From Desulfatibacillum alkenivorans DSM 16219 (GTDB taxonomy: Bacteria; Desulfobacterota; Desulfobacteria; Desulfobacterales; Desulfatibacillaceae), in NCBI RefSeq assembly GCF_900142135.1, contig NZ_FQZU01000009.1, positions 62,001 through 126,000 on the forward strand: a stretch of DNA of 64,000 nt. The letters run 5' to 3'. Numbering within the stretch: position 1 is the stretch's first letter; every line of letters starts with the position of its first letter. Shown here in pieces: positions 1-64,000 of this stretch. A program made the translations under genes and the position numbers. The notes below the pieces were generated by a model that worked only from the letters and a program-made list of their open reading frames with translations, was not told the DNA's origin and searched no databases.

Positions 1-1
1 T

Positions 2-532
2 TCCGCGGAAGCGGTCGCCGCTCTGGGCGAATCCTGCGAGACCGGCAAGCCCTGCGTCAACAAGATCGTGACTCTTGTCGCCAAGGATGGAGAGGCTTTG
101 AACGTCCAGGTTCCCGTGGGAACGCCTATCCAGGACGTGCTGGACGTCAAGCGCATTGCGCTTAATGACGGGGACAGGCTGATCCTGGGCGGACCCATGA
201 CCGGCGTTGCAACCTACTCCACTTCTCTGCCGGTTCTTCCCGGCACGGACGCAATCATGGTGCAGGACGGCGCCAAGCTGCCTGAAATCGAAGACGCTTC
301 TTGCGTCAATTGCGGAGAATGCATCAAGGTCTGCCCCGCCAAAGTGCCTGTCAACATGCTGGTGCGCTTTCTCGAAAACCAACTCTACGTGGATGCAGCC
401 GAAAAGTACGACCTGCTCTCCTGCGTGGATTGCGGGTTCTGCAGCTTTGTCTGCCCCGCAAGAATACCCATTTATCAGTACATTGGGCTGGCCAAGTTCG
501 AACTGAGCCGGATGGCCCCGGAGGCGGAATAG
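2..532 (+). CDS. rnfC: Ion-translocating electron transport complex subunit RnfC (3' part)
   Basis: Only the C-terminal ~176 residues lie in the window; the frame is open to the left edge (codons from base 2), so the gene starts upstream. The visible part holds an SLBB-like segment followed by two [4Fe-4S] motifs of the CxxCxxCxxxCP type, one starting near base 302 (CVNCGECIKVCP) and one near 419 (CVDCGFCSFVCP). This is the hallmark of the ferredoxin-like end of RnfC, the peripheral NADH-oxidising subunit of the Rnf ferredoxin:NAD oxidoreductase. Its stop codon (530-532) abuts the rnfD ATG at 533. The order C-D-G-E-A downstream confirms the assignment. Confidence 0.93.
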   Translation, partial: SAEAVAALGESCETGKPCVNKIVTLVAKDGEALNVQVPVGTPIQDVLDVKRIALNDGDRLILGGPMTGVATYSTSLPVLPGTDAIMVQDGAKLPEIEDASCVNCGECIKVCPAKVPVNMLVRFLENQLYVDAAEKYDLLSCVDCGFCSFVCPARIPIYQYIGLAKFELSRMAPEAE

Positions 533-1522
533 ATGGAAACTAATAAAAAATTTGTGGTATCCTACGCGCCCCATTGCCATAACGGGGACCGGATATCCAA
601 GAAAAGCTATAACATGATGTTGGCGGCGCTCCCGGCGGTGTTCTTCGGGATACTGCAATACGGCGTCGCAGCCCTTAGCGTGATCTGCCTGTGCGTCTCC
701 ACCGCCATGGCATGGGAACTGCTTTTCAACCGGATTATGAAGCAGCCCCCCACCATCGGCGACGGAAACGCGGCCCTGACCGGCCTGATTCTTGGCATGC
801 TCATGCCGCCGGTCGTCCCCTGGTGGGTAATCTTCACCATGACCTTTGTGACGATCCTGCTCGGAAAAGTGGTTTACGGCGGAATGGGCGGCAACCCGTT
901 CAATCCCGTTGTTCTGGGCTACGCCATAACAAGGCTGTCCTGGGGCGTATTTCTGGATGTGGACGCCTCCCTGGCGCCCGGCTATATTTTCGATTTCAAT
1001 ATGGCCAACCCCATTGTCGCCATTAAATCCGCAGTATGGACCGGCGCCGGCGCGGACGCCGCTGCGGCGTTCCCCCCCCAAGTTCTTCTTTTGGGGCAGC
1101 ATTGCGCATCCATCGGAACCATGTTCGGCCTGGGCCTGATTGTGGGCGGTCTTTATCTGATCGTCCGCGGCTACCTCCGCTGGGAGCTCTGCCTGTCCTA
1201 CCTGGCGGGCGTCATCGTCACCGCGGCCCTGTTCTCCGCATTCGGTCCCGAGGGAAAATACGCAGGCGCCGCTTTCCACGTGCTGACGGGCTTCACCCTC
1301 ATTGCCGCTTTCTTTTTCATGGCCGAAGACTCCTCCACGCCGGTCAACCTCATACCCATGTTGATCTACGGCATTGGCGCCGGGGTGTTGACCGTACTTA
1401 TCAGAAACATCGGAGCATATCCGGACGGCGTGATTTACGCCTTCCTGCTCATGAATATCCTCAACCCCCTGTTGGATAACATCCGGCCCAAGGCGTTGGG
1501 AAAGGTGGTGGAAAATGAATGA
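533..1522 (+). CDS. rnfD: Rnf complex subunit RnfD
   Basis: This 329-residue, very hydrophobic protein has about nine or ten predicted membrane spans and fits the NqrB/RnfD family in length and position. RnfD carries a covalently bound flavin and forms part of the ion-pumping membrane core. The family attaches FMN through a threonine; the MAEDSSTPVN segment near residues 263-272 is the likely neighbourhood, but the exact residue is not certain. The start codon directly follows the rnfC stop, and the 3' end overlaps the rnfG start by 8 bases, so translation is probably coupled. Confidence 0.93.
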   Translation: METNKKFVVSYAPHCHNGDRISKKSYNMMLAALPAVFFGILQYGVAALSVICLCVSTAMAWELLFNRIMKQPPTIGDGNAALTGLILGMLMPPVVPWWVIFTMTFVTILLGKVVYGGMGGNPFNPVVLGYAITRLSWGVFLDVDASLAPGYIFDFNMANPIVAIKSAVWTGAGADAAAAFPPQVLLLGQHCASIGTMFGLGLIVGGLYLIVRGYLRWELCLSYLAGVIVTAALFSAFGPEGKYAGAAFHVLTGFTLIAAFFFMAEDSSTPVNLIPMLIYGIGAGVLTVLIRNIGAYPDGVIYAFLLMNILNPLLDNIRPKALGKVVENE

Positions 1523-2111
1523 TATGGTTAAGATGGTGGTGGTCCTCACCTTGCTGGCGGCTGCTTCCGGCTTTCTGCTCTCTTTTGCGGAGCAAAAAAC
1601 GGCCCCTCTCATAGAAATGCAGGTGCTGAACAACGAGCAGTGGCCGACGCTTCAGACTATTTTTAAAGACGCGGACAACCTGGACACCCTGGTGGACCAG
1701 CGTTTCAAGATCGATTTGGGGGACGACGAAAATGTAACGATCTTCCCTGGCGTTTATAATGGAGAACCCAAGGCGGTGGCTTTTGAGGCCAAAAGCACGG
1801 GTTTTGGCGGCCCCCTGGGCGTCATGGTGGCCGTCAACCTGGACACCGACGAGATGGTCGCCATCGGCGTGACCGTCAGTCAGGAAACCCCCGGCTTCGG
1901 CTCCAGAGCCAAGGACGAACCTGATCTGGCCAACCAGTTTAAGGGCTTGGGCTTGTTGCAGTCCTTTTCCGTCAAGGCGGACGGCGGCGACATAGACGCC
2001 ATTACCGGAGCAACGGTAACCTCCAGGGCTGTTTGCGCTGCAGTTACCTCCGCCGGCGAGACCTACAAATCCATTAAGCCTGAAATTCTTGAAAAAGTGA
2101 AGGCGATATAA
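1515..2111 (+). CDS. rnfG: Rnf complex subunit RnfG (covalent FMN)
   Basis: This 198-residue protein has one N-terminal membrane anchor (about residues 5-25) followed by an extracytoplasmic FMN-binding domain. The TGATVT motif at residues 164-169 matches the S/T-G-A-T signature through which NqrC/RnfG proteins bind FMN covalently by a phosphoester bond to threonine. The start overlaps the end of rnfD. The order D-G-E-A is that of a standard rnf operon. RnfG passes electrons between the flavin in RnfD and the membrane iron-sulfur site formed by RnfA and RnfE. Confidence 0.94.
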   Translation: MNDMVKMVVVLTLLAAASGFLLSFAEQKTAPLIEMQVLNNEQWPTLQTIFKDADNLDTLVDQRFKIDLGDDENVTIFPGVYNGEPKAVAFEAKSTGFGGPLGVMVAVNLDTDEMVAIGVTVSQETPGFGSRAKDEPDLANQFKGLGLLQSFSVKADGGDIDAITGATVTSRAVCAAVTSAGETYKSIKPEILEKVKAI

Positions 2112-2129
2112 GGATAGGAGATCAATACC

Positions 2130-2741
2130 ATGGCTAAAACACTGACTCAGGAATTCACCAAAGGCTTATGGCAGGAGATTCCGCCTTTCAGGCTTGTGTT
2201 GGGCCTCTGTCCCGCTCTCGGCGTCACAACCACCGTGCAAAACGGCGTTGGCATGGGCTTGGCCACCACCTTCGTGCTGGTTTGCGCCAACCTGCTGGTT
2301 TCCGTGCTGCGCAAAGTGATTCCGGCCAAAGTGCGCATCGCCTGCTTTATCGTGGTTATCGCCACCTTCGTCACCTTGGTTGGAATGCTCATGCAGGCCT
2401 TCACCTATCCGCTATACGGCATGCTCGGCATCTTTATCCCTCTGATCGTCGTCAATTGCATTGTGCTGGGGCGCGCCGAAGCATTTGCGTATAAAAATCC
2501 CGTGCTTCCCAGCATCGCGGACGGATTGGGAATCGGCCTGGGCTTCACCATGGCCCTGGGCGCTTTGGGCGCTGTCAGGGAAGTGATCGGAACCGGTTGC
2601 TTCACCGTCCCCTTCGGCCCCACCCTGACCATACTTTCGGCGGATTGGTACACGCCGTTTGCTTTCATGGTCCAGGCTCCGGGCGCGTTCATCGGACTGG
2701 GACTTATGCTTTGCCTCATGAACCTGGTACCCAGCAAATAG
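2130..2741 (+). CDS. rnfE: Rnf complex subunit RnfE
   Basis: This 203-residue integral membrane protein of the NqrD/RnfE family has about six helices. Conserved cysteines Cys27 (LGLCPALG) and Cys110 (VVNCIVLG) sit in the two inverted half-repeats. In the related Na+-NQR and Rnf structures, the equivalent residues of the RnfA/RnfE pair hold a [2Fe-2S] cluster inside the membrane. It is preceded by an AGGAGATC ribosome binding site and lies 18 bases after rnfG. It pairs with RnfA, which follows after 45 bases. Confidence 0.93.
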   Translation: MAKTLTQEFTKGLWQEIPPFRLVLGLCPALGVTTTVQNGVGMGLATTFVLVCANLLVSVLRKVIPAKVRIACFIVVIATFVTLVGMLMQAFTYPLYGMLGIFIPLIVVNCIVLGRAEAFAYKNPVLPSIADGLGIGLGFTMALGALGAVREVIGTGCFTVPFGPTLTILSADWYTPFAFMVQAPGAFIGLGLMLCLMNLVPSK

Positions 2742-2786
2742 GCGGGAATTCAAGCCGTAGCGGCGGAAGCCGCAGGAGACGTAACA

Positions 2787-3362
2787 ATGGGCGATATCAT
2801 AGTTCTTATAATTAGCTGCATCTTTGTTAACAACATTCTTCTGGCCCAGTTCTTGGGCAACTGCCCCTTCCTGGGAACCTCCAAAAAACTGGAGACGGCC
2901 CTGGGCATGGCCATGGCAGTTATCTTCGTCCTGGTTATGGCGGGCGCCATCACCTGGATTGTCCAGTACTTCATCCTTGATAAGTTCAAGCTGGAATATC
3001 TGCAAACCATCGCTTTTATTCTGGTTATTGCATCTTTGGTTCAGTTTGTGGAAATGTTCCTCAAAAAGAGCATCCCCGGCCTCTACGCCGGCCTGGGCAT
3101 CTTCCTGCCCCTGATCACCACGAACTGCGCCGTGTTCGGCGTCTGCATCATCAACATGAAAGAGGGCTACGGCTTCCTGGAAACCCTGGTGTCCTCCTTT
3201 GCTTACGCCGCCGGCTTTGGTCTGGCTCTGATCCTGTTCGCAGGCGTCAGAGAGCGCATCATCCTCGCCAGGGTGCCCAAACCCCTGCAGGATACGTCCA
3301 TCGGTCTTATCACTGCGGGCGTGCTGGCTTTGGCTTTCATGGGATTCAAGGGAATGGTCTAG
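2787..3362 (+). CDS. rnfA: Rnf complex subunit RnfA
   Basis: This 191-residue membrane protein of the NqrE/RnfA family has about six helices. Cys26 (LGNCPFLG) and Cys114 (TTNCAVFG) mirror the cysteine pair of RnfE and are the expected ligands of the intramembrane [2Fe-2S] cluster. The start is preceded by AGGAGACGTAAC. It is the last rnf gene visible; a terminator-like hairpin follows at 3420-3447. RnfB, the ferredoxin-facing subunit, does not follow. It may precede rnfC outside the window, as in Bacteroides-type B-C-D-G-E-A operons. Confidence 0.94.
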   Translation: MGDIIVLIISCIFVNNILLAQFLGNCPFLGTSKKLETALGMAMAVIFVLVMAGAITWIVQYFILDKFKLEYLQTIAFILVIASLVQFVEMFLKKSIPGLYAGLGIFLPLITTNCAVFGVCIINMKEGYGFLETLVSSFAYAAGFGLALILFAGVRERIILARVPKPLQDTSIGLITAGVLALAFMGFKGMV

Positions 3363-3419
3363 TTAGTCAGACTAAATTCTGTTTACCACCTTGTTGTCTC
3401 AATAAGGTTTCTAAAGCAT

Positions 3420-3460
3420 GCCCACACGGCCTATAGGCCATGTGGGCTGTTTTGGTTCTT
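3420..3460 (+). terminator. Hairpin between rnfA and nfnA
   Basis: A 12-bp stem (GCCCACACGGCC at 3420-3431 with GGCCATGTGGGC at 3436-3447, one G-T/A-C position) encloses the loop TATA. A T-rich tract (TGTTTTGGTTCTT) follows. It sits 57 bases after rnfA and about 170 bases before nfnA. It could end the rnf transcript or act as a partial read-through terminator that sets the rnf:nfn ratio. The rest of the 258-base gap shows no gene. Confidence 0.75.
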
Positions 3461-3620
3461 CGCCAAGGAAATGTTTCACTTGGCGCATAATATAACTTTC
3501 GGTTCCGCGGTAAGTTGCCTGAACACCCGGTTTTTTGTTTCAAAACCATGCCTTTTGTTTCAAGTAAGGCGTCAAGTGAATACATGGCAAGCCCGGGAAC
3601 CCCCTATCCGGAGGTTTTCG

Positions 3621-4466
3621 ATGTTTAAAATTTTATCAAGACGGGAAATGGCCCAGGGAACTGTGGTCGAAAACGTTATCGAGGCCCCGCAAATTGCAAA
3701 AAAAGCCAAACCCGGCCAGTTTGTGATTCTGCGCGTGAATGAGACAGGGGAAAGAATTCCTCTGACCATGGCCAACACCGACCCTGAAAGGGGAACCATC
3801 ACCTTGATTTATCAGATTGTCGGCAAAACCACCTCTCTGATGAAGACCCTGCAGGTCGGGGACGCTCTCATGGACATCGCCGGACCTTTGGGCAAGCCCA
3901 CCCATATTGACAATATCGGCACCGTGGTTTGCATCGGCGGCGGCACCGGCGTGGCAGTGCTCCATCCCATCACCCGCGGTTTCAAGGAGATGGGCAACAA
4001 GGTCATCGGCATCATTGGCGCCCGCAACAAAGAGCTGCTGATCATGGAAGATGAAATGAAAGCCGCTTCCACCGAGTTTGAAGTATGCACGGACGACGGA
4101 TCCTGCGGCTATCATGGCTTTGGAACGGACCTTTTGAAAAAAAGGCTGGAGAGCGAGAAAGTCGACCTGGTCGTCGGCATCGGCCCCGTGCCCATGATGA
4201 AGTTCGTGTGCTCCGTGACCAAGCAATACGATGTGCCTACCCTGGTCAGCCTGAACGCCATTATGGTGGACGGCACCGGCATGTGCGGCTGCTGCCGCGT
4301 TTCCGTTGGCGGAGACACCAAGTTCGCTTGTGTGGATGGCCCCGAGTTTGACGGCCACAAAGTGGACTTCGACGGACTTTCCCAGCGCCTCGCAGGCTAC
4401 ATGGCTGAAGAAAAGGTCTCCATGGACCGTTTCACGGCGTCCTGCAACTGCTCCTGCAAGGAATAG
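3621..4466 (+). CDS. nfnA: NADH-dependent ferredoxin:NADP oxidoreductase small subunit NfnA
   Basis: The gene encodes 281 residues starting at ATG 3621, behind the ribosome binding site GGAGG at 3610-3614; a longer open frame upstream has no such site. An N-terminal flavodoxin-reductase-like FAD domain is followed by a nucleotide domain (CIGGGTGVAVLHP, about residue 104). The C-terminal part has MCGCC (Cys222, Cys225) and Cys237, with Asp217 nearby. This fits the 3Cys/1Asp [2Fe-2S] site known from Thermotoga NfnA. With NfnB it forms the electron-bifurcating transhydrogenase that reduces two NADP using NADH and reduced ferredoxin. Sulfide dehydrogenase SudB is the alternative name for close relatives. 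Confidence 0.9.
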   Translation: MFKILSRREMAQGTVVENVIEAPQIAKKAKPGQFVILRVNETGERIPLTMANTDPERGTITLIYQIVGKTTSLMKTLQVGDALMDIAGPLGKPTHIDNIGTVVCIGGGTGVAVLHPITRGFKEMGNKVIGIIGARNKELLIMEDEMKAASTEFEVCTDDGSCGYHGFGTDLLKKRLESEKVDLVVGIGPVPMMKFVCSVTKQYDVPTLVSLNAIMVDGTGMCGCCRVSVGGDTKFACVDGPEFDGHKVDFDGLSQRLAGYMAEEKVSMDRFTASCNCSCKE

Positions 4467-4531
4467 GTTTTATTGCATCCAGGCAAAAACGCATTTACTA
4501 AACCCATCGGCTCAAAAGAGAGGGTGTTATA

Positions 4532-5935
4532 ATGGCAGAAAAACAAGAAAAGGTCCCCAGGCAGCCAATGCCCGAGCAGGATCCTAAAGTTCGGGCAAGA
4601 AATTTCGAAGAAGTTCCTTACGGCTACTCAGAAGAAACAGCCATGCTGGAGGCTTCCAGGTGCATTCAATGTAAGAATCCCGGTTGCCGTCAGGGCTGCC
4701 CCGTGGGCATCGATATCCCCGGATTCATCAAGCAGATCGCCAAGGGCGACTTCGCCGCCGGCATCGCAAAAATCAAGGAAACCAACGCTCTGCCCGCAGT
4801 ATGCGGCCGCGTTTGCCCCCAGGAAGTGCAATGCGAAGCCAAGTGCATCCTGGGCAAAAAGGGTGAACCTGTCGCCATCGGGCGTCTGGAACGCTTTTTG
4901 GCGGACTGGGAGCGCAAGGAAGGCGCTGTCAAGATTCCCGAGAAAAAACCCGCCACCGGCAAGAAAGTCGCCGTCATCGGCTCCGGCCCCTCCGGCCTCA
5001 CCGTGGCGGGCGACCTGATCCTGAACGGGCACGACGTCACCGTGTTCGAGGCTTTCCATAAACCCGGCGGCGTGCTTTTGTACGGCATTCCCGAATTCCG
5101 CCTGCCCAAGGAAATCCTGTTTGCGGAAATCAATTACATGGAACGCCTGGGCGTCAAGTTTGAGTGCAACCAGGTCATGGGCGCCATCAAGTCCCTGGAG
5201 GAATTGTTCGAAGAAGGCTTCGACGCCATCTACGTGGCCGTCGGCGCAGGCCTGCCTTACTTCCTGGGCATCCCCGGCGAAAACCTCATCGGCGTATACT
5301 CCGCCAATGAGTACCTGACCCGTTCCAACCTCATGAAGGCTTACCTCTTCCCGGAATACGATACGCCTATCGTCATCGGCAAGAACGTGGTCGTCATCGG
5401 CGCCGGAAACGTGGCCATGGACTCCGCCCGCACGGCCATGCGCCTGGGCGCGGAAACCGTCAAGATCGTGTATCGCCGCTCCCGCGAGGAAATGCCCGCC
5501 CGCGGCGAGGAAATCCATCACGCCGAGGAAGAAGGAATTGAACTCTTCCTGCTGACCGCTCCCTTGTCCTTCTCCGGCGACGACAACGGCAGGCTCACCA
5601 CCATGCATTGCCAGAAAATGGAATTGGGCGAAGCAGACGCCTCCGGACGCCGCCGCCCCGTTCCCATCGAAGGCTCTGAGTTCGATCTGGAATGCGACCT
5701 GGCGGTCATCTCCGTGGGCGCCGGCGCCAACCCGCTGCTCACCTCCACCACCCCGGCCCTGGAACTGAACAAACGGGGCTACATCGTGGCAGACCCCAAC
5801 ACGGGCAAAACCACCATGAAGGGCGTGTGGGCCGGCGGCGATATCGTCACCGGTATGGCTACGGTCATCATGGCCATGGGCGCAGGCCGCGCCGCAGCCA
5901 ACTCCATGGAAGACTACCTTAAGCTGGGCTGGTAA
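4532..5935 (+). CDS. nfnB: NADH-dependent ferredoxin:NADP oxidoreductase large subunit NfnB
   Basis: This 467-residue protein resembles the small subunit of glutamate synthase. Its N-terminal domain holds two cysteine groups for [4Fe-4S] clusters (Cys44, 47, 52, 56 and Cys91, 95, 101, 105). It then has a FAD-binding motif (VIGSGPSGLTVAGDL, about residue 149) and an NADPH-binding motif (VVIGAGNVAMDSA, about residue 289). It lies 65 bases after nfnA, and no glutamate synthase large subunit is present. The bifurcating NfnAB role is therefore favoured over nitrogen assimilation. A strong terminator follows. Confidence 0.9.
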   Translation: MAEKQEKVPRQPMPEQDPKVRARNFEEVPYGYSEETAMLEASRCIQCKNPGCRQGCPVGIDIPGFIKQIAKGDFAAGIAKIKETNALPAVCGRVCPQEVQCEAKCILGKKGEPVAIGRLERFLADWERKEGAVKIPEKKPATGKKVAVIGSGPSGLTVAGDLILNGHDVTVFEAFHKPGGVLLYGIPEFRLPKEILFAEINYMERLGVKFECNQVMGAIKSLEELFEEGFDAIYVAVGAGLPYFLGIPGENLIGVYSANEYLTRSNLMKAYLFPEYDTPIVIGKNVVVIGAGNVAMDSARTAMRLGAETVKIVYRRSREEMPARGEEIHHAEEEGIELFLLTAPLSFSGDDNGRLTTMHCQKMELGEADASGRRRPVPIEGSEFDLECDLAVISVGAGANPLLTSTTPALELNKRGYIVADPNTGKTTMKGVWAGGDIVTGMATVIMAMGAGRAAANSMEDYLKLGW

Positions 5936-5961
5936 GGCTCCAAGGATTCTGTATTGATATC

Positions 5962-5997
5962 AAGGCAGGGCTTCTAAAAGGAGGCCCTGCCTTTTTA
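5962..5997 (+). terminator. Rho-independent terminator after nfnB
   Basis: A 10-bp perfect stem, AAGGCAGGGC (5962-5971) with GCCCTGCCTT (5984-5993), is followed by a T run. It lies 26 bases after the nfnB stop and ends the rnf-nfn transcription unit. Confidence 0.88.
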
Positions 5998-6005
5998 CCA
6001 TTAAT

Positions 6006-6075
6006 GGGGTCAAGTCTACGTTTGACGTTTGAGAACCAAAATACAAGGCCAAACGTCAAACGTAGACTTGACCCC
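6006..6075. repeat. Perfect 26-bp inverted repeat (REP-like hairpin)
   Basis: The left arm 6006-6031 begins GGGGTCAAGTCTACGTTTGA. It is an exact reverse complement of 6050-6075, with an 18-base spacer. The GGGGTCAAGTCT-type end resembles REP-like palindromes mobilised by IS200-type RAYT transposases in many Proteobacteria, but no transposase is present here. The right arm ends 20 bases before the ATG of the next gene, so the hairpin would form in its 5' leader. Confidence 0.9.
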
Positions 6076-6094
6076 CTATCCGGAGGGGCAAACC

Positions 6095-6580
6095 ATGATC
6101 GTTATCGGCGTGATGGGCGGAGGCAGTGCAACGGATAACAGCGAGGCCCAGGCCTATGAGTTGGGCAAACTCATCGCCCGGGAAGGCTGGGCGCTTCTAA
6201 ACGGCGGAAGGGCCGCCGGGGTTATGGACGCTTCCGCCAAGGGCGCCAAAGAAGCCGGAGGCCTGACCATCGGCGTGCTGCCGGACACAGATGCATCCCA
6301 GACCTCCCGATACATAGACATACCGATCCTCACCGGCATGAACGCCGCCCGAAATTACATCAATGTCCTGTCCTCCCAAGTGGTGGTGGCCTGTCCTGGC
6401 GCCGCAGGCACTCTTTCTGAAATCGCCCTGGCCATAAAAAGCCAGCGTCCGGTTATTTGCATGGGCTGGGATCCCGGCCCGGTAGTGGCGAACATGGCGA
6501 AATCAGGCATGTTTATTCTGGTTAAAAATCCCGGAGAAGCAGTTGTTGAGATAAAGCGTCTATTAAGAGATTTGCCATAA
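6095..6580 (+). CDS. LOG-like Rossmann protein, TIGR00725 family
   Basis: The gene encodes 161 residues from ATG 6095, chosen because CGGAGG lies 8 bases upstream; an earlier in-frame start would translate through the inverted repeat. Motifs GGGSATDN (near the N-terminus), NGGRAAGVMDA and PGAAGTLSEIALA match the lysine-decarboxylase-like/LOG superfamily. There the PGGxGT motif binds a nucleotide or phosphoribosyl group. Biochemically studied LOG proteins cleave nucleoside 5'-monophosphates, but the role of this subfamily is not established. It is transcribed toward the AAA+ gene and stands alone. Confidence 0.75.
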   Translation: MIVIGVMGGGSATDNSEAQAYELGKLIAREGWALLNGGRAAGVMDASAKGAKEAGGLTIGVLPDTDASQTSRYIDIPILTGMNAARNYINVLSSQVVVACPGAAGTLSEIALAIKSQRPVICMGWDPGPVVANMAKSGMFILVKNPGEAVVEIKRLLRDLP

Positions 6581-6735
6581 TAATAAGCTGTTAATTTTAC
6601 ATGATAAATTTTTGTATTGAGGCTCAATTTAAAAAGTTCACCTAAGGCGCTAAAGTAGAAAAAAAAGCCGGAACAGGCTGATTTATTTTTCTTTTAAGCC
6701 ATGGGAAGGGTTTGTTTGGAGTAGTGAACGCGGGG

Positions 6736-8085
6736 TCACTGTCCGTGCTTCGTTAAAAATTCCAAAACGTCATTGTACTGGCCGGACTCATTAGCGCGCC
6801 CGGCGTATTTCCCGGCCGTGGTAAGCCACTCCATAATCGTGGGCATTACCTCTTTCAAGGCTGTCTGGAAAAACTCGCTGGTTAGAGGCCTTTCCTCCCC
6901 GGATGTTAAAGAGGCGTCAATAGCGAAGTCGCACGCGGTTTCCACCAAATTGCACAGATCCGCGCCCGAAAAACCTCCAGTAGCCTTTGCTAAAGCCTTG
7001 GGACTTAGGCTGTCAGCAACGGGCCGCTCCTTAAGGTGGATTTCTATAATCCGCTCCCTGGCTTCCCTGTCAGGTGGAGGGACAAATACCCTGTCAAACC
7101 TGCCTGGTCTGCAAAAGGCGGGATCAACGGCCCAGGGCGCGTTAGTGGCGCCTAAAACAAGCAAGCCCTGATTATTCTGAGAGTAACCGTCAAGCTCGTA
7201 CAAAAACTGGCTGACCAAATTGGAGGAGGCTCCTTCACTGAAAAACCTCCTTTTGCCTCCAATCGCCTCCAACTCGTCAAAGAATATGACCGAAGGCGCT
7301 TCCAACCTGGCATTTTCAAAGATGGCGTTGAGCTTCCGCTCCGACTCCCCGACATACATGTCCAAAATGTCGGAAATCGCTACGCTGAAGAAGGCGGCCT
7401 GGCATTCTCCAGCCGTCGCCTTGGCTAACAGCGTCTTACCGCACCCCGGCGGTCCGTATAACAATATGCCGCCTCCGGCCTTTTTACGAAATTTTTGAAA
7501 GATGGCCGGTTTTTGAAAAGGCAGGATGATTTTTCGGCGGATTTGTTGCTTGATGCCGTCCAGGCCCCCCACATCCTCAAACGTAACGGGCTGCTCCGGG
7601 GGCGCCAATAACCGGTTCAACTCAGGTTCGTCCCCGTCTCCATTTGCCATGACGCGCAGATGGGTAACCTTGCCCTTGCCCGCACAAGTTTGTTCAACCG
7701 CTTTGGCCTCTAACAAAGCCTCAAAATGCAGGTCCTCCAAGGCGGAGTTTTTTTCTAAAGCGCTGGCGTAAAGATCCCGGGCCTCCTTCCGCCGGTCTAA
7801 TTCAAGCAGCGCCCTGGCGCGCAGAACCAGGCAGCGGGGATCTCCGTCCAGGCATACCGATAAAGCCAGTTCCGGCGCTTTGCCCTTAAGGCACAACTTG
7901 GCGGCGTCCGCTTGCTCTTCCGGCGATAATCGCCCAAGACCGGCGTCCTGGTTTGCTAATAGTTCCAGGCCGGTTTGGTATTCCTCCAGCTCCAGGCAAG
8001 CTCTGACAATAGCCATTAAAAGGCCTTGGGCCCCAGGATCCGCATTATAAGAGGTTATCAGCGTCTTTAAAGTGGCGTGGTTCAT
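6736..8085 (-). CDS. AAA+ ATPase with N-terminal helical (TPR-like) region
   Basis: This is a 449-residue protein. Residues 1-130 are leucine/alanine-rich helices resembling degenerate TPR units. Residues ~168-420 are a single AAA+ domain of the classic (FtsH/Cdc48/Vps4) clade. It shows Walker A GPPGCGKT at 211-218, an aromatic pore-loop segment MYVGE at 243-247, Walker B VIFFDE at 266-271, and an arginine-finger region (FCRPGRFDRV). No protease domain or second ATPase ring is present, so it may be a stand-alone unfoldase or remodelling factor whose N-terminal region selects targets. The partner is unknown. It lies downstream of the GMC gene with a 173-base gap. Confidence 0.8.
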   Translation of the reverse strand: MNHATLKTLITSYNADPGAQGLLMAIVRACLELEEYQTGLELLANQDAGLGRLSPEEQADAAKLCLKGKAPELALSVCLDGDPRCLVLRARALLELDRRKEARDLYASALEKNSALEDLHFEALLEAKAVEQTCAGKGKVTHLRVMANGDGDEPELNRLLAPPEQPVTFEDVGGLDGIKQQIRRKIILPFQKPAIFQKFRKKAGGGILLYGPPGCGKTLLAKATAGECQAAFFSVAISDILDMYVGESERKLNAIFENARLEAPSVIFFDELEAIGGKRRFFSEGASSNLVSQFLYELDGYSQNNQGLLVLGATNAPWAVDPAFCRPGRFDRVFVPPPDREARERIIEIHLKERPVADSLSPKALAKATGGFSGADLCNLVETACDFAIDASLTSGEERPLTSEFFQTALKEVMPTIMEWLTTAGKYAGRANESGQYNDVLEFLTKHGQ

Positions 8086-8258
8086 TGCTGCTCATCGAAT
8101 TTTCTAAGGTGATGTGATGGATGAGAAGCATTTACCACAGGATCGAATAAATTACAAGTTTAATCCTGGCTTTCTCGAGGTAAATAAAGAAGTTCTATCA
8201 GTTTTGATGCCTTTGGTTGAACAATTACTGCAAGCCAAGAGCACTTTGCTTTTACTGG

Positions 8259-9563
8259 CTAAATTGCATCAATCAAGCGGGTTTGCGCCAAACGCCTCCC
8301 AAACCCGATTAAGCTCCAAACCGGAGGCAGGCCGCAAGGTTCGGGAAACACGCTGGCGTCGCATACGAAACATTTTTTAATCCGGGTTTCCAAATCCTTG
8401 TCCACAACCTGGCCGATAGGCGCCGTTCCTCCCGGATGGGCGGCTCTGACCGGCGTGGAAACGATAGTTTCCGGTTTGCAGCCGGCTTGGGCCAGTATCT
8501 TGCGCGAAATTTCTATGCCCCGGTCGATCTTCTGTTGGTCTGCGGGCGTCAGAGGCTTGGAAAAGGTTTCGTCGGGATAGATGCGGCCGGATATTTCATC
8601 CTGGATTTTAATCATGACGCCCAGCATTTTGGAGTGGGACAAAGTTTTGGGAATATGCCCGGGTCCTTTATAGATCATTTGCAATAGAAACGTTGGCATG
8701 GGGTCCATAAGGTCGCCTATGATGATGCCGTCGTCCGAATTTTCCAGCTTGCCGCAGCACATGGGGATTTCCTTGCGCATATCCATGTCCGGGCCGTTAT
8801 ACACGCCGTAGGTGATGACCAGCGGATCCGCAAACAGCCCCTGGCCGGCGTTTTCTATCCCTGAGCGCTGCAGTACGACCGGCGTGCCAAGCCCCCCGCC
8901 GGCTATCACCACGGCTTTGGCTCTTACCGCCAACTCCCCTTCCGGGGTTTTGGCCAGGACTCCGGACGCCTTGCCGTTTTTTTCCATTATCCTGTCAACC
9001 CGCGCTTTGTTAATCAACCGGGCGCCGTTTTGAACGGCTTCCTCCACATAATCCCTGGCCGTCCATTTGGCCTTTTTCCTGCATCCGTACATGCATACAG
9101 GACAGGAAAGGTCGCATAAATCATGCCGGATAAATTTCTTCATGGGCTCCCACGGAATGTCCAGGTTATGAGCCGCCGTCATAAGGGCGCGGGCGCCGGG
9201 GCCGATATGGCTGTCAGGAAAAGCGGCTATTCCGATTTCCCTTGCCGCCTCCTCCATGAAAGGCGTCAGATCAACGCCGTACTTTTCAAGCAGCCACGAG
9301 GGCGCCGGAATGGCCGCTCCGCAAAAGAGCATGGAGCTTCCCCCGGTGGTCAGGGCGCGCAGCATGTTCAGGCCTTCCCTGGACCAGGTAAAGCCCATTT
9401 TCTCTACCATGGTGAAAGGCCCGGCCACGTTTCCCCGAACTTTATGATGAGCGCCTCGTTCCAGGATCACCACGCTTTTCCCTGCCAAAGAAAGCTCCCG
9501 GGCCACTGTGGCCCCTCCAGGTCCGGAACCCGCTATAACCACATCCGTCTCAATCGTTTTCAT
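8259..9563 (-). CDS. GMC-family FAD-dependent oxidoreductase with cysteine cluster
   Basis: The gene encodes 434 residues behind an AAGGAGG site. The N-terminal FAD motif (GSGPGG, about residues 12-17) and the C-terminal GMC segment (DASVFPEPCGLPPVW, then LIGFGRRLA) support a glucose-methanol-choline-type dehydrogenase. An unusual Cys150-x3-Cys154-x2-Cys157-x3-Cys161 group could bind an iron-sulfur cluster or zinc. The next gene upstream in the operon encodes a ferredoxin-like protein. Electrons from an alcohol or sterol-like substrate could therefore pass to iron-sulfur carriers instead of oxygen, as expected in an anaerobe. The substrate is not identifiable. Confidence 0.82.
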   Translation of the reverse strand: MKTIETDVVIAGSGPGGATVARELSLAGKSVVILERGAHHKVRGNVAGPFTMVEKMGFTWSREGLNMLRALTTGGSSMLFCGAAIPAPSWLLEKYGVDLTPFMEEAAREIGIAAFPDSHIGPGARALMTAAHNLDIPWEPMKKFIRHDLCDLSCPVCMYGCRKKAKWTARDYVEEAVQNGARLINKARVDRIMEKNGKASGVLAKTPEGELAVRAKAVVIAGGGLGTPVVLQRSGIENAGQGLFADPLVITYGVYNGPDMDMRKEIPMCCGKLENSDDGIIIGDLMDPMPTFLLQMIYKGPGHIPKTLSHSKMLGVMIKIQDEISGRIYPDETFSKPLTPADQQKIDRGIEISRKILAQAGCKPETIVSTPVRAAHPGGTAPIGQVVDKDLETRIKKCFVCDASVFPEPCGLPPVWSLIGFGRRLAQTRLIDAI

Positions 9564-9585
9564 GCACCCCTCCTTGGTAGTCCCC

Positions 9586-10548
9586 CTATATGGTTTCCAG
9601 CGCGGATAGATCCAAAGGCTCCGGCTTGGAATAGTCCCTATTCAGGACAATGGCCCCTGACGGGCATTTGTCCGCGCATATGCCGCACCCAAGGCATCTG
9701 TCCGGCTCCACCACAGGCCGCCCATCCTCCATTTTCACCGCCAGAAAACCGCACGCCTCCACGCACTGGCCGCATCCCTGGCATTTATCAGGATCATGAA
9801 CCGCCACGTATCCGGACGACTCCAGCATTTTCAGCTCCGGGTTGTCGCCCTGGAAAAAATCCCGAAACCAGCTCTGCGCCTGCATGCCGCCGCAGCAGCA
9901 CAAACAGCAATTGCATATGGCGAACAGGCGGTCTCCCGCCGCGTCCTTAAAAAAGGCGTTGTGCACGTACCCGGCTTCATGCGCCTGCTGCAAAACCGCC
10001 AGGGCTTCCTCCTGGGTGACGTAGTGGATATTCAGCTTCTCCCTGCCGTGCTGCACCGCGTAAGTGGCGAAAGGCTCCCCCACAAACATGCACACATGGT
10101 AGGGCGTGCATGGATTCTCCCGCCGCACCCGGCATGCGCAATCCCCAACAGCCACAGAGTTGGGATTCTTTAGAACAATTTGGTTGACCATGTCGTAGGT
10201 TAAAACCCGTTTAGCCTGGTCCGGCTGCACGTGGACGTCCTGGTTCAGGGTAAGAATTTGGGCGGCGTGCTCGTGAGTCAGCACCTTGCCGTGATACCTT
10301 CTTGGAAGCCAGTTAAGCAGCCATTTGTATGCAGCGCTGTTATTTAAAAATATGGGAGACCGCTTCATGACATACGTGAGAACCACCGTCAAAACATGCA
10401 CGTAGCGCCTTGTGTTTCCGTAGTAGATCACAGCATGAAGAAAATGCAGCGGCCGCCTCCAGCCATGCATCCTCCAAAAATCCCCGGGCCTTCCTGTATA
10501 CTCTTCCTTCGCTTTCCCAGCCTTGGCTCCAAGTTTAGCCGCCTCCAT
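9586..10548 (-). CDS. 4Fe-4S ferredoxin-like protein with cysteine-rich centre
   Basis: The 320-residue protein starts behind GGGGGGAGG. The C-terminal 80 residues hold two ferredoxin motifs (CQGCGQCVEACGF and CLGCGICADKCPS). The middle has DCACR..C and a very cysteine-dense CNCCLCCCGG segment, both seen in a family of uncharacterised iron-sulfur proteins of anaerobes. The N-terminal half is basic with a possible amphipathic or membrane-associated helix (VHVLTVVLTYV). It lies 22 bases upstream of the GMC oxidoreductase and 37 bases downstream of the TetR regulator. It probably acts as the electron partner of the oxidoreductase; this is inferred from position. Confidence 0.8.
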   Translation of the reverse strand: MEAAKLGAKAGKAKEEYTGRPGDFWRMHGWRRPLHFLHAVIYYGNTRRYVHVLTVVLTYVMKRSPIFLNNSAAYKWLLNWLPRRYHGKVLTHEHAAQILTLNQDVHVQPDQAKRVLTYDMVNQIVLKNPNSVAVGDCACRVRRENPCTPYHVCMFVGEPFATYAVQHGREKLNIHYVTQEEALAVLQQAHEAGYVHNAFFKDAAGDRLFAICNCCLCCCGGMQAQSWFRDFFQGDNPELKMLESSGYVAVHDPDKCQGCGQCVEACGFLAVKMEDGRPVVEPDRCLGCGICADKCPSGAIVLNRDYSKPEPLDLSALETI

Positions 10549-10585
10549 AGTTTCCTCCCCCCAAAGTTTGCTTCACTCGCTCCTG

Positions 10586-11191
10586 TTAAGACTCTCCCTC
10601 TTGCCCGGCCAGCAGCACAATCGCCGAGCGAACCGCATCCCATATGGAATTGTCCTTGCTCAATACAGGTTCAATAGTCATCTGCAGGCTGATTCCATCC
10701 ACTATGGCGGTGAGGACGGCAGCCATTCCCTTAAGGTTTTTCGCAGGCTGAATCGCCCCCTTTTGCTCCATGCCATCCAGCCCGTCAAGGATGGCCTGCC
10801 TGAACCTTGCATGAAACTCCCTGAGCAGCGTCATGGCCTCCGGCCCTTGCCGGACCAGGGTCCAACTTTCCATAAACAAGGTGAAAAAATATGGGTCCGA
10901 CTCCAAGATAAACTGCAAGGCCTGAGTCAGGCCTGCGGCAAGATCAGAAAGATTTTCCGCTTTGCTGAAAATAGTGTTGGTGGCCTCCAGAATATCTTCC
11001 ATGTTATGGCGAAAAACCTGCACAAGCAGATCTTCCTTGCTTTTAAAATGATAATGAAGCAGCCCTCGGCTGACTTCCGCCTTGGAGGCTATTTGGCTGA
11101 TGGTCGCTGCTGTGTATCCTTCTTCGGCCAGGATGACCCTGGCTGCTTCCAGGATTTTCCGGATTTTGGCGTTTCCCTTGGGTTGGTTCAT
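10586..11191 (-). CDS. TetR/AcrR family transcriptional regulator
   Basis: The gene encodes 201 residues from ATG 11191 behind GAGGGG; a TTG 15 bases further out is a weaker start. The N-terminal helix-turn-helix (ATISQIASKAEVSRGLLHYHF, about residues 32-52) is typical of TetR, followed by a helical ligand domain. It heads the ferredoxin/GMC gene set on the minus strand. A perfect 18-bp palindrome at 11216-11233 just upstream is a likely operator, suggesting autoregulation and control of the downstream genes by a hydrophobic ligand. Confidence 0.9.
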   Translation of the reverse strand: MNQPKGNAKIRKILEAARVILAEEGYTAATISQIASKAEVSRGLLHYHFKSKEDLLVQVFRHNMEDILEATNTIFSKAENLSDLAAGLTQALQFILESDPYFFTLFMESWTLVRQGPEAMTLLREFHARFRQAILDGLDGMEQKGAIQPAKNLKGMAAVLTAIVDGISLQMTIEPVLSKDNSIWDAVRSAIVLLAGQEGES

Positions 11192-11215
11192 TCCGACCCC
11201 TCTCAACTAAAATAT

Positions 11216-11233
11216 TGGCTGGACGTCCAGCCA
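11216..11233. promoter_or_regulatory. Candidate TetR operator palindrome
   Basis: TGGCTGGACGTCCAGCCA is a perfect 18-bp palindrome centred 33 bases upstream of the TetR gene start. Its size and symmetry suit a TetR dimer. No other function is apparent. Confidence 0.7.
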
Positions 11234-11338
11234 GTTTCCGGGTCTAAAAAATATCGGCGGACCCACAGAAAAGAAAAAATTAATCGTTTGGACAAAAATA
11301 CGGGAGACCCGTTCGATTGTCAATAAAAATCTGGATGG

Positions 11339-11353
11339 GGGCCGTTGCGGCCC
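11339..11353 (-). terminator. Possible terminator after the TPR-SPOR gene
   Basis: The stem GGGCCG/CGGCCC with a 3-base loop lies 7 bases past the stop of the minus-strand gene. On that strand an ATTTTTATTG tract follows about 12 bases later. The gap between stem and T tract makes this only a moderate call. Confidence 0.4.
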
Positions 11354-11359
11354 GGATTC

Positions 11360-12544
11360 TTACTTGAGATCCATGGGGAAGATCGCAGTTGCGATGTTTT
11401 CCCTGGCGGTCAGATCTCCCGCTGCCGATTTGGCCGCCGTCTGGGTGGGGTAGTCGCCTATGAGCACCAAATGCCACACCCGGCCGGACGCGGAATTGAT
11501 CACGTGGGTCCTGGCGGCGTATCCCTTGGACTTAAGAAAGGCCTCTTGCTTGCCTGCGTTGGCGAAGGACAAAAAAGCGCCCGCCTGAATGGAATACCCC
11601 CTGGGCGCCGTAGACGCCGCCGGAGTCTTTTTTGCGGATTTGACCCTCGCCGGTTGAGGCTGAGGCTTGGCCGCAACCTGCTGCGGTCTGGTCTCCGACT
11701 GCGCCGGCGCCGGAACTGCCTGGTTCGTTGCGGGAACGGGCAGGGGCGAGGCCTGAATAGGGTCTACCGCCCGGTCGGAGGTTACTCTTGGGGAGCGGCT
11801 TGTATTCATGGATACGGCCACTGGCTGCAAAGGCCCCTCCACTTTCTGAATGGTCCCGATGCGCCAGGGAAGTCCGGCTCTGTATCGGTTAAGCCTGTCA
11901 TTATAGGCATTTAAAGTGTCTTGAGAGACTGAATCCTGAAGTTTGAGGCGTTTTATGGCCTCTTCCTGGCTGGCGACCGCTCGTCTGAAATCTCCAAGTT
12001 CGGCGTAGGCGGCTGCCAGGGTGTCGTAAAACAGCAGGTTGTCTTCCGCGGAAATGGCTCGCTTTGCTAGTTCCAGGGCTTTTTTTCCGTTGCGGTAGTC
12101 TTCCTTGGGGCAGGTGGCCAGGATCCATGCCAGTTGGTTTTGAGCCCATATGGCGTTGGAATCCAGGCTCATGGCCTTGCTGCAATCCGCCAGCGCTTTC
12201 GCCCAGTTGCCTTTATAGAACCAGGCCGCGCCCCGATTGGTATAGCCGTCTACGAAGTCCGGGTTGATTTCAATGGCCCTCCCGTAATCCTGGATGGCCA
12301 AATCCAATTCCCCTTTAATGCCGTAGACCAGCCCGCGGTTATTGTAGGCCTGCCAGTTTGCCGGATTGATTTCAAGCGCCCTGGTGAAGGAGTTGATGGC
12401 CTGATCGTAAAGCCCCTTTTCCAATTCCTCCAGCCCCGCCTCGGACCAGCTTTGGATTTTCCCCTGCACCGGCGCGGGGGCCGCTGCGAGCCCTATTACC
12501 GTCAATATCAGCGCCAACCTATAACCGAAGCTTTTTAACAACAC
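11360..12544 (-). CDS. Exported TPR protein with C-terminal SPOR domain
   Basis: This is a 394-residue protein. An N-terminal signal peptide (about residues 1-28, ending near APVQG) is followed by at least three TPR repeats (about residues 33-200). A low-complexity Pro/Ala/Gln linker leads to a SPOR domain in the last ~80 residues (GYSIQAGAFLSFANA...). SPOR domains bind denuded peptidoglycan, so it likely works in the periplasm or at the septum. It is one base downstream of the BON-like gene and ends the minus-strand run that begins at about 15.8 kb. Confidence 0.82.
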   Translation of the reverse strand: MLLKSFGYRLALILTVIGLAAAPAPVQGKIQSWSEAGLEELEKGLYDQAINSFTRALEINPANWQAYNNRGLVYGIKGELDLAIQDYGRAIEINPDFVDGYTNRGAAWFYKGNWAKALADCSKAMSLDSNAIWAQNQLAWILATCPKEDYRNGKKALELAKRAISAEDNLLFYDTLAAAYAELGDFRRAVASQEEAIKRLKLQDSVSQDTLNAYNDRLNRYRAGLPWRIGTIQKVEGPLQPVAVSMNTSRSPRVTSDRAVDPIQASPLPVPATNQAVPAPAQSETRPQQVAAKPQPQPARVKSAKKTPAASTAPRGYSIQAGAFLSFANAGKQEAFLKSKGYAARTHVINSASGRVWHLVLIGDYPTQTAAKSAAGDLTARENIATAIFPMDLK

Positions 12545-12545
12545 C

Positions 12546-12959
12546 TTAAGATGACTTTTCCTTTATGCGTTTTTTAATATCATCGAGCACCTCAGAGATG
12601 CCTTCCTGCCTGTCCACCACCAGGGTTTTGTCCTCCCCGGCGCCCGAGCGCCTCGCCCTGGCTCGCGCCTCCTCTTCCTGTTTCGTTTTTTTCAAGGGGG
12701 TTGCCGCCCAACCGCCGTCGGACTTTTGAATCTCCCAGTTCTCCAAATCCACCTGAAGCCTGCGAACCTGGGGAAGCCGGGAGATCTCCCGGAAAAGAAG
12801 CTCTACGTTATTCGGCGTGAAGTCCCCCTCGGGATCCTTTTTCAAAATCCCCCACAAATGCACGGTGGAGCCGGAGCAGGAATAACTGATTTGCGTCAGA
12901 TCCACAGCGTTGCGGACCAGGGAGGTCTTCACTTTTTGATTGATTTCATATCGGTTCAA
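12546..12959 (-). CDS. Small BON-like domain protein
   Basis: This is a 137-residue protein starting at TTG behind GAGG. The first ~75 residues (TSLVRNAVDLTQISYSC..., GSTVHLWG, LFREISRLPQV) have the alternating pattern of a BON domain, a small fold that binds phospholipids or other envelope components. The C-terminal part is charged and helical (KKTKQEEEARARARR). No signal peptide is visible. It is packed directly upstream of the TPR-SPOR gene. The BON assignment is by pattern only. Confidence 0.6.
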   Translation of the reverse strand: MNRYEINQKVKTSLVRNAVDLTQISYSCSGSTVHLWGILKKDPEGDFTPNNVELLFREISRLPQVRRLQVDLENWEIQKSDGGWAATPLKKTKQEEEARARARRSGAGEDKTLVVDRQEGISEVLDDIKKRIKEKSS

Positions 12960-12994
12960 TCCATTGCACCTCGCAGCGGCGAAGTCGGGCCAAA

Positions 12995-13924
12995 CTACTC
13001 TTTGGACCTACGGACAGGTTGAGGATAAACGATTTTGCCGCAAATGTCCAAACTATATCCGCCTAATTTTTCAGCAATCTTTCTAAACTCAGGCTCCTGG
13101 AGCAGGCCGAGGAATGATTGGACCCCTTTGTCGAAGAACCGGTCGCGCCCCACAAGCAGGTCAAAACGCTCCCATCGCAATGGGATGAAGCCCATTCCAA
13201 GCAGATTGGAAGCGGGCCGGATGGCAAGACCTGCGTCAGCATTGCCCGCCGCTATCTCCAGGGCGACCTCCAAATGACTCCTGCATTCATGATTGTAGCC
13301 CTTTAGTTTTTCCGGCTTGATTCCGGCGTTTTTCAGCTCCGAGTCAAAAAGCAGCCGGGTCCCCGTGCCAAGAGGCCGGTTGACTATCCGGACTCCGGAT
13401 TTGCCCAGGTCCTTGATGCCTTGTATCTTTAAAGGATTGCCTTTGGCCACCACAATCCCTTGTTCGCGCATGGCGAAATTGATGACGGCCGGAGGATCGC
13501 CCCCAAATTTTTCAGGAACGAACTGAAAATTGTACTCGGACCCGTCCTCCTGCATGAGATGGCTTGCCGCCACATGGCAGAAGCCCTTGTTCAGGGCATT
13601 GATGCCGCCCATGCTTCCCACGTTGGCGAATACCGCCAGATAATCCTTGTGCGAGCGGTTGAAAAGGGCGAAGGTCCGCTCCAGTAAAAGATCGTTGCTT
13701 CCTGCAAAGACCAGCAGGCCGGAGGCTGTCACGTCCCCTCTGGGAGAAGGATTATTAATGATGTGCTTCTCCAGCCATTTTTCCACGAGTCGTTGGGGAA
13801 ACTTCCATTTGCCCGTGATTTTGGTGGCTGGCAATCCCTTTTCCGAAATCAGCGTGTAAACCATTTTTTCGTTTACATCCAGGAACTCAGCAACCTGCTT
13901 AGTGCTTAAAAAAACATCCGCCAT
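12995..13924 (-). CDS. HTH regulator with periplasmic-binding-protein-like domain
   Basis: This 309-residue protein has an N-terminal excisionase/MerR-type helix-turn-helix (STKQVAEFLDVNEKMVYTLI, residues 7-26). A PBP-like domain of the molybdate/tungstate type follows (about residues 65-300: LLVFAGSND, GSMGG, GIVVAKGNP, RPLGTGTR). This is the HTH_17 plus PBP_like architecture often annotated as a molybdate-responsive or helix-turn-helix sensor. It probably senses a small anion or metabolite and controls nearby genes; the ligand is not known. It lies 15 bases downstream of the protease gene. Confidence 0.82.
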   Translation of the reverse strand: MADVFLSTKQVAEFLDVNEKMVYTLISEKGLPATKITGKWKFPQRLVEKWLEKHIINNPSPRGDVTASGLLVFAGSNDLLLERTFALFNRSHKDYLAVFANVGSMGGINALNKGFCHVAASHLMQEDGSEYNFQFVPEKFGGDPPAVINFAMREQGIVVAKGNPLKIQGIKDLGKSGVRIVNRPLGTGTRLLFDSELKNAGIKPEKLKGYNHECRSHLEVALEIAAGNADAGLAIRPASNLLGMGFIPLRWERFDLLVGRDRFFDKGVQSFLGLLQEPEFRKIAEKLGGYSLDICGKIVYPQPVRRSKE

Positions 13925-13939
13925 GCACTCCTCCTGCCG

Positions 13940-14827
13940 TTAAAGCCCTTCCAAGGTGAGATTGTCCGGAATCGTTTCTTCAAATTGAGTCACATCCTCT
14001 CTGGTGATCAATTTCAGGATGGCGTCCGCAGAGGCGACCCTGGCCAGTCCGGAATTCTCTTCAAAGATTACCCGCCGCCTTTTGGTCATTTCGCTGATGG
14101 CCGGCTCCAAATAGGGTATCAGGCCGTATACCAGCCCGACCAGCCGTTCCTCGTTAAGAAGCGGCGTGGTCAACGGGCCTCCCACTTTGATCGGCGGCGT
14201 GTATAGGACGGGCCCTCCGCTGTTGCCGGGAAAAACAAAGGCGTCGGCGATGATGCCTGTTTCGTCCGACCTTGCCACAATGCCGGACCTGGCTATGGCT
14301 TTGGAATTTCCAAACGACCGAAGCCCCAAAGGATATCCCAAAATCATGATGGAGGCCCCCGCCTGCACGTCCTCCTGATTTAAAAAAAGGCTCTGCGGAA
14401 TGGCGGTGGCCTCAAAAGTATCCTTTACCACGACAAACCGGCAAGCCAGGTCGTCCGGGCCGGAGACAAACCACTTTCCCAACCCTCTCTCTTCCATGAC
14501 TGCATCGCTGATCAGGGTGCTGTCCCCGCCCTGGATGTTAAACCGATAAGCCATGTGCGACCTGATTTCACGCTCTTCATTCAACACAACGTGTTTGGCT
14601 GTGATTAATAAAATATGCTTGTTTTCGGTGATCACCAAAAAACCCGTTCCAGCGGCCATGGGGTCCTTGTCCGGCTTGTCCAACTCGATGGAAACCACGG
14701 TGTCCAGCCATTTTTGGTTGAAAAACGAGGTGCGGTAATTGTCCTGCGCCTGCGCTGAACCTGCTAACATAAAAACTAATCCCAGGATGGACAATAGCGC
14801 TGTCCCTGAGCGACGAAAAATATACAT
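13940..14827 (-). CDS. Exported trypsin-like serine protease
   Basis: The gene encodes 295 residues from ATG 14827 behind GGAG; a longer frame reaches 14866. A signal peptide (residues 1-28, cut near AQAQ) is followed by a chymotrypsin-fold S1 domain. Candidate triad residues are His79 (ITAKHVV), Asp125 or Asp126 (GPDDLA) and Ser203 (GNSGGPV). There is no PDZ domain, unlike DegP/HtrA. It lies between a C39-like peptidase and the HTH/PBP regulator on the same strand. It is a different protein from the second trypsin-like protease at 20.2 kb. Confidence 0.82.
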   Translation of the reverse strand: MYIFRRSGTALLSILGLVFMLAGSAQAQDNYRTSFFNQKWLDTVVSIELDKPDKDPMAAGTGFLVITENKHILLITAKHVVLNEEREIRSHMAYRFNIQGGDSTLISDAVMEERGLGKWFVSGPDDLACRFVVVKDTFEATAIPQSLFLNQEDVQAGASIMILGYPLGLRSFGNSKAIARSGIVARSDETGIIADAFVFPGNSGGPVLYTPPIKVGGPLTTPLLNEERLVGLVYGLIPYLEPAISEMTKRRRVIFEENSGLARVASADAILKLITREDVTQFEETIPDNLTLEGL

Positions 14828-14869
14828 AAATGACTCCAATAAAATGAATACAGGCCGGCGCCGCAAAAG

Positions 14870-15814
14870 CTATCTCCGAAGCCTGCGCCTTCCTTGGTCA
14901 AGCCTGAGAACAACCGCCCCGTCTATCAGGGCGAAGTCCGCGCGATTGGCTGTCTTCAACTCCCCGATCAGCTTGTAAAAGCCGACCGCTGTCATGGAAG
15001 ACGCGTCCTCATCCCCGATGGTTTCATCGCCGGCGCCCGTCATTTTGTCAATATAACCCAGGCTGCGGCCTATGGATATGGCCGGCTTAATCCCTGAAGG
15101 CAAGGCTTCAATTTTTTTTGCCTTCACGTAAATGGGGACAGGCCCGCGAACCGTCCTCCGTAAAGCCGGGTCAAGAATAATGAGAACCTCAGCATTGGGC
15201 GTCCCATCCCGGTCCTCCCCGTATCCAGCCAGGGTGACCCAATGGCCTCCCACCCGGACGTAAGAGGAGGTTGTCCGGTCGAAATTGTACCAGCCGACGT
15301 TCAGCCAGACCGCGCCGGGGCCCGCCAGGCCTTTCTTGATCCAGTCAAGGTCCGGCTGGATAACGCCCGTATGAAAGGCCTTGGGGTGCTTGCGCCAACC
15401 CTGGTATTGGATGGCCGCCCAGTCGAAGCCGCGGTCTTCCAAATATTTTTGCAGGCCAATCATCACGTAGGTCGGGCTGGCGCCTTTACGGGGGTCGACT
15501 TTCATATACCGGTCGCTCCCCAAAAGGGCGGCCAGGCGGGCGTGGGTGATATCCTCCTGCCCGTGGTCTTCCGCTATGGCCGGGTAACCGTTCAGGAAAA
15601 ACCACATGATCCCGTTGGAAACCGCTGCAGCCGCGCAATAGCCCCGCCCATCATAAGGCAGAAACCCCATGCCGTTGTGTTGGCCCAAATCAGGCATGCG
15701 CTCCACCTTGGATGTATAAACCAAGGAGCCCGCCCATGCGCTTGGAAGCAATCCCAGGCAGAGCGCCAGCGCGGCGAGGAGCGTTTGCCAATTTTTACCG
15801 GCTTTTTCTTTCAT
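14870..15814 (-). CDS. Exported C39-like papain-fold peptidase
   Basis: The gene encodes 314 residues from ATG 15814 (a GTG lies 21 bases further out). It has a signal peptide of about 28 residues ending SAWAG. Cys60 (GRGYCAAAA), His191 (VGGHWVTLAGYG) and Asp215 (IILDPAL) occur in the order and spacing of the papain-like C39 peptidase-like fold (Cys-His-Asp). It is therefore probably a periplasmic cysteine peptidase or a related amidase. It is the first gene of the minus-strand run and lies divergent from cooC. Confidence 0.65.
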   Translation of the reverse strand: MKEKAGKNWQTLLAALALCLGLLPSAWAGSLVYTSKVERMPDLGQHNGMGFLPYDGRGYCAAAAVSNGIMWFFLNGYPAIAEDHGQEDITHARLAALLGSDRYMKVDPRKGASPTYVMIGLQKYLEDRGFDWAAIQYQGWRKHPKAFHTGVIQPDLDWIKKGLAGPGAVWLNVGWYNFDRTTSSYVRVGGHWVTLAGYGEDRDGTPNAEVLIILDPALRRTVRGPVPIYVKAKKIEALPSGIKPAISIGRSLGYIDKMTGAGDETIGDEDASSMTAVGFYKLIGELKTANRADFALIDGAVVLRLDQGRRRLRR

Positions 15815-15991
15815 GACAGGGTATATCCATAGCACACAATTACCCGCAGCGGCAATATGTCTAAGCGATTGAAGGGCCTTGCCGCCTCCCCTGGTTTTCT
15901 TTTTTTCAGTTTGCCATTCCGTGAAATGGGTCCTATATTAATCCGTAGCAATATTTGTGAATTCCAACTGGATGCCAAGAAAGGACATGCC

Positions 15992-16747
15992 ATGAAAATA
16001 GCTGTTAGCGGTAAAGGCGGCGTGGGAAAAACAACCTTCTCCGCGCTCCTCATAAGAACCCTTGACGAACAAGGGAAAAAAGTCCTGGCCATCGATGCGG
16101 ACCCGGACGCCAACCTGGCCTCCGCCGTGGGCGTACCCGGCGCGGAAGACATCGTCCCCATCTCAGATATGAAAGAGCTGATTTACGAAAGAACCGAGGC
16201 GAAACCCGGCTCCGTGGGCGGCTTTTTTAAGCTCAACCCCAGGGTGGACGACTTGCCCGAAGCCCTCTCCGCCAAGCTGAACAACATCAAGCTCATGCGC
16301 CTGGGCGGCGTGAAAAAAGGGGGCGGCGGCTGCATCTGTCCGGAAAGCACCATGCTGAAAGCCCTGATCAACCATGTGATCCTGGCCAGGGATGAAGTGG
16401 TTATCCTGGACATGGAAGCCGGCATCGAGCATCTTGGCCGGGCCACGGCCATGGCGGTGGATAAATTGATCGTTGTTGTGGAGCCGGGAAGGCGCAGCAT
16501 CGAGACGGCCAGGCATATCCGCCAGCTTGCTTCGGAAATCAAGCTCTCCCGCATTGCCGTGGTGGGCAATAAAATCCGCGGGGAAAAGGACAAGGAATTC
16601 CTGCAAAAGAACTTGCCGGACTTTGATTTCCTGGGATTCATCCCCTACGACGACGCCTTGATCGAGGCGGACCTGGACGGCAAGCCGCCTTTTGAAAAGG
16701 CCGATGACGCCAAAGCCGTCGTCAAAGGCATGCTGGACAAACTATAA
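15992..16747 (+). CDS. cooC: CooC-like nickel-insertion ATPase
   Basis: The gene encodes 251 residues from ATG 15992 behind AAGGA. A deviant Walker A motif (GKGGVGKTT, residues 7-15) and the switch DADPDAN place it in the MinD/CooC class. A CxC motif (GGGGCICPES, about residues 111-120) matches the metal-binding cysteines of CooC at the dimer interface. CooC loads nickel into carbon monoxide dehydrogenase, here probably the CODH/acetyl-CoA synthase of the Wood-Ljungdahl pathway, which is not in the window. Its last 13 codons and terminator are duplicated twice downstream. Confidence 0.88.
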   Translation: MKIAVSGKGGVGKTTFSALLIRTLDEQGKKVLAIDADPDANLASAVGVPGAEDIVPISDMKELIYERTEAKPGSVGGFFKLNPRVDDLPEALSAKLNNIKLMRLGGVKKGGGGCICPESTMLKALINHVILARDEVVILDMEAGIEHLGRATAMAVDKLIVVVEPGRRSIETARHIRQLASEIKLSRIAVVGNKIRGEKDKEFLQKNLPDFDFLGFIPYDDALIEADLDGKPPFEKADDAKAVVKGMLDKL

Positions 16748-16877
16748 AACCCTCCGGCCGGGGCCAACGCGCCAAGCCTCAACGCCCCGGCCGTTTTTTC
16801 TCCTTGAACATTCCCGCCCATCCAAATTATCATACAAAAACAGCGGCCCAAGGCGTAAAAGTACGTCCCCAAAAACT
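16705..16877. repeat. Ancestral copy (copy 1) of the cooC-tail repeat
   Basis: The segment from the last 13 cooC codons through the terminator and about 110 bases beyond corresponds, with scattered substitutions, to the inner part of the two 233-bp repeats at 18434 and 21283. The rest of the spacer to 17023 shows no gene. It contains an ACGTCCCC motif, the reverse of the GGGGACGT repeat core. Confidence 0.85.
16755..16800 (+). terminator. Terminator of cooC
   Basis: A perfect 10-bp stem, CGGCCGGGGC (16755-16764) with GCCCCGGCCG (16784-16793), is followed by six T. It begins 8 bases after the cooC stop. Two further copies of this terminator are carried in the downstream direct repeats. Confidence 0.92.
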
Positions 16878-17023
16878 TGCTGAGACTTATCTATAAAGTC
16901 AAGGACCTTTCTTAAAGTGCTCCCGGAAGACCATTCCACGACAATCAAACATGCCTGCGCTAAATTGCCCCTCGGATTCAGGAGCCCTTGTTCAAAAACA
17001 CAAAAACTGGCAACTCCGAAAAA

Positions 17024-17830
17024 CTAAATCGCAGCGCAAAATAATTGTTTGGTAGCCTCATCGGCAGGAAAGAGCAGCTCCACTCGTAATTCCTGAGTGG
17101 TTAGATCGAGCGGTGTGCCAAGGGTTGTTATGGTAGTGAAAAAACTCGCCCTAACAGAGTCCTTCTCAAATGTCAGAATCATGATTGGCATATCGGCGTC
17201 AATATCTGCATCCACTATAGAATCATGTATATTAAGTTTGGACATGTCTTTGTAGAGATCAATCAATTCTTCGTTTTGGGTCGAAACCGCCTCTCCCAGC
17301 AGGCGATCCATCATGAACTGTTCAACCATAGGCCAGTGTATGATGTAGTTTTTCAAGCCGTCCTCTGCAAAAACCATCCGGTAAACATTGTCATACTTTT
17401 TGAAGACGTTTTCTCCTACCAGGGTTTTCACGACCTGCTGATAGCCTGAGTTTTTCATCAAAATCTTGTAAGCTGCATTGATCACGATGGCTGGGTAAGG
17501 TTCGTGCTTTTGCAAGATCCTCTCCAGAGCGCTCCTAACCATGGACATCTTTTCCCCTTCAAAGGGCTCTTCTTTGAACTGGGAAGCAAAGCCGGCGGCC
17601 ATTAAGAGCGCGTTTCTTTGTCGTAAGGGCAATTTGAGGCAGCCGGCAATTTTAAGAATCAATTCCCGGCTGGGTTTCGATCGGCCCGTTTCCACGAAAC
17701 TCAAATGCTTTGAAGAAATACCGGCATCCAAGGCCAAATCCATTTGGCTGACCTTATTGTGCTTTCTCCAAAGCCGAAGCATGTCCCCCACGGATTCCGT
17801 CTTTTTATGGGCGCCCACAAAATTCAGCAT
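17024..17830 (-). CDS. XRE-family regulator with MmyB-like ligand domain
   Basis: The gene encodes 268 residues from ATG 17830, chosen for the GGGAGG site 8 bases upstream; a longer frame starts at 17860. An N-terminal XRE helix-turn-helix (VSQMDLALDAGISSKHLSFVE) is followed by a ~180-residue domain of the MmyB-like type, thought to bind a fatty acid or other small ligand. Base composition is more AT-rich than in neighbours, suggesting acquisition. It is divergent from a small membrane-protein gene, with an inverted repeat between them. Confidence 0.85.
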   Translation of the reverse strand: MLNFVGAHKKTESVGDMLRLWRKHNKVSQMDLALDAGISSKHLSFVETGRSKPSRELILKIAGCLKLPLRQRNALLMAAGFASQFKEEPFEGEKMSMVRSALERILQKHEPYPAIVINAAYKILMKNSGYQQVVKTLVGENVFKKYDNVYRMVFAEDGLKNYIIHWPMVEQFMMDRLLGEAVSTQNEELIDLYKDMSKLNIHDSIVDADIDADMPIMILTFEKDSVRASFFTTITTLGTPLDLTTQELRVELLFPADEATKQLFCAAI

Positions 17831-17844
17831 AAATTTTACCTCCC

Positions 17845-17865
17845 AGGTAATGGACATCATTACCT
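17845..17865. promoter_or_regulatory. Candidate XRE operator in divergent promoter region
   Basis: AGGTAATG-5-CATTACCT is an exact 8+8 inverted repeat. It is placed 15 bases upstream of the regulator start and about 58 bases upstream of the membrane-protein start. The position fits an autoregulatory operator controlling both directions. Confidence 0.65.
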
Positions 17866-17922
17866 TTAGGGGTTACCATTCACAAGAACTCAGGGCAACC
17901 TTATTTTGAAAGGAGAAAGACA

Positions 17923-18264
17923 ATGACGGTGTTTCGTATTTTATTGGGCATTTTTACAATCGCAATCCTGCTCTTTACGGGACTTGTGATTCAAAACCAT
18001 GGATGGAATCTTTTCCCTGTCTTCTTTGGAGACATTGCGGCCATGACCTGGGCTGGACAGTTCAATTTTGACTTTATGTGTTTCCTTACGCTTTCCGGGT
18101 TATGGCTCGCATGGCGACACAGGTTCTCTATGGTGGGTATCATATTGGGCATTATGGGCTTTTTCGGGGGCATCATGTTTCTCGCTCCATATCTTCTTAT
18201 TATGAGTTTTAAGTCGAATGGAGACATGAATGAATTACTATTAGGAGATTACAGGGGGGACTAA
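17923..18264 (+). CDS. Small membrane protein
   Basis: This 113-residue protein is preceded by AAAGGAG. Three hydrophobic segments are visible (about residues 5-25, 46-63 and 70-95), with a hydrophilic C-terminal tail. The family is not recognised. It is divergently transcribed from the XRE/MmyB-like regulator and is probably its target. Composition is AT-rich like the regulator's, so both genes look like one acquired unit between repeat copies 1 and 2. Confidence 0.65.
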   Translation: MTVFRILLGIFTIAILLFTGLVIQNHGWNLFPVFFGDIAAMTWAGQFNFDFMCFLTLSGLWLAWRHRFSMVGIILGIMGFFGGIMFLAPYLLIMSFKSNGDMNELLLGDYRGD

Positions 18265-18305
18265 GCTGTTATTGTTTTTGGAGACATCTTATCGTTTTAT
18301 TCTTT

Positions 18306-18450
18306 ATTCTTGGGGACGTCCCTGCATATTCTTGGGGACGTCCCTGCTAACTCACTAACTTTTTGTAATTCTTGGGGACGTCTTTGAATAATAATTCTTG
18401 GGGACGTAATTCTTGGGGACGTCTTTGAATAATTAATTCTTGGGGACGTC
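18306..18450. repeat. Array of six GGGGACGTC repeats
   Basis: ATTCTTGGGGACGTC-type units occur at 18306, 18328, 18368, 18394, 18409 and 18436, all in one orientation with irregular spacing of about 15-40 bases. Some are followed by TTTGAATAATT. No spacers of constant length exist, so this is not a CRISPR. It resembles dispersed REP-like repeats. The wider 674-base gap (18265-18938) holds this array, repeat copy 2 and about 270 bases with nothing recognised. Confidence 0.88.
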
Positions 18451-18481
18451 TTTGAATAATTGACTAACTGTTCTCAAGCCT

Positions 18482-18524
18482 TGACGCCAAAGCCGTCGTC
18501 AAAGGCATGCTGGAAAAACTATAA
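18482..18524 (+). pseudogene. cooC 3'-end fragment
   Basis: Thirteen codons (AKAVVKGMLEKL and flanking) with a stop codon match the end of cooC at 16705-16747, with a few substitutions. There is no start or upstream body. It is carried inside the 233-bp repeat and is not expected to be translated. Confidence 0.85.
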
Positions 18525-18533
18525 CACCCTCCG

Positions 18534-18580
18534 GCCGGGGCCAACGCGCCAAGCCTCATCGCCCCGGCCGATTTTTTCTC
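18534..18580 (+). terminator. Duplicated terminator in repeat copy 2
   Basis: The CGGCCGGGGC / GCCCCGGCCG stem followed by ATTTTTT is the same hairpin as after cooC. It lies between the small membrane protein and the lipoprotein gene, so it would insulate the two modules from each other. Confidence 0.85.
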
Positions 18581-18938
18581 CTTGAACATACCCGCCCATC
18601 CCCATTATCATACATAAACAGCGGACCGTGGCATAGAAGGGCGCCCCAAAAAGTTTTTGTCGGGTCACGCGGACCTGCGCCATGAAATTTGAAGCGATTC
18701 AGATCGCACACTGTTAGGTACACGCAGATCGCGCCAGGGCGGTTTAAGGCGTTTTGGAAGGACTAACGCCTGGGAAACAAGGAAATGATTCAGCGGTCTT
18801 TTTAAGGGACATCCGTGTTTACGCTTATTTGTCACATAGTATAGATTTTAGTTGTTATATTTTACTCTATGATATAAGAGTTATTTATCTGTCATTTCTC
18901 CCTCGATTCTAATAAATCACAGCACAAGGAGCAGACCC

Positions 18939-20240
18939 ATGAATCCGCTCAGGGCCATTCTTATGTTAGCCTTCGCACTGATGGTGGCCAGCTGCGCCTC
19001 CGTCACCGTCCAGGACGCCGCCCCTAATGACGGCCGTGGTGACAACTTGAAGGACGGATACCTTTATTATCCACGCCGTCCGTATCTGCACGTGAAAAAA
19101 GAGTTTCCCCTCGAAGGAGGAGAAGGATACATCCAGGCGAAAAGAACCAAGGACGGCATTCTGTTCCGCAGTCCATGGGATGAAAGACTCCAAGCCCTGC
19201 CTCTTGGAGCCATTCTCACCAGGAACAAGACCGGGGACCTGACGTCCGGCGAAAAGAAGGATGACGAGGGCGGCGCCACCGCCAGCACGGAAAATTCCTC
19301 GGAGGACCGCCAGACGTTGAGCAAGGCGACGGCCACGGCCGGATACAATCCGGCCGTGAAGGAGATCGAACCCTTGGGCGACTTGTTCGACATCGTCTAT
19401 CTGCCGGACGTGGACAACCCCCGCGTCTTGAACGCCTCTGCCCCGCTGGGCACGGCTGACGTCAGTCTGGCCTATGGACCAGGCAACACCTTCAATACAT
19501 TCCAGACCACGGCGGACAACCGCGAGATAGGATACGTGGTGAAGGACTTGGTGGACACGACCATCAAAGTCGCCAAAAAGGTTGCGGAGATGCAGACGGG
19601 CCTGGCGACCCTTACGAGCGGCCAGATGGACACTCTGGCGTCGGATTATAAGATCGGGGACACCATGCTCCTGAAATATCGATATGTGGCCTATGCGACG
19701 CCCAACCTGACCCCCCTCGTGAAGGAGCGTGAATTCGCGGATGCCAGGGCGAGGTCGATTTTTCATGAGGAGGACCCCTATCTCAGAAGGCCGGAGTATC
19801 CGTATACCCGCTTTGCCTTCAAGATCCGCACGGAGTTTAGCCTGATCAAGGAAGACTTAGGCGCGCCCGGGCAAAATCCGAAGCCGGAAGGCGCTGACGT
19901 GGAAGCGGAGAAATCAAGGCAGATCGCGATCAATCTGATTTTCGACAAGAAAACGCTGGAACTCAAAGACGCCGGCGGAAAGGTGGAGTACAAGCTGACT
20001 TTCCTACCCACCGACCCCAAGACGATCACTGCGGATTCCGAGGTGCGGGTGACATGGCTTCACGATCCCTCCTTGCAAAACCCGAAAAACCTCTTGCCCC
20101 GCGTGCTTCAACAGACCATCGCGTTGCTGGAAGGCACGCCAGACGATCAACAGGAACCCATTCTGAACTGGCTCAAAGCCGCCAAGAAGCCCGAGAACGT
20201 GATAAACCTACTGCCAAATGCGGGCACGAAAGGATCGTGA
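18939..20240 (+). CDS. Lipoprotein of unknown function
   Basis: This 433-residue protein is preceded by AAGGAG. The N-terminus is a lipoprotein signal with lipobox VASC (Cys about residue 19), so it is probably anchored to the outer or inner membrane. The mature part is hydrophilic, with a low-complexity charged stretch (about residues 100-130) and otherwise mixed alpha/beta character. I do not recognise the family. It is followed after 3 bases by a trypsin-like protease, so the two are almost certainly co-translated. Both lie between identical 233-bp repeats. It may be a substrate, anchor or partner of the protease; this is inference. Confidence 0.75.
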   Translation: MNPLRAILMLAFALMVASCASVTVQDAAPNDGRGDNLKDGYLYYPRRPYLHVKKEFPLEGGEGYIQAKRTKDGILFRSPWDERLQALPLGAILTRNKTGDLTSGEKKDDEGGATASTENSSEDRQTLSKATATAGYNPAVKEIEPLGDLFDIVYLPDVDNPRVLNASAPLGTADVSLAYGPGNTFNTFQTTADNREIGYVVKDLVDTTIKVAKKVAEMQTGLATLTSGQMDTLASDYKIGDTMLLKYRYVAYATPNLTPLVKEREFADARARSIFHEEDPYLRRPEYPYTRFAFKIRTEFSLIKEDLGAPGQNPKPEGADVEAEKSRQIAINLIFDKKTLELKDAGGKVEYKLTFLPTDPKTITADSEVRVTWLHDPSLQNPKNLLPRVLQQTIALLEGTPDDQQEPILNWLKAAKKPENVINLLPNAGTKGS

Positions 20241-20243
20241 GCC

Positions 20244-21194
20244 ATGGCATTCACCGACTTGACCGTGTTCGAACAGGCCGGGATTCTGCGGCGCTTCATC
20301 CCAGGCCTCGAAAAACGCCTGAAGGAAGATCACCCAGAGCTGGTGTCGCTGACCCTCGGCAACCGGGAGCGGGGCGGCAAGGTCATGGAGGACGAGCTGA
20401 CACTCAAGGCCGTGGTGCGGGAAAAGCTGGCCCAGCCCGTCAATCCCTTGCCGAGTTCCATCACGCTACGCACGCGGGCCAGGGCCGCCACCCAAGAAGA
20501 GTCGGCGGCGGCCATTGAAATACCCATCGACGTGGTCAGCTTTCCCACTTCCGAGCTTACCTCTGCAGCCAATGTCTTTGCTGTAAATGCAACCGGCTGC
20601 CTTGCCGGACGCATTCTCTGGGCAAATGGAGGGCGGGCCTGGCTCACGGTGTCCCATCTTCTCAAATTCCCTGGCGGGGCGACCGTGAACGCCCTCACCA
20701 CTCGGGACGGCGTGCGCCTGCCGCGGGCAAAAGGCGCCCTGTGGCTCCAAGACCCCCTCCAGCCCGGCTACCCCATCGACGCAACCGCCGTGGTCGAAGA
20801 AGAGGACATGCAACGGTATGCGGCGTGGACCGCGGCCAAGATTGATTCCAAGATATGGACCCAACAGCTAAACGGCTTGAGGGGGTTCTATTTTGTCGAC
20901 CAGAAAGGCGAGTTCCACGCGCTCAGGTATCATACGACGTGCCGGGCGGGGATCGTGCAATTCACGGGAGGAGGTTACTACCCCCTGGTGCACCTTTTTC
21001 AGAGCGACTACGCTCCATACGGCGGCGACTCCGGCGGGCCCGTATGGCTCGAATACCAGCAGAATCAGTATCTTGTCGGCATTCAGTCGGGCGTGACCGA
21101 GGGCAACTTCATAGTCATACCCATTGACTGCGTTTCGCGCGCCTTTCGAAATGCCGGTGTCATGAGCGGCATATGGTTCAAGCCGCTTAGCTAG
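20244..21194 (+). CDS. Trypsin-like serine protease with novel N-terminal region
   Basis: This is a 316-residue protein. The C-terminal two-thirds has trypsin-like active-site signatures: His138 (LTVSHLL), probable Asp179 (YPIDATAVV) and Ser263 (GGDSGGPVW). Residues 1-100 form a charged region of unknown fold (EQAGILRRFIPGLEKRL...). No signal peptide is visible, unlike the other S1 protease in this window, so it may act in the cytoplasm or leave by another route. It starts 3 bases after the lipoprotein stop. The pair has the look of an accessory two-gene system. Confidence 0.78.
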   Translation: MAFTDLTVFEQAGILRRFIPGLEKRLKEDHPELVSLTLGNRERGGKVMEDELTLKAVVREKLAQPVNPLPSSITLRTRARAATQEESAAAIEIPIDVVSFPTSELTSAANVFAVNATGCLAGRILWANGGRAWLTVSHLLKFPGGATVNALTTRDGVRLPRAKGALWLQDPLQPGYPIDATAVVEEEDMQRYAAWTAAKIDSKIWTQQLNGLRGFYFVDQKGEFHALRYHTTCRAGIVQFTGGGYYPLVHLFQSDYAPYGGDSGGPVWLEYQQNQYLVGIQSGVTEGNFIVIPIDCVSRAFRNAGVMSGIWFKPLS

Positions 21195-21234
21195 CGCCCA
21201 CCCATCAAGTGCTGCTTTTCCAATAATTCTTGTA

Positions 21235-21299
21235 ATTCTTGGGGACGTCTTTGTAATTCTTGGGGACGTCTTTGAATAATTGTAATTCTTGGGGACGTC
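21235..21299. repeat. Array of three GGGGACGTC repeats
   Basis: Units start at 21235, 21256 and 21285 in the same orientation and form as those at 18.3 kb. A partial unit (AATTCTTG) sits just before. It leads straight into repeat copy 3. The whole gap 21195-21923 (729 bases) contains this array, copy 3, an imperfect inverted repeat, and no convincing gene. Confidence 0.87.
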
Positions 21300-21515
21300 T
21301 TTGAATAATTGACTAACTGTTCTCAAGCCTTGACGCCAAAGCCGTCGTCAAAGGCATGCTGGAAAAACTATAACACCCTCCGGCCGGGGCCAACGCGCCA
21401 AGCCTCATCGCCCCGGCCGATTTTTTCTCCTTGAACATACCCGCCCATCCCCATTATCATACATAAACAGCGGACCGTGGCATAGAAGGGCGCCCCAAAA
21501 AGTTTTTGTCGGGTC
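21283..21515. repeat. 233-bp direct repeat, copy 3 (with cooC tail fragment)
   Basis: This is identical to 18434-18666 over the full 233 bases. It carries the same GGGGACGTC unit, cooC-tail remnant (about 21331-21372) and terminator (about 21380-21427). It closes the lipoprotein-protease module on its 3' side. The sequence diverges immediately after GTCGGGTC. Confidence 0.93.
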
Positions 21516-21613
21516 GCTCCGCATGGGCTTTTAGGATTCTATATCGTTCCCGTCAGAACGGACGTCTTTGGATACTAAAAGACCCATGGCGGCTTCGCGT
21601 GACTCGACCCACA
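21511..21613. repeat. Imperfect inverted repeat at the end of the module
   Basis: The left arm starting GGGTCGCTCCGCATGGGCTT is matched, with gaps, by the reverse complement of the right arm ending CCCATGGCGG...GACTCGACCC. The arms share CATGGG-CTTTTAG. A further GTCGGGTCGCGCGAAGC element follows at about 21643, with a diverged relative at about 18659. This looks like a degenerate REP- or MITE-type element. Confidence 0.5.
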
Positions 21614-21923
21614 AGATGCCTGTGATTTCAATCTGTTGTAGGTCGGGTCGCGCGAAGCTGTGCATTGAAATTTGAATCGACAGGATGTCATTTTACCGTA
21701 TCTGAATTCAAAATTTTGGGAGTCCAGGCGCAGCGACCCGACATTCTGGATACACGGCAATGGATTTCGGGGGACATGACTTTATCTCAGCAAAAGCGTC
21801 AAATCTTGCAAAGTATGTTCTATGAGATAAACATCACGTCCCCACAAAATCAAGGCAGAAATTGATAGACTGATTGCATCAACCTATAACCAAACAAAAT
21901 TAATCAAATAAAAGGGAATCGTC

Positions 21924-22637
21924 ATGAAAGAATACACCATTCATCCGTTGGTTGTGGGCGTAAACGAAACCGACCAGGGCGTCATGACCTATCTGCGGGA
22001 TTACGGAAAACGCATTTACCTGCCCATCTATGTCTTTGTCATCAAGGGCGGAGACAAAAATATCCTTGTGGATACCGGGCTGGAGCAGTTTGTGGTGGCC
22101 GACGACCTGGGCGAAAAGCTGGGCATGGACATCCTGGAGTTCGAGGACGCCCTGGCGACCCAGGGCCTGGAGCCTAAAGACATCGACGTCATCATTCACA
22201 CTCACCTGCACAACGATCATTGCGAAAACGACTACAAATGCGAAAACGCCAAGGTCTACATGCAGCAGGCGGAGTTTGACTTTTTCCAGGACCCGCACCC
22301 CATCGACCATCGGTATTATCCGGACGTGCTGGACGACGTGGACGTGGAAATCATCAGCGGCGACCAGGAGTTGTTTGACGGGATTTCCGTGATTTTCTCC
22401 CCCGGCCACAGCGTGGGAGGCCAGAGCGTTTGCGTGAACACCAAACAGGGAAAAGCCGTAATCACCGGATTTTGCGCCAACGAGAAAAACTTTCCCGAGG
22501 CCGGACCGGCGGTGGCGCCCGGAGTGCATATTGACGTACGTCAGGCTTATGACAGCGCGCAAAAAATCAAAACCGATGCGGACATCCTCATCCCCCTCCA
22601 CGCCATGTGGGTGGGGCGGGAATCCGTCATCGGCTGA
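21924..22637 (+). CDS. Metallo-beta-lactamase-fold hydrolase (AHL lactonase-like)
   Basis: This 237-residue protein is preceded by AAAAGGGA. The zinc motif HTHLHNDHC (H94xH96xD98H99), a later metal histidine (SPGHSVGG) and a C-terminal histidine (IPLHAMW) place it in the MBL-fold superfamily, near the N-acyl homoserine lactonase group. The true substrate may be another lactone or thioester. It precedes the MttB-family gene by 146 bases, in which one copy of a dispersed repeat lies (about 22670-22760). Confidence 0.82.
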   Translation: MKEYTIHPLVVGVNETDQGVMTYLRDYGKRIYLPIYVFVIKGGDKNILVDTGLEQFVVADDLGEKLGMDILEFEDALATQGLEPKDIDVIIHTHLHNDHCENDYKCENAKVYMQQAEFDFFQDPHPIDHRYYPDVLDDVDVEIISGDQELFDGISVIFSPGHSVGGQSVCVNTKQGKAVITGFCANEKNFPEAGPAVAPGVHIDVRQAYDSAQKIKTDADILIPLHAMWVGRESVIG

Positions 22638-22669
22638 AACGCCGCGTTGCCATGGAAAAATGGAGATCC

Positions 22670-22760
22670 TGAAGAAAACAGCCTCCGGCGGGTCGCTTCA
22701 TGGAAAAGCGGGGCAAAATCTTTTCTAAGGCGCTACGCGCAACGATCGCAGGGCGCCGAT
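22670..22760. repeat. Dispersed spacer repeat, copy A
   Basis: The segment has the order AACAGCCTCCGGCGG, an A/T-rich AAAATCTTTT core, then AAGGCGCTACGCGCAACG. The same order occurs at 24712-24785 and, inverted, at 25832-25915. The core is the most degenerate of the three. Confidence 0.6.
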
Positions 22761-22783
22761 ATTCAAAAGAATAGGAGATTTCA

Positions 22784-24229
22784 ATGAGCAGGCAGGCTTT
22801 TGAAGCCTTTCAAAGGGGAATAACGCTGGAAAAGGAGGCTCAATTCGAAAGGGCCAAGGCCCTTTACGAGGACATCCTGCTTAACGCCGGCGAGGACGCG
22901 GTTACGGAAAAAGTTCATTGCCGGATGGAGGACATCGACGACCTGATTGCCGAAAAGGCAATTTACCGGCGCATTGATGAAAACGCAAAGCTGGTGCTGA
23001 CGGAAATCGGCGTAAACATCGCCGGCAGCCAGTCCCTTTTGGAACTTCTGATGGAGGCGGACGCCGTGAATTTCGACAATGAAACGGCGCTGTTCATCCC
23101 CTTGAAACAAGAGTACATCGATCATTGCCTGGAACAGACGCCCCGAAAGATGGCGGGAGATCCGGGGAAAAACACTTTCGGCATTGGCGCGACTTCGCCC
23201 TTTTTAAAGCGGGCCGGCGAAGATGAACTGCGCCAAGCCAATCGGGAGGAGTACAAAAAGATCGCTTCTGCGGTGGGGGAGCAGCAAGACGTTGTGGGGA
23301 TTTTTAGCCTGCCGGCGGCTTGCGACATGAGCATTTCCCTGTTCGAGGTCGCTCAATTGATGGAAAAAAATTTTCCCGGGCTCAAAATGATTACCACCAA
23401 TACGATGAGCGATGATGAAGCGGCTTTTTTAAAAGGCAAGGATCAATGGCTCGACGGCACGAGCCTGATGACCTCCCTGGGCCCCATGGATAACATGGTG
23501 GAGCCCTTTCTGCGCAGCGCCCGCATAGGCAACAATCTTTTGCTCATCGATCAAAGCATTGCAGGCGTCTCCGCCCCGGGCAGCCCGGAGGCTTTCCTGA
23601 CCCAGGTCCATGCCCAGGTTATTTTCATGATGGTCATCGCCCAGACCGTTAATCCGGGTGTATCTTGCGTACATTGCGGCATTCCCAGCGTCGTCGGGGC
23701 GGACGGCGCCCTGGCGTACAGCTCCCCCCAGCAAACATTCATCAATGCGGCCATGGCGAGGGTCAACTCCTGGATCGCCCATTTTCCTTCCGCCCAGACC
23801 GGAGGCAGCACCAGCTTGAGCGAGGTGACTCCCCAGGCGCTTTTGGACTCGGAATTGAGCCGAAACACGCTGCGCAAATATGGGGTGCACATCGTGCGGC
23901 ATGCCATGGGCGCCTTAGGCAGCCTTAACTTTTTCAGCCTGGATAAATTTTTGGAGGACTGCGGCCGCGAAAGACATTCCCGCAGGATTTTTGAAGCAAT
24001 GCCAAAGGATATAGGCGTAATCCCCACCTACTTTCCCGGCGACGATCAGGCTCTTGCAGGAATCCGGGAGGCCGCGGAAAAGGGCAACCCTAAAAACGCC
24101 GACCACACATTGAAAAATGCGGGTTCGTTCATTCATTGGATGGAACGCATCCGTGAGGCCGCCAAAAAAAAACAATACTATCCGGAACTCAACGATATTG
24201 TCTTGGAAACGATCAATTCAGGCGGGTGA
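22784..24229 (+). CDS. MttB-family (non-pyrrolysine) methyltransferase
   Basis: The 481-residue protein starts with AGGAG upstream. It resembles trimethylamine methyltransferase family proteins along its length (TIM-barrel region with TNTMSDDEAAFLKGKDQW, and a C-terminal segment with DHTLKNAGSFIHWMERIREA). No in-frame UAG interrupts it, so it belongs to the large pyrrolysine-free branch. One characterised member of that branch, MtgB, demethylates glycine betaine onto a corrinoid protein. No corrinoid protein is encoded nearby. Its stop overlaps the start region of a response-regulator gene. Confidence 0.82.
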   Translation: MSRQAFEAFQRGITLEKEAQFERAKALYEDILLNAGEDAVTEKVHCRMEDIDDLIAEKAIYRRIDENAKLVLTEIGVNIAGSQSLLELLMEADAVNFDNETALFIPLKQEYIDHCLEQTPRKMAGDPGKNTFGIGATSPFLKRAGEDELRQANREEYKKIASAVGEQQDVVGIFSLPAACDMSISLFEVAQLMEKNFPGLKMITTNTMSDDEAAFLKGKDQWLDGTSLMTSLGPMDNMVEPFLRSARIGNNLLLIDQSIAGVSAPGSPEAFLTQVHAQVIFMMVIAQTVNPGVSCVHCGIPSVVGADGALAYSSPQQTFINAAMARVNSWIAHFPSAQTGGSTSLSEVTPQALLDSELSRNTLRKYGVHIVRHAMGALGSLNFFSLDKFLEDCGRERHSRRIFEAMPKDIGVIPTYFPGDDQALAGIREAAEKGNPKNADHTLKNAGSFIHWMERIREAAKKKQYYPELNDIVLETINSGG

Positions 24230-24237
24230 GGATGCTT

Positions 24238-24702
24238 ATGGACGGCGCGCATTTTCTGCTGGTGGATGACGAAAAAGTCTTTGTGGAGGCATTGGCCCAG
24301 CGCCTGGAGGCGCGGGGCTTTAAGGTGGATTGCGCGTTTTCCGGGGCGGAGGCTCTGACGCAACTGGAAAAGGACCGGTCCATCGACATTGTTGTTCTGG
24401 ACAGGCGAATGCCGGACCTTGACGGCGTCCAGGCCATGAAGGAAATCAAAAAGGCCCATCCCCTTGTGGAGGTCATCATTCTTACTGGGCATGCGGAAAT
24501 CGATTCCGCCGTGGAGGCCGTAAAGCACGGCGCTTTCGACTACCTGGAAAAGCCCTGCGATATTGACCAGTTGCTTTTAAAGGCCCGACAGGCTTTTGCA
24601 AGAAAGACCGAACGCGAGGAGAAAATCCGCGAGGTGAGGATGAAGCCCTACCTGTCCCCCAAAGAGCGGGACGCCCTCATAGCCAAAATCCTGGAAAATT
24701 GA
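24238..24702 (+). CDS. Stand-alone response regulator receiver protein
   Basis: The gene encodes 154 residues from ATG 24238 behind GAGG; GTG 24226 and ATG 24232 are alternatives, the GTG overlapping the upstream stop. It has the CheY-like receiver signature: acidic pair in LLVDDEK, phospho-acceptor Asp55 (VVLDRRMPDLDG), Thr/Lys switch (ILTGHAE, EKPCD). The short C-terminal extension (KTEREEKIREVRMKPYLSPKERDALIAKI) is helical without a DNA-binding domain. No kinase is adjacent. The tight coupling to the MttB-family gene is notable. Confidence 0.88.
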   Translation: MDGAHFLLVDDEKVFVEALAQRLEARGFKVDCAFSGAEALTQLEKDRSIDIVVLDRRMPDLDGVQAMKEIKKAHPLVEVIILTGHAEIDSAVEAVKHGAFDYLEKPCDIDQLLLKARQAFARKTEREEKIREVRMKPYLSPKERDALIAKILEN

Positions 24703-24711
24703 ACTCCTGCA

Positions 24712-24785
24712 AAAACAGCCTCCGGCGGCGAACTTTTTGCAAAAAGTTTGATCAAAAACTTTTCAATGGCCCTTCGCGCAACAGA
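24712..24785. repeat. Dispersed spacer repeat, copy B
   Basis: AACAGCCTCCGGCGGC, then AACTTTTTGCAAAAAGTTTG and ATCAAAAACTTTTC, then GGCCCTTCGCGCAACA. It contains the self-complementary CTTTTTGCAAAAAG. It sits just after the response regulator and is related to copies A and C. Confidence 0.75.
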
Positions 24786-24840
24786 TTCCAATAGCTTCAG
24801 TCCGTCTCACTCTCTTCTTTTAGTAATGGAAAAACCTCTC

Positions 24841-25698
24841 TCAATCCCCTGCATCCCGGTCGCGGATAATCAATAAAACAGAACTCAAAATTAAGGAGCT
24901 GCCCACATAGGCCGCGACCCCGAACGACTCGCCCCACCAGAAAAAAGCGACCACGGCAGCCACCACCGGCTCAATGGTGGCGGTGATGGCGGCCCGGGAC
25001 GCTTCCAGATGCTTCAGGCCGATATAGTACAGGAAATAAGCGGCGTAGGTGCACAAGGCGGCGATGCAGAACAAAGCCGTCCAGGCAGTCGGGCTTTTAT
25101 GGGAAAACTCCACCCAGGGAAAAAGGGTTATGGCGCCCATGGGCAGCATGTACAAAAAAAGGTTGGGGGCGGTATACTTGTCTGAAAAGTATTTTCCTAT
25201 GATGTAATAAAGCGAATAGCAAAACCCCGCGGTCAGGCCGAAAAACACCCCGGACCAGGTAACCTGGATGCCGCCTCCTCCTCCGCCCGCAACGCAGGCG
25301 ACTCCCATAAGCGTGAATGCCAAGGCCAGGATTTTGAGGCGGGTGAACCGCTCCCTGAAGGTGAACCGGGCGATCACACAGACCCATGCAGGCGCCGTAT
25401 AAAGCAAGACTGCGGCCATGGCGGCGCCCCCTGCGCGAATGGCCACCTGGTAGGATCCGTAAAAGGCCGTCACGCCGATAATTGCGAATAGCGCAGTCAT
25501 GGGAAAATCCCGCACGGACATGCGCACGGTGCGCGTTGCTGCTGCATGTGCGGCGAAAAAGCCCCACGTCAGCGCCGCACGCCAGAAGGCGATCTCCATG
25601 GGCTGTAGGCCTTCCGACAAAGCCAGGCGGGAAAACGGCCCCAACATGCCCCAAAGCATAGCCGCGGCCGCTATGTATAGATATCCTTTTACTCGCAA
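24841..25698 (-). CDS. EamA-family (DMT) transporter
   Basis: This 285-residue protein starts at TTG, with AAGG upstream. Ten hydrophobic segments in two homologous halves fit the drug/metabolite transporter EamA fold. Family signs include AAAAMLWGMLGPFSRLAL at the N-terminus and the LEASRAAITATIEPVVAAV segment in the second half. The substrate (amino acid, metabolite or drug export) cannot be read from sequence. It is a single-gene unit on the minus strand, flanked by repeat copies B and C. Confidence 0.85.
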   Translation of the reverse strand: MRVKGYLYIAAAAMLWGMLGPFSRLALSEGLQPMEIAFWRAALTWGFFAAHAAATRTVRMSVRDFPMTALFAIIGVTAFYGSYQVAIRAGGAAMAAVLLYTAPAWVCVIARFTFRERFTRLKILALAFTLMGVACVAGGGGGGIQVTWSGVFFGLTAGFCYSLYYIIGKYFSDKYTAPNLFLYMLPMGAITLFPWVEFSHKSPTAWTALFCIAALCTYAAYFLYYIGLKHLEASRAAITATIEPVVAAVVAFFWWGESFGVAAYVGSSLILSSVLLIIRDRDAGD

Positions 25699-25831
25699 TT
25701 GCTGCGCCTTTTATATTGTGTCGTCCCGGAATTTTTGGGGAGGCTGCGGCGGTCGAACATGACAAACAGGGCGCAGCAAGCAGCACTCCTAAGTGAGCCG
25801 GGACATCAGGGAGCGAATTAACATCCCCCTG

Positions 25832-25915
25832 GTTTTGCGCGAAGCGCCATTTAAAAAGTTTTGATCAAACTTTTTCAAAAGTATGCCGCCGGAGGCATGC
25901 AGTTCGTCATTTTAT
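25832..25915. repeat. Dispersed spacer repeat, copy C (inverted)
   Basis: Read on the minus strand it has CCTCCGGCGGCATAC, CTTTTGAAAAAGTTTG, ATCAAAACTTTTT, then GGCGCTTCGCGCAAAA, matching copies A and B. It lies in the gap between RNase J and the EamA gene. A second CCGCCGGAGGC follows at about 25925. Confidence 0.75.
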
Positions 25916-25956
25916 GCAGTTTACCGCCGGAGGCGCGCGGTTCCGCAGTTGGTTTC

Positions 25957-27639
25957 TTACACTTCCAGCACCAGGGGCACGATGACGGGCCTGCGGCGAA
26001 TAACGTAATTGAAAAAACGGCGCAAAGCCTGCTGGGTGGCGGCTTCTATGAGGGGGATTCTATCCGGCCCGGACAAGTCCAACTGCTCGACGGCGTCCAT
26101 GATGACGCATTGGGCGTCCTGGAGCAAATGGCCTTTTTCGTCCTCAAACACAAACCCGCGGGAAAGAAGCTCCGGCCCGTAGATGACAACCCCTGTGTCG
26201 AAATCCAAAACCATGGTGGCCACCACCATGCCGTGTTCGGACAAGGCCCGGCGGTCTTTCAAAACCTTGCGGCCCACGTCGCCGATGCCTTTGCCGTCCA
26301 CAAAGGTGCGGCCCGTATCCACGGATTCGCCGATCCAGCCCACTTCGTCCAAAAAGTTGACCACGTTTCCGTTTTGAGCCAGCAAAATCCGATTTTTTGG
26401 GATGCCCACTTTTTCCGCCAGCCGGGCGTGGTGCAACAGGTGCCGATATTCCCCGTGGACGGGCATGAAATATCTTGGCCGGGTCAGGTGCATCATGAGC
26501 TTGAGTTCTTCCCGGAAGGCGTGGCCCGAAACATGGATGGCCGAAATTTTTTCGTAAATGACCTCCGCGCCCCGGCGGTATAGATTGTTGATAATGCCGG
26601 TGATGGCCTTTTCGTTGCCCGGGATGAACTTGGAGGACAGGATGACCGTGTCGCCGTCCTTAATTTTAATCTGCTTGTGGGCGCCGGCCGCAACCCTGGC
26701 CAGGGCGCTCATGGGCTCCCCCTGGCTGCCGGTGGTGACGAGCAAAACCTCGTTATCTTCGTAATCCTTGACTTCGGAAACGTCAATCTGCATGCCCGGC
26801 GGAACGTTGATATACCCCAATTCCTGGGCGATGCGCATGCTCACTTCGATGCTGCGGCCGTTGAAGACGATCTTCTTGCCGGTTTTTGCGGCGATGTTCA
26901 CAATCTGAGCCAGCCGGGGCACGTTGGAGGCGAACAGGGCCACGATAACCCGGCCCGAGCTGTCCCTCACCGCTTTTTCCAGGGTGGCGCCGATTTCGCT
27001 TTCCGAAAGGGTGTATCCTTCCTTTTCCGCATTGGTGGAATCGGACAAAAGGGCCAAAACCCCTTCTTCGCCCAATTGGGCCAGACGGCTCACGTCCGTG
27101 GCTTCATCGTCCAATTGGCCGTGGGTGATCTTAAAATCCCCGGTGTGGACGATCAATCCCGCAGGCGTTCTGATGGCCAGGCTGACGCCGTCCACCACGC
27201 TGTGGGAGGCCCTGACGAATTCAATATGAAACGGCCCGATGGAGAAGCTCTCCCGCGGCTTGATCTCGTGCAAATCCACCCGGGAAAGAAGATCCTTCTC
27301 CTCCAGCTTGTGGCTGACCAGCGCTATGGTGAAAGGCGTGGCGTAAACCGGGGCGGGGACGTCTTTAAGCAAAAAGGGCAGGGCGCCAATATGGTCTTCG
27401 TGGCAGTGCGTCAGGACAATGCCGGCCACCCGTTCCTTGTTTTCCCTCAGGTACTCATAGTCCGGGATGACAATGTCCACGCCCAGCATATAGTCCTCGG
27501 GAAACATGAGGCCGGAGTCCACCACAAGGATGACGCCGTCATACTCAAAGACTGTCATGTTCAGCCCGATTTCCCCCAGGCCGCCCAAAGGGATGATTTG
27601 CAGGGGGGTGGAGTGTTCAGGAGTATCCTGGGGCGTCAT
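25957..27639 (-). CDS. rnj: Ribonuclease J
   Basis: This 560-residue protein matches the usual RNase J length. It has the metallo-beta-lactamase motif HCHEDH (residues 78-83), a further metal ligand region (GDFKIT), the beta-CASP motif region (DSTNAEKEGYT, GSQGEPMSALARVA) and the HVSGHA motif. The C-terminal ~100 residues are the RNase J-specific domain. RNase J has both endonuclease and 5'-3' exonuclease activity and matures or degrades RNA. It is a single-gene unit; the start ATG has only a weak ribosome binding site. Confidence 0.93.
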   Translation of the reverse strand: MTPQDTPEHSTPLQIIPLGGLGEIGLNMTVFEYDGVILVVDSGLMFPEDYMLGVDIVIPDYEYLRENKERVAGIVLTHCHEDHIGALPFLLKDVPAPVYATPFTIALVSHKLEEKDLLSRVDLHEIKPRESFSIGPFHIEFVRASHSVVDGVSLAIRTPAGLIVHTGDFKITHGQLDDEATDVSRLAQLGEEGVLALLSDSTNAEKEGYTLSESEIGATLEKAVRDSSGRVIVALFASNVPRLAQIVNIAAKTGKKIVFNGRSIEVSMRIAQELGYINVPPGMQIDVSEVKDYEDNEVLLVTTGSQGEPMSALARVAAGAHKQIKIKDGDTVILSSKFIPGNEKAITGIINNLYRRGAEVIYEKISAIHVSGHAFREELKLMMHLTRPRYFMPVHGEYRHLLHHARLAEKVGIPKNRILLAQNGNVVNFLDEVGWIGESVDTGRTFVDGKGIGDVGRKVLKDRRALSEHGMVVATMVLDFDTGVVIYGPELLSRGFVFEDEKGHLLQDAQCVIMDAVEQLDLSGPDRIPLIEAATQQALRRFFNYVIRRRPVIVPLVLEV

Positions 27640-27679
27640 GACGTTGTTCGCTTTCTTATGGGGTTCATTATTCCTAAAG

Positions 27680-28012
27680 TCAGATGGAGATTCCCAAACG
27701 CTCCAGCGTGGCGTCCACGAAATCCATCATCCATTCCCTTTGCCGCTTATCCGCGTAACCCATGCAGGTGCATTTGACCTGGCCCAGGGTGCGAACCAGA
27801 AACTCCGCGCTAAGGGTGGTGTAATCCAGCTCCAGGGCGAAGCAATAGGGCTGGCAGTCCGTGTGCTCTTTTTGGATGGGCGTCAGAAGCTCTTCACTGA
27901 CGGGAATCCAATAGATGCCGCCCATTTGGGCGGGCCCATGATTTTCATCCATAAATGATTTCAATGCTTCATAATCATTGGGCCGCAGCTGATCTATAAC
28001 GTATTGTTTCAA
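27680..28012 (-). CDS. Conserved small protein of unknown function
   Basis: This is a 110-residue protein starting at TTG with AGAGG upstream. It has a compact mixed alpha/beta sequence with motifs YWIPVSEELL, CFALELDYTTLSAEFLVRTLGQVKCTCMGYA and a basic/aromatic tail. No signal peptide or membrane span. I do not recognise a family. It lies 40 bases upstream of rnj in the same direction and may share its transcript. Confidence 0.65.
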   Translation of the reverse strand: MKQYVIDQLRPNDYEALKSFMDENHGPAQMGGIYWIPVSEELLTPIQKEHTDCQPYCFALELDYTTLSAEFLVRTLGQVKCTCMGYADKRQREWMMDFVDATLERLGISI

Positions 28013-28062
28013 ACCAAACCTCTTAAAAGTTGTAACTAACTAAAAAAACATATATGTTTTTA

Positions 28063-28602
28063 TCATACCCCTTGTTTTCCGGCAAGATGTTTCCCGGACT
28101 CCACCGCAAGCATCGTCTCTTTAAGGGGCAAGCCTCCTCCGAAGCCTCCCAACTTGCCGTCCGACCGCACCACGCGATGGCAGGGAACGAACATAGGGAA
28201 TGGGTTGCCAGCCATAACGGACCCCACAAAACGGGCGGCCCTTGGGCATCCTGCCCGTCTGGCGACTTCTCCATAGGAGCACACCTGGCCGTAGGGAATG
28301 GCCGCCACCGTGCGTAATACCTTGATTTGAAGCTCGGTAAGTCCCTCAAAATCCAATAAATCCAGGTGCGGATCCAAAGGCGATCCCTCAAAGTAATCCT
28401 TGATTTTTTGGGCAAGCTCCCGGGCTTTCTGCGCCGGAGACGGCTCAACCTTCATCGCCTGCACTTCTTTGGGCAGTTGGGCCTTTTTGAGCTTGGGCAG
28501 ATAGGTCTTGAGCAGGGCGAAAGGCGCATTTTGATAAACGAATCCCGCCATGCCGTGACTGGTCTCCACTTCCATAAAAAAAACGGCGTCATTTTTTTTC
28601 AT
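28063..28602 (-). CDS. ogt: Methylated-DNA--protein-cysteine methyltransferase
   Basis: The gene encodes 179 residues from ATG 28602 behind GGGAGG. The C-terminal domain has the active-site motif PCHRVV with the acceptor cysteine, preceded by IPYGQVCSYGEVA with helix-turn-helix features. The N-terminal ~90 residues are the variable domain. The protein removes alkyl groups from O6-alkylguanine by suicide transfer. Its start overlaps the 3' end of the LarA-like gene by 14 bases. Confidence 0.92.
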   Translation of the reverse strand: MKKNDAVFFMEVETSHGMAGFVYQNAPFALLKTYLPKLKKAQLPKEVQAMKVEPSPAQKARELAQKIKDYFEGSPLDPHLDLLDFEGLTELQIKVLRTVAAIPYGQVCSYGEVARRAGCPRAARFVGSVMAGNPFPMFVPCHRVVRSDGKLGGFGGGLPLKETMLAVESGKHLAGKQGV

Positions 28603-29869
28603 TGAATCCTCCCAAATTTCCATGGCTGTCAAAGTCCATAGGACCAAAATCAGATTCGAACTCCAGACGGGGATTTGCCTTTGCTTCCCGCCTTAGGGCC
28701 GTGGAGGCCTGTATGATCTCCAAATCCGCCGTGCTTTTTATGCGGACGACCCGGGCTTTAGACCAATCCTCCAGCCCCGTCGTCGCCAGGCAGGCCTGCA
28801 GGGTCTCCCGGTCAGACTCAAAATGAAGCGGTATCGCCGCCTTTTCCGGTGAAATGGCGGTTATGGAGTTTACAAAGGTTTTCTTCAAATCCATGGCCCG
28901 GACCAGCCGGGTTGTGGTAAAGTCCGCCAGCCCGATTCCATTGGCGTTTCCGCCCGATCCGGGGGAGAGATCCCTCACAAAAATCCTTTTGGGATTCGGG
29001 GGAAGGAAAAAGTCTCCGGAAAGGTCTCGGTGCCGGCCCGTGACGTTGGAATCCATGCCGATCCCCGAAATGTCCTTGCCGATCCAGTCTACAATCAACA
29101 GATCCAGTTCGTCAAAGGGAATGCCGGGCGCCATGACCTGGGCTTTTAAAAGCAGCTTTTTCTCCTCATCAATAAGATTTTCGGCGGCCAAGGCCCTGAT
29201 TTGGGATAATCGCCCCAGCCCGTCCTCCACCAAAGCCAGACCGGCCAGCAGCGGAGCCTTTTTGAGGATCATCCCGGCCGCCTCCTCAATGATGGAAAAG
29301 CCGAACCGCACCCCGGCCCGGTGCATGGCCGCCGCCCCTGAATGCTTGCCAAGGCCCACGCAAAGCATTTTGCACAGACCGCTCTGGATGGGCGCCTTGA
29401 ATTTAGTATGGGACTTAACCCGATTGATGACGATCAAGTGGTCGGCGCGCAGAGCCTCGGAGGAAAAATGCACGGGCGCCCCGCAGCTCAAGGCGGCAAT
29501 GGCCTTGGTTTCCATGGACGCCTGAACCGGAACGCCTTGACAGGCCTGCACAATCCCAAGGCTTTCCAGGACCTGCTCCTGCCCCTGGGGCGTTGCGCCC
29601 CCATGGCTGCCCATGGCCGGAACCAGAAAAGGCTTTAGCCCCTTATCCTGCAGCCAGGCGGCGCAAGAGCCGGCAACCTCTCCAATGGCATGAATCTTTC
29701 GGCTTCCCACGGCCAACGCAACGGTTTCACCAGGGTTGATAGCCTTGGAATTCAATACCTTGTCGAGCTGAAGGCGGACTTCCGGCCCTATGCATTTCAG
29801 AGGCCGGGCCGCCAGGCTCTGGCGAATGATCGCCATATGGGGTAATGATTGGGAGTTATCAATATGCAT
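28589..29869 (-). CDS. LarA-like (DUF2088) protein
   Basis: This is a 426-residue protein. The segments VPAMGSHGGAT (His89) and RVKSHTKFKAPIQSGLCKM followed by GLGKHSGA correspond to the conserved histidine and lysine regions of the nickel-dependent lactate racemase LarA superfamily, in which a nickel-pincer cofactor is bound. It differs from true LarA in length and C-terminal part, so another hydroxyacid racemase or epimerase activity is possible. No larB/larC/larE cofactor genes are adjacent. It is followed by ogt with an overlap. Confidence 0.72.
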   Translation of the reverse strand: MHIDNSQSLPHMAIIRQSLAARPLKCIGPEVRLQLDKVLNSKAINPGETVALAVGSRKIHAIGEVAGSCAAWLQDKGLKPFLVPAMGSHGGATPQGQEQVLESLGIVQACQGVPVQASMETKAIAALSCGAPVHFSSEALRADHLIVINRVKSHTKFKAPIQSGLCKMLCVGLGKHSGAAAMHRAGVRFGFSIIEEAAGMILKKAPLLAGLALVEDGLGRLSQIRALAAENLIDEEKKLLLKAQVMAPGIPFDELDLLIVDWIGKDISGIGMDSNVTGRHRDLSGDFFLPPNPKRIFVRDLSPGSGGNANGIGLADFTTTRLVRAMDLKKTFVNSITAISPEKAAIPLHFESDRETLQACLATTGLEDWSKARVVRIKSTADLEIIQASTALRREAKANPRLEFESDFGPMDFDSHGNLGGFNEKK

Positions 29870-29890
29870 GATTGCTCACGCAAAAAAAAA

Positions 29891-29930
29891 AGGAGCGCAC
29901 GTTCCGGTGGGAAGTTGTGCACTCCTTTTT
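29891..29930 (-). terminator. Terminator after the ferredoxin gene
   Basis: The stem AGGAGCGCAC (29891-29900) / GTGCACTCCT (29917-29926) has one mismatch. T runs flank both sides (TTTTT at 29926-29930 on plus, a long T run on minus). It lies 17 bases after the ferredoxin stop and may also serve the opposite strand. Confidence 0.85.
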
Positions 29931-29946
29931 AATTTTAAAGAGAATT

Positions 29947-30135
29947 TTAGGTCTCTTCGATGGTGATGGCGCCAGCTTCGCAAACTTCCACGCAGCTATC
30001 GCAGCCGAGACATTCTTCGGCGTTGACAGGATTGGACTTGCCATCTTCCATTTCGTAAACGTCAACCGGACATACGTCCACACACTCTTCGCAACCGACG
30101 CATTTGTCAGCGTCAACAATGGGATTGAATGCCAT
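29947..30135 (-). CDS. 2[4Fe-4S] ferredoxin
   Basis: This 62-residue acidic protein is preceded by AAGGAGG. Two cysteine motifs, CVGCEECVDVCP and CLGCDSCVEVCE, are typical of small bacterial-type ferredoxins carrying two [4Fe-4S] clusters. It is a likely carrier of low-potential electrons for Rnf, Nfn, CODH or other oxidoreductases. It is encoded alone, with its own terminator. Confidence 0.95.
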   Translation of the reverse strand: MAFNPIVDADKCVGCEECVDVCPVDVYEMEDGKSNPVNAEECLGCDSCVEVCEAGAITIEET

Positions 30136-30167
30136 GAAACAGCCTCCTTAATGTATAAGTTATCCTA

Positions 30168-30197
30168 AAATAAAAAGAACGGGCTCTCGACAGCCCG
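30168..30197 (-). terminator. Probable terminator after the acyl-CoA synthetase gene
   Basis: On the minus strand the stem CGGGCT/AGCCCG (30180-30185 / 30192-30197) is followed by TTCTTTTTATTTT. It lies about 155 bases after the acyl-CoA synthetase stop and just upstream of the ferredoxin leader, separating the two units. The 216-base gap shows no gene. Confidence 0.6.
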
Positions 30198-30351
30198 CTA
30201 TTCGACAGGGCAAAGCGTTTTAGGGCGCTCGGCCCAAAGAGTTCACAAGCTATCGGCACTTTCGTTATACCAAACAAAAAGGCGAGTCAAGCCCTTGAGT
30301 TCATTCACGCCCACTTTTTGTAAAAAGGCGGTTTTCTCGCAAAAAACAAGC

Positions 30352-32436
30352 CTATAAAATTATCGATGCATCCACGGCCAAGGGCTTTCCCCCCGAAATT
30401 ACAAGCGGATTTATATCCAGTTCCCGAACGGCATCCAATTCCATGCCCAGGGCGCCTAAACGAACCAGAATTTCGGCAAGGGCCATTCTGTCAACCGGCG
30501 CCGCTCCCCGAAAGCCGTCCAGCATGCGTTGATTTTTCAGCCGTCCAATCAAAGCCAGGGCGCCGTCCATATCCAGGGGCGCCATGGCGAAGACAGCGTC
30601 GTTCAACACTTCGGCGTACACGCCCCCAAGGCCGCACATGACGCATGGGCCGAACTGAGGGTCCTTCACCAGGCCGGCGATGATTTCCATATCGATTTCA
30701 GCCTGCTGCTGCACCAATACCTTGCCTTGGCCGTCCATGGCGGACATGAGATCCTCAAAGGTCCGGGAGGCTTCCTGCCCGGCTCCGATGTTCAGGCGCA
30801 CCAGGCCTTGCTCGGTTTTATGAATCATGCCCGGCGCCAGGCCTTTCATGACAACCGGATAGCCTAATTTTTCGGCCGCCGCAACGGCCTGCTCAGGGTT
30901 GTCTGCCAGGATTTCCTCCACAACCGGTATGCCCGCCGCGGCCAAAACCTGTTTGGACGCATGTTCGTCCAGGGCGCCCTGCTTGCCGTCCAGCAAAGCC
31001 CGGCATCGCGCCTTGACCGGTTCCGGCTTGAAATCCACGCCGCAAGGCGCTGCGGCCCGGCCTTTATACCACCCCAGCACCGTACTCATGCTTTCCACGG
31101 CGCGGGAGAGCTCCCGGTAGGTAGGCGCTCCCAGCCTTTGAGCCAGAATATGCATGTCTCTGGCCGGCTCCATCTGGCCTATGAGCCAGCAAAAGATGGG
31201 CTTTCCCGCCTCCTTGGCCATGTCGATAAGCTCCCCGACGTCCATGACCAAGAGGCCGCCAGAGGCGTGAAGGTGCAGGAAAATCATGTCCACCCCGGGA
31301 TCGCTGCAAACCGCTTTCATGGCCGTGGTAAAGGTTTTCACCGCTCCGTTTTTTTCCACGGAGGGCCACAGGTCCACAGGGTTGGCCACGGGCATCCAGT
31401 CGGGATAGACCTGAGCCATGGCTTCTTTGGACTCCTGGGAAAGCTCGGCCACTTCCAGCCCGAAATTCTCCACAAAATCCGCCGCCATAATGCCGGCGCC
31501 GCCGCTGTAGGTGAGGATGGCCGTCCTTCCCTGCATGTCAGGAGGCATTTCAGGCGAAATTCCAAACGCCCGGCATATATCCAGCATCTGCTTGAAATCC
31601 CGGGCCTCAACCACCCCGCATTGGGCGAGAACGCCGCTGACAATCGCCCCGTCCCCGGCCATGGAGGCCGTGTGGCTGGCCGCAGCCTTGGCGCCCGCCG
31701 TGCTCGTTCCCCCCTTGAGCACCACAATGGGTTTGGGGGATTGCCGGCACAACTCCGCAAACCGCCTCCCCCGGGGGATGGCCTCCAGATACATGCCAAT
31801 GGCCTGGGTGTCGGGATCGGAAATCAAATATTCCAGCAGGTCGCACTCGTCCACGTCGCACTTGTTGCCGATGGAGCAGACCTTGGACATGCCCATGGTT
31901 CCGTGGCTCATGTTGTCGATCAAAAAACCGCCCGCCAGCATGCCGCTTTGGACGATCAAAGACACGTTGCCGGGAATGTGGCCCACGTCCCACATGGTGG
32001 GCGCGGCGAACGAAAACACGTTTTGGTTGACCGAATCCACCATGCCAAGGCAATTGGGGCCCCAAACGCGAATCCCATGGCGCTTGGCGATGGAATCCAC
32101 CTCGTCCTGGAGCGCCTTGCCCTCCGGCCCGGTTTCCGAGAAGCCCGCCGATTGAATCATCACCGCCCGAATTCCCCGCTCCCCGCATTCATCCACCATC
32201 TTCTGGACCGCCTTGCCGGGCACGAAAAGAATCGCCAGATCCACGGGGTCGGGAACGTCCTTTACCGATGGATAGCACTTCAAGTCCAAAATGGACTCGT
32301 AACCGGGATTGACAGGATATATGCCGCCCTTAAAGCCTTTGACCAGGTTTACAACTATGGCCAAACCGCCTTTGGGCTTGTTTGTCGCCCCGATAACGGC
32401 CACGCCGCGCGGGGTGAAAAATGCTTCCAGACTCAT
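30352..32436 (-). CDS. ADP-forming acyl-CoA synthetase (acetate--CoA ligase)
   Basis: The gene encodes 694 residues from ATG 32436, chosen for the GGAGG site; the open frame extends further out without one. An N-terminal CoA-binding domain (FFTPRGVAVIGATNKP), a succinyl-CoA-ligase-like flavodoxin fold, and a C-terminal ATP-grasp domain (LGYPVVMKGLAPGMIHKTEQGLV) are fused in one chain, the usual single-chain ACD form. It interconverts acyl-CoA plus ADP/phosphate and acid plus ATP, so it can make ATP by substrate-level phosphorylation. The next gene upstream encodes a CoA-transferase with a GNAT domain. Confidence 0.88.
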   Translation of the reverse strand: MSLEAFFTPRGVAVIGATNKPKGGLAIVVNLVKGFKGGIYPVNPGYESILDLKCYPSVKDVPDPVDLAILFVPGKAVQKMVDECGERGIRAVMIQSAGFSETGPEGKALQDEVDSIAKRHGIRVWGPNCLGMVDSVNQNVFSFAAPTMWDVGHIPGNVSLIVQSGMLAGGFLIDNMSHGTMGMSKVCSIGNKCDVDECDLLEYLISDPDTQAIGMYLEAIPRGRRFAELCRQSPKPIVVLKGGTSTAGAKAAASHTASMAGDGAIVSGVLAQCGVVEARDFKQMLDICRAFGISPEMPPDMQGRTAILTYSGGAGIMAADFVENFGLEVAELSQESKEAMAQVYPDWMPVANPVDLWPSVEKNGAVKTFTTAMKAVCSDPGVDMIFLHLHASGGLLVMDVGELIDMAKEAGKPIFCWLIGQMEPARDMHILAQRLGAPTYRELSRAVESMSTVLGWYKGRAAAPCGVDFKPEPVKARCRALLDGKQGALDEHASKQVLAAAGIPVVEEILADNPEQAVAAAEKLGYPVVMKGLAPGMIHKTEQGLVRLNIGAGQEASRTFEDLMSAMDGQGKVLVQQQAEIDMEIIAGLVKDPQFGPCVMCGLGGVYAEVLNDAVFAMAPLDMDGALALIGRLKNQRMLDGFRGAAPVDRMALAEILVRLGALGMELDAVRELDINPLVISGGKPLAVDASIIL

Positions 32437-32540
32437 GAATCCTCCAAAAAATTCGATTAAAAGAACAAGAATGGGGACAAGGGGACGATAGCCGCTCTTC
32501 GGGGGGAAAAGAACAAATGCTCGCTTTTTTCCTACCATAA

Positions 32541-32576
32541 CAAAAGCGCCCGGACAAGGTCTGCCGGGCGCTTGTT
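32541..32576 (-). terminator. Terminator after the CoA-transferase-GNAT gene
   Basis: The stem AGCGCCCGG (32545-32553) / CCGGGCGCT (32564-32572) is perfect. On the minus strand it is followed by TTTTGTT. It lies about 20 bases after the stop, before the leader of the acyl-CoA synthetase. Confidence 0.8.
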
Positions 32577-32595
32577 CCGTTTTCAAAGCCTCTTG

Positions 32596-34515
32596 CTATA
32601 AGATTCCTTTAACCAGCCGCGCCTGCGCCGAATCCGCCGCCCTGAAATCCATGGTCAGATGGTAAGCCCCGTCCGCCAGGGAGGCCTTGACCGGCAGTTT
32701 GCTCTTTTCGTAGACCTTCATCATGGCCTTGTTGGTGGAAAGCACGTCCGAGGTGAAGCCCTCAATGCCTCTTTCCTTGGCGATGCGTATGAGCATGTCC
32801 AGCATAAAGGATGCAATGCCCCGTCCTCCGTAGTTTTCGTCCACAATAAAGGCGGAATCGGCCCAATTGCTGTCCGTCAGCTTGACGTACCGCGCCTCCG
32901 CAATAATTCTTCCTTGTCCGGGCTCTCCCACCAGGCCGACGATGGACATGGCCTGGGAGTAATCCACATTGACGTACTCCTGCATCTTGGAGTGGGGCAT
33001 GGTTTTGACCGGCGAGAAATAGCGGTAATACACCGCCTCGCTGGAAAAGCGGTAAAACAGGCGGCGCATTTCCTCTTCGTCGGACGGGCGGATGGGCCGG
33101 AACCGCACCGTGGTCCCGTCGCGAAAAGTATGGGATTCGGAAATCTGATGCGGATATAAATGGCCCATGGCGCCCACGCAAATCTGATCTTTGTACAGGA
33201 GGTTTTTCTCCTTGGCCTTCTCCATGAGCTCCTGACGGTCGTCGGGATGGGCGATGTCGATCAGCACCTGGGCCCGCTCCCGCAGACTGCGGCCCATCAT
33301 ATTGGCCACGCCGTATTCGGTCACCACAATGTCCACGATTTCCGCGTTGGTGATGGAGTTGGGATATCCCTCCACGGAAAGGACGATGTTGGGCTTGCCT
33401 TTTTTGTTCCGGCTGGGCAGGGCCACAATAACCCGGCCCCTTTTGCTCATGCGGGTTCCAATAACGTACTCCCCCGCTTCTCCCGGCCCCATACCCACGT
33501 TGCCCCGGCCGTAATGAAAGGCGAACTGGCCGCTCAGATCCACCCTGCGGGCGGGCAGGATAGCCACTGTTTGGGGGTTTTGGCTGATAAGGGCCGGGCT
33601 GGCCAAAACATCCAGGGCCTGGAACTCCACCAGGGGGTTTTTATCCAGCCAGTCCATAAGCTCCTGGGAGCCCAAGGCATAGGACACCAGGCACTTGCCT
33701 CTGAACGAGCCCTTGTTGCGGTTGGTCACAGCGCCGCTTTTCACAAGGTCCATAAGCGGGTCTGAAAAAAATCCGGAGTGAATCCCCAAATCCTTTTTCT
33801 TGGCCAGATGGGGCCATAGGGCTTCGAACAAAGGCTCCATGGAAAAGCTCAGGCAGCTTCCGTCGCTGATTAATGAGGCCACGTTGCGGGCCAATCGGTC
33901 GAATACTTCGGGCACGGGCGCCCTGGGAAACAGAATCGGCGGCTCCTGATTTTCCACCAGGTAGTCAAAATCGTTCACGTGCACAAAGGTGTCGCCGTAG
34001 GTCCGGGGCATCGTGTCTGATATTTCCCCCACCACAATGTCCGCCTGCTCCATGGCCTGGCGGGCTATGTCCACGGAGACGCCCAGGCTGGCGTATCCGC
34101 TGTCGTCAAAGGGGGTGATTTTCACAAAGGCCACATCGATCCGGATTCGGCCGGTTTCAATAAGCCGGGGAATGCGGGAGAAGTTGGCCGGAATCAAATC
34201 CACCAGTCCCGACGAAATGGGCTCGCTGGCCACCCAGCCTGAAAAAAAGGTCTTAAGCCGGAATTTCTGGTTATTCAGATCCTGGCCGCAAATGGCGTCG
34301 CCCAGGCTGATCATCTGAATGACCTCCAGGTCCTGGAGATTGTGGGCCTGGGAGTTCATCAGGCTCTTGACCATAGTGCGGGGCTCGGCCACGCCGGTGC
34401 TTAAAAAAATGCAGCTTCCCGGCTTGATTTTAGCCAGCACTTTTTCCGGGGCGGCCAATTTCTCCAACCACGGGCCTTTATCCTTTTTTTTATTTAATCT
34501 CAGGTTTTCCAGCAT
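32596..34515 (-). CDS. Acetyl-CoA hydrolase/transferase fused to GNAT acetyltransferase
   Basis: This 639-residue protein is preceded by AAGGAG. Residues ~1-460 resemble the Cat1/acetyl-CoA hydrolase-transferase family, including a candidate active-site glutamate segment (VTEYGVANMMGRSL). Residues ~470-630 are a GNAT domain (VRFRPIRPSDEEEMRRL, then VDENYGGRGIASFML with the acetyl-CoA-binding R/Q-x-x-G-x-G/A pattern). The fusion suggests either acetyl-CoA supply and protein acetylation in one chain, or acetyl-CoA sensing. The ADP-forming synthetase gene downstream is the partner domain normally fused to GNAT in Pat-type lysine acetyltransferases. Confidence 0.85.
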   Translation of the reverse strand: MLENLRLNKKKDKGPWLEKLAAPEKVLAKIKPGSCIFLSTGVAEPRTMVKSLMNSQAHNLQDLEVIQMISLGDAICGQDLNNQKFRLKTFFSGWVASEPISSGLVDLIPANFSRIPRLIETGRIRIDVAFVKITPFDDSGYASLGVSVDIARQAMEQADIVVGEISDTMPRTYGDTFVHVNDFDYLVENQEPPILFPRAPVPEVFDRLARNVASLISDGSCLSFSMEPLFEALWPHLAKKKDLGIHSGFFSDPLMDLVKSGAVTNRNKGSFRGKCLVSYALGSQELMDWLDKNPLVEFQALDVLASPALISQNPQTVAILPARRVDLSGQFAFHYGRGNVGMGPGEAGEYVIGTRMSKRGRVIVALPSRNKKGKPNIVLSVEGYPNSITNAEIVDIVVTEYGVANMMGRSLRERAQVLIDIAHPDDRQELMEKAKEKNLLYKDQICVGAMGHLYPHQISESHTFRDGTTVRFRPIRPSDEEEMRRLFYRFSSEAVYYRYFSPVKTMPHSKMQEYVNVDYSQAMSIVGLVGEPGQGRIIAEARYVKLTDSNWADSAFIVDENYGGRGIASFMLDMLIRIAKERGIEGFTSDVLSTNKAMMKVYEKSKLPVKASLADGAYHLTMDFRAADSAQARLVKGIL

Positions 34516-34639
34516 GGTCGGATGACTCCTTATTAGGTTCCATAAAAGATTATGATAGTCCTTTGACGCGGGGTGTCAAGACCTCCGTACGCCGCTTGTC
34601 AGTTTCAGTAATTGAGCAAGGATTGTACCAGCTTGGGGC

Positions 34640-34678
34640 GGGAAAAGAAAGAGCCCGGCGATTATAACCGCCGGGCTC
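34640..34678 (-). terminator. Terminator after the TolB-like gene
   Basis: The stem GAGCCCGGCG (34651-34660) / CGCCGGGCTC (34669-34678) is perfect. On the minus strand TTTCTTTTCC follows. It lies 24 bases past the stop of the propeller gene. Confidence 0.9.
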
Positions 34679-34702
34679 GGTATGATTTTAAATTTCAGTC
34701 AG

Positions 34703-36547
34703 TTACTTTCGGGATGCGCGCCTGTATAAAAAGGCGAAGCCCATGGCCGATCCCAGAAAAAGAAGCGCGTATGGCGCAACCCTGGTTTTCCTTCCGTCAA
34801 GGGATTTTACAAAACACATTAACACGCTGTCGCTGTCCTTGCCGGCCCAGATATTTTCTGTTTCATCCTCAGGAACGCTTCCTGCTGCAAAGACGGTTCC
34901 GGTGAGCTGGTCCAGGCTGGGCGTTGTGACGGTCGTTATGGTCATGCTGATGACAGCGGTATAGGTGATGCCGGATCTTAGGTACAAGCCTTCCGTCACC
35001 TCGTACAATAGCGGGTCTAATGCATCCCAGTTATTGAGGTCTTCGTCAAACCAGTAAACGTCCATGCCCGAATGATATCCGTTGAAGTAAAGACCCAGTG
35101 TTACAGACACCACGTTGGTCGGGTCCGGGCAGTACAGGTCCCAGAACGTGCCGTCAAAGTCCTGAGGCGTGGGGTTGCCGTCATACAGCGCTCCGATGAA
35201 AATCGGCTCTTCGCCGCCGGCGCCCAGATCGACATCCAGGCAGATGCCGGCCTGGCTCCAGGATGTGGATCCGCAATCTTTAAAATCGGTCCGGCCGGAG
35301 GCGGAGATTTCATCCAGCGCCCAGGGGGCCAAATTGAGCAGGAACAGGCCGTCACCCACGGAATGCCTTTTAAATAGAATGCTTCCCGGTTTGCTTTTGG
35401 GGTTCGGGCTCCATCTGGGCTGGCAATCTTCATAATCTTTGGTAAGTTGGTAAAATGCGCCGCTGTCAACATTGGAAATGCATAGGGCCGTGTCTCCTTC
35501 GGCGACGGTGTCCATGCTGTAAACCAGCCACTTGGAATCCGGAGACCATGTTCCGCTTTGATGAATCCAATCGTAATTGTCCCCATCGTCGTCCCCGTCC
35601 TGCTCCATGATGGTTTTCATGTTTTGGCCGTTGGAGTCCATGATGACGATTTTTTTATCGTTATAGTTTTCGCCGGTGTATAAGGAGGTTGAAATCCATT
35701 TGCCGTCCGGGCTCCACCGGGGCCAATTCTGGCAGAACCAATCATTCCAAGCTGCAGGCATGGCGTCATCTGCCGGAGACAGTTTGACAGGAGCGGCCGT
35801 GCCGTCGGCCTTGACCTTGAATATACGAGCATCGCCAACGCTTTCGTCACACGCTTTGAAGCAGACCCACTTGCTGTCAGGCGACCAGCAGTGGTGGGAA
35901 ATATCAACAATCCCGTCATTGTATGCTGCAACATCCTTCACGTTCGCGCCGTCAATATCCATGACGAAAAGATGGGCGTAGCCGTCACTGGCCGGAACGC
36001 AGCCCCGGAAAGCCACCTTGGTTCCATCCGGGCTGACCATGGGGTTGTTCTCTCCTGCGTCAACGCCGCCCATGGGGCCGCCATGGGCTTGAGTCAGGCT
36101 GGTCTGATTGGAGCCGTCCGCGTCCATTATCCAGATTTCTCCATTACCGGAGCTTGCCACATTCCTCTGGAACACAACTTTTGAGTTATTGGGCCACACA
36201 AAGCTGGCGTGGCTGTCGCAGCGATCGTTGTCCGTGAGGCGGGTATAACCAGTGCCGTCAGCCTTAATCACGCAGATTTCACTCGAGTTGCTTAAATTGG
36301 AATCGTCTACCTGATACACGATTTTGGAGCCGTCGGAACTCCAATTCCAGTTGCCCCAGCCAGGATAGGCGCTGTAATACTCCGTGCTAAGCTCCAGGAT
36401 GTTGACAACCAGCCCTTCCGTATCGGTTACGGCGCCGTCAAGACCCCAGTCTTCCGAATAATCGGCGGCCCAAACGCTGATGGGAAAAAGAATTAATATA
36501 ATTACAATTGCTTTTGTCAGAGCATTTTTTCGCTCCCTTTTTTTCAT
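34703..36547 (-). CDS. Secreted TolB-like beta-propeller protein with C-terminal anchor
   Basis: The gene encodes 614 residues from ATG 36547 behind GGGAGG. A signal peptide (about 1-29) precedes repeated WD40-like/TolB units (motifs such as WSPDSKWVCF, VSPDGTKVAF, WSPDGKWIS) at residues ~40-360. A beta-rich region with the character of choice-of-anchor domains follows. The extreme C-terminus has a basic patch, a hydrophobic helix (VAPYALLFLGSAMGFAFLY) and arginines, the layout of an exosortase-like or other C-terminal sorting tail. It is probably displayed at the cell surface. Partners are unknown; it is a single-gene unit. Confidence 0.78.
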   Translation of the reverse strand: MKKRERKNALTKAIVIILILFPISVWAADYSEDWGLDGAVTDTEGLVVNILELSTEYYSAYPGWGNWNWSSDGSKIVYQVDDSNLSNSSEICVIKADGTGYTRLTDNDRCDSHASFVWPNNSKVVFQRNVASSGNGEIWIMDADGSNQTSLTQAHGGPMGGVDAGENNPMVSPDGTKVAFRGCVPASDGYAHLFVMDIDGANVKDVAAYNDGIVDISHHCWSPDSKWVCFKACDESVGDARIFKVKADGTAAPVKLSPADDAMPAAWNDWFCQNWPRWSPDGKWISTSLYTGENYNDKKIVIMDSNGQNMKTIMEQDGDDDGDNYDWIHQSGTWSPDSKWLVYSMDTVAEGDTALCISNVDSGAFYQLTKDYEDCQPRWSPNPKSKPGSILFKRHSVGDGLFLLNLAPWALDEISASGRTDFKDCGSTSWSQAGICLDVDLGAGGEEPIFIGALYDGNPTPQDFDGTFWDLYCPDPTNVVSVTLGLYFNGYHSGMDVYWFDEDLNNWDALDPLLYEVTEGLYLRSGITYTAVISMTITTVTTPSLDQLTGTVFAAGSVPEDETENIWAGKDSDSVLMCFVKSLDGRKTRVAPYALLFLGSAMGFAFLYRRASRK

Positions 36548-36691
36548 AATTGCATCCTCCCTGTATAAACGTTGAAAACTAATGCCAATGCAACGGGACA
36601 TGCCCACAAAAATATTTCGTGACATGGCAAGATCGCCTAGCGGTTTCTCCAAGCGCAATTTTTAAAACAGATATAGGGAGGATATAGATAG

Positions 36692-36738
36692 AAAGGCATT
36701 GAAGGTCAATAAAGTATTAGACCTGTCAATGCCTTTTT
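36692..36738. terminator. Hairpin between the liv operon and the propeller gene
   Basis: AAGGCATTGA...AGGTC pairs with GACCTGTCAATGCCTT, and TTTTT follows on the plus strand. It lies about 70 bases beyond the end of livF and upstream of the propeller gene, so it may end the liv transcript. The T run favours plus-strand use, so its direction is unclear. Confidence 0.5.
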
Positions 36739-36805
36739 AACAGAATTAAATTTTATTTCGAGAGCAATTACTGGTTTTCACAGTATTGTTATGCGGTAAT
36801 CAGGC

Positions 36806-37519
36806 CTACTCCCCCATGCCAAGGTAGGCGTTTTTCACTTCTTCGTTGGCCAGGAGGTTGTCCGAGGTGTCCGTCATGGTTACCTTCCCGGTCTCCATCA
36901 CATATCCCCGCTGCGCCACCTGAAGGGCCAGATTGGCGTTTTGCTCCACCAAAAAAATGGTGGTCCGGCTTTCTTCGTTGATCTTCCGGATGATCTGGAA
37001 AATCTGCTTAACGATAATGGGCGCCAGGCCTAGCGAGGGCTCGTCCAGAAGCAAGAGCCTGGGCCTGGCCATGAGCGCGCGGGATATGGCCAGCATTTGC
37101 TGCTCTCCGCCAGACAGGGTGCCGCCCTGCTGGGTGCGCCGTTCGCTCAGGCGGGGGAACAGTTCGTATACATAGTCCAGGTCCTGCTTGACCTGAGAGG
37201 CGTCTTTGCGGAGAAAGGCGCCCATATCCAAATTTTCCGAAACAGTCAGGTGGGGGAAGATGCGCCTTCCCTCAGGCACCTGGCACAAGCCCATGGACAC
37301 GATTTCATGGGGCGGCATGCCCTGGATGGGCTTTCCCTCGAACAAAATCTCGCCCGAACGGGGCGGGACAATGCCCGAAATGGACATGAGCGTGGTTGTT
37401 TTTCCCGCTCCGTTGGCGCCGATCAGGGTGATGATCTCCCCCTGCTCCACCTTGATGGAGACATCCTTCAAGGCGTGGATATTGCCATAGTACGTATTGA
37501 CGTTTACAAGCTCAAGCAT
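36806..37519 (-). CDS. livF: Branched-chain amino acid ABC transporter ATPase LivF
   Basis: The gene encodes 237 residues from ATG 37519 behind GAGAGG, overlapping livG by 8 bases. It has Walker A GANGAGKTT, signature LSGGEQQML, Walker B LLLLDEPSLGLAP and the short LivF-type C-terminus. It is one of the two ATPases that power uptake of branched-chain amino acids or related compounds. It is the last gene of a livK-H-M-G-F operon on the minus strand. Confidence 0.95.
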   Translation of the reverse strand: MLELVNVNTYYGNIHALKDVSIKVEQGEIITLIGANGAGKTTTLMSISGIVPPRSGEILFEGKPIQGMPPHEIVSMGLCQVPEGRRIFPHLTVSENLDMGAFLRKDASQVKQDLDYVYELFPRLSERRTQQGGTLSGGEQQMLAISRALMARPRLLLLDEPSLGLAPIIVKQIFQIIRKINEESRTTIFLVEQNANLALQVAQRGYVMETGKVTMTDTSDNLLANEEVKNAYLGMGE

Positions 37520-38375
37520 CAATATCCTCTCCCAGATAAGCCTTGATGACGGCGTCGTTAGTGCGGATTTCCCCGGGCGTGCCCTGGGCGATTTTTTTTC
37601 CGTAATCCATGACGAAAATGCGCTGCGAAATACTCATGACCAGCCGCATGTCGTGTTCAATCAGCAAAATGGAGATTCCTTCCTTATCCCGGATGCGCTG
37701 GATCAAATCATCCAGTTCCTTGGTCTCCTGAGGGTTCATGCCGGCCGCCGGCTCGTCCAGGAGAAGCAAGAAAGGCTCGGTGGCCATGGCCCTGGCGATT
37801 TCCAGGCGGCGTTGCAGGCCGTAGGGAAGGTTCTTGGCGAAATTGTTGGCGAATTTTTCCAGGCCGACTTTTTCCAGCACCTTGTAGCTGTACTGTACGG
37901 TCTCCTGCTCCCGCTCCTTGAAGCGTTTTCCTTTCAACAGGGTGGCGGCGATTTCCATGCCTCCGAAGAAGGCGCTGGCCGCCATCCTCTTAACCGGGCT
38001 GTTATCCGGGTCCATGATGATTTCATGTCCTGCGCCGGAGTGGCAATGCCGGCCGATCATGACGTTTTCAAGCACGGTCATGTTCTGGAACAGGCGGATG
38101 TTCTGGAAGGTTCTCGCCAGCCCCCGCTCCGTAACCTTGTTGGGCTTGAGCCCGTTCAGCCTGGTGGAGTAGCCCGAAGGCGAGTTAACCAATACATCTC
38201 CCTGCGTGGGATTGTACATGCCCGTAACGCAGTTGAAAAAAGTGGTTTTTCCCGCGCCGTTCGGCCCGATGAGCGCCGCGATTTCGCCTGGGCGCACATC
38301 AATGTCCAAGGAGTCCAGCGCCCGAAGGCCCCCGAAGTCCATGGTAAGATTTTTGACGTCCAATATGGGTTTCAT
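37512..38375 (-). CDS. livG: Branched-chain amino acid ABC transporter ATPase LivG
   Basis: This is a 287-residue protein with Walker A GPNGAGKTT, an extended helical insert (DPDNSPVKRMAASAFFGGMEIA) typical of LivG, and Walker B LLLLDEPAAGMNP. It is longer than LivF, as usual. It follows livM after 21 bases and overlaps livF at its 3' end. Confidence 0.95.
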   Translation of the reverse strand: MKPILDVKNLTMDFGGLRALDSLDIDVRPGEIAALIGPNGAGKTTFFNCVTGMYNPTQGDVLVNSPSGYSTRLNGLKPNKVTERGLARTFQNIRLFQNMTVLENVMIGRHCHSGAGHEIIMDPDNSPVKRMAASAFFGGMEIAATLLKGKRFKEREQETVQYSYKVLEKVGLEKFANNFAKNLPYGLQRRLEIARAMATEPFLLLLDEPAAGMNPQETKELDDLIQRIRDKEGISILLIEHDMRLVMSISQRIFVMDYGKKIAQGTPGEIRTNDAVIKAYLGEDIDA

Positions 38376-38396
38376 GGTTAAAGACTACCCCATCCG

Positions 38397-39587
38397 CTAT
38401 TTGTGAATCGTATATTTTTGCCGCATGGCCGTGACAATGCCTGTGGGCCTGAACACCATCATGAGGACCATGGCGCCCCCGAACAGAATCATACGGTATT
38501 CGGAAAACTCCCGGAAATACTCCGGCAGCAGGACGATGATGCTGGCGCCCAGGATGACGCCCACCACCGAGCCCATGCCGCCCATGACGACAATGACCAG
38601 GATAAGCACCGACTCCCAGAATGAGAAGCTGGGCGGATTGATAAAGGTGCTTTTGGCGGCGAACACCACGCCCGCCATGCTGGCCCAGGTGGCGCCGAGC
38701 GCAAATGCCATGAGCTTGGTCTTGGTTCGGTCCACGCCCATGGCCTGGCAGGCGATTTCATCCTCCCGCAAGGCGATCCACGCCCTTCCTATCCGGGAGT
38801 TTTTCAATCGGGTCACGGCTATAATCGTCAATATCGCCAGAGCAAGAACCACATAATACATGAAGTCCGTTTTTTGGAATAAATCCATTTTTATGCCGAA
38901 AAAGGGCGGGCGGTCGATGTTGGCGATGCCGCTGGGCCCCATGGAGAACTCATTCCAGTTTTCCAGCACCAGACGGATGATTTCGCCAAACCCCAGGGTC
39001 ACGATAGCCAGGTAGTCTCCCCGGAGCCTGAGCACGGGAAATCCCAGCGCCACCCCGAAGGCTGCGCCCAAAAAACCCGCCATGGGCAGGACGACCCAGA
39101 AATTGGCCCCGAAGTGATGGTTTAGCAGGGCGTAAGAGTATGCGCCCACCGCGTAAAAGGCCACGTAGCCGAGATCCAGGAGGCCGGCCAGCCCCACCAC
39201 GATGTTCAGGCCCAGGCCCAACATCACGTAGATAAGCACGTTGGTCATGATGTTGGTGTTGTACATGTCGGCCCAGAACGGAATGGTAAGGGCGAAGGCT
39301 CCAACTAATGCAATGGCCGGGTACTTGATTTTGGGCTCTTCGGCGATCCGCTGCCCTATGGGCATACGGGCTTTGCCGGACTCCTCGGCCTTCTTCCCTT
39401 GATTGCGCCGGGCCAGCATGAACCGCCATAAAAAGGACAGGAAAAAGACGCCCACCCCAATATAGGCCATGTTCATCCACCGCCAGACCACGGTGTCCTC
39501 GATGGGGTTCACCTTGATCACCATGATGGGAAAGGTGAGGAACATGAACCAGATCGCCGCTTTGAGGGATTTAAGTATTTCTCCCAT
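38397..39587 (-). CDS. livM: Branched-chain amino acid ABC transporter permease LivM
   Basis: The gene encodes 396 residues from ATG 39587 (TTG 39593 is an alternative). The core LivM permease, with about nine spans, carries the family segments GLAGLLDLGYVAFYAVGAY and the EAA-like ALREDEIACQAMGVD. An extra N-terminal ~100 residues with two spans and a charged loop (ARRNQGKKAEESGKARM) precede it. The start overlaps the livH stop. Confidence 0.93.
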   Translation of the reverse strand: MGEILKSLKAAIWFMFLTFPIMVIKVNPIEDTVVWRWMNMAYIGVGVFFLSFLWRFMLARRNQGKKAEESGKARMPIGQRIAEEPKIKYPAIALVGAFALTIPFWADMYNTNIMTNVLIYVMLGLGLNIVVGLAGLLDLGYVAFYAVGAYSYALLNHHFGANFWVVLPMAGFLGAAFGVALGFPVLRLRGDYLAIVTLGFGEIIRLVLENWNEFSMGPSGIANIDRPPFFGIKMDLFQKTDFMYYVVLALAILTIIAVTRLKNSRIGRAWIALREDEIACQAMGVDRTKTKLMAFALGATWASMAGVVFAAKSTFINPPSFSFWESVLILVIVVMGGMGSVVGVILGASIIVLLPEYFREFSEYRMILFGGAMVLMMVFRPTGIVTAMRQKYTIHK

Positions 39588-39589
39588 GA

Positions 39590-40498
39590 TCAAACCTTTT
39601 GTATGTCAGACTTGCCCAACAATCCGGCGGGCCGGAAAATCAGGATTAAAACCAGCAGGGTGAATGCAAAGACGTCTTCGTAATCCGAAGACACATAGCC
39701 AGTGCCGAAACTTTCCGTACACCCCAGAACCAGGCCTCCCAGCATGGCGCCGGGAATACTGCCGATGCCTCCCAGCACCGCTGCCGTGAAGGCCTTAAGC
39801 CCCACGATAAAACCGATGAAAAAATTGATCTGCCCCATGTTGGAGGCGATGAGCACCGCGCCGACGGCCGCCAGGGAGGACCCTATGATAAAGGTGGCGG
39901 AAATCACCTTGTCCACGTTCACGCCCACCAGCATGGCCATGTTCCTGTCCTGGGCCGTGGCCCGCATGGCCTTGCCCGTGGTCGAGTACTTGATGAACAG
40001 GCTGAGCAAAATCATGACCACCGCACTGGTAAAAATGATGATGACTTCCGTGGCGGAAAGCACCTCGGAGATGTTTTCCAAAAAACCTTCTTCGGGAAAC
40101 AGGTTTTTAAAGGGCATGAAGTTGGAAGTCTGAGCCAGGAGAACGTAATTCTGCAGGAAAATGGACATGCCTAACGCGCTGATCAAAGGAGACAGGCGAG
40201 GCGCCCCCCGCAAAGGCCTGTACGCGATCTTTTCCACTGTGTAGCCGTAGGAGGCCGACCAGACCACGGCCGCCGCCGAGGCCAGAATCAAAATCGACCA
40301 CGCTGGAAAACCCGCCACGGTTAAAACGCCCGCCGCAATTAACGCCGTAAACGCTCCTATCATATATATTTCACCATGGGCGAAATTGATGAGTTCAATA
40401 ATGCCGTACACCATGGTGTATCCCAGGGCGATAAGAGCGTAAATGCTGCCCTTGACCACCCCTCCCATTAATAATTCTTTAAAATAACCCCAGTCCAT
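39590..40498 (-). CDS. livH: Branched-chain amino acid ABC transporter permease LivH
   Basis: The gene encodes 302 residues from ATG 40498, behind AAAGGCGGG; a longer frame exists but is less likely. It has about eight membrane spans and the family segments YALIALGYTMVYGIIELINFAHGE and KAFTAAVLGGIGSIPGAMLGG. It pairs with LivM to form the transport channel. It lies 96 bases downstream of livK. Confidence 0.94.
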   Translation of the reverse strand: MDWGYFKELLMGGVVKGSIYALIALGYTMVYGIIELINFAHGEIYMIGAFTALIAAGVLTVAGFPAWSILILASAAAVVWSASYGYTVEKIAYRPLRGAPRLSPLISALGMSIFLQNYVLLAQTSNFMPFKNLFPEEGFLENISEVLSATEVIIIFTSAVVMILLSLFIKYSTTGKAMRATAQDRNMAMLVGVNVDKVISATFIIGSSLAAVGAVLIASNMGQINFFIGFIVGLKAFTAAVLGGIGSIPGAMLGGLVLGCTESFGTGYVSSDYEDVFAFTLLVLILIFRPAGLLGKSDIQKV

Positions 40499-40594
40499 AT
40501 CCCGCCTTTGGCCTCTTATTCGCCGGAAGCCCACAATATTCAGGGGCGGCCCGGAATCCGGACGCGCCCCCCTAATTGTCACACTGCCTTTTTG

Positions 40595-41800
40595 TTAGCC
40601 TTCCAGTTCCACGTACTTGCCGTTTTGGACCTGGTATACGGAGAATCCAACGCCGATGGCGTCGCCCCTGTCGTCAAACTTGATGATTCCAAGAGGCGTG
40701 GCCACGTACTCGTTGCGCAGCGCGTTGGAAACGGCTTCATAGTCGGTGCTTCCGGATTTGTCCACAGCGTTGAACAGGGCCAGAACCGCTGAGTAGGCGT
40801 TCAGATAGAATGCGCCGTAATCTTCGCCGTATTTTTCCTTGTGCAGCTTATCGGCTTCAATGGCCAGAGGGTTTTTGCTGGTGTCTTTGGGACCGGTGGC
40901 GTAAACGCCTTCTGCATAATCGCCGGCCACCTTGATGAAGGTGTCGTCTTTCACGCCGTCATCCGAGATGAAGATGGTGTCCATGTCCTTTTTACGCATC
41001 TGCATGACGATCTTGGACGCTTCAGGATGGTAACCGCCGAAGATGACGGCCTGTGCGCCGGAGCGGTTGATCTTCTGCACCACGGCGGAGTAATCCATGC
41101 CGCCCGGGGTGATGCCTTCGTACAGAACCACTTCCGCCTTGCCGGATTCTTCCAGGAACTTCTTGGCGAATTCAGCCAAGCCCTTGCCGTAGTCGCCCTT
41201 GTCGTGCAGCACGGCGATTTTGGTCAGGCCCAAAGTATCCAGAGCGAAATCCACTTCCAAACGCGCCTGGGCGTCGTCGGAGGCGATGGTGCGGAAGAAG
41301 TTGGGATAGTCCCCGCTTTGGGTCAGGTCCGGGTTGGTGGCGGAGGGGGAAATGGCGATGATGCCGGAGTCTTTATAAATGCCGAGGGCGGCTTTGGTGG
41401 CGCCGGAGCAGATATGCCCCACAACCAGGTCCACGTCCTCGCCCACCAGTTTGGTGGCGGCGTTGGTGGCCATTTCAGGCTTGCACGCGTCGTCTTCGGT
41501 GACCAGGATGACTTTGCGTCCGCCTACGCCCCCCTGGGTGGCGTTCACATGCTCAACCAGAATTTCGGCGGCCCGAACCGAGGGGATGCCGTAGGAAGCA
41601 AGATCGCCGGTGTGTGCGCCCGCCACAGCCAGCTTAAGAGGCTCCAATGCCCTGGGCACTTCCTTGACGACTTCCTTGATAACTTCCTTTTCTACTACCT
41701 TTTCTTCTCCTTGGCCGCAGCCAAACATCCCAAAGGCGGCAAGGCAGATGATTGCGATCAACGCAACGCCCTTGACCATTCTCCTCGATCCAGTTTTCAT
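40595..41800 (-). CDS. livK: Branched-chain amino acid ABC transporter binding lipoprotein LivK
   Basis: This 401-residue protein has a lipoprotein signal (lipobox FGC, Cys about residue 28), followed by a charged repeat-like linker (EKVVEKEVIKEVVKEV) and a type I periplasmic binding protein domain (LKLAVAGAHTGDLASYG...). It is the first gene of the operon and delivers ligand to LivHM. The ligand could be leucine/isoleucine/valine, or another amino acid, amide or aromatic compound. Confidence 0.93.
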   Translation of the reverse strand: MKTGSRRMVKGVALIAIICLAAFGMFGCGQGEEKVVEKEVIKEVVKEVPRALEPLKLAVAGAHTGDLASYGIPSVRAAEILVEHVNATQGGVGGRKVILVTEDDACKPEMATNAATKLVGEDVDLVVGHICSGATKAALGIYKDSGIIAISPSATNPDLTQSGDYPNFFRTIASDDAQARLEVDFALDTLGLTKIAVLHDKGDYGKGLAEFAKKFLEESGKAEVVLYEGITPGGMDYSAVVQKINRSGAQAVIFGGYHPEASKIVMQMRKKDMDTIFISDDGVKDDTFIKVAGDYAEGVYATGPKDTSKNPLAIEADKLHKEKYGEDYGAFYLNAYSAVLALFNAVDKSGSTDYEAVSNALRNEYVATPLGIIKFDDRGDAIGVGFSVYQVQNGKYVELEG

Positions 41801-41969
41801 TTCCGTTCCTCCTTTTTAGTGGTCCCAAATTAAAACAGTCGCAGATCCATATTGAAAACAGCGAACAATAAATTCTCCAAATCAAACCCTAATGATAGAG
41901 TCAAGGCAAAAAAGCCTTTGGGTTCGATTGTTTGCATCTATCCTGAGCCGGGGGATTATTAAAAAGCGC

Positions 41970-41999
41970 TTGCCCCTGGACGGTCTACAATAGTATATC
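41970..41999 (+). promoter_or_regulatory. Possible promoter for nadK
   Basis: TTGCCC and TATATC are separated by 18 bases, about 55 bases upstream of the nadK ATG, in the 252-base divergent gap between livK and nadK. The match to sigma-70 elements is partial. Nothing else is recognised in the gap. Confidence 0.3.
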
Positions 42000-42052
42000 T
42001 TCTACCAACAGGCTTTTTGTATCAAGAAATTTTTTAGGTTACCTTACTTTTT

Positions 42053-42907
42053 ATGAAAAAAATCGGAATATTTGCCAAAGTGCATGAAGAACCGCTTGAG
42101 ATGGCGGACCAACTGCAGAAATGGCTGGTAAACCGCGATATTGAGGTTTTCAGGCGGGAAAGCTCCCCCCCTGTGCTGGATGTGACGCAAAGCAACCCCG
42201 GACACGCTCCCGCGGACTTGTCTTGCGTCATTGTGCTGGGCGGAGACGGCACCTTTCTGTCTGCGGCTCGGTGGATCGGAAATCAGGAAATTCCCATCCT
42301 GGGTGTAAAATTCGGCGCAGTGGGATTCCTGTCCGAAACCAGGAAGCAGGACTTGTATCCGGTTCTGGAGTCCGTCCTGACAAAGGATTTCACCACCCAG
42401 ACAAGAACTCGCCTGCTGGCGACCGTCCGGGAAGACGAAAAAATCATCACCACCCAGACCGTGCTCAATGACGTGGTTATCAACAACGGAACCCTGGCCA
42501 GGCTGGCCAACGTAAACACCTATGTGGATGAAGAGTATCTGACCACATTCCGGGCTGACGGGCTGATCGTGGCCACCCCCACCGGATCCACGGCCTACTC
42601 CCTGGCTGCGGGAGGGCCTATTCTGGAGCCCCAGGTGGCGGCTATCGTTCTCACGCCCATCTGCCCCTTTACCTTGACCAACCGGCCCCTGATCGTCACG
42701 GACACGTCCACCATTTGCATGACCCTGGACGCCACGGCCATGGACGTCACCCTGACCTTCGACGGCCAAGCGGGCTTGAAGCTCAACGAGCACCACACCA
42801 TCACCATTCAAAAAGCCCCGGTCCCCACAATCATGATCAAGGTTCCTGGCCAGTCGTATTTTGACGTCTTGAAAACCAAACTGCGATGGAGCGGAGGAAA
42901 GGTATAG
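42053..42907 (+). CDS. nadK: NAD kinase
   Basis: This 284-residue protein carries the NAD kinase GGDG motif (VLGGDGTFLSAA), the NDVV segment (VLNDVVINNG) and PTGSTAYSLAAGGP. It phosphorylates NAD to NADP using ATP. It is the first gene of a tight nadK-hydrolase-ispD cluster; its stop codon overlaps the GTG start of the next gene. Confidence 0.95.
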   Translation: MKKIGIFAKVHEEPLEMADQLQKWLVNRDIEVFRRESSPPVLDVTQSNPGHAPADLSCVIVLGGDGTFLSAARWIGNQEIPILGVKFGAVGFLSETRKQDLYPVLESVLTKDFTTQTRTRLLATVREDEKIITTQTVLNDVVINNGTLARLANVNTYVDEEYLTTFRADGLIVATPTGSTAYSLAAGGPILEPQVAAIVLTPICPFTLTNRPLIVTDTSTICMTLDATAMDVTLTFDGQAGLKLNEHHTITIQKAPVPTIMIKVPGQSYFDVLKTKLRWSGGKV

Positions 42908-43527
42908 TGGCGCAAACTCAGTCCGTTAAATTCAAATGTTTTGACCTGGAACTGGAAGGCCTCCTGGACGAACAGGACGGCGAAAAAGCCGTGGTGGTCA
43001 CCCATCCCCACCCCCTGTACGGCGGAGACATGCATAATATCGTGGTGGACTCCCTGGCCAGAGCCTACGTGCAGTCCGGCTACACCTGCCTGCGGTTTAA
43101 CTTCCGCGGCGTGGGTAAAAGCAAAGGCCTGCACGACGACGGCAACGGAGAACGCGACGACATCCTGGCCGCCGTGGCCTATCTGATGGACCTGGGAAAA
43201 AAGGACATCCACCTGGCCGGCTATTCCTTCGGCGCCTGGGTGGCGGCCCGGACCCAATGGAAGATTGAACCTCCGCCCCTGCTTATGGTGGCCCCGCCCG
43301 TGGACATGCTCAGCTTTGACGACGTGGAGTCGCTGCCCAGCCTGGAAATGGTGATCGTGGGAGAGCGGGACGAATTCGCTCCGCCCTATCTGATTCACGA
43401 CAAGGTCCGGAAATGGAACCGCAGCGCCAAGATTATTGAAATCAAGGGCGAGGACCATTTTTTCTTTAACATGGCGCCGCAACTGGAATCCACGGTCATG
43501 CGCCATCTCCGGCAGCGCGAGTTATGA
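42907..43527 (+). CDS. Alpha/beta hydrolase
   Basis: The gene encodes 206 residues from GTG 42907, overlapping the nadK stop and placed 9 bases after GGAGG. It shows HPHPLYGGDMHN (oxyanion region), a Ser nucleophile elbow GYSFGAWVA, Asp in GERDEFAPP and a C-terminal His (GEDHFFF). This is the dienelactone-hydrolase-like or YqiA-type small alpha/beta hydrolase family. The substrate is unknown. It shares 4 bases with ispD. Confidence 0.87.
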   Translation: MAQTQSVKFKCFDLELEGLLDEQDGEKAVVVTHPHPLYGGDMHNIVVDSLARAYVQSGYTCLRFNFRGVGKSKGLHDDGNGERDDILAAVAYLMDLGKKDIHLAGYSFGAWVAARTQWKIEPPPLLMVAPPVDMLSFDDVESLPSLEMVIVGERDEFAPPYLIHDKVRKWNRSAKIIEIKGEDHFFFNMAPQLESTVMRHLRQREL

Positions 43528-44219
43528 TCTCCGCGGTCATTGTTGCAGGCGGAAGCGGACAGCGCATGGGCGCGTCCGTCCGCAAGCAATACCTCGAGGT
43601 TCTGGGCAGGCCCATCCTGGCCCGGACCATCGAGGTCTTTGACCAATGCCCGGAAGTGGACCGCATTATCCTGGTGGTCCCCCAAGACGATTACGCCCTG
43701 TGCCGGGAGCAAGTTCTCGCCCCCCTGACCCTTGCCACGCCCCTGGACCTGGCGCCCGGCGGCATTCGTCTTCGCCAGGAGTCCGTATACAACGGCCTTC
43801 GGGCCTGCGATCCCCAAACCGCCATCGCGGCCATACACGACGGGGTCCGGCCCTTTGTCACAGCGGAAGCCGTCTCCCGATGCGTCCAAGGCGCGGAAAA
43901 AAACGGCGCCTGCATGCTGGGCGTTCCCGCTTTCGACACCCTCAAACTGACCGACAATGACGGCCGGATTATCAAGACTGTTGACCGCGCCAATATGTGG
44001 CTGGCCCAGACGCCCCAGGCCTTTTCCTATCCCTTAATAATGGAGGCTCACGAAAAAGCCCTGGCCGACGGTTTTGAAGGCACGGACGACGCCTCTTTGG
44101 TTGAGCGCCTGGGCATGGCGGTGCACATCATCGAGGGCGGCCGGAACAATATAAAGATCACCACTCCCGAAGACCTGGCCCTGGCCCAAGCCCTGCTCAA
44201 AGCGGATTTGGACGCATAA
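43524..44219 (+). CDS. ispD: 2-C-methyl-D-erythritol 4-phosphate cytidylyltransferase
   Basis: This 231-residue protein has the nucleotidyltransferase N-terminus VAGGSGQRMGASVRKQYLE, the substrate segment HDGVRPFV and the C-terminal GTDDASLVE and NIKITTPEDL typical of IspD. It makes CDP-methylerythritol in the non-mevalonate isoprenoid pathway. It is translationally coupled to the hydrolase by an ATGA overlap. It is followed by a hairpin-rich spacer. Confidence 0.95.
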   Translation: MISAVIVAGGSGQRMGASVRKQYLEVLGRPILARTIEVFDQCPEVDRIILVVPQDDYALCREQVLAPLTLATPLDLAPGGIRLRQESVYNGLRACDPQTAIAAIHDGVRPFVTAEAVSRCVQGAEKNGACMLGVPAFDTLKLTDNDGRIIKTVDRANMWLAQTPQAFSYPLIMEAHEKALADGFEGTDDASLVERLGMAVHIIEGGRNNIKITTPEDLALAQALLKADLDA

Positions 44220-44232
44220 TAATCGCGCAGCA

Positions 44233-44516
44233 GCGAGGTCTCCCCGCCTGAAGCCGCGCGGTCTCCGCGCCCCCTAGTTGCGCGGCCTCCGCGCCCAAGG
44301 TATTCGCGAGATCTTCTCGCTGTATCGCAGGGCTTGCCCTGCCCATTCTTAGGGTGGCCCAGGCAAGGCTTTTTTTGCCTGGGTTCGCAGAACACAAGGC
44401 GCGGCCGGGAAAGTGCGCTGGAATTGGGTATGGCCGGCGGGTGAAATATCTTGCTTGAAACCGTTTTTTTTTGCAGTTGCGAGGTCTCCTCGCCTTAAGC
44501 CGCGCGGTCTCCGCGC
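44233..44516. repeat. Array of six 15-base mini-hairpins
   Basis: Units with the pattern GCGnGn-TCT-nCnCGC lie at 44233-44247, 44256-44270, 44280-44294, 44306-44320, 44479-44493 and 44502-44516. Nearly all have perfect 6-bp stems (GCGCGG/CCGCGC or GCGAGG/CCTCGC) around a TCT or CCT loop. Between them lie two other hairpins: GCAGGGC-TT-GCCCTGC (44327-44342) and CCCAGGCAA...TTGCCTGGG (44358-44383). The 342-base gap between ispD and the GNAT gene has no coding evidence. Confidence 0.85.
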
Positions 44517-44561
44517 AAACTGTTGTTCGTTTTTTGCACCACAATCAGGAGCCGATCCCCC

Positions 44562-45044
44562 ATGAAAATCCGCAAAGCCAACCAAAACGACGTCCAAGTC
44601 CTCGTTTCCCTAATCCGTGCTTCCTTCAAGACCGTGGCGGACAGGTTCAACCTGACCCTGGAAAACTGCCCCAGGCATCCCTCCAATTGCACCTGGGATT
44701 GGATAAAAACCGCCCTGGATCAAGGCGTCCATTACTTTATTTTGGAGATGGATGGAGACGCTGTGGGCTGCTTCGCCCTGGAGCAGGCCGGGCCGGAGGT
44801 CTGCTATCTGGAGCGTCTGGCTGTGCTTCCAGGACGCCGCAACCAGGGCCTGGGCCGGGCTTTGGCGGATTTCGCCCTGGAGCAGGCGAAATCGCAGGGC
44901 TGCAAGCGTGTGGAAGTCGGCATCATAGCTGAGCAACTGGATTTAAGAGATTGGTACGCCAAAATCGGCTTTACGGAGAACGGCGAAAAAGAATTTCCGC
45001 ACCTGCCCTTTCGGGCGGCGTTTATGGTCTACGCTTTATCGTGA
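44562..45044 (+). CDS. GNAT-family N-acetyltransferase
   Basis: The gene encodes 160 residues from ATG 44562 behind AGGAG. The acetyl-CoA-binding motif LPGRRNQGLGRALADFA (R/Q-x-x-G-x-G) and the preceding beta strand YLERLAVLP are typical of GNAT. It ends with YAKIGFTENGEKEFPHLPF, also typical. The acceptor substrate is unknown. It converges on the gene at 45056. Confidence 0.87.
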   Translation: MKIRKANQNDVQVLVSLIRASFKTVADRFNLTLENCPRHPSNCTWDWIKTALDQGVHYFILEMDGDAVGCFALEQAGPEVCYLERLAVLPGRRNQGLGRALADFALEQAKSQGCKRVEVGIIAEQLDLRDWYAKIGFTENGEKEFPHLPFRAAFMVYALS

Positions 45045-45055
45045 GCAGGGGCGGG

Positions 45056-45496
45056 TCAGAATATTTTGGCGTAATAGGAAAAGGCCGAGACCTGCCGGCC
45101 CATGGTCCAGCCGGTGATGGGCGAGAACTTCATTTGGTAATAGCGGACGCCCTTACCGTCGGCGGGAGGTTTGCCGTCCACCAGGATTTCCACCCGGACG
45201 ATGGGTTCTTGTTTGCCGCCTTTGGCTTTGATGGACGTGACGGCGACGTTCAGGCCGCTCAGTATTTCGTCCGCGCTTTGCTGAGCCAGATCCGGGTCTT
45301 TGGAATAATCCGTCCCTTCCCATTTGGCCAGGGCCTGGCGCGCATAATCCGAGGCGACCCACTTGCGGATGACTTCCTTACCTTGCGAATCCAAGGTTGT
45401 ATTGCGCATGAACAGGCTGAAGACAGCCAATACCGCAACCACAATAACGGCGGCCACGGCTTTCCAGCCTGTCAGGGTGAATTCCACTTGGCTCAT
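45056..45496 (-). CDS. Single-span membrane protein of unknown function
   Basis: This is a 146-residue protein. One N-terminal membrane helix (about residues 10-30, VAAVIVVAVLAVFSLF) is followed by a soluble, probably periplasmic domain with GRYYQM-like and VRVEILVDG strands. I do not recognise the family. Its start overlaps the stop of the 5-formyl-THF cyclo-ligase gene by 4 bases, so the two are co-transcribed. Confidence 0.7.
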   Translation of the reverse strand: MSQVEFTLTGWKAVAAVIVVAVLAVFSLFMRNTTLDSQGKEVIRKWVASDYARQALAKWEGTDYSKDPDLAQQSADEILSGLNVAVTSIKAKGGKQEPIVRVEILVDGKPPADGKGVRYYQMKFSPITGWTMGRQVSAFSYYAKIF

Positions 45497-46080
45497 ATTT
45501 TATAGATGACCCGCTCTTCCGTGATGATGATGTCAACGAATTTGTCGTGGGCTTCCATGGGCACCTGGCTGACCAGCTGATTTTCAAAGGCGATGGCCAC
45601 CTTTCTGGTGGTGGCGGGCAGCAGGGGGATCAGCTTGTCGTAATAGCCTTCTCCGTAGCCGACGCGGCCGCCCCGTTCGTCAAATGCGACGCCTGGGATG
45701 ATGGCCAGTTCGATAAAACGCAGAGGCACGGGCTTGCATATTTTGGGGTCCGGCTCTCTTTTTCCGCCGGAGCCGTCCCGCATATCGCCTTCCAGGTTGT
45801 CTATTTTGAAGGTAATGAATTCCTGGCGTTTGGGATGGACCACGGGAAGAAGGACCACCTTGCCCATGGAAAAACTTTCTTCGATCACGCCGGTGGAATC
45901 CGGTTCCTTGCGAAAAGGGCTGTATAACAGGATTGTCTTGGATTCCTGGAAATTGGCGAAATCCAGAAGGCTTTCCTGGATAGCGGAGCTTTTTTTCTCG
46001 TATTCCACTGAATCCATACCCTCACGGATATTCAGGATTTGGGTACGGACTTCACGTTTCTTGATCCTAACATCTTCCAT
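45493..46080 (-). CDS. 5-formyltetrahydrofolate cyclo-ligase
   Basis: The gene encodes 195 residues from ATG 46080 behind GGAG; the frame is open further upstream without family similarity. The N-terminal KKREVRTQIL and C-terminal PGVAFDERGGRVGYGEGYYDK motif are diagnostic for the MTHFS family. It converts 5-formyl-THF to methenyl-THF using ATP, feeding one-carbon metabolism. Confidence 0.92.
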   Translation of the reverse strand: MEDVRIKKREVRTQILNIREGMDSVEYEKKSSAIQESLLDFANFQESKTILLYSPFRKEPDSTGVIEESFSMGKVVLLPVVHPKRQEFITFKIDNLEGDMRDGSGGKREPDPKICKPVPLRFIELAIIPGVAFDERGGRVGYGEGYYDKLIPLLPATTRKVAIAFENQLVSQVPMEAHDKFVDIIITEERVIYKI

Positions 46081-46284
46081 ATGGCTGTCTCCGTTGAGCC
46101 TTTTATGAAAATACAAGACTAGATTGATAACATATGCGGTTAATAAAGTCAACTTGCAATAATCATTGACTAAACTCAGATGCGCATGGTACTTCAAAAT
46201 TATGGGAAACCCCGTGCGGGGTAATGCAATCCGACCTATTACTATATGGGCTCGCCCCAAGGGGACGGCCGATACAACGCATAA

Positions 46285-49073
<2,789 letters not shown>

Positions 49074-49089
49074 AAATATTAACCGCTCC

Positions 49090-51057
49090 ATGGCCGGACG
49101 GGGCCGCGGCTTTTTGCTGCTGGCCCTGGCCCTGGCGGTTTTTGCGCTTTCCGGGGCGGGGCGGTCCGCAGTCCTGTATAAGGATTATGAAATCCACAAA
49201 GCTTTCGGCGAGGACATTTTGTGCGACGCCTACGTAGTGCAGAAAGGCGACCACATTATTGAGCTGCTTCGCCTGCGGGGCCAGATTTCAGCCGAAGACT
49301 TCCCCGAGTTTCTCAGCATATTCAAAGCCATTAATCCCCACATCACGGACGTCAACAGAATATTCCCCGGCCAGTTTCTTTTGATCCCCCTGAAAAAGCT
49401 GCCCCCCGGATCCCTGCCGGAACAGGATATGGGCTCCGTCACCCTGCCGCTGGTCACCTCCCAGGTTCCGGAAGACACGCCTGCGGTCAAGCCTGAAGAT
49501 TTAATCGAGCATTACGAAAAATACACGGTCAAGCGGGGAGACACCTTGTCGGGCATCATGAGCCCCCGCTTCGGCGGCGTGGGCTCGCCCTCCTATCTGG
49601 CCGCCATCGAGCGGTTCAAGGAGCTCAACCCCAATATTGAAAACGTCAACCGCATATACGCCGGGCAGCGGATCACTCTGCCCAAGACCGTCCCCATGGC
49701 CGCGCCCAAACCCGGCGCCATGGCCGCAGCCAGGCCCAAAGCGGCAGCAGCGGCCAGGCCTGTTCCCAAGCCCGGAGCCGCCGCAGCGTCCAAGACGCCG
49801 GCCAAGCCTGAGGCTGCTCCGAAAAAGAAACCGCGAAGCACGCCCAAATTCGACCCCACGCCGCGCGTGGAGCCTTTGACCGGGGATGGATTTCAATCGC
49901 CCGTCGCATTGCAGGACGGCCGGGCTCTGGAAGAGGACTCTCTGGCGCCCACGCAGGCTCTTAAACCCGCGCCCCTTCCCGGGGACATGGCCCCTGCACC
50001 TGAAAAGGCGTCGCCGGAAGACGCCCTTGAGCCGCTGAAGGGCGCCATCAGCGCCTTGGGCGGCATGGTCATGGATCAAGGCTATTATTATTTTCCCCGC
50101 ATGGGAAAAGAGGACCTGAAGCTGGACCTTGAAAAACACCCCGTCATCCGGCTGCCGGACGGACGCTTTATGATGCTGGGGGAGCAGACCAGTCTCACCA
50201 GGGAAGAGCAGAAGGCGGTGACCGACATGTGGGGGCGCGTGGACGTCTTTGACCTTCCCCCCCAGGCCACGCCCGGCGGCATTTTGGGCGACGTCATGGC
50301 AAAGGCCGGCCTGAGCCCGGACAAGGTGGATTTGTCCTTTTTTGACGGCAACGTGGAAGTGACTGTGAACAGCCACCTGGTGCTGCCCGGACAGGGGCGG
50401 TATCAATATGTCGCCGTCACCTGGCTGGAGGACCCCAAGGAATTCTGCCACCCTGACATTGTCCGCTATTTCGCCGATAACGCGATCAAAATAGCCGACA
50501 TCCTTCCCGAGGGCGCTCCACAAGTTGCCCAGGACGCCCCTAAAAACGAAAAGCACGCAGACACGGCCCTGCAGTTGCTTTTGGATCATCCCTCGCCCCG
50601 GATGACAATCGCCGCCTTGATGAAAGCTCTTGGCGCGGATTATAAGGAAAACTCGCCCTTTTCCTTTCCCTACGCCGGCTTTGAAGTGGAAACGGTCGTC
50701 AACCGGTTGAAAACCAAGGACGGCCGGGAGGTGCTTATTGATTTCGGAACCATGGGAGGCGAGGCCCACGACACCATCAGGAAGATGGGCTTTGAAGTCT
50801 ACCGCATCACAAAGATGGACGATGCGCTTAACGGGTGCCGAAACATGGCCAGGGAGCTTCGCCTGGATTTTATGTGGGACCCGGAATACCTGGGCGCCAA
50901 CCGTTCCAGGGACATCGCCCCCATTCTCAAAGTGCCGGGCCTGCTGATCGTCGAAGGCCGGTACAGGCCCGTGCTCGTGACAGACGAGCCTTTGCATGAT
51001 ATGATCACGGCGTTTCTTGTGGACAAGGGCGTGAGCGTAATCTTGGTTAAACAATAA
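49090..51057 (+). CDS. Exported LysM-domain protein
   Basis: The gene encodes 655 residues from ATG 49090, 17 bases past thrC, with a weak ribosome site. A signal peptide (about 1-25) precedes two LysM domains (about residues 48-105, YVVQKGDHI...INRIFPGQF; and 165-222, YTVKRGDTLSG...NRIYAGQRITLP). An Ala/Lys/Pro-rich linker (about 225-330) and a ~320-residue C-terminal region of unknown fold follow. LysM domains bind peptidoglycan, so it probably sits in the periplasm or outer envelope. It precedes the TPR lipoprotein and pilin genes. Confidence 0.85.
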   Translation: MAGRGRGFLLLALALAVFALSGAGRSAVLYKDYEIHKAFGEDILCDAYVVQKGDHIIELLRLRGQISAEDFPEFLSIFKAINPHITDVNRIFPGQFLLIPLKKLPPGSLPEQDMGSVTLPLVTSQVPEDTPAVKPEDLIEHYEKYTVKRGDTLSGIMSPRFGGVGSPSYLAAIERFKELNPNIENVNRIYAGQRITLPKTVPMAAPKPGAMAAARPKAAAAARPVPKPGAAAASKTPAKPEAAPKKKPRSTPKFDPTPRVEPLTGDGFQSPVALQDGRALEEDSLAPTQALKPAPLPGDMAPAPEKASPEDALEPLKGAISALGGMVMDQGYYYFPRMGKEDLKLDLEKHPVIRLPDGRFMMLGEQTSLTREEQKAVTDMWGRVDVFDLPPQATPGGILGDVMAKAGLSPDKVDLSFFDGNVEVTVNSHLVLPGQGRYQYVAVTWLEDPKEFCHPDIVRYFADNAIKIADILPEGAPQVAQDAPKNEKHADTALQLLLDHPSPRMTIAALMKALGADYKENSPFSFPYAGFEVETVVNRLKTKDGREVLIDFGTMGGEAHDTIRKMGFEVYRITKMDDALNGCRNMARELRLDFMWDPEYLGANRSRDIAPILKVPGLLIVEGRYRPVLVTDEPLHDMITAFLVDKGVSVILVKQ

Positions 51058-51073
51058 TTCGGAGGAAGTATTT

Positions 51074-51880
51074 ATGAAGTTCATGAGAGAATGCCTTAAC
51101 GCGCTGAAAGCCAAAAGACTCCAAGGGGGCCTTGCCGTCTTGGGCATTCTGATTCTTGTTTCCGTCCCGGCATGCGGTCCGAAAAAGGATCCCAACGTGA
51201 AGAAACAGGTGGAGGCGACCCAGGAACTGGGCGTCGTCCTCATGAACGAAAACAGGGCCAGGGCCGCCTTGCGCGAGTTCCTGAAAGCTGAGGCGCTGGA
51301 CCCCCAGGATGTGGAAGTCCAGGACTATCTGGGCCTGGTGCTCCTTACCCTGGGCAGGCCCCAGGAAGCGGTTGAGCATTTCCAGCGCGCCGTGGATCTG
51401 AACCCCGAATATTTAAACGCGCAAAATAACCTGGGCTGCGCTTATTTGGAATTGGCGGAATGGGACAAGGCCATTGAGGTTTTTAAGGACCTTCTGGCCA
51501 ATCTCACCTACCCCACCCCGTGGAAGCCCGCCGCCAATCTTGGCTGGGCCTATTTCAACAAAGGCGACATGGACTCAGCGCTGGAATATTACCTCATGTC
51601 CGTGGACCAATCCCCCAACTACGCCATTGGGTGGCGCGGCCTGGGACAAGTTTACATGGAGACGGGCAACCCCCAAAAAGCCGTGATCTCCCTGGAAAAG
51701 GCCCTGGTTGCAGCTCCCCGGTTCGCCGAAGCCTATTACGACCTGGGAGAAGCCTATCTCCGCACCGGTTTGCGCACCAAAGCCAAGGGGGCTTGGGAAA
51801 AGGTCTGTGAATTGGCGCCGGAAACCAATGTTTGCGCACGGGCCGCTTCAAAAATCCGCACATTAGAAACAAGCTGGTAG
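51074..51880 (+). CDS. TPR-repeat lipoprotein, PilF/PilW-like
   Basis: This 268-residue protein is preceded by CGGAGG. Lipobox VPAC (Cys about residue 35) is followed by five or six TPR units (about residues 50-260; AQNNLGCAYLELAEWDKAIEVF, AYYDLGEAYLRTGLRTKAKGAW). This is the layout of the type IV pilus pilotin PilF/PilW, which helps assemble the outer-membrane secretin. The pilin operon just downstream supports that reading, but other TPR lipoproteins look similar. Confidence 0.75.
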   Translation: MKFMRECLNALKAKRLQGGLAVLGILILVSVPACGPKKDPNVKKQVEATQELGVVLMNENRARAALREFLKAEALDPQDVEVQDYLGLVLLTLGRPQEAVEHFQRAVDLNPEYLNAQNNLGCAYLELAEWDKAIEVFKDLLANLTYPTPWKPAANLGWAYFNKGDMDSALEYYLMSVDQSPNYAIGWRGLGQVYMETGNPQKAVISLEKALVAAPRFAEAYYDLGEAYLRTGLRTKAKGAWEKVCELAPETNVCARAASKIRTLETSW

Positions 51881-51975
51881 CCTGGCCCAAAACTCGTCAA
51901 AGAAATTTTTGCTGGGAAATGTATTGGGTTTTTTAATGGGATTCGAACAGGATATTTATTTTTTCACGGAAAAAG

Positions 51976-51991
51976 TGTGATGCATTTCACA
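51976..51991. promoter_or_regulatory. CRP/FNR-family binding site upstream of the pilin operon
   Basis: TGTGATGCATTTCACA has two perfect TGTGA/TCACA half-sites with a 6-base spacer, flanked by AAAAG and TAAAT. This is the Escherichia coli CRP consensus pattern. It lies 137 bases before the first pilin gene. A second overlapping inverted repeat, TTTCACA-7-TGTGAAA (51985-52005), shares one half-site, so two dimers could bind in different registers. Confidence 0.7.
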
Positions 51992-52127
51992 TAAATGGTG
52001 TGAAACGACTCATTGAATACTTCTACGCACTTTGCTATATCTGCCACAACTGGCGAATGCTGTACATTCGCTTAGGTTCCCTATTGCCTGTAAATAGCCG
52101 CAAAAAACCCTGAGAGGCTAAGTAATT

Positions 52128-52610
52128 ATGCTCCTCCTTGCAAAACCATCCCCGGCGGATCCGTCCTCCCAACAAGGCTTCACCCTGCTGGAATTGCTGG
52201 TCGTCGTGCTGATCAGCGCCATCCTGGCGGGCATCGCCATCACCGGGTTGACATCGGTCCTGCCTACCCAAAGGTTGAACGTAGCCGCCAATACCCTGAG
52301 GGCGGATCTCCTGAAGGCAAAGGCCGACGCCGCCACCTATAATCGCGACGTAGGCGTGGGTTGCAATGTGGCCAAGACGGAATGGAAAATCCAGATGTTT
52401 GACATCACGGCCCTGCCTGAAGGAAAGGTTTATTCAGGCGTGGTCCGCAAAATGGCGGATTTTGAGGGGGTGACCATAGACACCCTCCCCAATGTCATCT
52501 TTCATCCCAACGGCACCACTCCCCAGTCCTATAATCTTGTCCTGAAGCACCCCAGCGCGGGCTCCAGGACTATCACCGTGTCCCTGACCGGAAAAGTAAG
52601 GATTGAGTAA
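52128..52610 (+). CDS. Minor pseudopilin, GspH/FimT type
   Basis: This 160-residue protein has a leader peptide ending in QQG followed by FTLLELLVVVLISAILAGIAI, the prepilin peptidase site and hydrophobic helix of type IV pilins. The long leader (16-17 residues) and the ~120-residue body with a C-terminal GSRTITVSLTGKVRI strand fit GspH/FimT. It probably helps prime the pilus and carries the adhesin to its tip. It opens the operon. Confidence 0.87.
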   Translation: MLLLAKPSPADPSSQQGFTLLELLVVVLISAILAGIAITGLTSVLPTQRLNVAANTLRADLLKAKADAATYNRDVGVGCNVAKTEWKIQMFDITALPEGKVYSGVVRKMADFEGVTIDTLPNVIFHPNGTTPQSYNLVLKHPSAGSRTITVSLTGKVRIE

Positions 52611-52612
52611 GC

Positions 52613-53347
52613 ATGCGAAAACAGGCAAGCATATTGCGCTCAAACGCCGGCGTCACCCTGCTGGAATTACTCATTTATCTGGCGATTTCAGGAATAGTGG
52701 CCGCCGCGATTTCAAGCATGATGTCCACCACGGTGGCCAGTTACCAGAGGAATCAGAACCGGCTGGTGCTGAAACAGGACATCCGGGCGGCCATCAATAT
52801 GATGAATAAAGACTTCCGGCTGGCCGGCTGCGACCCCATATACGGCGACGACTTTCATTTCGGCCTATGCGTCGCCGATAACCAAAGCATCCGGGTCACC
52901 AGCGATTTTCTGCCGACCAAGGGGGGGACCAAGAAGCTGGCGGGCGTGACTTCGCAAACTCACAGCCGCTATTATAACGGGGATAATAAAGCCGATGGAG
53001 TCGGCGAGGACGTACAATATTATCTTGTAGACGACACGCTTGTGCGCGAGGCCATATACGAGGATGATGCAAGGCATGTGGAGACCGTCCTGGAAAATGT
53101 GACCAGTCTCAATTTTGACTACCTTGCCCGAATGAACGTGCCGGCCACGTTGACGACCACCACGGACTATACCTTAAAAGGCTTGTTTGGGCTGGGCCCG
53201 GGGCTTCCTCTAATATCAGGGGCTAATTTTGTGAGGGTGGAAATAGAAGCCCGCTCCCCCGTGGAGGACCGCCTCACGGGAGAGTATATTACCATGCGGG
53301 GAAGCGCGCTCATCCATATGCGTAATATGGTCTACAAAAACCAATAA
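52613..53347 (+). CDS. pilW: Minor pilin PilW
   Basis: This 244-residue protein has the prepilin motif NAGVTLLELLIYLAISGIV and the PilW-type segment RLVLKQDIRAAINMMNKDFRLAGCDP. The gene begins 2 bases after the preceding stop. In type IV pilus systems PilV, PilW and PilX with PilY1 form the initiating tip complex. Confidence 0.87.
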   Translation: MRKQASILRSNAGVTLLELLIYLAISGIVAAAISSMMSTTVASYQRNQNRLVLKQDIRAAINMMNKDFRLAGCDPIYGDDFHFGLCVADNQSIRVTSDFLPTKGGTKKLAGVTSQTHSRYYNGDNKADGVGEDVQYYLVDDTLVREAIYEDDARHVETVLENVTSLNFDYLARMNVPATLTTTTDYTLKGLFGLGPGLPLISGANFVRVEIEARSPVEDRLTGEYITMRGSALIHMRNMVYKNQ

Positions 53348-53378
53348 CAAAAAAACTTATACGGGACAGGTGGCTGCC

Positions 53379-53795
53379 GTGACTAAACATAACGGGATGT
53401 ATAAAATACGCAAACGCTTGAAGGATCAAGAGGGGGCCTACCTCATAGAGGTGCTTATCGCCATGTGCATCCTCAGCGTAGGCGTTCTGGCGGCGGGGTC
53501 CATGCAGGCCAATTCCATAGCCACAAACACCTTTATCAGCATTCAGGACGAAGCCATGTCCCTGGCCAGATCCACCCTGGAAATCGTTGCGGGAACGAAG
53601 TTTGACGGAGTGAGCAATCTGCCGCCTTCCCGGACCGTGCTTACCCAGAACGGCCGAAAAATGACCGTCAATATAACCGTCGAACCATTCACCGCCATGA
53701 TCACAAATGTCAAGATTTCCGTTATCTATGATAACAGGGGAGAGACCAGGACCATGACCCTTGAAACCCTCCTATCCGATGCAGAGGAACTATAG
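53379..53795 (+). CDS. pilV: Minor pilin PilV
   Basis: The gene encodes 138 residues from GTG 53379, 5 bases after AGGTGG; GTG 53370 is an alternative. The prepilin motif reads EGAYLIEVLIAMCILSVGVLA, with the conserved Glu at position 5 after the cleavage site. The remainder (SIATNTFISIQDEAMSLARSTLE) is like PilV. It lies between pilW and pilX. Confidence 0.82.
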   Translation: MTKHNGMYKIRKRLKDQEGAYLIEVLIAMCILSVGVLAAGSMQANSIATNTFISIQDEAMSLARSTLEIVAGTKFDGVSNLPPSRTVLTQNGRKMTVNITVEPFTAMITNVKISVIYDNRGETRTMTLETLLSDAEEL

Positions 53796-53799
53796 ACCC

Positions 53800-54369
53800 A
53801 TGAATATTGAAAGGTTGAAAAACATCGCCGGCGGAGAAAAGGGCTCCATCCTGATTTTGGCTTTGCTGGTCATGGTCGTCCTTTCTCTGTTGGGCGTTAC
53901 GGCCATGACCTCCTCCAGCACGGACATCTCCGTCGCTAAAAATCAGGACGTATACAACCGCAACTTTGCTTTGGCCGAGGCCGCCGCAAGGCTTGGCGCC
54001 CTGGCTTTGAAGAATAACCCATATGTCCCTCAAGAGGATGACCCCGCCTCGGTGGACGAATTCACAGACTCGGAAATGCCAGTCTGGATGTATAAGGGAA
54101 ACCAGTTTGAGGACTGGATCAAGCACCCCATTACCTGGACCCATAGTGTTGAAGAAAGAACCATCATGGGCGAGGTTGTTAAGTTCAAGGTTCGCTACGA
54201 CTCGAGCGGAGGCGGGGTTACCACTATTGACGCTACGGGGGACGATTTCATCACCCTGGAGAGGTACACGATTTTCGGGCGCTCCCATAATGACGGGGGA
54301 GAGGTGATCGTCCAACTCGGGTACCAGCTTGCAATGCTGCAGTCGGACAAGGACAAGCAGTCAGATTAA
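53800..54369 (+). CDS. pilX: Minor pilin PilX
   Basis: The gene encodes 189 residues from ATG 53800 behind GAGG; the frame starts earlier, overlapping pilV. The segment EKGSILILALLVMVVLSLLGVTAM is the GspK/PilX-type N-terminal helix, lacking the usual Glu5, followed by SSTDISVAKNQDVYNRNFALAEAA. The motif FALAEAA is a PilX hallmark. It is the last minor pilin before the PilY1-like gene. Confidence 0.82.
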   Translation: MNIERLKNIAGGEKGSILILALLVMVVLSLLGVTAMTSSSTDISVAKNQDVYNRNFALAEAAARLGALALKNNPYVPQEDDPASVDEFTDSEMPVWMYKGNQFEDWIKHPITWTHSVEERTIMGEVVKFKVRYDSSGGGVTTIDATGDDFITLERYTIFGRSHNDGGEVIVQLGYQLAMLQSDKDKQSD

Positions 54370-54423
54370 ATCGCAGACGGTCAGTGACTTTAGATAACAC
54401 CAGGAAAACCAGAGGTTGAAGAC

Positions 54424-57400
54424 ATGAATAAAACAGGAAAAAGTAAGAACCTACCGCTATCCCGCCTGACTTGGGGTCGGGTCTCCTGCCTGGTTCTCCT
54501 GGCTGTATTGGCGCTTGGAGCCGTTTTTACCCCCTCAAACGCCTTCTCCTGGGGGTGGGGCGGAAGCAACAACTTCTGGGTGACGGTTTATTTTGTCGAC
54601 CAGGATGACAACTACATCTGGGAAGGCAAGTTCCGCATTGAAACGGTCGCTGATTCGGACTGCGACTATGAACTGACGCGGGAATACTCCCCCGGGACGA
54701 CCGTCACGTACAACAGAGCCACCACATGCAACTATATTGTCCACTTTCCGGATATTCCCGGCTACGAAACCCCGGATCCCGAAACTGGGACGTGGCGGAG
54801 GAGAAACTCATACACCGTTTATGGAGAGTATGTGGAAATTCCGGATCGAACCACGTTTAACATGGACATTTCTCCGTGGCAGGCGGCTAACGGCGGCGCC
54901 CAATGGCGCATTAAAAAACTTTCCGGAACCAACTGCTCCTATGGCGACTCCGGCGACATCTCCGCCGGCCAATATACCTTTGACTGCCCGGTCGATACCC
55001 CGTGCACCTGCGATTATGAAGTGTCTCTGGTGGACGGCAGCTATTACGCAGCCCCCACCCAAATCACCTTCAATAACGGAACGAACACAATCACTGTCAA
55101 CGAGAGCGGCGGGGTTTTTCTGCTGGAGGACGTCCCTTCCAGCCTCAATACCTACGACCTCAGCGCGGTGTACTATGCAGACGCGGTCAGGGTCACGGCC
55201 GCTCTCGATCCTTCCACAGCCATAGACGCCGGCGCCCAATGGAAAGTGGTGCGGGAGGCGAGCGGATCCTGCCCCATCGCGGATTCCGGCTGGCTGGATT
55301 CCGGAGAGGAATATGTATTTAACGATATTACGGCTACCTGCAGCTACACCATCAAGTTTTCTGACCTCACGGATTGGATACCCCCTACGGAAGTCACTTA
55401 CAACTTCGTCCCCGGACCGAATGTCAATGACCTTGGAACCTTTACCTACGAGGCCCCCACGGGGGCTATTTGCGATGATTTTAACGACGGCTCCCTGGAT
55501 CCTCACTGGCGCTTTGTGGATAACACCAACTCCGGGGTGGCGGCGACCGTTCAGGAGACTAACGGGAAGATTTATATGTCCGGCCGGGGATCCAATCAGT
55601 TTTCCTCTGTGGATGAGTACGCGGCCCTGTACCTGACGAAAGTCGAGGGCGACTTTGAAGCCGTGGTGGAAATCGTCAACAAGAACTCCACCTCCGGCTA
55701 TTCCAAGTGCGGCCTCATGTTCCGTAACGACATCTCGGACTCCTACGACTCCTTGGGATACGCCTGTGTGGGTTTGACCGACTCCTACGGATTTTTCGCC
55801 TACTACGATTCCACCAATAACGGCATCCTCAATAACAGCTACACCAAAGGGTCGACAGTTTATCCCAGCTGGGTGAAGGTGGTGCGCACCGGCGACGTCT
55901 TCTCCTCATACTATTCCACCGACGGAACCAATTGGGTCTATATGCGCGATATGACCGTCAACACCGCCAATGATACGATCGATATCGGCATCTACCTGAC
56001 GGCCTATAACAGCGGGTCGACCAAATACGTGGAGTTCGACAACTTCTGCGTGACCGAAGCTGCGGAAAAGGTCCCCTTCACCGGTCTGATAGAGCCCGCA
56101 GGGGCCAGGGCCAACGCCCGGTGGAGGTTGTTCAATACGGACACGGGCCAGTGGGAAACCGATTGGCTGTCCCATAACGAAACCGCCATGGTCCTGGCGG
56201 ATAACACCTACAATGTCTACTGGAGCAATATTGACGGTTACCTGGAGCCTTCGCCCAATCCCACGACTTCGGTTTTTCTCGCTTCAGGCAGTACGGGAAA
56301 CTCTCAAACGGGTTATTACGCCTCTATTGTGACCACCTCAACCACAACGTTGACAACGGAGGCGTCCACAACCACGACGACAACCACAGCAGCTACCACG
56401 ACTACCACAACCACCACAATACCAGGGACCCTTTGCTTGTCGCTGGCGGACGTTCCCATGGAAACCCAGCTGCAGGCCGCCCCGGCCATGATCATGTTCG
56501 TTCTGGACGACTCCGGCAGTATGGACTGGTGTTTCATGACCGATGAAAGCGACGGCTTGTTTAGCAGCAGATACTACAACTGGTATATGTCCGATAATGG
56601 ATACGGCACAAAGTATCTGAGCGACGAAACGCAGTGGAAGGCCAAATATGCGGGCTACAACCACATGTATTACGACCCCATGTCAACCTATGATCCGTGG
56701 CCCAATTATAATAATGCAAATATTAATGCGCCCCAGTCCGACCCCACGAAAGCCACGCCGACTCTTGCTTTGGGCGACACCTATGTCACCGTGAATCTGG
56801 AGTATCTGGTGGACGATTTGGACGGATCACCGGACTTCACCTATACCGAGTCCAATGGCGCCTCTTTCGGGGTCTCGTCCAGTTCCCAGGCTATTATAGA
56901 CGACCATTACTTGTATTCCAACGCGAAGGGGGATTACGAGGTTGTATGGACGCCCACCAACCTGCCGGCGGGGGTTTACAATGTTTACGTAAACTGGGTG
57001 ACCTCTTCCGGCAGAGCCGATGACATTGTCTATACCATCAACCACGCAGGCGGGGCCACCGTCACGCCCAGTTACGACCAGTCCGTCAACGGCGGCAGCT
57101 GGCAGCCCCTGGTCGCTACGGACGGAACCGCCGAGTTCACGTTTTCGGGGGATCCCTCTGAAAACGTAACCCTGGCCTACTCGGTGACCACCAGCACCAC
57201 CAACAGGATTTGCGCCGACGCCGTTAAGTGGGTGCCTTCCACGGGCGTAACATCCGTGGACGTAAAAAATGCGCACTATTATACCTATTCCCCCTCAGAA
57301 AACGCCTACTATCTGGTTAATTTGAGCGGCGACAAGGAATACTATCGTTTTGGAAACAATGACACCAATTACGTCACGGAAGCCTCCATCATGCGGGACT

Positions 57401-60285
57401 ACAGCCCGCCTGACGACGTGATAGGCTACACGCCGCAAGGCGTGGAGAGAACCTACGAGGAGGAACTCCAGAACTTTGCGAATTGGTTCACCTATTACCG
57501 GAGACGCGAACTGGCCGCCAAAGCCGCCGTGTCCAACGTTATCGACGGCATGCAAGGCGTGCAAATTGGCCTGTATACAATCAACTCCTCCTCCCATCGC
57601 ATGGGCGTGACGTCGGTTAATGTCGCAAGCACGGATGCCGACGGAGTCACCACCTATACGGACAATTCCAGCAGCATCCTGACGATGCTGTATGATTCCC
57701 AAAGCAGCGGCGGCACCCCATTGCGCCTTGGGTTGAAAAACGTCGGCGCCTATTATCATGAAGACGAAACAGCCAGTACTCTCGGGTCGGGCACACCCTA
57801 CGCCCAATCCGCAGAGGGAGGCGATTGCCAGCAGGCCTTTGCCATTGTCATGACCGACGGCTACTGGAACGGGAGCAGCCCCAGCGTCGGCAACCAGGAC
57901 GGGGGCGAAGGAGCGCCTTTCGCGGACTCCTATAGCGACACTCTGGCAGACGTGGCCATGAAGTATTACAAGAATGACTTGTCATCCAACAGAAGCGACC
58001 AGGTTCCCACCAGCTTCACGGATAAGGCGACCTATCAGCACATGGTCACCTACTCCATTTCCTTTGGAGTCACCGGAACTCTAAACCCGGATGACTTCGA
58101 CCTGTATAACAGCAACCCAAGCGCCAGGGTTTACCCCACGTGGCCCAATCCGACCTCTGCTGAAAAGGCAAAGATCGACGATATGTGGCATGCGGCGGTC
58201 AACGGCAGGGGCGAGTTTCTTTCCGCGGCCAATCCCACGGAACTGGTGGACTCCCTCCAGGCTCTCCTCCAAGATGTGGTCTCCCGCATCGGGTCTGGCG
58301 CATCGGTCTCCGTTAACGGCGAGGAACTGAGCGCAGACACCCTGACCTTCCAGTCCAGTTACTCCGTGGACGGTTGGACCGGCGACCTGCAGGCCTACAC
58401 CCTGGATGCGAATACCGCCGCCATCAACATGGACACCGCCGTGTGGTCCACCCAGGATTGGCTGGATGATGCAAACTGGAATACGGACAGGATAATCGCA
58501 ACCTATACAGGAACCTCAAGCGTGCCTTTCCGCTGGACCGACATTTCCGCCTATATGCAAACCCTCATTCTCGATGAGGACACATTGAACTTTGTCAGAG
58601 GCGACGACTCCAATGAGGTGCATAACGGAGGCTCTTTCAGGGACAGGAACCATAAAATGGGAGACCTTGTACACTCGGCGCCCAGGTTCTTTAACGACAC
58701 CCTGTTCGTGGGCGGAAACGACGGCATGCTTCACGCCGTGAATTCCAACACGGGCGCGGAAGCGTGGGCTTATGTGCCGCTTCACGTGTTCCATAACCTG
58801 TACGCGCTGTCGGACGTCAACTACTCCCACCAGTTCTATGTGGACCTCACCCCAAGCGTTCGCTCGGCGGGAAGCACCGACCTGCTGGTTGGGGGCCTGG
58901 GCAAGGGCGGGAAAGGCTACTTCTGCATTGACATAACCAATGCCGATTCCATTGCCACGGAGGCCGAACTGGCGGACTCCGTGTTGTGGGAATACCCCCG
59001 CACCAACACGCCTGCTGCGGATGTAGCGGACGTAGGCTACAGCTTTAGCCTGGGTTATATAATAAGGACCACGCAAGGCTGGAGCGTGATTTTCGGCAAC
59101 GGCTACTCCAGCCCCGATCAGAGCGCGGTTCTTTTCATCCTGGACGCCATGACAGGCGAACTGATCCGTAAAATCGACACTGGCACGGCGGGAACCTGCA
59201 ACGGCCTTTCCACCCCCTTGCCCGTGGATAGGGATTTCAACGGCGTGGTCGACGCAGCTTACGCCGGCGACTTGAAAGGCAATCTCTGGAAGTTCGACCT
59301 TTCCAGCGCCGATCCCAACGCCTGGGGCGTTGCGTTCTCCAGCGGCTCGGCGTCCAAACCGATGATTTCCGTCTCCGGTCCCGGTGGAACCGAACAGCCC
59401 ATTACCACAGCGCCCGTCGCCATAGCTCATTGCGACAGCACGCTTCCCGGCTACCTGGTCATGTTCGGCACGGGCAAGTACCTGGGCGACACGGACTTTA
59501 CCAACTCCGACACCCAGACCCTTTACTGCGTCTGGGATTTCACCGACGATACAGGGCTGTACTACGGCGATCTTAACAACGCCACCGGCGCGGTTTCCAA
59601 CAGCTCGGCCGTGCTGGTGGAACAAACCGAGGACGAATGGGTCTCCGACGGCGCCAACGAGTATCGCGTTATGTCCGAAAATGAAATTACCTGGGCTACT
59701 GCAAACGCGGACGGCGAATATGTGGTCACCAATTGCGGCTGGTATTTTAACCTGCCTATTTCCAAAGAGCGGATTATCACCGAGTTGACCCTCAGCTCCG
59801 GCACCTTGACAGTCATTACCACCATTCCCAAGGACTCCCAATGCTCCGCGGGCGGCGAATCCATGCTGATGCAGCTCGACCCGTGTACGGGCACTAACTT
59901 TGACTCGCCCCGTGCGGATATCAACGGGGACGGCCTCATAAACATAGATGACATGGTTGAAATTACCAAAGACGACGGAAGCACCGAAAAAGTGGCTCCT
60001 GCCGGCGTTAAAGTAAACGGCCGCATCTATCCTCCGGTTTACGTCACCATACCGGATTACGACGAGGACGGCGCCAACATCGGCGACGACACCTCCGATG
60101 ATGATGACGGCTCAACCGGGGATGACGAAGCCGATGACGTGGGCGACGGTTTCGGCGACACGGAATTCAAAGATTCCGATCAGAACGTAAAGAGCGAGAT
60201 GGCCAACACCCAGGATAAGGACATCCACCAGAGACTTGTCTCAGGCGATAATACGGGCATACTCTTCTGGATGGAAGTGGAATAA
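54424..60285 (+). CDS. pilY1: PilY1-like type IV pilus tip adhesin, giant multidomain
   Basis: This is a 1953-residue exported protein. In order: signal peptide (1-41); three related ~75-90-residue beta repeats with the pattern GAQW(R/K) (about 52-135, 147-235, 257-335); a concanavalin/DUF1349-like domain (about 349-546); a fourth repeat (552-625); a threonine-rich linker (638-669); a von Willebrand A start with MIDAS DDSGS (695-699); a golvesin-like domain (about 800-940); the rest of the VWA (about 1010-1260); the PilC/PilY1 beta-propeller (about 1285-1800) with calcium loop DRDFNGVVDAAYAGDLKGN near 1602; a dockerin-like DINGDGLINIDD loop (about 1833); and an Asp-rich tail (1878-1915). It should sit at the pilus tip and bind surfaces or cells. 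Confidence 0.9.
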   Translation: MNKTGKSKNLPLSRLTWGRVSCLVLLAVLALGAVFTPSNAFSWGWGGSNNFWVTVYFVDQDDNYIWEGKFRIETVADSDCDYELTREYSPGTTVTYNRATTCNYIVHFPDIPGYETPDPETGTWRRRNSYTVYGEYVEIPDRTTFNMDISPWQAANGGAQWRIKKLSGTNCSYGDSGDISAGQYTFDCPVDTPCTCDYEVSLVDGSYYAAPTQITFNNGTNTITVNESGGVFLLEDVPSSLNTYDLSAVYYADAVRVTAALDPSTAIDAGAQWKVVREASGSCPIADSGWLDSGEEYVFNDITATCSYTIKFSDLTDWIPPTEVTYNFVPGPNVNDLGTFTYEAPTGAICDDFNDGSLDPHWRFVDNTNSGVAATVQETNGKIYMSGRGSNQFSSVDEYAALYLTKVEGDFEAVVEIVNKNSTSGYSKCGLMFRNDISDSYDSLGYACVGLTDSYGFFAYYDSTNNGILNNSYTKGSTVYPSWVKVVRTGDVFSSYYSTDGTNWVYMRDMTVNTANDTIDIGIYLTAYNSGSTKYVEFDNFCVTEAAEKVPFTGLIEPAGARANARWRLFNTDTGQWETDWLSHNETAMVLADNTYNVYWSNIDGYLEPSPNPTTSVFLASGSTGNSQTGYYASIVTTSTTTLTTEASTTTTTTTAATTTTTTTTIPGTLCLSLADVPMETQLQAAPAMIMFVLDDSGSMDWCFMTDESDGLFSSRYYNWYMSDNGYGTKYLSDETQWKAKYAGYNHMYYDPMSTYDPWPNYNNANINAPQSDPTKATPTLALGDTYVTVNLEYLVDDLDGSPDFTYTESNGASFGVSSSSQAIIDDHYLYSNAKGDYEVVWTPTNLPAGVYNVYVNWVTSSGRADDIVYTINHAGGATVTPSYDQSVNGGSWQPLVATDGTAEFTFSGDPSENVTLAYSVTTSTTNRICADAVKWVPSTGVTSVDVKNAHYYTYSPSENAYYLVNLSGDKEYYRFGNNDTNYVTEASIMRDYSPPDDVIGYTPQGVERTYEEELQNFANWFTYYRRRELAAKAAVSNVIDGMQGVQIGLYTINSSSHRMGVTSVNVASTDADGVTTYTDNSSSILTMLYDSQSSGGTPLRLGLKNVGAYYHEDETASTLGSGTPYAQSAEGGDCQQAFAIVMTDGYWNGSSPSVGNQDGGEGAPFADSYSDTLADVAMKYYKNDLSSNRSDQVPTSFTDKATYQHMVTYSISFGVTGTLNPDDFDLYNSNPSARVYPTWPNPTSAEKAKIDDMWHAAVNGRGEFLSAANPTELVDSLQALLQDVVSRIGSGASVSVNGEELSADTLTFQSSYSVDGWTGDLQAYTLDANTAAINMDTAVWSTQDWLDDANWNTDRIIATYTGTSSVPFRWTDISAYMQTLILDEDTLNFVRGDDSNEVHNGGSFRDRNHKMGDLVHSAPRFFNDTLFVGGNDGMLHAVNSNTGAEAWAYVPLHVFHNLYALSDVNYSHQFYVDLTPSVRSAGSTDLLVGGLGKGGKGYFCIDITNADSIATEAELADSVLWEYPRTNTPAADVADVGYSFSLGYIIRTTQGWSVIFGNGYSSPDQSAVLFILDAMTGELIRKIDTGTAGTCNGLSTPLPVDRDFNGVVDAAYAGDLKGNLWKFDLSSADPNAWGVAFSSGSASKPMISVSGPGGTEQPITTAPVAIAHCDSTLPGYLVMFGTGKYLGDTDFTNSDTQTLYCVWDFTDDTGLYYGDLNNATGAVSNSSAVLVEQTEDEWVSDGANEYRVMSENEITWATANADGEYVVTNCGWYFNLPISKERIITELTLSSGTLTVITTIPKDSQCSAGGESMLMQLDPCTGTNFDSPRADINGDGLINIDDMVEITKDDGSTEKVAPAGVKVNGRIYPPVYVTIPDYDEDGANIGDDTSDDDDGSTGDDEADDVGDGFGDTEFKDSDQNVKSEMANTQDKDIHQRLVSGDNTGILFWMEVE

Positions 60286-60311
60286 CAGGTCAAACCTGGT
60301 CTATAAAAAAG

Positions 60312-60334
60312 GGCGGGGCCATGCCCCGCCTCTT
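60312..60334 (+). terminator. Hairpin between pilY1 and the next gene
   Basis: GGCGGGGC-CAT-GCCCCGCC is a perfect 8-bp stem 26 bases after the pilY1 stop, followed by TCTTG. The T tract is poor, so it may only weaken transcription or protect mRNA ends. Confidence 0.5.
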
Positions 60335-60357
60335 GGGCAAGGCCCATGGAGAACATT

Positions 60358-60765
60358 ATGAAAGCAACCAACCTGAAAACCATTGTGAGGATGACAACTG
60401 CCGTCGCTCTTTTACTCTTTGCAGCGGGAGTCCTGCCTGCTTCCGTTCTCGCCGGCGCAACCACCGGCGAAGGCGCCAACGCCATTCTGGACGTACCCAA
60501 AGTGTACAGTCAAACCGCTGTGGAGCAAGGCCTGAAAGAAAGCAGAGGCATCCCCTGGTTCAACGGCACGGGTGTGATTGACAAAATCGTGGAGAACGGC
60601 TTTGTGGTGGACGATATGACCCTGGTGGGAACCAACGTGGATTTCAGGTCCGAAGCCACGGGCCAGCCCATCGCCTCCTCGTTTTTCAAACCCGGCGCCA
60701 AAGTGGGGTTCGTCCTTAACTCCAAAAATATCCTGACTTCTTTGTGGCTGTTAAAAGAACAATAA
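60358..60765 (+). CDS. Small exported protein of unknown function
   Basis: The gene encodes 135 residues from ATG 60358 behind GGAG (ATG 60346 is an alternative). The signal peptide is about 31 residues (cut near VLAGA). The mature part resembles a compact beta domain (GTGVIDKIVENGFVVDDMTLVG, PGAKVGFVLNSKNILTSLWL), similar in style to small beta-barrel proteins. I do not recognise the family. It follows the pilY1 gene in the same direction and could belong to the pilus operon. Confidence 0.7.
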   Translation: MKATNLKTIVRMTTAVALLLFAAGVLPASVLAGATTGEGANAILDVPKVYSQTAVEQGLKESRGIPWFNGTGVIDKIVENGFVVDDMTLVGTNVDFRSEATGQPIASSFFKPGAKVGFVLNSKNILTSLWLLKEQ

Positions 60766-60795
60766 GAAGCACCATAAAAAATCTTGCCTATAAGT

Positions 60796-60825
60796 ATATG
60801 GCCCTATACTATTAGGGCCATATTA
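60796..60825 (+). terminator. Terminator after the small exported protein
   Basis: The stem ATATGGCCCT (60796-60805) / AGGGCCATAT (60814-60823) is perfect and followed by TATATTAT. It lies about 30 bases after the stop and likely ends the pilus transcription unit. Confidence 0.65.
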
Positions 60826-60865
60826 TATTATGCGCATTGATATTGAATTCCAAAAGGAGCCCTGA

Positions 60866-61396
60866 ATGAAACTGATAAAAGCTCTTATCATTGCAGGCGT
60901 TGTTTTTTCTCTGGCGCCTTGCGCCTGCTGGGCGGAGTTCTACCGGTACAAGGATGCAAGCGGCGCCTGGGTCTATACGGACAACATAATGGAGGTTCCC
61001 GCCGACCAAAGGCCCAAGACCTATGAAGGCGTCACGGATAATTTGTCCGATTCGGAAAAAGCGAAATTAAAGGCCGAAAAAGCCGCCAGAGCGGCAAAAC
61101 GCCGCGCAAAACGCCATAGCTTTCCTTCCACCGTTTCCTCCGATACGGATAGGGCGTATGCGGATTTAAAAGCCGAAGAGGACGCCTTGACGGAAATGGG
61201 AAAAGACCTGAAAGCCGAGCAGGAGGCGCTGGGGCGGTTAAGAGCCGAAGCAAAGACTCAGGAGGAGCGGGACGCCATCAACCTTAAAATGGCCGCCTTG
61301 AATAAGAAAATCCAGCAGTACGAAAAGCAACGGCAGGATTACATCAAAAAAGTCGATGTATACAACCGCATGCTTCAGAAAAAAATCGACGATTAG
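60866..61396 (+). CDS. DUF4124-domain exported coiled-coil protein
   Basis: This 176-residue protein is preceded by AAAGGAG. A signal peptide (about 23 residues, ending CWAEF) is followed by FYRYKDASGAWVYTDN, the DUF4124 signature. A basic segment (KRRAKRH) and a long charged coiled coil rich in Ala/Glu/Lys (about residues 90-170) complete it. Its role is unknown; DUF4124 proteins are envelope-associated. Confidence 0.8.
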   Translation: MKLIKALIIAGVVFSLAPCACWAEFYRYKDASGAWVYTDNIMEVPADQRPKTYEGVTDNLSDSEKAKLKAEKAARAAKRRAKRHSFPSTVSSDTDRAYADLKAEEDALTEMGKDLKAEQEALGRLRAEAKTQEERDAINLKMAALNKKIQQYEKQRQDYIKKVDVYNRMLQKKIDD

Positions 61397-61402
61397 CAGC
61401 GC

Positions 61403-62110
61403 CTAAGACAAAGGCTTTCCAAGAGCGCGCATTATGGCTTGCATATCCTGCCATACTGCGCGTTTTTTTTTCGGAGCTGTCAATAACTCCCGGGGATGAA
61501 AGGTGGGCATAACCCGCATGCCCAGGTAAGGTTGAAACTGGCCGCGGACTCGGGAGTAGGGCAGGTCCTGCTTTAAAATAGCCTCCGCCGTTATCTGGCC
61601 GAAGGCGCAAATAACCTGGGGCCTGACTGCTTCCACCTGTTTTCTGAAAAATCGGGAGCACGCCCGCAAACACTCAGGGGCAGGCAATTCCCCTTCTGGC
61701 ACGGGGCATTTCACCAGATTGCATAGGTACACATCGTCCCGGGTCATTCCCATGGCCTTGAGGATATTGTCCAGCAAACCCCCGACTTCGCCCTGAAAAG
61801 GCAGGCCCGCTTTGCTCTCTTCCATTCCCGGCGCAATGCCCGCCAGCATAAGGGGGGACTCCGGGTCGCCTTGCGCGAATACGCCGTTTATGCGGCCCTT
61901 GTGCAAAGGGCACTCCGTACAGCTAAGCGCTTCCGCCTCCAAACCAGCGCCGGCCGCCTTAGGCCCTGATCCTTTTTGGTGAAATCCTTGCTTTAGAAGA
62001 GCCTGAGTCTCCTGGCTGCAATCAAACCCGGCGATTCCCTGGCCGGACAATAAACGCAAATGCTTGGCTATGGATTGGGCGATTTCAGCAACGGAAACCT
62101 GAGCAGCCAT
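61403..62110 (-). CDS. Family 4 uracil-DNA glycosylase
   Basis: The gene encodes 235 residues from ATG 62110, overlapping the coaBC stop by one base. Iron-sulfur cysteines begin at CTECPLHKGR. Further motifs are GIAPGMEESKAGLPFQGEVGGLL (catalytic region) and MPTFHPRELL (second active-site motif). Family 4 enzymes carry a [4Fe-4S] cluster and remove uracil from DNA. An N-terminal extension of about 80 residues precedes the catalytic domain. Confidence 0.88.
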   Translation of the reverse strand: MAAQVSVAEIAQSIAKHLRLLSGQGIAGFDCSQETQALLKQGFHQKGSGPKAAGAGLEAEALSCTECPLHKGRINGVFAQGDPESPLMLAGIAPGMEESKAGLPFQGEVGGLLDNILKAMGMTRDDVYLCNLVKCPVPEGELPAPECLRACSRFFRKQVEAVRPQVICAFGQITAEAILKQDLPYSRVRGQFQPYLGMRVMPTFHPRELLTAPKKKRAVWQDMQAIMRALGKPLS

Positions 62111-63327
62111 CAGGAGACCCCGCATTCAGGCAGAAAATCCGTAGCCTTGTCCAGGATTGCGTGGGCCGCAGCCTCCTTGCTCATCAGCCCCAGGGTTTCA
62201 GAGGCGCCTCCGCACGAAAAGCAGGTAATTTTATTGGTGTCCGCCCCAAATCCGGAGTCGCTGGGGCCGATCAGGTTTGCAGCGATCATGTCCAGGTTCT
62301 TTTTCCGCAGCTTCTCCTGGGCGTGGGCGGTTAATTTTTCAGTCTCTGCAGCAAAGCCGATTAAAACCATTTTCCCTTTTCTCTTGCCCAGCTCCAATAA
62401 AATATCGGGGTTGGGAACAAGATCCAAGGTCATGCAATCGCCGGTCTTTTTAATTTTCTGTTCGGCTTCCGTTTCACAACGATAATCCCCCACTGCAGCG
62501 GTCTTGATGACGATGTCCGCACGCTCCGCCTGAGCCAGGACCACCTCGGCCATTTCCAGGGCAGTCATGACTTGATGGATTTCAACATTTTCGGGAGGAC
62601 TGATGCTTACAGGGCCTGTTACAAGGATTACCTTGGCGCCGCGATGCTCCGCCGCCCTGGCTATGGCGTAGCCCATTTTACCCGTAGACGGATTGCTGAT
62701 ATATCGGACAGGGTCGATGGGCTCCCTGGTGGGCCCGGCGGAAACCAGCACGCACTTGCCTTTCAGGTCCTGCTTGGTCAACAGCTTCATTAGTCTGTCG
62801 GCGATTTTTTCAGGATCGGGAAGCCTGCCAGGACCTGTGTCGCCGCAGGCCAAAAATCCCGCGCCGGGCGCCATCACGGAAAATCCGTGCGATCCCAATT
62901 TGGCCAGGTTCTCCTGGACAATAGAGTTTTCGAACATCTTGGTGTTCATGGCCGGACAAACCAGCTTGGGGCAAACCGCCGCCAACACCAGGGTGGACAA
63001 TGGGTCGTCCGCAATGCCGTGGGCCATTTTTCCAATAATGTTGGCCGTGGCGGGAGCGATGATCAAAGCGTCCGCTTCCTGCGCCCAGGCCACATGGCGG
63101 ATGGAGTTGTCCTCGTCTTGCTGCCACATGTCCGTATAGACAGGCTGCTCGGTCAGGGCCTGAAAGGTGGCCGGACCCACGAATTGCTGGGCGCTTCGGG
63201 TCATGACAACGCGTACAAGAGCGCCCGCCGTGGTTAAAATCCGGACAAGCTCCACGCTTTTGTACGCAGCAATGCCGCCGGAGACGCCAAGAACAATGGT
63301 TTTGCCAGCCAAGGGGCTATGGTACAC
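62110..63327 (-). CDS. coaBC: Phosphopantothenoylcysteine decarboxylase/synthetase CoaBC
   Basis: The gene encodes 405 residues from GTG 63327, chosen for AGGAGG 7 bases upstream; the frame is open further. The N-terminal flavoprotein CoaC domain has [11 protein letters not shown], the substrate motif PAMNTKM and the Cys segment [11 protein letters not shown]. The C-terminal CoaB domain starts near [17 protein letters not shown] with STGKMGYA. It performs two steps of coenzyme A synthesis. Its stop overlaps the glycosylase start. Confidence 0.95.
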
Positions 63328-63337
63328 GATGACCCTC

Positions 63338-63841
63338 CTATTCAGCCAAGCCCGACTCCTTGAGCAGACCGGCGCCAGGGGCCATTTCACTGCCTGGGGC
63401 AACCCACACCTCCAAGTTGGTGGTGATGGACGTTCCGCGGATAGTGATTACGCAGGTGCGGTTTTCCTTCCTGAAAAGCATGAGGGTCCTGGGCGTTCTC
63501 ACGACGCTCACCAGCGCCCAGTTGTCCTTGATCATGTTATTTTCAAAAAACGCCACCAGGGAATTCACTTCAACCCTGCCGGTCAGGACCAGCACCCCGG
63601 CGGAAATTCCGGAAGCCCGGTACACAAAGCAATTGTCCTTGTCCAGCTTAAGCTCCTGAGGAATCAGGACGTCGTCAAAATCATAATAAACAGGGGACGG
63701 CTCAGGCGGAGACGGTGCTACGGAGCCTGATGATCCTCCGTTTTCAAAATTCATGGATTTACATGCTGATGCAGAAAAAAGGATTGCCAGAACGAGCGCC
63801 AGAAGAAGAATGCCGTGTTGAAAACCTTGCTTCCGTATCAT
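63338..63841 (-). CDS. Lipoprotein of unknown function
   Basis: This 167-residue protein is preceded by GGAGG. Lipobox SASAC (Cys about residue 27) is followed by a Pro/Ser-rich spacer ([11 protein letters not shown]). A domain with [45 protein letters not shown] and [12 protein letters not shown] follows. This is an uncharacterised family seen in anaerobic deltaproteobacteria, by my recollection only. It lies 10 bases upstream of coaBC, so the genes share an operon. Confidence 0.75.
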
Positions 63842-63869
63842 GGTAGAACCTCCGCGCTTTTTTAATTGA

Positions 63870-63889
63870 GGGAGCCGGTTTAGGCTCCC
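63870..63889. repeat. Short inverted repeat in the leader of the lipoprotein gene
   Basis: GGGAGCC-6-GGCTCCC (7-bp perfect stem) lies 29 bases upstream of the lipoprotein start on the minus strand. No T tract follows on either side, so it is not a normal terminator. The last 110 bases of the window show no gene. Confidence 0.5.
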
Positions 63890-64000
63890 AAGAAAACTTC
63901 CTGATCAAACAAACAGAATATGCATAACTTGGCAGATGTCAGTTTTCATGCCTATTCATCATATATTTTCAGGATACTGTCAATTACGATCTGTTCCGAA

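What the first reader, a model, noticed from the sequence alone, without database searches (positions are those of the whole stretch)
16705..21515. Module array separated by copies of the cooC 3' end and its terminator
Seen directly: the end of cooC plus terminator and downstream spacer occurs three times in the same orientation (16705, 18482, 21331). Between copies 1 and 2 sits an XRE regulator with a divergent small membrane protein; between copies 2 and 3 sits a lipoprotein-protease pair. Copies 2 and 3 are identical over 233 bases, while copy 1 is diverged. Each module is thus closed by the same terminal element, as in a cassette array. Duplicate gene tails at an insertion site are also known from elements that integrate at the 3' end of a gene. 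No integrase or transposase is visible, so the mechanism is open. This is my main candidate for an undescribed accessory system.
Basis: partly seen in the sequence, partly recalled or inferred. Interest (0 to 1): 0.8.

Follow-up and report, generated by a model that had tools for sequence, protein, structure and literature searches.

The report
Gene-tail-carrying transposon punctuates gene modules
In a sulfate-reducing bacterium, a small mobile DNA element has picked up the last 13 codons and the terminator of a metabolic gene, and its copies now sit between unrelated two-gene modules, which suggests that a little-studied transposase family helps bacteria string accessory genes together.

Summary
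In detail: the cooC 3' end plus terminator occurs three times in one orientation (16705, 18482, 21331), and copies 2 and 3 are identical over 233 bases. It is more than a local duplication: four further copies lie elsewhere in the same genome. Copies 2 and 3 begin with a ~30-bp sequence, TTGGGGACGTCTTTGAATAATTGACTAACT, whose pattern has 47 matches in the genome and 0 in the control; the other four have complete, shortened or degenerate forms of it. Inverted pairs of it flank two full-length IS200-like (TIRYT/RAYT-type) transposase genes. The unit is best read as a non-autonomous TIRYT-type element that captured the cooC tail. Two of its four outside copies bound an Rhs-tip module in the same orientation; a third follows an Rhs gene. 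Both window modules are two-gene units with relatives in other genomes. A sister species keeps cooC and a terminator but has neither modules nor repeats there. One genome of the same order has 11 same-orientation TIRYT elements in ~33 kb with toxin-antitoxin-type genes between them. How modules enter (IS26-like targeted insertion, or homologous recombination between copies) is inferred. Verdict: real; new variant of a known kind.

The parts
15992..16747 (+). native cooC gene (CooC-type ATPase), source of the captured tail
   Evidence: 93% identical protein in sister species
16705..16799 (+). copy 1: native cooC last 13 codons, stop codon and intrinsic terminator
   Evidence: fold z -3.67
16860..16876 (-). 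possible right-end remnant (GTACGTCCCCAAAAAC) downstream of native cooC
   Evidence: alignment (inference, short)
17024..17860 (-). module 1: XRE/MmyB-type regulator
   Evidence: MLTR_LBD, HTH_3; relatives in 4 of 193 other genomes at E<=1e-30
17923..18264 (+). module 1: small membrane-like protein
   Evidence: found beside the XRE gene in 3 of the 4 relatives' loci
18307..18480 (+). nested array of 6 complete or partial TIRYT-type left ends
18434..18666 (+). copy 2: non-autonomous element (left end, cooC tail, terminator, spacer, degenerate right end)
18532..18577 (+). terminator hairpin and T-tract in copy 2
   Evidence: z -4.20
18939..20240 (+). module 2: lipoprotein-like protein
   Evidence: one distant relative in 394 other genomes of the phylum sample
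20244..21194 (+). module 2: trypsin-like (GDSGGP) protein
   Evidence: no relative in 193 other genomes of the order; a GDSGSP ORF follows the lipoprotein relative in L265
21236..21329 (+). nested array of 3 left ends
21283..21515 (+). copy 3: identical to copy 2 over 233 bases
21381..21426 (+). terminator in copy 3 (identical to copy 2)

Best explanation
The repeated unit is a non-autonomous element of a TIRYT-type (TIR-associated, IS200-like Y1 tyrosine) transposase. Its left end is TTGGGGACGTCTTTGAATAATTGACTAACT; its body is the last 13 codons, stop and terminator of cooC plus ~70 nt; its right end, where intact (C76, C51), is the same end inverted. SHOWN: the copies, their ends, the transposase genes with matching inverted ends, copies at non-cooC loci, and absence from the sister species. 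INFERRED: one capture event created the unit at cooC (the captured segment starts at nearly the same base in copies 2 and 3, C76a, C76b and C51); transposases encoded in trans moved it; modules were then joined to it so that same-orientation copies end up between modules. For the last step I favour insertion of a circle carrying one element copy plus a module beside an existing copy, either by transposase targeting or by RecA recombination in the shared sequence, like IS26 translocatable-unit arrays. This gives identical direct repeats around a module, as in copies 2 and 3. The terminator carried by each copy would insulate each module from the next.
For: Seven tail-bearing copies in the genome, four outside the window. 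End pattern: 47 sites in the own genome, 0 with the reversed control pattern. Transposase genes with both flanks readable and inverted ends: C40 and C4; the C93 gene has two end copies downstream, its other side is cut by the contig end. Of 30 relatives' loci examined, 25 (one of them this genome's C40) had both flanks and 21 of 25 showed inverted ends at similar distances, 19 of them with GGGACG. C76a and C51 have the inverted right end. Same-orientation copies bracket a module at C76 too. Sister species: homologous cooC and terminator, no repeats, other genes. A same-order genome (G057) has 11 TIRYT copies, all one orientation, with 0.5-3.9 kb between copies; 6 of 10 proteins scanned from the gaps match toxin or antitoxin-type families.
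Against: The right end of copies 2 and 3 is degenerate, so they may no longer be mobile. The left ends of C76b (shortened), C51 (degenerate) and C44 (another subtype, ~107 bp upstream of the tail match) are not full matches. No empty site from the same species, no circle, no reads. The tail unit was found in no other genome (0 of 39 relatives). Sharing of the cooC neighbourhood by copies 1-3 could come from local recombination alone. G057 was chosen because one search showed clustered hits; the other 18 regions fetched (4 of G057, 14 of five other genomes) held single transposase copies, no array. Same orientation can also follow from a strand bias of insertion. Transposition was not demonstrated. 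TIRYT consensus GGGGWSAS is matched at 6 of 8 positions only (GGGGACGT).
Confidence: 0.72

Rival explanations
1. Plain homologous recombination or tandem duplication: a fragment of cooC was duplicated with neighbouring DNA, and later recombination between copies inserted modules; the TTCTTGGGG repeats are bystanders.
For: Copies 2 and 3 are identical over 233 nt, as a recent recombination would leave; copies 1-3 lie within 5 kb; local direct duplications are common near these ends in this genome.
Against: Copies at C76, C51 and C44 are far from cooC; the captured segment starts at nearly the same base, just inside the left end, in copies 2, 3, C76a, C76b and C51.
Confidence: 0.2
2. An integrase-type element that integrates at the 3' end of cooC and regenerates the gene tail, leaving att-like duplications.
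For: Gene-tail duplication at an insertion boundary; the stretch from the cooC terminator to about 25.9 kb has no syntenic counterpart in the sister species.
Against: No integrase-like ORF among the five ORFs between the copies or the two ORFs just downstream that were scanned; copies 2 and 3 do not restore cooC but follow a transposase end; the same unit sits beside Rhs genes and at other non-cooC loci.
Confidence: 0.04
3. Assembly artefact in a 102-contig draft.
For: 20 of the 47 end sites lie within 1.2 kb of a contig end, so these repeats do break the assembly.
Against: The window array lies inside a 156-kb contig, and each copy has distinct flanks.
Confidence: 0.04

Closest known systems
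TIRYT / TIRtron (Di Nocera 2013, PMC3733652; subclass 2.1 of Quentin 2018, PMC6006769; passages read)
   Same: IS200-like Y1 transposase of ~336-346 aa, long inverted ends with a GGGG motif at similar distances from the gene, dispersed and clustered end copies in the genome.
   Different: Ends read GGGGACGT rather than GGGGWSAS at two positions; here a non-autonomous derivative carries a host gene tail and terminator and lies between modules. In the passages I read neither paper mentions such cargo.
REPIN (Bertels and Rainey 2011, PMC3116915; passages read)
   Same: Short non-autonomous element with inverted ends, thought to be moved in trans by a RAYT.
   Different: REPINs are hairpin doublets with a short spacer; this unit is ~230 bp, holds coding sequence and a terminator, and its ends lack a conserved GTAG.
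IS26 translocatable-unit arrays (PMC7885326 and others; search listing only)
   Same: Modules interspersed with directly oriented element copies.
   Different: IS26 is an IS6-family element with a DDE transposase (recalled); here the transposase is Y1 and the punctuating unit is non-autonomous.
Integron cassette array (recalled)
   Same: Modules each closed by a recurrent element in one orientation.
   Different: Here the recurrent unit is a transposon-like element with a gene tail. Integrase and attC sites were not searched for systematically.

Membership tests
TIRYT/TIRtron-derived non-autonomous element | Y1/HUH IS200-like transposase with matching ends in the genome | tested here: met
   PF01797 over cut-off at C40, C4, C93; C40 protein PF01797 36.1 bits over cut-off 23; NCBIfam REP_Tyr_transpos 71.5 bits, below its cut-off of 80; inverted ends at C40 and C4
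TIRYT/TIRtron-derived non-autonomous element | inverted terminal repeats flank related transposases in other genomes | tested here: met
   21 of 25 loci with both flanks, of 30 examined; the 25 include the own C40 copy
TIRYT/TIRtron-derived non-autonomous element | published end motif GGGGWSAS | tested here: not met
   end reads GGGGACGT, 6 of 8 positions (motif from PMC3733652; ends)
TIRYT/TIRtron-derived non-autonomous element | both ends present on the unit | tested here: inconclusive
   both on C76a and, with a degenerate left end, on C51; window copies have the left end and a degenerate right end
TIRYT/TIRtron-derived non-autonomous element | transposition of the unit | not testable with these tools
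   no reads, strains or assays
REPIN | GTAG-tagged palindromic REP doublet | tested here: not met
   GTAG precedes the left end at C40 only, among the flanks printed
integron cassette array | IntI integrase and attC sites | not tested
   no integrase or attC search was run; ORFs between the copies have no integrase family
IS26-type translocatable unit | IS6-family DDE transposase | tested here: not met
   the transposase linked to these ends is Y1_Tnp (PF01797)
IS26-type translocatable unit | modules alternate with single directly oriented element copies | tested here: met
   window, C76, G057 (11 copies, one orientation)

The most novel reading that the evidence does not exclude
TIRYT elements are array builders: their transposase, or recombination at their copies, adds circles carrying one element copy plus a module beside an existing copy, giving same-orientation arrays of accessory modules (toxin-antitoxin pairs, Rhs tips, regulator and protease pairs). 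Nicking at the left end with aberrant re-replication would account for the nested partial left ends, the local duplications, and the capture of a host gene tail with its terminator as a ready-made insulator.
Probability: 0.35. Interest if true: 0.78.

Novelty: new variant of a known kind. Interest (0 to 1): 0.6.

Why it matters
TIRYT-type transposases are common (matches at E<=1e-20 in 141 of 242 genomes of this order) yet the word TIRYT is in only 2 papers of the library, and what they do for the host is open. If their copies can join and bound accessory modules, they would be a non-integron, non-DDE route to cassette-like arrays outside clinical bacteria, with toxin-antitoxin and Rhs modules as cargo. 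A mobile unit that carries a host gene's terminator would also be an insulator that travels with its module.

Tried and rejected
Rfam scan of 14000-24000: no family. PADLOC on four module proteins: weak matches only, not used. Solved structures for the protease: 3 matches with E 0.8 or worse. Plasmid records and viral contigs for the protease: no match, and 16 pattern hits with no relative. AlphaFold of both module-2 proteins without alignment: mean pLDDT 33.7 and 32.9, unusable, so no fold search. A general large target duplication: a perfect 250-bp direct repeat flanks the C4 transposase, but none directly abutting was seen at C40 or in the 25 loci, where one locus (L212) had a distant 86-bp repeat; rejected as a rule. 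Compensatory change in the terminator: folds compared only, no pair count made. Old tandem duplication as sole cause and integrase at cooC: see rivals.

Full report
1. What is there. The 233-nt unit is at 18434-18666 and 21283-21515 (identical), and its cooC-tail part at 16705 in native cooC. The captured part is the last 13 codons and stop of cooC (DAKAVVKGMLDKL; E for D in copies 2 and 3), then the terminator and ~70 nt of spacer (reading). In front of copies 2 and 3 are 6 and 3 head-to-tail, mostly truncated copies of TTCTTGGGGACGTCTTTGAATAATTGACTAACT.

2. Genome-wide. The window is contig C90:62001-126000 of a 6.47-Mb, 102-contig genome. The unit gives 34 matches: 7 include the tail (3 in the window, C76 twice, C51, C44), the other 27 are matches to the end sequence only. 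A degenerate end pattern gives 47 sites with up to 2 mismatches and 0 for the reversed control. A related search in 40 genomes (own included) found a match in one other genome, G001, to the end only.

3. The ends belong to a transposase. Three full-length IS200-like genes (C40, C4, C93; one search also lists a partial one at C73) are 79-100% alike. C40 and C4 are flanked by inverted copies of the end; at C93 one side is cut by the contig end. In relatives (best 30 loci, one per genome, of 141 genomes with a match out of 242), 5 loci lacked a flank, and 21 of the remaining 25 showed inverted ends 55-68 nt before and 27-61 nt after the matched region, 19 with GGGACG; L198, L203, L208 and L222 showed none. 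This is the TIRYT/TIRtron layout of PMC3733652 and PMC6006769 (passages read). The published motif GGGGWSAS is matched at 6 of 8 positions.

4. Source of the tail. In the sister species (locus L073, contig of a Desulfatibacillum sp. MAG; its match coordinates equal those of G001:C104) the cooC protein is 93% identical, the DNA aligns from 15204 to 16764 and then stops, and a terminator folds at the same place. So the native tail is ancestral and the other copies are derived. Copies 2 and 3 are closest to native; C76 and C51 form a more diverged group; C44 is the most diverged.

5. Outside copies. C76a has a left end and an inverted right end, then an ORF whose middle part reads as an Rhs core end and tip (no Pfam match), then a 143-aa ORF, then C76b in the same orientation. 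C51: a 1036-aa Rhs ORF (PF05593), a 176-aa ORF, then the unit with a degenerate left end and inverted right end at the contig end. At C76 and C74 the Rhs-tip sequence starts within a few bases of an inverted end at the same Rhs position, whereas C42 reads through it. In copies 2, 3, C76a and C51 the nearest upstream ORF runs in the terminator's direction; not examined for C76b and C44.

6. The modules. The XRE gene has relatives at E<=1e-30 in 4 of 193 other genomes of the order; the small protein lies beside it in 3 of the 4 loci (63-72% identity); GGGGACG was absent from 3 of the 4 loci and present once in the fourth, L193. The protease has no match in 193 other genomes. The lipoprotein has one distant match in 394 others (L265), where the next ORF has GDSGSP but no significant similarity to the window protease; no GGGGACG there. 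The sister species has none of the modules at these thresholds. Window 16764 to 25.96 kb has no syntenic counterpart there (one 71% stretch at 24.4 kb and short repeats only); the sister's cooC-downstream genes match C90:46.9-52.0 kb here. So the site is a synteny break, not a clean empty site.

7. A second array. In G057 (same order) 11 copies of one TIRYT element, 98-99% alike for the full-length ones, lie in ~33 kb, all in one orientation, two of them split by other insertions. Nine gaps of 513-3924 bp hold other genes; of 10 proteins scanned, 6 match TumE (2), HepT, nucleotidyltransferase and PIN (2), one matches Schlafen AlbA_2, and three have no match or only matches below the cut-off. 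Three of the 8 left ends printed carry a partial repeat of the left end. I fetched this region because one search showed clustered hits; the other 18 of the 20 regions fetched had a single copy each.

8. Mechanism. Shown: the anatomy. Inferred: one capture, movement in trans, then joining of modules. Identical copies around module 2 fit the last step by recombination or by targeted insertion of a circle. Nested partial left ends and local duplications beside ends (C4, C7, C34, C42, C43, C76, C93) point to faulty end processing. I put 0.72 on the element and 0.35 on array building as an activity of this family.

Noticed in passing
L155 5780-6029 and 7171-7420 (contig C4): A TIRYT transposase element inside an Rhs gene is flanked by a perfect 250-bp direct repeat that abuts both element ends, an unusually long duplication.
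   Followed up: partly
window 18307-18480 and 21236-21329; L160, L162, L172, L229; G057 array: Nested, variably truncated copies of the left end stacked in front of a full one; in the window they repeat a few flanking bases (TAA).
   Followed up: partly
L021 4577-5490 (C76) and L170 2760-3033 (C74): Rhs-tip sequences start within a few bases of an inverted transposase end, at the same Rhs position in both.
   Followed up: partly
L266-L267 (G057:C1:3855000-3893000): Eleven same-orientation TIRYT copies with toxin-antitoxin-type genes between them.
   Followed up: partly
window 18659-18697 and 21642-21680: A second interspersed repeat (GTCGGGTCRCGCG..., 82% over 39 nt) directly follows copy 2 and lies ~130 bp after copy 3.
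   Followed up: no
window 16764-25960: Stretch without syntenic counterpart in the sister species, starting at the cooC terminator; includes the metallo-beta-lactamase-fold and MTTB genes.
   Followed up: partly
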